From an uncultured Thalassovita sp. (GTDB lineage Bacteria > Bacteroidota > Bacteroidia > Cytophagales > Flammeovirgaceae), in assembly GCA_937129345.1 (NCBI GenBank), contig CAKZMZ010000141.1, forward strand, positions 1 through 33,223: 33,223 nt of DNA, written 5' to 3'. This document shows, in pieces, positions 1-33,223 of this stretch (its first letter is position 1; every line of letters begins with the position of its first letter). Under the pieces are notes generated by a model. It was not told the DNA's origin. It searched no databases and was given only the letters and a program-made list of their open reading frames with translations. Position numbers and translations under genes: made by a program.

Positions 1-373
1 CAATGCCGTAATCGGGTTTTTCCATGCCATTAGCTGTGGCAATATCCCATCTGCCAGTAAAAAAGCTCCATTGCAAAAATGAGCTTCTTATTTCAAGGCC
101 TAAATCATTGGCTATTGGTTTGGCTTTTTTTATTTGCTCTAAATCGCCACCTTCTATCTGAAAGTAGCCTGCTTGTTTAACTGCTTTTAGGGTTCCTTCA
201 AAATCTTGCCCTAATTGATTCCTTACTGTGTAGAGTTGCAAGCCAATTTCTTTTTGGTAAGGCGAAGCGCTGAACATATTTGAAAAATTTTGTGCTGAAA
301 TAAGAGGAAGGACGCTTGCAAAGCCACCTGCTGAGGCGATTGATTGTACAAGGAATTTTCTTCTGCTTTTCAT
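1..373 (-). CDS. Sugar phosphate isomerase/epimerase-like (xylose isomerase-like TIM barrel) protein with N-terminal signal sequence, truncated at window edge
   Basis: Reverse-strand ORF from ATG at 373 reads MKSRRKFLVQSIASAGGFASVLPLISAQNFSNMFSASPYQKEIGLQLYTVRNQLGQDFEGTLKAVKQAGYFQIEGGD... and stays open to position 1. 'EIGLQLYTVRNQL..DFEGTLKAVKQAGY' is typical of secreted Bacteroidota sugar phosphate isomerases; RRKF resembles a Tat signal. Not in the supplied ORF track. Confidence 0.8.
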   Translation of the reverse strand, partial: MKSRRKFLVQSIASAGGFASVLPLISAQNFSNMFSASPYQKEIGLQLYTVRNQLGQDFEGTLKAVKQAGYFQIEGGDLEQIKKAKPIANDLGLEIRSSFLQWSFFTGRWDIATANGMEKPDYGI

Positions 374-535
374 AGTTAATCAACTTAATTGAGATTGAAA
401 TCTACACAAAAAATAGCCTATACCATGAATAAAGTAATAGGCTAACATAAAAAAATTCTTTCATAAGGCACTTTGAGTAAATAACCTTATGATTTTAAAG
501 AGCTCAAATCCACAATTTAACTGTAAACTTATAAC

Positions 536-1828
536 ATGACTACCATGAAAAAGACCACGCTGTTAATTGGCTATCTCCTCACTTTCTTATTTATTTTTTC
601 TAGCTGCGAAGAAGACGAAGTTGCTCCTACTCCTGAGGTGGAAGTGCCTGAAGCAGTCGAGTTTGTTTTTGAGGCCATGAACCAGTTTTATTTCTGGTAT
701 AAAGAAATACCTGGTAGCATTAAGGCCGAAGATTACACCGATCCTATTGAAATGGTAGAAGATATGCGGTTTAGGCCTATCGATATTTGGACTTTTATTG
801 CCAGAGACAATGGCGCTACGGTAGATAGGATTTTAGAAGGCACGCAAAATGGAATTATCGGTATTGCCTTCGCTTATGATGATGAAAATAACCTGCGTAT
901 CGTTCTCACGCTACCTGATAGTCCAGCTGACGAGGCAGGCATACAAAGAAGCGATATCATTCAAAAAATAAATGGCGTTGCGCCCAGTCCCGATACGCAG
1001 CTTTCAATTGGCGAAACGCCAGAGTTGGAAATTTTGAGTGCAGATGGTACAGTGCGTACCGTAACCCTTAATAGAGCAGATGTTACTGAGAATCCCATAT
1101 TGCACAGAGAAGTAAAAGAAGTAGAGGGGATGAAAGTGGGATATTTGGTTTTCAATACTTTTAATGGCCTTGCGGTTGAAGAACTAGACAAAGCTTTTAC
1201 CGAATTTAATGCTGCCAATGTGGATGAATTGGTGATAGATTTACGCTACAACGGCGGCGGTTTGGTAAGTGCAGCCCAACATTTTGCCAACTTGTTGGTA
1301 CCTGAACAAAATGTAGGGGATTTATTTGTGGCTGAAGAATTTAATGACTTAAACTCTGAATTAAACAGTAATCTGCTATTTGAGGAAGCAGCACAAAACC
1401 TTTCAGGAATCAATCGAATAGTTTTTCTCACAACAGGAGGTACGGCTTCTGCTAGTGAGTTGATAATCAATGGTTTAAGGCCTTATATTGATGTCGTGCT
1501 CATTGGCCAAAACACTAGAGGAAAATATGTAGGCTCTTCCCTTATCACTTTTGAAGATTATACTTTTGCCCCAATTACCTTCCAATCTGCAAATGCAGAT
1601 GGAGAGGTCTTTATAGGTGGGCTTGTTCCTGATATAGATGCCAACGATGACATTACCCACAACTTTGGTGATGTAAACGAAGAGATGTTTGGTACAGCCC
1701 TCGATTATTTAACAGGCAAAATTAGTGGTGCTAGAAAAAGCGCTGTAGAAATTAAACCATTGAAAATATTCAATCAAGAAACTTATTGGAATGGCCCTGC
1801 AATAGATAAGATAGAGCGATTGGATTAG
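536..1828 (+). CDS. S41 family peptidase, lipoprotein (PDZ + tail-specific protease domain)
   Basis: ORF 430 aa; lipobox-like LFIFSSC; PDZ-like 'LPDSPADEAGIQRSDIIQKINGV'; S41 core 'VIDLRYNGGG' and 'TGGTASASELIINGL'. Confidence 0.88.
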   Translation: MTTMKKTTLLIGYLLTFLFIFSSCEEDEVAPTPEVEVPEAVEFVFEAMNQFYFWYKEIPGSIKAEDYTDPIEMVEDMRFRPIDIWTFIARDNGATVDRILEGTQNGIIGIAFAYDDENNLRIVLTLPDSPADEAGIQRSDIIQKINGVAPSPDTQLSIGETPELEILSADGTVRTVTLNRADVTENPILHREVKEVEGMKVGYLVFNTFNGLAVEELDKAFTEFNAANVDELVIDLRYNGGGLVSAAQHFANLLVPEQNVGDLFVAEEFNDLNSELNSNLLFEEAAQNLSGINRIVFLTTGGTASASELIINGLRPYIDVVLIGQNTRGKYVGSSLITFEDYTFAPITFQSANADGEVFIGGLVPDIDANDDITHNFGDVNEEMFGTALDYLTGKISGARKSAVEIKPLKIFNQETYWNGPAIDKIERLD

Positions 1829-1862
1829 GTTTTTTGAGTAATTGCTAGGATTCGACTGTGCT

Positions 1863-1973
1863 GTTCGAGGTTTCCGAACCTCGAACTACCTATCGTAGCA
1901 CCTGTACTTAGAGTACAATAGCTAAAGGCAGGATAATAAATCCTGAGGTAAAAAGTATGGGTTTGCGAAACCC
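1863..1973. repeat. Cluster of consecutive short hairpins (REP-like intergenic element)
   Basis: Perfect inverted repeats read directly: GTTCGAGGTT-TCCG-AACCTCGAAC (1863-1886), CTAC-CTATC-GTAG (1886-1898), TGTACT-TAG-AGTACA (1903-1917), CAGGAT-AATAA-ATCCTG (1929-1945), GGGTTT-GCG-AAACCC (1959-1973). Confidence 0.6.
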
Positions 1974-1990
1974 GAATAGCTAGTATGATG

Positions 1991-2034
1991 AAGATTAGGG
2001 CTGAACAATATTAAAAATTGACTGCCCTAATCTT
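1991..2034. terminator. Bidirectional terminator-like stem-loop between convergent genes
   Basis: Perfect 11-bp stem AAGATTAGGGC (1991-2001) / GCCCTAATCTT (2024-2034), 22-nt loop, followed by GATTTTTA; lies between the convergent S41 and yaaA genes. Confidence 0.6.
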
Positions 2035-2045
2035 GATTTTTAAAT

Positions 2046-2813
2046 TTACCCCCGTGTAAATACCCATTCTTTCTCTGAGGACAATCCATTATTAAACATA
2101 TAACCGTCTTCTGTAAAACCTTTGATGCCTTCAGGTTCGGTTAATTTGTTTTTAATGATGTAGGAAGCCATCATACCGCGGGCTTTTTTAGCAAAGAAGC
2201 TTACCACCTTATATTTACCTCCCTTATTCTCTTTAAAAACAGGCGTAATCACTTCATGCTTTAGTTTTTTAGGAGCAGTGGCTTTAAAATATTCGTTAGA
2301 AGCTAGATTAATCAGTATAGGACTTTTTCCTGCTTCTAAATCTGATGACAATCTCTTATTGATTTTATCTCCCCAAAAGCTGTAAAGTGTTTCGTGCTTT
2401 CCTACTTTTACTTTAGTGCCCATTTCTAAACGATAAGGATGGATCAAGTCTAGTGGTTTAAGCAAGCCATGTAAACCGGATAAAATCCTCAAATTATCTT
2501 GGGCAAACTTAATTTCATCTTCTGAAAAATTCTCGGCTTGCATACCTTGATAAACATCGCCTTTAAAAGCAAAAATGGCTGGTCGCGCCGTTTCTTCATT
2601 ATCTGGATATGCCCAGTTTTGAAACCTCTCATAATTCAACTCTGCCAAGTTATCGCTGATATTCATCAAGTCTCCTATAGCCTTGGGATTCTTCTTACGC
2701 ATTACCTTAACCAATTGCTCGCTTTCTTTTTGAAAACCGGCAAGTGTAAAATGTTGGTTTTGGTTTTCGCTTTCAAAATCTAAGCTTTTGGCTGGTGAAA
2801 TAACCGTTATCAT
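2046..2813 (-). CDS. yaaA: Peroxide stress protein YaaA (DUF328/UPF0246)
   Basis: 255 aa; MITVISPAKSLDFE..., 'RILSGLHGLLKPLDLIHPYRLEMGTK', 'LINLASNEYFKA' match the YaaA family pattern. Confidence 0.93.
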   Translation of the reverse strand: MITVISPAKSLDFESENQNQHFTLAGFQKESEQLVKVMRKKNPKAIGDLMNISDNLAELNYERFQNWAYPDNEETARPAIFAFKGDVYQGMQAENFSEDEIKFAQDNLRILSGLHGLLKPLDLIHPYRLEMGTKVKVGKHETLYSFWGDKINKRLSSDLEAGKSPILINLASNEYFKATAPKKLKHEVITPVFKENKGGKYKVVSFFAKKARGMMASYIIKNKLTEPEGIKGFTEDGYMFNNGLSSEKEWVFTRG

Positions 2814-2934
2814 ATTTTATTTAGTGTTTTGTATATAAAGAATGGTTAAAGTTATTAATGAGAAAATTTTCATTGCAAACTTATGTGTTCTGTATCTTTT
2901 CTAGCATTAACAAATCGTTTAACAAAAGCTACAT

Positions 2935-3933
2935 CTAAACCAAATCATGCTTCACCAAATACTCGGCAATTTGTACAGCATTTGTGGCGGCTCCTGTGCG
3001 AAGGTTGTCAGAAACTATCCACATATTTAAGGTATTGGCTTGGGTCTCGTCTCTTCTGAGTCGGCCTACAAAAGTTTCGTCGCGGTTGTGCGCATTAATA
3101 GGCATAGGGTATTTTAAATTTGCAGCATCATCCTCCAATACTATTCCCGCTGTATTTTGCATAATTTCCCTAACATCATTTAATTCAAAATCATTTTCAA
3201 ACTCAATATTGACCGATTCTGAATGGCCGCCAACCGTTGGTATGCGTACGCAAGTAGCAGTTACTTGTATGCTGTCATCACCCATAATTTTCTTTGTTTC
3301 GTTCACCATTTTCATTTCCTCTTTGGTGTAGCCGTTATCCAAAAACACATCGATGTGGGGCAATACGTTCATATCTATGCGGTAAGGATAGGCCATTTCT
3401 TCTTTACTCAAAGATTCGCCTGCCCTTTCTTTCATCATTTGATCTACGGCATTTTTGCCAGTACCAGTAACCGATTGGTAGGTAGAAACTACTACGCGCT
3501 TAATGGTGTATTTTTGATGGAGGGGGGCCAAGGCCAACACCATTTGTATGGTAGAGCAATTGGGATTGGCAATAATTTTATCTTCTTTGGTGAGTTCTTG
3601 GGCGTTTATTTCGGGTACAATCAATTTTTTGCTGGGATCCATTCGCCAAGCCGAGGAGTTATCCACAACTGTGGTGCCTACTTCGGCAAATTTTGGTGCA
3701 TACTCTAAAGAGGTGCCGCCACCAGCCGAAAATATAGCAATATCTGCCTTAGCAGCGATGCCGTCTTCCATACCTACCACTTCAAATTCTTTTCCTTTGA
3801 ACTTTACTTTTTTCCCTACTGAGCGGCTCGAAGCCACGGGAATGAGTGTTTCGATAGGAAAATCTCTTTCTTCTAAAATTTTTAACATGGTGCTACCTAC
3901 TAAACCTGTAACACCTACTACTGCAATTTTCAT
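2935..3933 (-). CDS. asd: Aspartate-semialdehyde dehydrogenase
   Basis: 332 aa; MKIAVVGVTGLVGSTMLKILEERDFP, active-site 'ANPNCSTIQMV', 'RIPTVGGHSESVNIEFE', 'VGRLRRD'. Confidence 0.95.
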   Translation of the reverse strand: MKIAVVGVTGLVGSTMLKILEERDFPIETLIPVASSRSVGKKVKFKGKEFEVVGMEDGIAAKADIAIFSAGGGTSLEYAPKFAEVGTTVVDNSSAWRMDPSKKLIVPEINAQELTKEDKIIANPNCSTIQMVLALAPLHQKYTIKRVVVSTYQSVTGTGKNAVDQMMKERAGESLSKEEMAYPYRIDMNVLPHIDVFLDNGYTKEEMKMVNETKKIMGDDSIQVTATCVRIPTVGGHSESVNIEFENDFELNDVREIMQNTAGIVLEDDAANLKYPMPINAHNRDETFVGRLRRDETQANTLNMWIVSDNLRTGAATNAVQIAEYLVKHDLV

Positions 3934-3960
3934 TGGTTTATCTCATTTGTTTAGATACAA

Positions 3961-3992
3961 AAAAAGGTCATTCCCGTAAGAATGACCTGTTA
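3961..3992 (-). terminator. Rho-independent terminator or attenuator downstream of the E2 gene
   Basis: Stem AGGTCATT (3965-3972) / AATGACCT (3981-3988); A-run on the + strand at 3958-3965 gives a T-run on the minus strand. Confidence 0.65.
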
Positions 3993-4008
3993 AAATTGAT
4001 ATTTGCTT

Positions 4009-5694
4009 TTATACAAGTATTCTCACGGGATCTTCTAGCAACTGTTTAAGGGTAAGCAAGAAAGCAGAACCTACTGCGCCATCTACCACTCTATGGTCGC
4101 ATGACATGGTTACCTTCATCATATTGCCTACTACAATTTCACCGTCTTTTACAATTGGGGTTTGTTTGATACCGCCCACTGCCAAAATACAAGCATCAGG
4201 TGGATTTATAATAGCTGTAAACTCCTCAATTCCGAACATACCTAGGTTTGAAATGGTAAAAGTATTGCCTTCCCAATCGGCAGGTTGTAATTTTTTCTCT
4301 TTGGCTTTTTTGCCTAAATCTTTTACCTCGGCAGAAATTTGCGATAGGGTTTTATTGTCGGCAAACCTTACAACGGGAACAAGCAAGCCTTCTTCTACTG
4401 CTACGGCAACCCCAATGTGCACATGCTGGTTGATTCTAATTTTATCGCCCAACCAAGAAGCGTTTACTTTGGGATGCTGACGCAATGCTGCTGCTACCGC
4501 TTTTATCACGATATCGTTGAAAGAGATCTTTACAGGAGCAATCTCATTCATGCCTTTTCTGGCTTCTATGGCTTTGTCCATGTTGATTTCCATAGTGAGG
4601 TAGAAATGCGGCGAGGTAAATTTGCTTTCTGCCAAGCGTTTGGCAATTACCTTGCGCATTTGAGATACATTCTCCTCGGTATAGCTTTCTTCACCTACAG
4701 GCACTGCTGCACCTACTACAGGAGCAGCTTCGGTACTGCTAGTGGTCGGCGCTGCAGCAGGCGTAAATGCTTCTACATCGCGCTTAATAATTCTACCGTT
4801 TTCTCCAGAACCAGGTATTTGGCTAATGTCATAGCCTTTTTCCTCAGCAAGCTTTTTTGCCAAAGGGGAAGCCTTTATTCTACCGCCTTCAGCAGTGGTA
4901 GTGGCTGAAGTAGTAACAGGAGTTTCTTGTGCCTTTTTCTCTTGCTTTTGTTCTGCTTTGGGTTCGGGTGCTTTTGCAGGAGCTTCCTTTTTCTCTTCTG
5001 TTTTAGGTTTTTCTTGGCTGGCACCGTTACTCTTGCTCTTGGCTTTTTGTGCCTCTAGTAATTTCTTATAGTCAGCGCCTTCTTCTCCAATAATGGCAAT
5101 TACACCATCTACAGGCACGGCACTTCCTGCATCGGCAGCTATGTAAAGCACTTTGCCATCTTCATAGTTTTCGAGCTCCATAGTGGCTTTGTCGGTTTCA
5201 ACTTCTGCCAAAATATCTCCTGAAGCCACATCGTCTCCAACTTTTACCAGCCATGAGGAAATTACGCCCTCTTCCATGGTATCGCTCATCTTAGGCATGG
5301 TGATTACCTCTGCATTAATATCAGAGGTATCTACTTCAGCTGCGGCAGATTCGCTGCTACTCGAATCGCTAGAGTCTTCTACTACCGCTTCTTCTACTTT
5401 TTCTTCTTGGCCATTGCTGCTGCCTTCACTGTCTAGTAACGACTGGTAATCTTCTCCTTCTTCTCCAATTACCGCAATAATGCCATCCACAGGAACGGCT
5501 TCTTTTTCTTTAACACCTATGTACAAAATGGTACCGTCTTCGTAATTTTCGAGTTCCATGGTAGCCTTGTCAGTTTCTACCTCTGCGAGTACATCGCCAG
5601 ACTGTACCTCGTCTCCAACTTTCACCAGCCATGATGCAATGACGCCTTCTTCCATGGTGTCACTCATCTTGGGCATTCTGATTACTTCAGCCAT
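4009..5694 (-). CDS. pdhC: Pyruvate dehydrogenase complex dihydrolipoamide acetyltransferase (E2) with two lipoyl domains
   Basis: 561 aa; two 'MPKMSDTMEEGV...ETDKATMELENYEDG' lipoyl domains, peripheral subunit-binding domain 'KASPLAKKLAEEKGYDISQIPGSGENGRIIKRDVE', catalytic 'MSCDHRVVDGAVGSAFL'. Confidence 0.94.
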   Translation of the reverse strand: MAEVIRMPKMSDTMEEGVIASWLVKVGDEVQSGDVLAEVETDKATMELENYEDGTILYIGVKEKEAVPVDGIIAVIGEEGEDYQSLLDSEGSSNGQEEKVEEAVVEDSSDSSSSESAAAEVDTSDINAEVITMPKMSDTMEEGVISSWLVKVGDDVASGDILAEVETDKATMELENYEDGKVLYIAADAGSAVPVDGVIAIIGEEGADYKKLLEAQKAKSKSNGASQEKPKTEEKKEAPAKAPEPKAEQKQEKKAQETPVTTSATTTAEGGRIKASPLAKKLAEEKGYDISQIPGSGENGRIIKRDVEAFTPAAAPTTSSTEAAPVVGAAVPVGEESYTEENVSQMRKVIAKRLAESKFTSPHFYLTMEINMDKAIEARKGMNEIAPVKISFNDIVIKAVAAALRQHPKVNASWLGDKIRINQHVHIGVAVAVEEGLLVPVVRFADNKTLSQISAEVKDLGKKAKEKKLQPADWEGNTFTISNLGMFGIEEFTAIINPPDACILAVGGIKQTPIVKDGEIVVGNMMKVTMSCDHRVVDGAVGSAFLLTLKQLLEDPVRILV

Positions 5695-5871
5695 ATTGAT
5701 TTGTAATTATAATTTGATTGAAATTTTGATTCTTCAAAGTAAACTAAAACAGAATTGTAAAAATAATAAGCGAATTTAAATTTTACATGAAATCTTATAA
5801 ATCACCTTACAGAATTAGAGAACTGCAAATGATTGACTGTGTTTGGTTGTTTTTTATCCAAATTTGAACAA

Positions 5872-6948
5872 TTATGAAAAATGACTTATCCTGTTAAACT
5901 GAATAGCCTGCTTTGCATTGTAAGCGCAAGCTTTGACCAAGTGAATTAACGCTGCAAAACGCTGGTCTTTGGTCAGGCCTTTTTTAAATCGTGCAAAGAT
6001 TTGTTGGCAAATAACGGCAACTTTGTAAGAGGCATAGGCATAAAAGAATACAATATTAGAAATATCTCTGCCGCTCAGTTCTGCATACCTTTCTGCTAGC
6101 TGTTGTCTATTTAAATTGCCTGGTAAAGCTGTTAGGCTAAAAGCTTTAAGAGCAGGATGTGTGTCTTGGTCTGCCCAATAGGCTAGGGTAGTGCCTAAAT
6201 CCATAAGGGGCTCGCCTACTGTGGCCATTTCCCAGTCGAGTACCGCTGCTATTTCGGGTAAGGCTTTCGGTTCAAAGACTACATTGTCGTATTTATAATC
6301 GTTGTGGATCAATGCGGGTTTGCCTTCTTTTGGCATGTTAACAGGCATCCACTCGGCTAAAAATTCCATATCCTTGATTTCTTCTGTCGCCGCCTTTTCG
6401 TACCTTTTTATCCAGCCTTCCACTTGGCGCTTTATGTAGCCTTCAGGCTTGCCTATTTTTGCAAAAGCATCTTTAGTAACATCTATATTATGCAGTTCAA
6501 CTAGGTTGTCTATCAATGCTTTAGAGAGCGATTCCATTAAGTTCTGTGTAAGATCAATACCTTTTGGCGGTTGTGTCCTTAAGATAAGTCCGTTCACCCT
6601 TTCCATTAAATAAAAATCTGCGCCTATAATGCTTTCATCGCCACAGTAAAGTACAGGTTTAGGTACTTTTGGGTATTGGTTTTTTATAGATGAGAGCATC
6701 TCGAACTCACGTTTCATATCATGGGCAGATTTGATGTTTGCCCCAAAAGGTGGCCTCCGCAAAACATATTCTTGGTTGCCTGCTTTTAGCATGTAGGTGA
6801 GATTAGAATAGCCTGAAGGAAATTGTTTCAGAATCAAATCGCTATCCCACTGAGGAATTTTATCTTTTAAGTAGTTGCCGAGTTGCGCGACGTCCAAGGC
6901 TTCTCCTTCCCTAACGGGAGCCGGTTCATTAAATGTGCTTTGTGGCAT
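5872..6948 (-). CDS. Phosphotransferase family protein (aminoglycoside phosphotransferase/ACAD10-11 kinase-like)
   Basis: 358 aa; 'YVLRRPPFG', 'LIHNDYKYDNVVF', 'AVLDWEMATVGEPLMDLG' are APH-fold kinase motifs of the ACAD10/11-like family. Confidence 0.85.
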   Translation of the reverse strand: MPQSTFNEPAPVREGEALDVAQLGNYLKDKIPQWDSDLILKQFPSGYSNLTYMLKAGNQEYVLRRPPFGANIKSAHDMKREFEMLSSIKNQYPKVPKPVLYCGDESIIGADFYLMERVNGLILRTQPPKGIDLTQNLMESLSKALIDNLVELHNIDVTKDAFAKIGKPEGYIKRQVEGWIKRYEKAATEEIKDMEFLAEWMPVNMPKEGKPALIHNDYKYDNVVFEPKALPEIAAVLDWEMATVGEPLMDLGTTLAYWADQDTHPALKAFSLTALPGNLNRQQLAERYAELSGRDISNIVFFYAYASYKVAVICQQIFARFKKGLTKDQRFAALIHLVKACAYNAKQAIQFNRISHFS

Positions 6949-7109
6949 AGTGCAATAATTTTAAGGTAGGTGTTTCGTGTAAAGGTAAGTGTTTGCAAAT
7001 AATCGCAAAATGTAGTTTGAACTATTCAACAAAAAAGAGGGGTTAGAAAAGGGCAGATACTTCAAACTAGCATAATCATTGAGCAATTTTTTATTATATA
7101 TCTGATATA

Positions 7110-7898
7110 ATGCGGCTTTATTTTTTATATGCTTTTTTTCTGGCGCTCATCATCGTCAATTTTTTTAGTAGTTCGGTAATGGCCACTGACTCTCCCATTA
7201 ATGGTAAGGTTAGCAAAGGACTTTTAAATAACTTGTCCACGCAGCACAGTGTGCCTTTGGTCGGAGCTTCCTTTAAGAATCTAAGGTATCGTTTTGTAAA
7301 GAGTGTGGCACCTAGGGGCAGAAAATACGATTTCAGATATATAGAAATAGGAGCTGGCCCTGCCATTTGGCAAACTTCACACGAACCATTAATGGAGAAC
7401 CAAAGAAATGCCATACATTTTTTTATAGAATATGGAGATATGCTAAAGCCCTTGTCTTATGTGGCTGGGGTAAACTTTAATCCTGCGTTTATACAAGAAG
7501 GTTATTTGTTAGAACCCAACTACTACTTCTTTAACCTCAAATACTCCCCTAGCAGAAAATGGTACAATTGGCCTGTTTGGATGAATATTTACGGTTTGTT
7601 GGGGGCTTCTTATTGGCAAGCATCGCTCACCAATACCAACTTTGGCAATGCCGGCAGCAATGAGTTGCTTACAGAAAAAGATAGTGGCCTCGGCTTTATG
7701 ACAGGTGCAGGTGTTTCTTTCGAATTTTTTAATTTCTCATTGATTACACAGTTTACTTATGAGCTAGGGGTAGGGCAGTACGAAGCAGGTGCATTTCAGC
7801 CACAGGATGTACATACAGGTTCGGCGCAAATTAATGTAATGTTAAGTTATCGATTCTTTTTAAGTGGTTTACAGTGGAGATGCCCCACCTATAAATAA
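7110..7898 (+). CDS. Hypothetical secreted/outer-membrane beta-barrel-like protein
   Basis: 262 aa; N-terminal hydrophobic signal; alternating aromatic strands ('YIEIGAGPAIWQ', 'MNIYGLLGASYWQ', 'GFMTGAGVSFEFFNFSLITQFTYELGVGQY') and C-terminal 'QINVMLSYRFF'. Confidence 0.55.
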   Translation: MRLYFLYAFFLALIIVNFFSSSVMATDSPINGKVSKGLLNNLSTQHSVPLVGASFKNLRYRFVKSVAPRGRKYDFRYIEIGAGPAIWQTSHEPLMENQRNAIHFFIEYGDMLKPLSYVAGVNFNPAFIQEGYLLEPNYYFFNLKYSPSRKWYNWPVWMNIYGLLGASYWQASLTNTNFGNAGSNELLTEKDSGLGFMTGAGVSFEFFNFSLITQFTYELGVGQYEAGAFQPQDVHTGSAQINVMLSYRFFLSGLQWRCPTYK

Positions 7899-7904
7899 GG
7901 TAAT

Positions 7905-9455
7905 ATGAAGGATTTTTTTGACTCTTTAAAACTGATATATGCATTGCCACTGCTTTTTTTGGCTTCATGCGATTTAGGTAATTTTGATCCTATAAATGTT
8001 TTTACCCAAGAGCCTTTGGCTGCCGATGCTGTGGCGCTAGAAACAGCAGGTAATTGTGGTTTTACGCTTTTGGTCAATAATGATCGCATACAGCAAACGG
8101 GAAGTAGCGCCACGGTAAAAGGCAGTCTTTATGCCTCTATTAATGGGAACGCGACTTATTTGGGCAGCGGTGAGTTTGAATTGGCTACCGATGTAGAAGG
8201 AAGGGTAACAGCGTTAGAAGGCTTTGCCAATACAGAACTTTTCAGGCCTGAATATCTGGATGCTTCAGTAAATGAAGAAGCCTTTTTTGCCAATATCGCT
8301 TTAAGTAATGGTTCATTGCCCTCGGTTTTTGAAAATGAGACATTGCCCAGCGATGCCTGCTATTTGTTTTACAGAGCTAGTGAAGATACCGCAATGATCA
8401 ATTCTGGAAGTGGGGTTTTGAAAATGCAGGAATTGTACATAGACCCCTTATCGGGATTTATGCTTTACAGAGGTAGCTTAGATTTATCTGCTTTATTAGC
8501 AGGTACCCGATGGTTGGCGGTAGATCCTGCGAGAGGTTTTTCCTTTGAAGCAGAAAACAGTTCTGAGGATTTTGAGTTTGAAGCCTTTTCGGCGCAGATT
8601 TACACAGAAAATTTATTTCCACTTATAGTAGATAGTATTTTGTTGAACAGCACTGGCAGTATTGTGATTGATGGAAGTTACAACAATGGTGGACTAAGAA
8701 ATTTTTTTAATGCATCGAGTGCCAATGTACAGCTTGGCATAAATGGGGAGACGGAAGTGTCTTACGTTTTTGCCGATCGTTTGTTAGCAGGTTTCGATTT
8801 TTACGCAAATGTGGACAAATCAGTGCGAGCGGCTTCGTTCAATATCGCTCCGGCCACATTTTATTTTAGAAGAAACGGTGGAGATGAGAGGTTTTCGTTT
8901 TATGGCGAAGTAGCAGACGTTCAGGCATTTAATGCTAGCCTTTTGGCTGGGCATGGCGCTTTAAGGGTGTTGGAATCTCCATCAGAAACAAGTGCAGTAG
9001 TTGCCGGAAATTTTGCACAGGCCGAAGCAAATCGAAATTTAAGAATACAGCAGGCCCTCTCTCTAAACTTGGGAGAAAAGGGCAACTATGAGTTGCGGGA
9101 TGCAGAAATTGTAATAAACACCGATGAGATTACGCTAGGTGGAATTTTTGTCAGTGCTTTTGCGACACTTCCCGATATTTTTATTAGTGGTAATTTAAAT
9201 GAGGATAGCAGTATGAACTTATCAGGCCAATCTCTTTTTGCAGTCAATTTTGACGGCACCACATTGCCGGTTACATTTTCGGTGTCGGTTGAGGTGAACG
9301 GCGATGAAGAAATCCTACAAATAAGCGGCCTTGCTGAATACTGCGATCAGGGAAACTGCAATTTCCTTCCAGTAAATATTACTGCCGACTTTGAAAATGA
9401 GCTGTTGCAGCTTTGTGTGGATATACCCAACCGCGGCGAAGTCTGCATTCAATAA
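7905..9455 (+). CDS. Hypothetical lipoprotein
   Basis: 516 aa; lipobox 'LLFLASC'; begins 6 nt after the preceding stop; no catalytic motif recognised. Confidence 0.6.
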   Translation: MKDFFDSLKLIYALPLLFLASCDLGNFDPINVFTQEPLAADAVALETAGNCGFTLLVNNDRIQQTGSSATVKGSLYASINGNATYLGSGEFELATDVEGRVTALEGFANTELFRPEYLDASVNEEAFFANIALSNGSLPSVFENETLPSDACYLFYRASEDTAMINSGSGVLKMQELYIDPLSGFMLYRGSLDLSALLAGTRWLAVDPARGFSFEAENSSEDFEFEAFSAQIYTENLFPLIVDSILLNSTGSIVIDGSYNNGGLRNFFNASSANVQLGINGETEVSYVFADRLLAGFDFYANVDKSVRAASFNIAPATFYFRRNGGDERFSFYGEVADVQAFNASLLAGHGALRVLESPSETSAVVAGNFAQAEANRNLRIQQALSLNLGEKGNYELRDAEIVINTDEITLGGIFVSAFATLPDIFISGNLNEDSSMNLSGQSLFAVNFDGTTLPVTFSVSVEVNGDEEILQISGLAEYCDQGNCNFLPVNITADFENELLQLCVDIPNRGEVCIQ

Positions 9456-9505
9456 AAGAAATACTAATTAATGGCAGTTGGTTTTTCATTTGTGGCAAAT
9501 CTTTT

Positions 9506-9513
9506 TAATTTTG
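9506..9513 (+). promoter_or_regulatory. Candidate Bacteroidota -7 promoter element upstream of rpmH
   Basis: TAATTTTG matches the Bacteroidota -7 consensus TAnnTTTG and lies 23 nt upstream of the rpmH ATG; no well-spaced -33 element identified. Confidence 0.4.
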
Positions 9514-9535
9514 CAATCCTAAAAAAAATAGAGCG

Positions 9536-9691
9536 ATGAAAAGAACTTTTCAACCTTCGAACAGAAAAAGAAAAAATAAGCATGGTTTCAAAGCAAGAAT
9601 GGCTTCTGCAAATGGTAGGGCTGTTTTGGCTAGGAGAAGAGCTAAAGGTAGAAAAAAATTGACGGTTTCTTCTGAGAAGAAGGGTAAGTAA
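9536..9691 (+). CDS. rpmH: 50S ribosomal protein L34
   Basis: Direct translation [51 protein letters not shown] (51 aa); hallmark L34 sequence; below the ORF-track length cutoff; immediately upstream of rnpA as expected. Confidence 0.97.
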
Positions 9692-9744
9692 TCTTGCTGT
9701 CATTATTGCCCATATCAAGTTCTTTTCCATTTTTTCCTGTATAT

Positions 9745-9776
9745 CAAAAGACTCTGACAGACCTCAGGGTCTTTTG
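9745..9776 (+). terminator. Terminator/attenuator-like hairpin between rpmH and rnpA
   Basis: CAAAAGACTCTGA (9745-9757) / TCAGGGTCTTTTG (9764-9776), 13-bp stem with one T.G wobble, 6-nt loop, followed by U-rich TAGTTTCTTAGGTTTT. Confidence 0.5.
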
Positions 9777-9790
9777 TAGTTTCTTAGGTT

Positions 9791-10171
9791 TTGGCCGATC
9801 AATCTTTTCCCAAGTCAGAAAAAATAACCAGTAAAAAGGTTATAAAGTCCGTTTTCAGAAACGGGAAACAGCATTATCAATACCCCTTAAAGATTTTTTT
9901 TCTCGATGCGCAGGCATCTACACAAGAACCTCCTTTAAAAGTTCTGGTCTCCGTTCCAAAAAAAAAGTTTAAGAAAGCGGTAGATAGAAATAAAATTAAA
10001 AGGCAGCTAAGAGAGGTGTTCAGACTAAATAAACAGCAGCTTTTAGACAGGCTGCAAGTCTCCGAAAAAATAGCCAGGATCAGCATAGTGTACATAGCAA
10101 AAAAAGCTGAGCCATACGAGTTGATCAATAAGTCTTATCAGTCCATAATTAATCAATTACCGATTGAGTAG
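9791..10171 (+). CDS. rnpA: Ribonuclease P protein component
   Basis: 126 aa; 'FPKSEKITSKKVIKSVFRNGKQ' and signature 'VSVPKKKFKKAVDRNKIKRQLREVFR'; follows rpmH; TTG start. Confidence 0.93.
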   Translation: MADQSFPKSEKITSKKVIKSVFRNGKQHYQYPLKIFFLDAQASTQEPPLKVLVSVPKKKFKKAVDRNKIKRQLREVFRLNKQQLLDRLQVSEKIARISIVYIAKKAEPYELINKSYQSIINQLPIE

Positions 10172-10686
10172 TTCTAGGCCTTGTAATAAGGGTAATATTA
10201 CATTCCCTTTGGTGAGGACAACAAGGACAAAAAAAGTTGTTGAAAGCTAATTGGCCATCGTCAGTGTTCCACCGACAACTTTTCCGATGTTTAGTAGCAT
10301 GACATGGAATAAATAATTGCCACAACAAAAACAATGGTCAACTGATCTTTAAAAAAACTATTGCAAATATTTAATCTCAATAGTATAATCTTGCTCACCA
10401 AAGTAGGTGTGCGCACAAGTATGGTACTATTTTTATGATAAAAACTAACAGACCAATTGGTAAATAATTGAATTATCTTTTCGTTTAAAAGGGGATTTTA
10501 GCAAAACCAATACATTTGACCATCTACCTTTTAGTATTTTTTAAGCAATAATTATTTTTTTATATTAGTGTATATGGTCGCTTATCATTAAGAAATGCCT
10601 CTAAAAGGAAATTATCATTCTTAAAATTTAGTTGTTTAATCAGGCATCGCAATTTTTTCAGCAAGCTTAGCTTTACCATTCAAAAT

Positions 10687-12342
10687 ATGAAAAACCGATT
10701 TTTAAAAGTAACTACCATCGTTGTTTTGGCTATAATTGCATTGGCCGCAAGCAGCCCCAAAGACAAATACTTTGAAATTGCCAAAAACCTAGACATTTTC
10801 GCCACACTTTTTAAGGAGGTCAATAAATATTATGTAGATGAAATAGATCCAACAGATTTGGTTAATGTCGGGATCTATTCTATGCTAAGCAAATTAGACC
10901 CCTATACCAATTATATTCCCGAAGATCAGGTTGATGACTATCGGACACTTACTACCGGTGAGTATGGTGGCATAGGAGCGGTTATTGGCATCAAAAATGA
11001 AAAAGTAGTGGTAGTGATGCCCAATGAAGGCTTTGCTGCAGATAAGGCAGGTCTGAGTGTTGGAGATGAGATTTTAGAAATCGATGGCAAATCTGTGAAA
11101 GGTTTGGGCATTCCTGATATTAGCAAATTATTAAAAGGCAAGGAGGGCACAAAAGTATCGGTTAAAATAAAAAAACCAGCGCAGGCATCTGCGAGCACCA
11201 TAGAGTTGGTAAGAGAGCGCATACATATGAAAAACGTTCCTTATCACGGTATGGTCAATGAAAAAATAGGCTTGATCCAACTAACTGATTTTACTCAAAA
11301 TGCAAGTTTAGAGGTTAAGAGCGCGCTTAATCAACTCAAAAATGAAGGTGCTGAGAGTATTGTACTAGATTTACGCGGAAACCCCGGAGGGCTGTTGAGC
11401 GAGGCGATTAATATATCTAATTTATTTTTACCAAGAGGAGCAGAAATCGTAAGTACCAAGGGCAAAATAGAAGAGTGGAACAAGCAGCATAAGGCACTCA
11501 ATAACCCTGTTGATTTGGACATTCCTTTAGTGGTTTTGGTAAGCAATAGCAGTGCTTCTGCTGCAGAGATTGTTTCAGGTGTGATGCAAGATTACGACCG
11601 TGGCGTGCTCATAGGCAAGCGCTCTTTCGGTAAAGGACTTGTACAAGCCACAAGGCCATTGGCTTACAATGCCAAGCTAAAAGTTACCGTGGCAAAATAC
11701 TACATCCCAAGTGGGCGGTGTATTCAGGCAATAGATTACTCTAAACGCAATGATGAGGGTTATGTAGAAAAGTTACCAGATTCTTTAAGAGTAGCTTTTA
11801 AAACCAAAGGCGGAAGAATCGTTTACGATGGCGGCGGCGTAGATCCAGACATTAAAACAGATAACGAATCTTTCGCACCTATTACAAGAAGCCTTATTGG
11901 CAAAGGTTTGGTTTTTGAATATGCAAACCTTTACAGAGCTGAGCATGCTGAAATACCAAACGCTACGGAGTTTGACATCTCAGATGAAGAATACGACAAA
12001 TTTGTTGTATGGCTGTCTGATAAAGATTATGATTATGTTACCAGGGTAGAAAAAGTACTTACAGATTTAGAGTCTAATGCAAAGTCTGAAAAATATTACG
12101 AAGATATAAAAGACCAACTGACCGCTTTAGAAAAGAAAATAAGGCATAATAAGGAAAAAGATTTAAGAAAGTTTAGTGCAGAAATAAAAGAGGTACTTGA
12201 AGAAGAAATTGCTGCGAGATATTATTTGCACGAGGGCATGATGGAAACCTCCTTTGATGACGATGCAGACATTAAAGCAGCAATTGAAATTTTGAGCGAC
12301 AAAACTAAGTACGACAAAATCTTATCAGGGGAGAAGATTTAA
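10687..12342 (+). CDS. C-terminal processing peptidase (S41 family)
   Basis: 551 aa; PDZ 'GFAADKAGLSVGDEILEIDGKSVKG', catalytic 'VLVSNSSASAAEIVSG..QDYDRGVLIGKRSFGKGLVQ'. Confidence 0.92.
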   Translation: MKNRFLKVTTIVVLAIIALAASSPKDKYFEIAKNLDIFATLFKEVNKYYVDEIDPTDLVNVGIYSMLSKLDPYTNYIPEDQVDDYRTLTTGEYGGIGAVIGIKNEKVVVVMPNEGFAADKAGLSVGDEILEIDGKSVKGLGIPDISKLLKGKEGTKVSVKIKKPAQASASTIELVRERIHMKNVPYHGMVNEKIGLIQLTDFTQNASLEVKSALNQLKNEGAESIVLDLRGNPGGLLSEAINISNLFLPRGAEIVSTKGKIEEWNKQHKALNNPVDLDIPLVVLVSNSSASAAEIVSGVMQDYDRGVLIGKRSFGKGLVQATRPLAYNAKLKVTVAKYYIPSGRCIQAIDYSKRNDEGYVEKLPDSLRVAFKTKGGRIVYDGGGVDPDIKTDNESFAPITRSLIGKGLVFEYANLYRAEHAEIPNATEFDISDEEYDKFVVWLSDKDYDYVTRVEKVLTDLESNAKSEKYYEDIKDQLTALEKKIRHNKEKDLRKFSAEIKEVLEEEIAARYYLHEGMMETSFDDDADIKAAIEILSDKTKYDKILSGEKI

Positions 12343-12370
12343 AGCGACAAGGATTTTTGAATTTTTATCA

Positions 12371-12405
12371 AAGCCTTCTGTTAGAAATAACAGAGGGCTT
12401 TTTTG
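12371..12405 (+). terminator. Rho-independent terminator
   Basis: AGCCTTCTGTTA-GAAA-TAACAGAGGGCT followed by TTTTTTG (one mismatch in the stem). Confidence 0.75.
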
Positions 12406-12420
12406 TGATAATTTGAAACT

Positions 12421-13320
12421 ATGGAATATAAAATACTCGGAAAATCAGGAATAAAAGTAAGTGAAATCAGTTTTGGCTGCATGTCATTAAGTGAAGACCA
12501 CACCCAAAATGCAAGTCTGCTCCACAGCGCTTTTGATCAAGGCATTAATTTTTTTGATACTGCAGATTTATACCAATTCGGCGAAAACGAGGCGTCGGTA
12601 GGGCAGGCCTTTAAAGGAATGAGAGAAAAAGTCGTAATAGCCACTAAGGTTGGCAATCAATGGAAAGAAGACCAATCAGGTTGGGACTGGAATCCATCCA
12701 AGGCCTATATTCTAAAAGCAGTTGATGACAGCCTTGCACGATTACAAACCGATTACATAGACCTTTACCAATTACATGGAGGCACCATAGACGACCCAAT
12801 AGATGAAACCATAGAGGCATTTGAACGCCTAAAAGAAAGTGGTAAAATAAGGGCTTATGGAATTTCTTCCATTAGACCTAACGTCATTAGAAGCTATGTG
12901 GAGAAATCTAATATTGATAGCGTAATGATGCAGTATAGCCTATTAGATCGAAGGCCAGAAGAGTCTTGTTTACAACTCCTTAATGAAAACAGTATTTCAG
13001 TAATCACAAGAGGTAGTTTGGCAAAAGGGCTTTTGGCAGGTAAAAATGCACAAGAATACCTAAGTCGCAGCGAAACGGAAGTGCTTCAAGCGGGCAAAGC
13101 AATAGCCAAATTGGCAGAAAACCGAAATGCTTCAGCAGCACAAATTGCGCTGAGGTTTGTATTGGCCAATGCTGCGGTAACTTCGTCTGTTTGTGGTATT
13201 CGCACAATGGAGCAACTTAAAGATGTAGCAGCAACGCAAAATGTACAGGCATTAATTAAAGGAGAAATCGAATCTTTAAAAGATGCCATACAGCCCAATG
13301 TTTACGAAGCACACAGATAA
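12421..13320 (+). CDS. Aldo/keto reductase
   Basis: 299 aa; 'FFDTADLYQFGENEASVGQAFKG', 'VVIATKVG', 'IDLYQLHG', 'KIRAYGISSI'. Confidence 0.92.
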   Translation: MEYKILGKSGIKVSEISFGCMSLSEDHTQNASLLHSAFDQGINFFDTADLYQFGENEASVGQAFKGMREKVVIATKVGNQWKEDQSGWDWNPSKAYILKAVDDSLARLQTDYIDLYQLHGGTIDDPIDETIEAFERLKESGKIRAYGISSIRPNVIRSYVEKSNIDSVMMQYSLLDRRPEESCLQLLNENSISVITRGSLAKGLLAGKNAQEYLSRSETEVLQAGKAIAKLAENRNASAAQIALRFVLANAAVTSSVCGIRTMEQLKDVAATQNVQALIKGEIESLKDAIQPNVYEAHR

Positions 13321-13452
13321 CAAGCTTTTTTTAAAGCTAGCTTTAGCTCTGCGTAAAGATGCTTAGCACAAGATTAGTAGGCAACAAAAGTTTGTGGATG
13401 CTACTTATTAACTTTACATCAAAAGCATGAATAAACAACACTAAAAATATCT

Positions 13453-14631
13453 ATGAAAGAAGTTTATATTGTTTCGGCAAAGCGAACTCCCATAGGGAGT
13501 TTTGGAGGAGTTTTGTCTTCCCTTTCAGCAACGGAATTGGGGGCAACAGCTATTAAGGGTGTTTTAGAAGCTGCCAAAGTACCTACCTCAGCAGTAGAAG
13601 AAGTTTTTATGGGAAATGTGTGCTCGGCCAATTTAGGACAGGCACCTGCTCGACAAGCAGCGCTTAAGGCGGGCATAGGCCATCATGTTCCTTGTACCAC
13701 AGTAAATAAAGTGTGTGCATCAGGTACCAAGGCCATTATGTTAGCCGCACAGAGCATTATGACGGGCCAAAGTGATTTAATTGTAGCCGGAGGTATGGAG
13801 AGTATGTCTAACATCCCTTATTACATGCCAAAAGCAAGGTATGGTTATAAATATGGACATGGCCAACTCGTAGACGGACTCATGAAAGATGGCCTTACTG
13901 ATGTTTATAATGAATGTGCTATGGGCGTTTGTGCTGATAGTACAGCGGCCAAGTACAACATATCAAGAGAAGAGCAAGATGAGTTTGCAATCGGCTCCTA
14001 TAAAAAATCTGCCGAAAGTACCGAAAAAGGTTTCTTTAAAGAAGAGATTGTTCCAGTTGAAATTCCCCAACGTAAAGGAGAGCCACTCTTAGTTAATGAG
14101 GATGAGGAATTTAAAAAGGTGAAATTTGAAAAAATTCCTTCATTAAGACCTGTTTTTTCAAAAGAAGGAACGGTTACGGCTGCCAATGCCTCTACTATAA
14201 ATGATGGGGCAGCTGCACTGATTATTGCCAGCAAAGAGAAGGTAGAAGAATTGGGCTTAAAGCCCATGGCAAAGATAATTTCTTTTGCAGATGCGGCGCA
14301 AGAACCCGAGTGGTTTACCACGGCACCTACATTGGCTGCGCCAAAAGCACTAGAAAAAGCCGGGCTTTCTTTTAAAGATGTAGATTTTTTTGAGGTGAAT
14401 GAGGCATTTTCTGTAGTGTCAATTGCCTTTTACAAGCAGTTGGGCATACCTGCTGAAAAAATAAATGTTTTTGGTGGCGCAGTTTCTCTAGGGCATCCAT
14501 TGGGAGCTTCCGGTGCGAGGATTGTGACTACTCTTAATAATGTGCTACAGCAAAAAAACGGAAGGTATGGCCTAGCAGCCATATGCAACGGCGGTGGCGG
14601 CGCCTCGGCCCTCCTGATCGAAAAAGTTTAG
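13453..14631 (+). CDS. Acetyl-CoA C-acyltransferase (thiolase)
   Basis: 392 aa; 'VNKVCASGTKAIMLAAQSI', 'GGMESMSNIPYY', 'NVFGGAVSLGHPLGASGARI', 'AICNGGGGASA'. Confidence 0.95.
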   Translation: MKEVYIVSAKRTPIGSFGGVLSSLSATELGATAIKGVLEAAKVPTSAVEEVFMGNVCSANLGQAPARQAALKAGIGHHVPCTTVNKVCASGTKAIMLAAQSIMTGQSDLIVAGGMESMSNIPYYMPKARYGYKYGHGQLVDGLMKDGLTDVYNECAMGVCADSTAAKYNISREEQDEFAIGSYKKSAESTEKGFFKEEIVPVEIPQRKGEPLLVNEDEEFKKVKFEKIPSLRPVFSKEGTVTAANASTINDGAAALIIASKEKVEELGLKPMAKIISFADAAQEPEWFTTAPTLAAPKALEKAGLSFKDVDFFEVNEAFSVVSIAFYKQLGIPAEKINVFGGAVSLGHPLGASGARIVTTLNNVLQQKNGRYGLAAICNGGGGASALLIEKV

Positions 14632-14640
14632 TAGCTTATA

Positions 14641-14680
14641 CAAAAGCCAAGATGCTAAAAAAATAGTCTTGGCTTTTTTT
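14641..14680. terminator. Bidirectional terminator
   Basis: AAAAGCCAAGA...TCTTGGCTTTTTTTA between a + strand thiolase gene and a - strand kinase gene. Confidence 0.75.
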
Positions 14681-15677
14681 ATTTAAATTCATCAAACTCA
14701 TTGGCAAATTCTAAGGTGCCATTTAGTGGCATCACACCTTTGGTGCAACTTGCATCTCTAAGGCAAGCGGCTGCAGTAGCTACGCTTAGTTCAAGGCTTT
14801 TTGCTATGTCGTAGTTTTCGTGTAGCCCTAAAAGCATTCCGGAGATAATGGCCTCCTTTTCTCCAGCCCTGCCTTTGATTAGATTTTGGGGTAAATCAAT
14901 TTTTCCTTGCTTTAAAAATCTTCCTTCTTTATTAATGGCATAGACGTATTTTTCACTTAGAACAAATACCCATGACCTTACGCCTTTTTCAAATAATTTT
15001 TTTGCTGCACTTTTGGCTTCTACTTCTTGCTCGTTGATCAAAGCGCCCAACTCTTTTTTGCTAACAAAGAGGTAGTCTATGTAAGGCAAAGAAGGGTCAA
15101 CGATTTTACCAAGTAAATCGGGCGTTTTGTACACTAAGTTGGCTGATGTTTTAAAGCCCTGTTCAACCGCCGTTTCAAATAAAACGGAAGCGCCGGTTCT
15201 ACTGTTTTCGTTCAAATCATCTAGTTTTCCTAACAAAGAGAGATAACCCAAATGAAAGATTTTATAGTTGTATTTATCTAACCTAAAATCAGTGGTATCT
15301 AAATAATTATTGGCACCGGGAAAATGCAATAAGGTACGGCTTCTGTTTTTAAGGTCGGTAATAACGTCTGTAAAAGAAGTGGCGGCTTTCTCTGTGGTTT
15401 TGATTCCTTTTTTATCAATGCTGTTTTTAATGCAATCGTCTAGTACCAGTGCGCCATTGGCATCATTGCCCACCAAGCCTATGCCTGCCAATTTAAAAGG
15501 CGCTTTTAGTAGCGAAAGGTTTTTTAAAATATTATAGGGTGAACCACCTGTACTCGTATATTTTTTTGTGATATGCAGCAATTGGCTTTCTTTAATAGGC
15601 TGATCAATGATCTTAATTTGATCAATATTGAAATTGCCACCTGCTACAATGCCGCTTCTAGGTTGTCTAGACTTCAT
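14679..15677 (-). CDS. PfkB family carbohydrate kinase-like protein
   Basis: 332 aa; 'VAGGNFNIDQIKI', 'TGGSPYNILKNLSLL..FKLAGIGLVGNDANG', late 'LIKGRAGEKEAIISGMLLGL'. Confidence 0.78.
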   Translation of the reverse strand: MKSRQPRSGIVAGGNFNIDQIKIIDQPIKESQLLHITKKYTSTGGSPYNILKNLSLLKAPFKLAGIGLVGNDANGALVLDDCIKNSIDKKGIKTTEKAATSFTDVITDLKNRSRTLLHFPGANNYLDTTDFRLDKYNYKIFHLGYLSLLGKLDDLNENSRTGASVLFETAVEQGFKTSANLVYKTPDLLGKIVDPSLPYIDYLFVSKKELGALINEQEVEAKSAAKKLFEKGVRSWVFVLSEKYVYAINKEGRFLKQGKIDLPQNLIKGRAGEKEAIISGMLLGLHENYDIAKSLELSVATAAACLRDASCTKGVMPLNGTLEFANEFDEFK

Positions 15678-15792
15678 GATGCTTTCTGCTAAATCTTATT
15701 AGCTAGAGGAATTAAAACTAGCGAATGAACAAAGGGTTATGTGTAAAATCCTAAACTGCCTTTATTCTAAAATTATATAGTCGATTATCAAA

Positions 15793-15951
15793 ATGAAAAT
15801 GGTAAAAAAATCTAACTTACCAGAAAAAATTTGTGAAGTTTGCGGGCTGCCTTTTAAGTGGAGAAAAAAATGGGAAAAAAATTGGGAGGAGGTAAAGTAT
15901 TGTAGCGAAAGGTGTAGGAGAAATGCAAAAAAACAAAGAAAATCAGAATAA
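15793..15951 (+). CDS. DUF2256 domain-containing small zinc-ribbon-like protein
   Basis: Direct translation [52 protein letters not shown] (52 aa); CxxC...FxWRKKW...YCSxRC pattern of DUF2256; absent from the ORF track because of length. Confidence 0.88.
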
Positions 15952-16875
15952 ATGGAGACAAAGTCTAAGAAAAAGACAGCGATAAGCAATGAAGCTTTAG
16001 AAGATGCGCCCAAGCCTATACATTGGTTAATGCTGGTAGGCCTGTCTTTAGTTTGGGGGAGTTCTTTTATTTTGATCAAGCAAGGCCTAGAAGTCTTTTC
16101 TTTTATGGAAGTGGGCGCCATAAGGGTAGTAAGCGCCTTTTTGGTATTGTTGCCGGTTGCCCTTGCCAACTTTAAGAAAGTACCCAAAGAAAAATGGAAG
16201 TTCATTGTTGCTATGGGAATTTTAGGCAATTTTATACCGGCCTTTTTATTTGCCAAAGCGCAAACTCAATTGCCGAGCTCTATTACAGGGGTTCTAAATG
16301 CTCTGACGCCACTTTTTACTTTTATTGTGGGTATTATCGCTTTTAAGCAGGTAATGAAAACTCGGCAGTTAACAGGGCTCATCATTGCTTTTTTAGGATC
16401 TGCTACTCTAATTTTTGTTAATAGCGAAGGAAAAATAGGGGGCATAAATTACTTTGCTTTTTTTGTAATTGGTGCGGCCATGTGCTATGCCACTAGTACC
16501 AACCTCATTAAAAGGCATCTTACTAGTATAAGGTCTTTGCATCTTACTTCCTTTGCCATTTCTATAGTAGGGCCTTTTGGCGTTTTTATTTTGTACAATT
16601 CTGAATTTACCGATAAGGTATTGTATACAGAGGGGGCATTAAGGGCGCTGTTTTATTTATCGCTTTTAGGTATCTTAGGTACTTCTGTAGCCTTGGTAAT
16701 GTTCAATAAAATGATCCAAAGTACCAGTGCTGTATTTGCCGCTTCGGTAACTTACCTAATCCCAATAGTGGCCATTTCATGGGGCGTTTTCGATGGGGAG
16801 ATATTGATGCCCTTGCATTACATTTGTATCATTACTATTTTAATTGGGGTTTTTATCACAAATCGTAAAAATTAA
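15952..16875 (+). CDS. EamA/DMT family transporter
   Basis: 307 aa; 'LSLVWGSSFILIKQGLEVFSFMEVGAIRV', repeated EamA halves with about 10 hydrophobic segments; ATG directly abuts the preceding TAA. Confidence 0.9.
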   Translation: METKSKKKTAISNEALEDAPKPIHWLMLVGLSLVWGSSFILIKQGLEVFSFMEVGAIRVVSAFLVLLPVALANFKKVPKEKWKFIVAMGILGNFIPAFLFAKAQTQLPSSITGVLNALTPLFTFIVGIIAFKQVMKTRQLTGLIIAFLGSATLIFVNSEGKIGGINYFAFFVIGAAMCYATSTNLIKRHLTSIRSLHLTSFAISIVGPFGVFILYNSEFTDKVLYTEGALRALFYLSLLGILGTSVALVMFNKMIQSTSAVFAASVTYLIPIVAISWGVFDGEILMPLHYICIITILIGVFITNRKN

Positions 16876-17339
16876 TGCTATCTGATTTTGGTTATATTTT
16901 ACTTTTCATTTTAGGTGGACTGATGTTTTTCAGCATTAGTATGTTCGTGGCTTTTCTGATACGGCCGCAACGCCCAAATGAAGAAAAGCAAACTACTTAT
17001 GAGTGTGGCGAGGATCCTGTAGGAAATGCTTGGGGCAGGTTTAATGTGCGTTTTTATGTAATAGCTTTGATTTTTATTTTGTTTGATGTAGAAATCGCTT
17101 TTATGTTTCCTTGGGCTGTAATATTTGCCGATAATCAGTTAGTACAAGAGACTCAGGGTACTTGGTTGTGGTTTGTTTTCGGTGAGATGCTTCTCTTTAT
17201 ATCGATTTTATTGATCGGACTCATTTATGCATGGCAAAAAGGCTTTCTAAATTGGGATAAGCCCATAGCAAAAGTGCCCGATTTTAAATCAAAAGTGCCT
17301 AATGATTTGTACGAAAAGTTAAACAAAGAATACAGCTAA
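16875..17339 (+). CDS. nuoA: NADH-quinone oxidoreductase subunit A
   Basis: 154 aa; 'TTYECGEDPVGNAWGRFNVRFYVIALIFILFDVEIAFMFPWAVIF' is diagnostic for NuoA; TAATG overlap with the upstream gene. Confidence 0.95.
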   Translation: MLSDFGYILLFILGGLMFFSISMFVAFLIRPQRPNEEKQTTYECGEDPVGNAWGRFNVRFYVIALIFILFDVEIAFMFPWAVIFADNQLVQETQGTWLWFVFGEMLLFISILLIGLIYAWQKGFLNWDKPIAKVPDFKSKVPNDLYEKLNKEYS

Positions 17340-18079
17340 TTTAGATAAGAGTCCAATTCAGAAAAGGGGTCGCTCTCAGGAAAAAGTGCTCGAACGGTTT
17401 TGCCCGCTCTAATATTTTTGAGTTCAAGCCCTATAATGCCTTTATGACTCTGTGCTATTTTTGCTCCGGTGCTCAATGTTTGCCAATCTTCCCAAGAAAA
17501 TTTTACTCCACCAACTGGTATGATCGACACCCACATTTTGCAGTAAACTGGCAAGTGATTTTCATCTAACCCCCAAAGGTATTTGTCGCCTGGTGTTACG
17601 CCACCACCATGGTATAAAACTAGCAAAGCTTGCTCTCCGTTTTCAAGCTCAACCAATTGCCTTTCGGTCCCGCCGTCTCTTATTTTAGCGGGCGCATTTA
17701 GCCAAAATGAGTCGTTTGCCCAGTATTCCCAAGCGGTTTGTATCAAATCGCTCGCTTCACTACTTGAAACTTGTTCTCCATTTTTGTAGGCCAAACCCTT
17801 TAAGCTGTCTATCTGGAACACTACTGTATAATCATCCCATTGCACTCTAGCAAAGTGTCTTTTTTTATCCCAAGTATGCAGGTGCCCACCGGGAAATTCC
17901 CAAGCAATTATTTCGGTATTTTGCCAATCATCATAATTTATGGCATTGAGCATTTTATCGGCGAGCAATTCTGCTTCTTTTCCTTTTTTGCCTTGAGGTA
18001 CGGGCTCATCTACTATAAAGAAAAAGACAAGACCTACAGTTATGAGTATGATAATAGTTAAAAGTATTTTCTTTATCAT
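17336..18079 (-). CDS. Hypothetical membrane-anchored protein
   Basis: 247 aa; single N-terminal TM 'ILLTIIILITVGLVFFFIV'; no domain confidently recognised. Confidence 0.6.
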   Translation of the reverse strand: MIKKILLTIIILITVGLVFFFIVDEPVPQGKKGKEAELLADKMLNAINYDDWQNTEIIAWEFPGGHLHTWDKKRHFARVQWDDYTVVFQIDSLKGLAYKNGEQVSSSEASDLIQTAWEYWANDSFWLNAPAKIRDGGTERQLVELENGEQALLVLYHGGGVTPGDKYLWGLDENHLPVYCKMWVSIIPVGGVKFSWEDWQTLSTGAKIAQSHKGIIGLELKNIRAGKTVRALFPESDPFSELDSYLN

Positions 18080-18125
18080 TGTGCTTTTATGTTTTTGCGT
18101 TTAGGGCATTTTAAACAATTCAAGT

Positions 18126-18166
18126 TTGTATATGTTGTTATTGTAAGACATAACTCTTATATACAA
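18126..18166. promoter_or_regulatory. Candidate operator: nested dyad in the promoter region of the MerR/B12 regulator
   Basis: TTGTATAT (18126-18133) / ATATACAA (18159-18166) enclosing GTTAT (18137-18141) / ATAAC (18150-18154), centred at about 18146. Confidence 0.4.
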
Positions 18167-18222
18167 GTGTCGTAGTGCACTTTTATATTTACCTTATATT
18201 TATTTCACTAAAGTATTAAGAT

Positions 18223-19131
18223 TTGAGCACCTATTCAATTAGAGATTTGGAGCACTTAACAGGTATCAAGGCCCATACCATTAGGATATGGGAGCAGAGA
18301 TACCATATCATTAAGCCCAAGCGTACAGACACCAACATCAGATATTACGATTCTGATGATTTGAAGCTTATGCTCAATATATCCTTGCTCAATAATAATG
18401 GATATAAAATATCTAAGATTGCGAAGATGAGCAAAGAAGAACTTTATGAAAAAGTGCTTCAAACAATCAATAAAAACAATAATTATTCTGACCAAATAAG
18501 CGGTTTAACGGTAGCGATGATTGACCTCAACGAGGAACAGTTCGAAAAAATCATGGCGACCAATATATTGCAATTAGGATTTGAAAATACAATGCTTAAT
18601 ATTGTTTTTCCTTTCCTTACCAGAATTGGTTTCTTGTGGCAAATAGATTCTATTAATCCGGCACAAGAGCACTTTATTACCAACCTTATTAGACAAAAAT
18701 TAATTGTTGCTATTGATGGGCAATACAATAATTACCAAAACCCTAATAAGAAAAAATATATGTTGTTCTTGCCAGATGGTGAGCTACACGAGATAAGCTT
18801 ATTGTTTTCTGCTTATCTAATAAAAGCAAGGGGTAACCATATCATTTATTTGGGTCAAAGTATGCCAATTGAAGATGTGGCTGAAGCTTACAAGATACAC
18901 AAGCCTGACTACTTGCTTACCATCATCACCTCTGTGCCTGAAGCAGAATACATACAAGCCTATGTTGATACATTGGGAGAGACTTTTGATGAATCAGAGG
19001 TATTGTTATCGGGTTATCAAGTTGTTGGTCAGGATTTGGCCACTTCAGAGAATGTACATATCATAACTCACTTTAAATATCTGATTGAGTTTGTTGATAA
19101 CAACACAGTAGCAGTAGAAAAAAACTATTGA
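18223..19131 (+). CDS. MerR family transcriptional regulator with cobalamin (B12)-binding domain, CarH/LitR-like
   Basis: 302 aa, TTG start; MerR HTH 'YSIRDLEHLTGIKAHTIRIWEQRYHIIKPKRTDTNIRYYDSDDL'; W-x9-EH motif 'WQIDSINPAQEH'; B12-binding-like 'LFLPDGELHEISLLFSAYLIKARGNHIIYLGQSMP'. Confidence 0.9.
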   Translation: MSTYSIRDLEHLTGIKAHTIRIWEQRYHIIKPKRTDTNIRYYDSDDLKLMLNISLLNNNGYKISKIAKMSKEELYEKVLQTINKNNNYSDQISGLTVAMIDLNEEQFEKIMATNILQLGFENTMLNIVFPFLTRIGFLWQIDSINPAQEHFITNLIRQKLIVAIDGQYNNYQNPNKKKYMLFLPDGELHEISLLFSAYLIKARGNHIIYLGQSMPIEDVAEAYKIHKPDYLLTIITSVPEAEYIQAYVDTLGETFDESEVLLSGYQVVGQDLATSENVHIITHFKYLIEFVDNNTVAVEKNY

Positions 19132-19147
19132 TTGGTTTATAGATAAC

Positions 19148-19193
19148 AAAAAAAGCAAGGGCTGGATTGAGAAATTCAGCCCTTGCTTTTTTG
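19148..19193 (+). terminator. Rho-independent terminator, possibly bidirectional
   Basis: AAAAAAGCAAGGGCTG...TTCAGCCCTTGCTTTTTTG between the + MerR gene and the - rseP gene. Confidence 0.8.
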
Positions 19194-19206
19194 TGCTACG
19201 TATTTT

Positions 19207-20529
19207 TTACGGTTGGAACAATTTGTAAATATCATTACCAAAGGCAAAGACCATAAGGCAAAGCAGCAATACCATTCCTACTTTTTGAGAGGCTTCTAAA
19301 AAACTATCAGAAGGTGGCCTGCCAGAAACTATCTCATAGGTTAAAAATACAACGTGACCGCCGTCTAACGCAGGTATGGGCAGTAAATTCATAAAGGCCA
19401 ATACCATGGAGAGCATGCCGGTTATGGTCCAGAATTTCACCCAATCCCAAGTGCCTCCAAAAAACTTGGCAATGCCTATAGGGCCACTGAGTGACTTACT
19501 AGGTGATACTTCACCTTTAAAAATTTTATTAAAGGCTTTCAGCTGTACAATTATTACAGAAAAAGCATCAATAGTACCTCTTGGTATAGACTCTGCAAAT
19601 GTATATTCTTTGGTAGAAGGTTCTAATAATGATTTTGGGTAAAACCCGACTTTACCCTCTTCGCTAACAAAGACTTCTAGTTCTCTTTGTTCGCCATTTT
19701 TGCCTTTCACCAGCATGCTAACATCTTTACCTGCTTTATCTTGGAGCACACTTGAAAACTCATGAAAATATTCTATTTCCGTATCGTTTACTTTCAAGAT
19801 CTGATCTCCTGCCTTTAATCCACCAGAAGAAGCCGGAGAGTTGGCCATAACGCTATCCACCACGAAAGGCTCTCTAAAACCAATGAAATTTCTGTTGGCT
19901 TCGTTATCGCTGAGGCGTTCGATAAAATTGGTTGGTATCTCGATATCGAGCAACCTGCCTTCGCGTTCAACAGTGTAGTAACTTCCGCTCTCTAATAAAA
20001 AGTTAGGGTTTCTGATATCATTTGAGTTATCGAAGTCCTGCCCGTTTATTTTAACGATTTTATCCCCGTCTTTAAGCCCGATTTCCTCTCCTAGTTCATT
20101 TACGTAAATGCCATACTTGTTTACTTCTTTAATGGAATAATAAGATTCTCCCAAAAGATAGACTAAGAAAATAAATACGATAATGCCGGTTACTACATTT
20201 ACTATAATGCCACCGAGCATGACAATAAGTCGTTGCCAAGCTGGTTTTGATCTAAACTCCCAAGGTTTGGGTTCAGATTTCATTTGATCGCTATCGAGTG
20301 ACTCATCGATCATACCTGAGATTTTTACAAATCCTCCTAAGGGCAAAGCTCCTAAGGAGTATTCTGTTTCGCCCATTTTCACACCAAAAAGCTTAGGAGG
20401 AAAACCAATAGAGTATTTTTCCACGCGCATTCCAAAAACTTTTGCTGCAATGAGGTGCCCTAACTCATGCAGGCCTACTAAAATAGATAAGCCTAAGAGT
20501 AGTTGCGCTGTCATTATCAGTCCTTCCAT
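19207..20529 (-). CDS. rseP: RIP metalloprotease RseP (site-2 protease, two PDZ segments)
   Basis: 440 aa; 'GLHELGHLIAAKVFGM' (HExxH-like zinc site), PDZ-like segments, 'GPIGIAKFFGG', 'NLLPIPALDGGHVVFLTYE'. Confidence 0.94.
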   Translation of the reverse strand: MEGLIMTAQLLLGLSILVGLHELGHLIAAKVFGMRVEKYSIGFPPKLFGVKMGETEYSLGALPLGGFVKISGMIDESLDSDQMKSEPKPWEFRSKPAWQRLIVMLGGIIVNVVTGIIVFIFLVYLLGESYYSIKEVNKYGIYVNELGEEIGLKDGDKIVKINGQDFDNSNDIRNPNFLLESGSYYTVEREGRLLDIEIPTNFIERLSDNEANRNFIGFREPFVVDSVMANSPASSGGLKAGDQILKVNDTEIEYFHEFSSVLQDKAGKDVSMLVKGKNGEQRELEVFVSEEGKVGFYPKSLLEPSTKEYTFAESIPRGTIDAFSVIIVQLKAFNKIFKGEVSPSKSLSGPIGIAKFFGGTWDWVKFWTITGMLSMVLAFMNLLPIPALDGGHVVFLTYEIVSGRPPSDSFLEASQKVGMVLLLCLMVFAFGNDIYKLFQP

Positions 20530-20564
20530 GCAAGATTTTTTTATTATAAAAATTGTGTTGCTCG

Positions 20565-20582
20565 AATTGTAAATTTACAATT
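20565..20582. promoter_or_regulatory. Perfect 18-bp palindrome upstream of rseP
   Basis: AATTGTAAATTTACAATT is exactly self-reverse-complementary; in the rseP-dxr intergenic gap. Confidence 0.4.
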
Positions 20583-20638
20583 ATCTGCCCTTTTTAACAG
20601 GCATACAATGGTTTTAGTTTGTGTTTACTGCCCAACAA

Positions 20639-21793
20639 TTACAGATTTATCTCAGCTGCCTTTTTTCTTATTTTTTCATCGGTGCGTATATAATCCTCTA
20701 AAACAGGATTTTTTACGAAGTCTATGAGTTCTAGGCACTTTTCGTTAAGTTGAGCGATTTGTAGAAATTTAATTTCATCGTTGAGAAAGCGTTGCACTGC
20801 CACTTCATTAGCGGCATTTAGAGCGCATGGTAAATTTCCGCCTGCTTTTAAAGTTTCAAAGGCCAGTTTTAAATTGCTAAACGTTTCTGTATCAGGTTTT
20901 TCAAAAGTTAGGCTCGGATAGTTAGAAAAGTCGAAACGCTCAAAAGAAGTGGGGACTCTGCTCGGGTAGCCAAGGGCAAAAACAATGGGTAGTTTCATAT
21001 CGGGTAAGCCCATTTGTGCTTTAATGCTGCCATCTTCAAACTGTACCATAGAGTGTATGATAGATTGTGGGTGCACGATAACGTCTATCTGCTCAGGTTT
21101 GAGGTCGAAAAGCCACTTGGCCTCTATAACCTCTAAGCCTTTGTTCATGAGCGAGGCCGAATCTATGGTTATTTTCGCGCCCATATCCCAATTGGGATGT
21201 TTTAAAGCTTGCTCTTTGGTAGCATCTTTTAAAATTTTTTTGTCCTTGCCCCTAAAAGGCCCACCTGAGGCAGTCAATATTATTTTTTCTATCGGGTTCT
21301 GTTCCTCGCCGAGTAAGCATTGGTAAATGGCAGAATGCTCAGAGTCTACAGGATGGATATGTACTTGGTTTTCTTTTGCGAGTTGCATTACTAAATTGCC
21401 TGCTACAACCAAGGTTTCTTTGTTGGCAAGAGCAATGTCTTTCTTGGCCTTTATGGCCGCAATGGTTGGCTTTAAGCCTGCATAACCCACAAGTGCAGTT
21501 AAAACAATGTCAATTTCGGAGAGGGTGACCGCATCGTTAAGTGCTTCGTTACCTTGAGCTACTGTAATATCTTTGCCTGAGAGTCCTGATTTAAGTGTGC
21601 TGTATTTTTCTTTATTACCTATTACCACCATCTTAGGACTAAACTCCAAACTTTGCGATACAAGCAATTCTACATTGTTTTGAGCGGTTAAAACACTTAC
21701 CTCAAAAAGATGTGGATTTTCTCTGATCACATCTAGCGCTTGTGTTCCTATTGATCCGGTAGCACCTAATATGGCTACTTTCTTTTTTCTCAT
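20639..21793 (-). CDS. dxr: 1-deoxy-D-xylulose-5-phosphate reductoisomerase
   Basis: 'RKKKVAILGATGSIGTQALDVIRENP', 'ANKETLVVAGNLV', 'VDSEHSAIYQCL', 'TASGGPFRG'. Start set to the ATG at 21793 (MRKKKVAILGATGS) rather than the ORF-track start 21850, whose N-terminal extension looks non-homologous. Confidence 0.94.
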   Translation of the reverse strand: MRKKKVAILGATGSIGTQALDVIRENPHLFEVSVLTAQNNVELLVSQSLEFSPKMVVIGNKEKYSTLKSGLSGKDITVAQGNEALNDAVTLSEIDIVLTALVGYAGLKPTIAAIKAKKDIALANKETLVVAGNLVMQLAKENQVHIHPVDSEHSAIYQCLLGEEQNPIEKIILTASGGPFRGKDKKILKDATKEQALKHPNWDMGAKITIDSASLMNKGLEVIEAKWLFDLKPEQIDVIVHPQSIIHSMVQFEDGSIKAQMGLPDMKLPIVFALGYPSRVPTSFERFDFSNYPSLTFEKPDTETFSNLKLAFETLKAGGNLPCALNAANEVAVQRFLNDEIKFLQIAQLNEKCLELIDFVKNPVLEDYIRTDEKIRKKAAEINL

Positions 21794-22006
21794 AGTTGAT
21801 GGTTTCGGGTTATGCTTAACTATTGAAGCAATCGTGTTGTTTGCTAACAAATATACTGGTTAACTGTAAAAATCATTCGTTTGGACCGTTTCCATTGCTA
21901 AAATGTATAAGTATCCAAAAGTAATCACCACTATTCTTTTCTCTTAAAAATCAGATTTTATTTAATTTTAACCTGCAATTTAAACACCTTAAGCATTCAA
22001 ATTTCT

Positions 22007-22045
22007 AAGCGGCTTCTCCAAGCGGCTTCTCCAAGCGGCTTCTCC
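22007..22045. repeat. Tandem repeat, 3 x 13 bp (AAGCGGCTTCTCC)
   Basis: Three perfect consecutive copies at 22007-22019, 22020-22032, 22033-22045. Confidence 0.9.
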
Positions 22046-22332
22046 TATAAAAAAATAAATTATCGGTTGTGTTATCCTGATGCAATAAACTACTGAAAAA
22101 TTATGGTCTCTTAAACAGATTAATTCCTTGGGAATGGATTTTTTTACGGAAGAAATTTTTATATTGAGCGAATCTAAAGTAATCCATTCTTTTACTAGCA
22201 AGAAAAGCGTTTGTGAGCTTTTGAGAAGCCCATAAAGTAATAAGTTTTATGTGTTGATTTTTTAAATAACTAAGACACTTGGGTTTCTTGCATTTATTGA
22301 CCCTTTATTAAAGCTATTTTTATCCTGAAGCA

Positions 22333-25300
22333 ATGAACTTGAAAAAAATATTTTTCTTTCTAGCATTAAGTTTTGCTGCATTTGGAGCTATTGCGCAAAA
22401 AGATGCCTCCTCATTACTCAAAAAAGCAGATTCACTATGGAACGTGGGTGAACACAGCGCAGCTTTGAAAGTATACAAAAAAGCGTATAAGACGGCGCCC
22501 AAAACCGAAAAAAATGAGGCAAAATCCAAATTTGACGAAGCTTATCTTAATTACGCCAACTTACTTTTGGCGCAAGAAAGGCTTGCCCCTTCTAAATCTG
22601 ACCGAAATTTTCAAATATCTACTATTTACTACAAAAAGTATCTGAAGAGCATTTTTAAAGATAAGAATAGTAAAGCCTATCAAGATTCTTTAGCGCGCTT
22701 TCAGGAAATTATTGCAGATGCTTATTTTGCCTCAGAGCAATACCAAGCAGCAGGCAGGACCTACAAAAAAATACTCAAACAACTCAATAAAGCCGATACA
22801 GATTCTGAAATTAAGTCAGAAATTGCTCTTCAGTTGGCCCAATGCTATGTAGAATTGAAAAATTATCCGAAAGCGGGGAAAACATATGCGCAAGCTTATG
22901 GAGATATTGCCTTGAGTCATAAAGCGGAAGAACTGTATTGTAAAGGATATTATTCTGAAGCCGCTAGGCTTTTGAGTTATTTGAGAAGTGGGGCTGAGGG
23001 TGAGGATAGGGATTTGCATACAAGGCTGATAGCAAGGGCCTATTTTAAAGCAGGTAGTAACGAAAATGCGCTTTATTGGTACAAGCAGTATTTTAATGCA
23101 AACGATTCATTGAGTAAGAACACCACCATTTATATTGATCAAAATTGTGAGAGTTGCGGACAATTGCTTAAAAATGAGAGGTATTTTTTTAGCATGCTCA
23201 AAGAAAAAGGGCAATTAGATATAGACCGTTTTTATTACGCACAAGTAAAGCTCAATCTTTCAGGTAAACTGATTGAGGCAAGCCGATTGATCAACAACAC
23301 TACAATTGTTTATCAAGGTTGCGAAGAAGAAGAGCCTTGTTTGTCTTTTGAAAAGACGTACCATCTTAGCAAACTCACATCTTTAGGCATCAATACCAGT
23401 ACTTCTTCAGAATACAGTCCTATGTATTTTGAGAATGATACGCTTATTTTTGCCTCAGATAGAAACCCACAAAAAAACAAAAGAGAAGAAGTAAATGGCG
23501 AGGACAGAAGCACCTTTGATTTGTACCAACAGCGCATGAATAAAAACGATGTATTTGGTTTTCATCCGGGTGTATCGGTAGAACATGCAGATTCTGTATC
23601 GCTCCCAAGCCGTTTTTTCTCGTTTAATAGAGATGTTTACTACAATGAAGGACCTATTGCCTTTTATCCTGGCACTAAAGAAAAGTTTATTTTTACTGGG
23701 AATTATTTTACCAACAGCGATGCACTAAAAGGCAGTAAAGCTTTTGATGCAGACCGTATCAACACACTAAAACTATTTACAGCCGAGTGGTCTTCTAGTG
23801 ATTCTACTTGGAAAGTGACCCCAATCCTTTTTGAAGGTACCCATGACAATTTATTCAATAGTGAGTTGTACAGTGTAGCGCATCCCTCTTTTAATGAAGA
23901 TGGTACTACTTTATATTTTTCTTCTAATGTACCTATGCCAGGCTCAGACGATAAAAGAGGCAGTTATGGCAACTCAGATATATTTAGAAGTACATTTGAT
24001 CCGAATACAGGAAAACTCGGAACGCCCGAAAATTTAGGCAGTACAATCAACTCAGAGGGGAATGAGCTTTTTCCTTACCTGTACACTACGGACGATACCC
24101 AAGAAACAAGGCTTTATTTCTCATCAAATTTTCATGAAGAAGAGGCACAGGGGCAGCTAGATATTTACTACGCAGGGCTTTGCGATGGAATTTTTAGGGC
24201 CAGAGAAAATATGGGCGCGCCAATTAATTCTCCTAAGGACGACTTCGGGATAGTGCTCAACAAGCAAGGAACAGCAGGGTATTTATCATCAGATAGAGAA
24301 GGTAGTGACGATATTTATAAGTTTAGAGAGCTTAAAATATTGATTACCGTTTTTGATAAAGCAATTAATGAAACCGTTTCTGAAGCCAGTATAGATTTTA
24401 TTCCGGAAGTAGGGCAGTTTGATCCTGAAAGAATGCCAGAGGGAGGTACTAAGATTTACAGAAAGTTCGATTTGAACAGCAATTATAAAGTTGCCGTAGA
24501 ACCTGACAGCGAAATTTACTTTATGCCTGACCATAAGGAAATAACCACTTCAATAAATATTTTTGATGAATATGGCATCTACAGAGATACGATTTATTTG
24601 TACAGAAAGCCTAAAGTAAAAATGATCATGATGGCCAATGTAAAAAGTTGGCAGCAGGTATTTGTGGCTTTTGACAAAAATACAGGTACTCTAGGCACAG
24701 AGGATTCTATTAAAGGTACCAGCGATTTTAGCTTACTGTATGAATTTGGCTATGATAAAACCAAAGGCCAGAATTTCTTGCAAAATACAGAAGATGGTAC
24801 CTTTACCTACTTAAGTGCCCCGAAACTCTTCACTTTAAATAATTTAGAAGTTGCTGAAAAGCAGGCAGAACTCAAGCAATTTTTTGTTGGGAATAAAATT
24901 CTGGTGCCAGATTCTGTGCAATCAAACAATGTTGCCATGACAAACCCAATCGTTATCAGGAATATCCGGTATGGTTTTGATTCTGAAAAATTTTCTGAGG
25001 AGGATGCTGAAAATATAGATCCAAACATTCAATTTAGAAGAATGGCTGGAGTATTAAAGGATTACCTGCATCTCAACGCCAAAATAAGTTCGCATACGGA
25101 TGAGTGCCCTCTTGCGCCTTATGAATATAATAACATGGAACTTTCTGGTAAGAGAAATAACTCAGCTGTGGAAGGACTGCTTAAGTATTATACCGGCATG
25201 GATACCACTAGATTGGTTAAATGCAATTACGATGGGAGCTATCCTGTAGATAAGTCCCTGAAAAATTATAGTAAAAACTCTAGAGGGCAAAATTGCGCCA

Positions 25301-25464
25301 ACCAGTATAATCGAAGAACGGAGTTTAAGCTACTTTACGAGAATAGAAACAAATACATGCAAGATTGCGATTGTAAAGATGAATCTATGATTCGTGTTAG
25401 GATTCCAAAAGAAGAAAATACCTCTACAAGAACAAATGATTCTGCTACTCAGGGAGGTAGGTAA
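22333..25464 (+). CDS. OmpA family protein with TPR-like N-terminus and PD40/WD40-like beta-propeller repeats (PorE-like envelope protein)
   Basis: 1043 aa; signal peptide; N-terminal TPR-like helices; 'TTLYFSSNVPMPGSDDKRGSYGNSDIFRS' and 'AGYLSSDREGSDDIYKF' PD40 motifs; C-terminal OmpA-like 'ISSHTDE...NNMELSGKRNNSAVEGLL...NRRTEFKLL'. Confidence 0.87.
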   Translation: MNLKKIFFFLALSFAAFGAIAQKDASSLLKKADSLWNVGEHSAALKVYKKAYKTAPKTEKNEAKSKFDEAYLNYANLLLAQERLAPSKSDRNFQISTIYYKKYLKSIFKDKNSKAYQDSLARFQEIIADAYFASEQYQAAGRTYKKILKQLNKADTDSEIKSEIALQLAQCYVELKNYPKAGKTYAQAYGDIALSHKAEELYCKGYYSEAARLLSYLRSGAEGEDRDLHTRLIARAYFKAGSNENALYWYKQYFNANDSLSKNTTIYIDQNCESCGQLLKNERYFFSMLKEKGQLDIDRFYYAQVKLNLSGKLIEASRLINNTTIVYQGCEEEEPCLSFEKTYHLSKLTSLGINTSTSSEYSPMYFENDTLIFASDRNPQKNKREEVNGEDRSTFDLYQQRMNKNDVFGFHPGVSVEHADSVSLPSRFFSFNRDVYYNEGPIAFYPGTKEKFIFTGNYFTNSDALKGSKAFDADRINTLKLFTAEWSSSDSTWKVTPILFEGTHDNLFNSELYSVAHPSFNEDGTTLYFSSNVPMPGSDDKRGSYGNSDIFRSTFDPNTGKLGTPENLGSTINSEGNELFPYLYTTDDTQETRLYFSSNFHEEEAQGQLDIYYAGLCDGIFRARENMGAPINSPKDDFGIVLNKQGTAGYLSSDREGSDDIYKFRELKILITVFDKAINETVSEASIDFIPEVGQFDPERMPEGGTKIYRKFDLNSNYKVAVEPDSEIYFMPDHKEITTSINIFDEYGIYRDTIYLYRKPKVKMIMMANVKSWQQVFVAFDKNTGTLGTEDSIKGTSDFSLLYEFGYDKTKGQNFLQNTEDGTFTYLSAPKLFTLNNLEVAEKQAELKQFFVGNKILVPDSVQSNNVAMTNPIVIRNIRYGFDSEKFSEEDAENIDPNIQFRRMAGVLKDYLHLNAKISSHTDECPLAPYEYNNMELSGKRNNSAVEGLLKYYTGMDTTRLVKCNYDGSYPVDKSLKNYSKNSRGQNCANQYNRRTEFKLLYENRNKYMQDCDCKDESMIRVRIPKEENTSTRTNDSATQGGR

Positions 25465-26689
25465 GCATACTCAAACGCTCTTCAGGGAAAATCTCATTGG
25501 CCAAATCAATAATATCCTGTGCTGTAACTGCATGTATTTTATCTAGTACTTCATTTAAGGTTTCTACCCTACCGAGGTCTAGAATGCTCTTGCCCATCAT
25601 AAGCATAAAACCTAGGTTACTTTCTTCGCTCATGGCCAATTGCCCAACCAATTGTTGTTTGGCTTGGTGCAGTTGCATGCTGCCCAAAGGCGTTTCGCGG
25701 AGTTTTTTGAGTTCCTTCAATAATAGTTTTACGCAACGCTCTAAGGTCTTACGTTCAGTGGCAAAGTTTACCAAGAAGAGGCCTGTATCTTGATAAGCCG
25801 TTACCGAAGCGTCTATACCATAGACAAAACCGTATTTTTCCCTTATCCCTAGATTGAGTCGAGAGTTCATGCCCGGCCCACCTAGCAAATTAACCAATAA
25901 AAAAAAGGGGATTCTGTTAGGGTCATGTATAGAAAATGAAGTAGTACCTACAATGCAGTGCGCCTGACTTATGGGCTTATTACTTATAATTTGTCGGGGT
26001 GCAAAACTTTCAAAAGGCTTCCTTTTTCGCTTAGATTGGTAAGTGGGAATGTCAGATAAATACTTTTGAGCAATTTTTGCCACTTTGCTAAAAGGCAAAG
26101 CACTTACAGAAGAAAAAATTACCTGATCGGTGTTGAGGTTCTCCTTAATAAACTGCTGAAAATCTTCTTGTGAAAAGCTTTTTACACTTTCAGGCGTGCC
26201 TAAGATATTATAACCAAGTGAGTGGTCTTGGAATATCACCTCGTCAAACTCATCTCGTATGGCATCTGCAGGATCATCTTTGTACATAGACATCTCCTCT
26301 AAAATTACCCCGCGTTCTTTTTTTATCTCACGCTCAGGAAAAATTGAGTTAAAGGTAATATCACTGATCAACTCTACTGCCTTTTCAAAATGGTTCTCTA
26401 ACAGAGAGGCATAAAAGCAAATTTTCTCTTTGGTAGTGTACGCATTCAATTCTCCACCTACTGAATCTACCCTGCTTAAAATATGATAAGCCTTGCGTTT
26501 TTTGGTGCCTTTAAACGCCATGTGTTCCCAAAAGTGGGCAATACCTTGTTGGTGTGGTTTTTCGTCGCGACTCCCAATGTTTAGTATACAACCGCAGTGC
26601 GCAATTTTAGTATTGCTTACTTGTCGGTGTACGATTCTAATGCCATTGGGGAGGATCAATTCTTCGTATTCTTTCATTTGCTGCGCCAT
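25445..26689 (-). CDS. M16 family zinc metallopeptidase
   Basis: 414 aa; HxxEH motif in 'GIAHFWEHMAFKGTKKRKAYHILSRVDSVGGELNAYTTKE'; 'GGPGMNSRLNLGIREKYGFVYGI'. Confidence 0.92.
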   Translation of the reverse strand: MAQQMKEYEELILPNGIRIVHRQVSNTKIAHCGCILNIGSRDEKPHQQGIAHFWEHMAFKGTKKRKAYHILSRVDSVGGELNAYTTKEKICFYASLLENHFEKAVELISDITFNSIFPEREIKKERGVILEEMSMYKDDPADAIRDEFDEVIFQDHSLGYNILGTPESVKSFSQEDFQQFIKENLNTDQVIFSSVSALPFSKVAKIAQKYLSDIPTYQSKRKRKPFESFAPRQIISNKPISQAHCIVGTTSFSIHDPNRIPFFLLVNLLGGPGMNSRLNLGIREKYGFVYGIDASVTAYQDTGLFLVNFATERKTLERCVKLLLKELKKLRETPLGSMQLHQAKQQLVGQLAMSEESNLGFMLMMGKSILDLGRVETLNEVLDKIHAVTAQDIIDLANEIFPEERLSMLTYLPE

Positions 26690-26808
26690 CCACTGTCTTA
26701 ACTTCTGTATTCTTTCTCCCTATTTTCACAATTAATCTAGAGAGGTATTAAAGGGCAAGATTTTGATAATCTGCAAAGGTAACGCTTGTTGAGAAATACA
26801 AGCTATTT

Positions 26809-27807
26809 TTAGTGGGCAACATAGATAAAAGTGTTTTTGTTTGCGAAGGTATTGTTTTGAGGCCTTAGGTTTTTTACTTCTATTTCTTGTATTTCATGCA
26901 AGTGTGGAATGGCTCCAAAACCGGCTTTCCAATCGTATAGCCCTTGATTAACGCCCATGGTTTTACGCAAAGTGCTTACACCTAAACTTATTTTGTATTC
27001 GTATTTTAAATATTTTTGTAATTCAAAGATTACGAAATCTAGTGCGCCCTTTTTCCTGCCTAGCGGGGTATTGGCCAAATATTGGCAATGCGCCACCTTA
27101 TTCGGATAAAAATAAACCACTGTTCCGGCGAGTATTTTGCCATGGCTAGTTGCTGCGAATAGTTTTATGTTTTTAGGAAACCTATCTCTTAGATAACAAA
27201 TTTCTCTATAAGTATGTACTGGATAGCAATTGTGTCGCTCCCATAAATTTTTACTCAATACTTGCCAGAAATCCAACCAGTTTTCAGACTCGCCAAACTT
27301 TAGTTGAGCTTCTAGTGCTTTTTTATAGCCTCTTTTCCTTCTTTGTTGTACATTAATCAACTTTGAGTCAGGAATCACCAAATTAATTTCCTGCCTCTTT
27401 GGTTGAAGGTTAAAATAGCATGAGATATCAATTGGCATATTGAGGTTTGACTGTGAGCTTAAGAATTTAGGCAAAGGCTTAAAAATGATCTTCTCAATTT
27501 CATGGCTATTGAAAAATTCTTTGAGCGATGCTATAATTTGTGCATTTAATGCTGCATCGTTTTGATGGTTATAAAACAAGTCTCCAAAAGTGAGCCCACC
27601 ATGAGCATAAAGGCAGTAGTCCTTAATATTAGCAGGAAGAATTGCCACAAGCACATCTTCCTCAAAAAATAAAAGCGAGCTGTCTTTAAAATTATGTGCA
27701 TGGTATTCCATATAGTCCCTGTAAAACAAAAAGGGTAAGTTTTGCTCAGCAACGAAGCGGTTCCACACGAACTTAAACTCTGGACAATATGGAATGATAT
27801 TGATCAA
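26809..27807 (-). CDS. GNAT/FemAB-like N-acyltransferase family protein
   Basis: 332 aa; 'NVQQRRKRGYKKALEAQLKFGES', 'KILAGTVVYFYPNKVAHCQYLANTPLGRKKGALDFVIFELQKYL' resembles the BioF2-like GNAT fold. Confidence 0.7.
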   Translation of the reverse strand: MINIIPYCPEFKFVWNRFVAEQNLPFLFYRDYMEYHAHNFKDSSLLFFEEDVLVAILPANIKDYCLYAHGGLTFGDLFYNHQNDAALNAQIIASLKEFFNSHEIEKIIFKPLPKFLSSQSNLNMPIDISCYFNLQPKRQEINLVIPDSKLINVQQRRKRGYKKALEAQLKFGESENWLDFWQVLSKNLWERHNCYPVHTYREICYLRDRFPKNIKLFAATSHGKILAGTVVYFYPNKVAHCQYLANTPLGRKKGALDFVIFELQKYLKYEYKISLGVSTLRKTMGVNQGLYDWKAGFGAIPHLHEIQEIEVKNLRPQNNTFANKNTFIYVAH

Positions 27808-27896
27808 GGTACTTGCGCTATTTAGTTTTAAATTTGTGCTTCAAAAAAAGCCAGCAAAAAAAATTAATCGATTAAAAATCCGACATATTCAAAGAA

Positions 27897-30248
27897 ATGG
27901 ATAAGCAAAGAAAAACCAGCCTACTATATACAACTGTATTTTTAAGTAATCATCATGTAACTGCCTTAAAAAAGTGCTTCTTTATACTCGTCTCCTTTTT
28001 ATTATTGGGCGTCTTAAACAAGTTAGAAGCACAAGTTAGGGGAAAAGTATTTGATATAGACAATGGTTCTGCAATAGTTGGAGCCGCCATTCAGTTGAAT
28101 GAGAACCAAGGCACCATTACCGATGCTGACGGTGTTTTTAGTATAGAGGTTTCCGATTTTCCCAATACCATTATTATCTCTTCTTTGGGTTACAAAACAA
28201 GGGATGTAAACGTAAGTTCTGAAAAAGAGTTTTTGCAGATTGGCCTGCAAAGTAAGCCCACCGAAATGCAAGAGGTAATCGTTTCTGCCTTTAGGGGCAA
28301 ACAAAAACTTTTAGAAACTCCAGCCTCAGTTTCTATGGTAGGTCCATTAGAATTGCACAGAGAAGAAGACGTAAATTTTGCACCAATATTGAACAGGGTG
28401 CCTGGGGTATTTATGCATAATGGCGCTTATAACACCAATAGAATTACCATACGGGGCATAGGTGCGCGTTCTCTTTTTGCCACGGCCAAAATAAGGGCCT
28501 ATCTCAACGACATACCCCTTACCAATGGCATAGGCGAAACCACTATTGAAGACATAGATTTGAGCTTACTAAGTAGGATGGAAGTAATAAAAGGACCGGC
28601 GGCCAGCGAATATGGCGTTGGCTTGGGCGGTACCATATTGATGCAAACAGCTAAATCGCCTTATAGGCAGACTTCCCTAAGTAATCAAAGTACAATCGGA
28701 TCTTACGGCCTTATAAGAAATGTAAGTGCTTTTAAAACAGGTAACGATAAGGCCAACTTTAGTTTGGTGCATAACTATATGCATAGCGATGGCTACAGAC
28801 AAAATAATGAATACGATAGACAGTCTGTAACCGCTTTGGGAGAATTTTACGCTGGAGAGAAAACCAATGTAAGTGTACTTGCCACGGTGATAGATTTAAA
28901 GGCATTTATCCCGAGTTCTATAGACAGTGCTACCTTTGCTGAAAATCCTAGAGCAGCGGCGGGTAACTGGCTCGCTTCTCGCGGTTTCGAAGACAGCCGA
29001 AAAGCGCTTTTCGGCACCTCACTACGCCAGCAGATTTCTCCGAAAATAACAAACAGTAGCAGTGTGTTTGTAGGTTTTAGGTATGCTTATGAACTCAGGC
29101 CCTTCAACATCTTGCGCGAAGGAAATACCAGCTTGGGAGGCAGAACGGCTTTTACTTTTAGAGATATCGATGCCCGCTTCGCGCCTGAGATCAGTGTGGG
29201 TGCTGAAATCTACAATGAGTGGTATTCTTGGCAAACTTATGTAAACGACGACCGAGTAATTGGCGCACATTTAAGCGACAATGAAGAACTGCGCAACTAC
29301 TATAACCTATTTGCCAAGGCTATGCTGCGGCTTACAGATAAATTGGATGTTACCGCTGCATTGAACTTTAACGAAACCAGTTATCAATATACCGATTACT
29401 TTGCCGATGACGTAGATTTATCGGGAGAATACGGTTTTGATGGCATACTTTCTCCTAGACTGGCACTCAATTACAGATTGAATAGCGATTTGGCTCTTTT
29501 TGCTTCTGCGTCGCATGGTTTTTCGCCGCCAACTTTAGAAGAAACACTTACTCCAGAAGGGCAAATAAACCCTGAGATACAACCTGAGCGTGGTATGAAC
29601 TACGAAATAGGGGGGCGAGGAACACTTCTCAATGATCGCTTATTTTTCGATTTAACTGTGTATTCTATGCGTGTTAGAGATTTATTAGTGGCGAGAAGGA
29701 CCGCTGCCGATGTTTTTATTGGTGTAAACGCAGGAAAGACCATTCATAATGGCTTGGAGTTTTCTAGCAATTATCAATTGGTGGGCGAGGGGCATCCTTT
29801 CTTGGAACAGGCTACCATTTTTACCACTTTATCTTACAACCAGTATGAGTTTGAAGAATTTTTAGATGAAGGCAACGATTATTCTGGCAACGATCTTACT
29901 GGAGTGCCCAATGCCGTTTTTAATGCTGGGGCAGATTTCTTGTTCAATAATGGTTTGTACGCCAACATCAATTTATTGGCCGTTGGTGCCATGCCTATCA
30001 CAGATGCGAACTCCGTTTATTCAGACCCATACGAAGTAGCCAATTTAAAATTGGGTTTCAGAACTGGTTTAGGGAAGGCATTTGATTTGGACATTTTTGC
30101 GGGTATAAACAATGTTTTTGACGAAAAATACGCTGCTATGCTAGGAGTGAACGCAGGCAGTTTTGGCAACAGGGCACCGAGGTACTATTATCCTGGCTTA
30201 CCAAGAAATTACTATTCTAGCATTAAATTAACCTACAACTTTCGCTAA
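27897..30248 (+). CDS. TonB-dependent receptor with N-terminal carboxypeptidase-like regulatory domain
   Basis: 783 aa; 'VRGKVFDIDNGSAIVGAAIQLNENQGTITDADGVFSIEV', plug 'NRVPGVFMHNGAYNTNRITIRGIGARS', barrel ending in 'SIKLTYNFR'. Confidence 0.92.
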   Translation: MDKQRKTSLLYTTVFLSNHHVTALKKCFFILVSFLLLGVLNKLEAQVRGKVFDIDNGSAIVGAAIQLNENQGTITDADGVFSIEVSDFPNTIIISSLGYKTRDVNVSSEKEFLQIGLQSKPTEMQEVIVSAFRGKQKLLETPASVSMVGPLELHREEDVNFAPILNRVPGVFMHNGAYNTNRITIRGIGARSLFATAKIRAYLNDIPLTNGIGETTIEDIDLSLLSRMEVIKGPAASEYGVGLGGTILMQTAKSPYRQTSLSNQSTIGSYGLIRNVSAFKTGNDKANFSLVHNYMHSDGYRQNNEYDRQSVTALGEFYAGEKTNVSVLATVIDLKAFIPSSIDSATFAENPRAAAGNWLASRGFEDSRKALFGTSLRQQISPKITNSSSVFVGFRYAYELRPFNILREGNTSLGGRTAFTFRDIDARFAPEISVGAEIYNEWYSWQTYVNDDRVIGAHLSDNEELRNYYNLFAKAMLRLTDKLDVTAALNFNETSYQYTDYFADDVDLSGEYGFDGILSPRLALNYRLNSDLALFASASHGFSPPTLEETLTPEGQINPEIQPERGMNYEIGGRGTLLNDRLFFDLTVYSMRVRDLLVARRTAADVFIGVNAGKTIHNGLEFSSNYQLVGEGHPFLEQATIFTTLSYNQYEFEEFLDEGNDYSGNDLTGVPNAVFNAGADFLFNNGLYANINLLAVGAMPITDANSVYSDPYEVANLKLGFRTGLGKAFDLDIFAGINNVFDEKYAAMLGVNAGSFGNRAPRYYYPGLPRNYYSSIKLTYNFR

Positions 30249-31090
30249 TTATAAAGCGGAAAAATAATTTCATAGAAAACAATTCTTATTGCTGTAATCG
30301 CAAAAATGAATACCAAAGGATATACGAAATAATTGAACTTGATTTTGTTGAATAAGGAGTATCCGGGTAAGGCTGCAAGTGCAGCACCCAATAACATAGG
30401 TATTGCATAAGGTAAGTAAATGTATCCAAGAAAATCATTGCTGTTGAGTTGGGCGTTGCCTAAAGGGAAAGTATACATCCCAACTACAATGAGTAGAATA
30501 AATATCAGTGAAGTATTGTAAATATTTACGGCCTTTCTAATGTCTATATCGCAATATTTGTTTAGTACAGGAACTATAAAAATACCGCTGTCTGATCCTG
30601 TAAGTGCGGTAGTAAGCCCTGATAAAGTGCCTGCCCCAAAATTTCTAGTATTTCCCCTAATACCTCCTCGGCAGCATTTTTCAAATATTCTCCTTTCTTT
30701 ATTGGTAATGAGTATGTAGCTAGAATAAAATACAAAGAGGATAAAAAAAATCTTAAAAACAGTTAGGCTTACCAAGGCATGGTAAATAAGAAAGTAACTA
30801 ACGATGGCAGCTACAATGACAGCAGGTATGGTGATAGCAACTGAATTTTTAAAATAAAATCGTTTAGAAGCTATGCGTTTAGAGCCTAGCACCAATTGCA
30901 CACCAAGTAATACGATTGCTGTATTAGCTATAACAATTCTAACTTTTTCAAATTGGTTAAACTCGAGGCCTTCTGCCAAGAACATAAATATGAGTAGAAG
31001 AAGGATGCCCCCGCCAACGCCTACAAACGCGCCAACGAACCCTACCATAAAGCCGATTATTATCAGTAAAATGTAATAGAGGATATCCAT
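30245..31090 (-). CDS. Sulfite exporter TauE/SafE family protein
   Basis: 281 aa; 'IGFMVGFVGAFVGVGGGILLLLIF', second half 'GTLSGLTTALTGSDSGIFIVPVL' are the two TauE/SafE repeats. Confidence 0.87.
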   Translation of the reverse strand: MDILYYILLIIIGFMVGFVGAFVGVGGGILLLLIFMFLAEGLEFNQFEKVRIVIANTAIVLLGVQLVLGSKRIASKRFYFKNSVAITIPAVIVAAIVSYFLIYHALVSLTVFKIFFILFVFYSSYILITNKERRIFEKCCRGGIRGNTRNFGAGTLSGLTTALTGSDSGIFIVPVLNKYCDIDIRKAVNIYNTSLIFILLIVVGMYTFPLGNAQLNSNDFLGYIYLPYAIPMLLGAALAALPGYSLFNKIKFNYFVYPLVFIFAITAIRIVFYEIIFPLYN

Positions 31091-31598
31091 ATATTAGACG
31101 AGATAAAAAAATTGATTAGGTCACTTTAATTAAGCGTGGTCTATGTTTCATTTCATCAAGTATGGTCAATTCTTATATGGATGAGATAAAATAATCATAA
31201 GAAAATTCTTACCTGAATTTTAATAATAGTATAGAACCTTAACTAATATAATTATCTGTTTAAATAATAAGATATCGAGTTTGGATAATTTTATTACTAT
31301 GAGGTGATTTTGTATTCAGTAGAAAAAATCTGTAACTACTCAGGAAAAATAAGGGAGGGATGAAATTATAAGATACCTTCCATACCAACTTTTAAAGAGT
31401 TTCCCTCGATTTAATATCGTCCAGATTGGATTGTCCAGACTATATCACCCCTTCTGAGTTTTATTAATACACTTATGATGCATGCTATTATGTAGCACCT
31501 CTTCGAGGTTCTTTATACATGCCTGAGTAGTTAGAAAAATCTAAATGTGGAAAAAAAATAACATCGTAGAAGTGAGATTGTAGAAATTTATATACGAG

Positions 31599-31641
31599 AA
31601 AAGAACTGATAGCTGCCCAAGAAATCAATATCAGTTCTTTT
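31599..31641. terminator. Perfect 13-bp stem-loop, terminator-like, in the AT-rich intergenic region
   Basis: AAAAGAACTGATA (31599-31611) / TATCAGTTCTTTT (31629-31641), 17-nt loop; no annotated gene ends directly before it. Confidence 0.5.
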
Positions 31642-31644
31642 AAT

Positions 31645-31692
31645 AAAAGAACAAAATTTTATTATAAATTAAATAAAAAGAACAAAATTTTA
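31645..31692. repeat. 17-bp direct repeat AAAAGAACAAAATTTTA (two copies, 31-bp offset)
   Basis: Exact copies at 31645-31661 and 31676-31692. Confidence 0.75.
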
Positions 31693-31820
31693 AAAATTAA
31701 TCAATTGAATGATTTTAAATTACAAAAGGCCATATGTGCATTAATATATTTAGTGCTCTAAAATTTCACAAAAACAGGTGGTATAATATTTCGCTACTAA
31801 TAAGTAAAAAAATTAAATAA

Positions 31821-32426
31821 ATGAAAGTTATGAAGAGCATTAAGAATTTATTTACAGTAGTCACACTATTATTTTTTTCAAATTTAGTATTAGCACAAGA
31901 CGATTATGTTGTTGATTCAGATGAGCGTCCACAAGTGGATATGAGTAAGTATGACACTTACGCGTGGTCAACTACAGTAACTGATGAAACGAAAGCTGTA
32001 TACTCACTCAACGATATAATCTTAAAAGATAAAATTAAAAGAACTATTGAGGACGAGATGGCAGGATTAGGTTATATAAAGAGTATGAAGCCTGATTTAA
32101 TGTTAAACTTTGTAGTGTTTGAAGGTGATACTGAATTTACTGGTTTTGGTAATTTAGAGCAAGATGATTTCTTTTATGACTATTGGAAATTATATGAGCC
32201 TGATGAGCAGTTATCAAGTATGGAAAAATATACGTTTGAAAAAGGTGCATTATTAGTACATATGTTAGACTTGAAAGAAGGTGAGGTAGTATGGCAAGGA
32301 TATGCCTCAGGCATTATGGATGACAATGTATTTGATTTTGATCCTAATCGTGTTGAAGAAACTGTAGAATTAATTTTTGAAGAGTTTGACTACAGAGGAG
32401 ACGAATATGATAATACGGGTAGATAA
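31821..32426 (+). CDS. DUF4136 domain-containing secreted protein
   Basis: 201 aa; signal peptide 'FTVVTLLFFSNLVLAQ'; 'MSKYDTYAWSTT...LKDKIKRTIEDEMAGLGYIKSMKPDLMLNFVV' typical DUF4136. Confidence 0.85.
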   Translation: MKVMKSIKNLFTVVTLLFFSNLVLAQDDYVVDSDERPQVDMSKYDTYAWSTTVTDETKAVYSLNDIILKDKIKRTIEDEMAGLGYIKSMKPDLMLNFVVFEGDTEFTGFGNLEQDDFFYDYWKLYEPDEQLSSMEKYTFEKGALLVHMLDLKEGEVVWQGYASGIMDDNVFDFDPNRVEETVELIFEEFDYRGDEYDNTGR

Positions 32427-32450
32427 TACCTAATATATAATATATGAATG

Positions 32451-32480
32451 AAAGGATGTCTTAAAGACATCCTTTTTTTT
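32451..32480. terminator. Rho-independent terminator
   Basis: AAAGGATGTCT-TAA-AGACATCCTTT followed by TTTTT, between convergent DUF4136 and rlmB-like genes. Confidence 0.8.
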
Positions 32481-33223
32481 ATGCAATTTTTTGTCTAACG
32501 GCCTCATACAAAATAATAGAAGTGGCCACAGATACATTTAATGAACCTACTTTACCAAACATAGGAATGGCCACTAAGTCGTCAGCAATTCTTAAGATTT
32601 GGTCTGAAATGCCATCTTCTTCAGAGCCCATAACAATTGCTACGGGTTTGTTGTATTCTACGCCTTGCAGTGGATTCTCTGTTTTTTCTGTACAAGCAAC
32701 TACATGTATGCCACTGCCTTGTAAAAACTTTACAGTTTCTTTAAGGCTACTGACCCTGCACACTGGGATATGATTGAGTGCGCCTGCTGATGTTTTTACG
32801 GCATCAGGCCCAATCTGTGCTGCTCCTTTCATGGGGATTACAATAGCATGAACACCCAAGCATTCTGCCGTACGGGCAATGGCTCCGAAGTTTCTTACAT
32901 CGGTAATTCGATCCAATAGCAGTATAAAAGGGTCTTTTCCTTTTTGGTATTGTTGGCTAACGATGTGATCTAGGTTGGCATAAGTAATGGCAGACAAAAA
33001 AGCAACGACGCCTTGGTGGTTTTTTCGGGTAAGTTTGTTCAGCTTTTCTAGAGGTACCTGAGACACAGGAACACCAAGCTCAGAAGCCTTTCTTGTGATT
33101 TGTTTGATGCTATCACTTTTGATGCCCCTCTGCAATACTATTTTATCTAGCTCTCTCCCTGCTTCAAGAGCTTCTATAATTGAATGGATGCCATAGATTA
33201 AAGAAGTATTCTGAACAGGTTTT
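32479..33223 (-). CDS. rlmB: 23S rRNA (guanosine-2'-O)-methyltransferase RlmB-like (SpoU/TrmH family), 5' end outside the window
   Basis: 'ILLDRITDVRNFGAIARTAECLGVHAIVIP', 'VAIVMGSEEDGIS', 'PMFGKVGSLNVSVATSIILYE'. The reading frame continues upstream of the ORF-track start as KPVQNTSLIYGIHSIIEALEAGRELDKIVLQRGIKSD, so the true start is beyond 33223. Confidence 0.93.
   Translation of the reverse strand, partial: KPVQNTSLIYGIHSIIEALEAGRELDKIVLQRGIKSDSIKQITRKASELGVPVSQVPLEKLNKLTRKNHQGVVAFLSAITYANLDHIVSQQYQKGKDPFILLLDRITDVRNFGAIARTAECLGVHAIVIPMKGAAQIGPDAVKTSAGALNHIPVCRVSSLKETVKFLQGSGIHVVACTEKTENPLQGVEYNKPVAIVMGSEEDGISDQILRIADDLVAIPMFGKVGSLNVSVATSIILYEAVRQKIA

Follow-up and report, generated by a model that had tools for sequence, protein, structure and literature searches.

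We predict that the MerR-B12 protein encoded in the window, the 33,223-nucleotide stretch of DNA analyzed here, is an adenosylcobalamin (AdoCbl)-dependent, light-released repressor of the CarH/LitR type that acts in trans on a dyad-bearing carotenoid (crt) operon. We put the probability of this reading at about 70%. The regulator (REG) is a member of a widespread Bacteroidota branch within the known family. We class it as a Bacteroidota form of the CarH/LitR-type MerR-B12 regulators, probably CarH-like in its action, and as a probable B12-based light sensor switching on pigment and light-protection genes from a distance. Features of the window are as follows.

17336 to 18079, minus strand: divergent gene for a hypothetical protein that matches no family, probably unrelated
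18111 to 18118, no strand assigned: single half-site TTAAACAA upstream of REG, 0.02 expected in the 143-bp gap
18223 to 19131, plus strand: MerR-B12 (CarH/LitR-like) regulator gene (REG), open reading frame with a TTG start, 302 aa
18229 to 18435, plus strand: MerR winged-helix DNA-binding domain, aa about 3-71 (PF13411, aa 4-71)
18637 to 18672, plus strand: Wx9EH motif W139-E149-H150, WQIDSINPAQEH; the His132 position of Thermus CarH is occupied by Gln140
18781 to 18789, plus strand: ExH lower-ligand motif E187-L188-H189, within GELHEIS
19207 to 20529, minus strand: rseP, incidental neighbor, convergent with REG, not beside the regulator in the orthologous loci L003 and L053
20639 to 21850, minus strand: dxr, incidental neighbor, preceded by neither an operator dyad nor a half-site

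Pfam, structural modeling and Foldseek all describe the same architecture, a MerR DNA-binding domain followed by a four-helix bundle and a Rossmann B12 domain. An earlier note, made from the DNA letters alone, had recognized the MerR helix-turn-helix and the B12-binding domain, and both are confirmed by Pfam matches (MerR_1, E = 8.8e-16; B12-binding_2, E = 1.1e-6) and by the CarH-like model. Residues R21, W23, E24, R26, R34, R40 and Y42 of the MerR domain are invariant in 44 relatives, and in L003, the closest relative, the regulator gene has its TTG start codon at the equivalent position. REG is the sole MerR-B12 protein of its 6.2-Mb genome. The AlphaFold model that the note had suggested as a check of CarH/LitR likeness, built on a 44-sequence family alignment, is confident (pLDDT 91.9), and its best PDB matches are full-length CarH in dark, DNA-bound and light forms (5c8d and 5c8e, E about 1e-14), followed by CarH B12 domains and CtMerR of Chloracidobacterium. 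The CarH B12 domains superpose on about 200 residues of the model with TM-scores of 0.82-0.86 by target length. The modeled fold is that of CarH. Thermus thermophilus CarH (PDB 5c8d/5c8e/5c8f) shares the domains, the fold, the Wx9EH motif and the ExH lower ligand with REG, but the two proteins are only about 22% identical and REG has Gln for the upper ligand His132. Because REG scores 85.6 bits against the NCBIfam CarH equivalog NF052513, below its curated cut-off of 400, we do not count it among the strictly defined CarH orthologues.

The Wx9EH motif and lower-ligand histidine reported in the note withstand alignment: WQIDSINPAQEH of REG aligns column for column with WHRGEIGVAEEH of Thermus CarH, so that the W/EH residues fall on the capping residues, and GELHEIS aligns in the same way with GERHEIG at the lower-ligand position. 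Among 58 aligned relatives, W and E are kept in all 58, and H150 and H189 are each kept in 52, a conservation that rules out a chance Wx9EH motif. Besides REG, the genome encodes two other proteins that bind B12 as well as a cobalamin adenosyltransferase (E = 1e-62), which makes AdoCbl plausible as the cofactor. One alternative is that REG is a B12-independent, CarA-like repressor with a relic domain, relieved by another signal such as an antirepressor, singlet oxygen or a LOV partner. CarA and class II LitR do function without B12 (PMC9304148, PMC9758184), and the classic B12 motif, D/ExHx2G/Px41SxT/Vx22-27GG (PMC9304148), reads as incomplete and partly matched in REG, where ExH is present, S192 stands for G/P, T236-S-V238 stands for SxT/V at x43 and S263-G264 replaces GG. 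We consider this alternative improbable, given that REG and 52 of the 58 relatives retain W, E, H150 and H189 and that the adenosyltransferase is present. Myxococcus CarA is likewise a MerR-B12 domain repressor of crt genes, with inverted repeats in its operator, but it lacks the Trp of Wx9EH; REG differs from CarA in that W139 is present and the motif intact. Class II LitR does not bind B12 and works with a LOV partner (PMC9758184); it is marked by loss of the Rossmann B12 domain and by a short LOV gene next to it. The REG model retains that domain, and the REG neighbors examined include no LOV gene; REG differs from class II on both points. In the Saprospiraceae homologues L009, L011, L015, L016, L017 and L018, the EH histidine (H142) is replaced by N, S or Q and the lower-ligand histidine (H177) by Q, the two being lost together, which suggests a B12-independent branch and is a further point for the CarA-like alternative.

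The residue after the motif tryptophan is Q140, as the note had stated, and its statement that H132 of Thermus CarH ligates cobalt after photolysis is correct (PMC10442372, PMC8156234). A His at this position is widespread, though not general, among CarH photoreceptors. The substitution is not peculiar to REG. The corresponding residue in 58 relatives is Q in 29, L in 12, T in 6, V in 5, I in 4 and S and M in one each; because none carries His, Gln represents the state of the lineage rather than an oddity of this protein. In Thermus CarH, the H132A substitution largely blocks light-driven dissociation of the tetramer, leaving mostly tetramer after aerobic light (PMC10442372), so the light switch could be weaker without His132. 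This result, together with the Q, L, T, V or I found at position 132 throughout the lineage, would fit a protein that is AdoCbl-dependent but not effectively light-dependent, that is, a sensor of coenzyme B12 (or of B12 and oxygen) in which photolysis without H132 brings about no dissociation. We think this unlikely: CtMerR, with Arg at position 132, passes from tetramer to monomer in light, SasPcob, with Gln, still photolyses AdoCbl (PMC11796333), and the dyads described below precede photolyase, rhodopsin and pterin genes, as expected of a light regulon. By analogy with these proteins, a light response without bis-His is possible in REG. CtMerR (8jbs/8jbt) resembles REG in being of the MerR-B12 photoreceptor type without His132 and in giving a similar fold match, although the residue is Arg there and Gln here. 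Because position 132 is Gln, we propose that the light state of REG would be water- or hydroxo-cobalamin (or Glu-assisted) rather than bis-His. If this is true, the lineage provides many natural His132-free variants with which to probe the need for bis-His in light-driven release.

The genes around REG are arranged as nuoA(+), hypothetical(-), REG(+), rseP(-) and dxr(-), which agrees with the neighbors listed in the note. Its observation that carotenoid and photolyase genes are missing nearby is true locally, as neither turned up in the set of flanking genes inspected (roughly 14.7-21.9 kb of the window), but both are present elsewhere in the genome, and the crt partner is preceded by an operator-like dyad. 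The note had also hinted at dxr as a target. Adjacency and the isoprenoid link are what would favor REG as a local regulator of rseP-dxr that tunes isoprenoid supply, a reading to which we assign very little probability: rseP is convergent with REG, dxr lies on its far side, and neither an operator nor a half-site precedes dxr. Nor did the suggested comparison of synteny among relatives favor it, as the rseP-dxr adjacency is absent in both close orthologues; that in L003 (PBYL01000156.1; 88% identical) shares nuoA alone of the window neighbors, and that in L053 (79% identical) shares none of those tested. Because adjacency is not kept, we regard nuoA, rseP and dxr as incidental and rejected dxr and rseP as REG targets. 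Two repeats in the window were recorded in passing. At 22007-22045, about 150-200 bases upstream of dxr, a 13-bp unit (AAGCGGCTTCTCC) is repeated perfectly in tandem, in three copies, and an inverted pair, TTGTATAT (18126) and ATATACAA (18159), spans 18126-18166 upstream of REG and has no support from relatives. A search for RNA families gave no match.

Association with carotenoid genes is evident among the relatives. The merR gene adjoins an ECF sigma gene in 10 relative loci, with crtI-crtB next in nine and sigma alone in one; a Caroten_synth (CruF-type) gene lies just upstream of the regulator in 16 loci, and a crtZ-like gene is upstream in six, one of them from REG's own family. REG's lineage has no carotenoid-gene neighbors beside the regulator, and the ECF sigma-crtI-crtB operon of its genome is on contig C16, unlinked to REG. 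The regions upstream of the sigma genes have a dyad in common, TTGTTTAA-N16-TTAAACAA. Of 11 sigma promoters, the one of REG's own genome among them, 10 match it at 14/16 or better with a spacer of 16; other spacer lengths between 6 and 26 give 0-4 promoters, and a Markov-resampled control gives 0.0045 per promoter. The site at the crt operon of REG's genome, TTGTTTAA-TTGTTACTACATTTGT-TTCAACAA (C16:8497-8528), matches at 15/16. The Bacteroidota -7 promoter consensus is TAnnTTTG, and TACATTTG within this dyad fits what we take to be that consensus. TAnnTTTG occurs in 16 of the 75 exact dyads listed for the order, mostly at position 16-17, against 2.6 (sd 1.5) expected with shuffled spacers. Because the dyad covers the -7 box, binding there should block RNA polymerase, and we propose a repressor design.

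In the mechanism that we favor, in which AdoCbl binding, the light response, the oligomer change, direct binding to the dyad and the sign of regulation are all predicted, AdoCbl would be held in the dark between the four-helix bundle, capped by W139, E149 and H150, and the Rossmann domain, with H189 as lower ligand. The AdoCbl-bound oligomer would bind TTGTTTAA-N16-TTAAACAA over the unlinked ECF sigma-crtI-crtB promoter and repress it; in light, cleavage of the Co-C bond would cause the oligomer to fall apart and release the operon in trans. REG's own promoter has one half-site only, which may possibly serve weak autoregulation.

Only two sites in REG's genome match the dyad with no more than one mismatch, and both precede CrtI-family genes or their operon. 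As about 0.7 such sites are expected by chance from base composition, the count alone is not striking, but the positions are. The second site (C466:1488-1519, equivalent to L122:1488-1519) lies three bases before a gene for a CrtI-like FAD oxidoreductase that is divergent from ptpS-folE (genes at L122:223-2992), with a half-site also before ptpS; the CrtI-like and ptpS-folE genes would be a probable second target. Dyads with up to two mismatches are no more common than in the control (15 vs 17), and for this reason the analysis was limited to sites with no more than one. The genome has three photolyase loci, none with a strong dyad; photolyase loci with exact dyads were seen in relatives.

Across the order, exact dyads are present in 69 of 148 genomes, compared to 3 of 148 for a reversed control. 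They occur in 67 of 119 genomes with REG and 2 of 29 without it (Fisher p = 6e-7), a test that is partly confounded in that many genomes without REG are small and may have no crt genes at all; both dyad-bearing genomes without REG are incomplete assemblies (75% and 81%). Among the sites listed, 19 of 75 lie within 2 kb of a regulator gene, and BLAST placed 20 of the first 30 listed site loci next to sigma/crtI, REG, photolyase or folE/ptpS genes. Alternatively, the dyad could be the site of another regulator, such as a partner of the ECF sigma factor, and the MerR protein could have a different target. Sigma promoters have the strongest dyads, one half-site alone stands before REG, and the geometry differs from that of published CarH operators, which are tandem 11-bp direct repeats with a TnnACA core (PMC8156234). 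However, exact dyads stand directly before REG genes in L143 and L147 with no sigma gene between, the dyad co-occurs with REG across genomes, and it is symmetric, unlike a sigma promoter, with a half that carries the TnnACA core known from CarH repeats. We judge another regulator to be an outside chance. The autoregulatory sites in L143 and L147 favor the dyad as the MerR protein's own site; it is probably the DNA address, or operator, that REG reads, and control of crt genes by REG has comparative support.

The arrangement of this putative operator separates REG from the systems that it otherwise resembles. The half-site TTAAACAA contains TnnACA in an inverted dyad with an N16 spacer rather than in direct repeats, and REG is not beside its putative target, unlike Thermus CarH. 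Class I LitR/CarH of Bacillus and Myxococcus share with the REG family the AdoCbl-type signature residues and, across relatives, the crt association, but here the partner ECF sigma is encoded with crtI-crtB, and operator sequence and geometry differ. The class II LitR operator is T(G/A)TACA-N12-TGTA(C/T)A (PMC9758184). A direct repeat, TTAAACAA-N16-TTAAACAA, was rejected, as REG's genome has no excess over control. TnnACA cores around dyads (30 site loci and L021) were separated by 11 bp in 3 cases vs 0.8 expected, and a CarH-like direct-repeat periodicity does not stand out. On one strand in the same set, a 21-bp separation occurred 19 times vs 0.7 expected, perhaps an effect of the dyad's own sequence, extended to TTGTTTAACA. 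In the open-access literature, to which the search was confined, we found no paper that describes a CarH/LitR protein from Bacteroidota or links the TTGTTTAA dyad to carotenoids; as far as this literature shows, the inverted N16 geometry is new.

If our reading is true, B12 photoreception would be extended to Bacteroidota, together with a specific operator sequence and a set of predicted target genes. There is perhaps an even chance that much of the phylum uses His132-free CarH-like B12 photoreceptors, with an inverted N16 dyad over the -7 box, to control a light-protection regulon of sigma-crtI-crtB, photolyase, pterin/folate, rhodopsin, fasciclin and DUF4397 genes. The class II LitR (PplR/PmlR2) regulon of Pseudomonas, which responds to light and includes photolyase, FolE and an FAD-dependent oxidoreductase, overlaps the predicted REG targets. 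The dyad pattern could help to identify genes under light control whose role is unknown, such as those for fasciclin and DUF4397 proteins, across Bacteroidota. An exact dyad at L137:1501, from another genome of the order, precedes a bacteriorhodopsin-family gene at 1600-2349 (PF01036, E = 5.9e-42), and exact dyads in L129, L130, L135, L138 and L152 precede genes for secreted proteins with DUF4397 and fasciclin domains, which are candidate light-controlled surface proteins.
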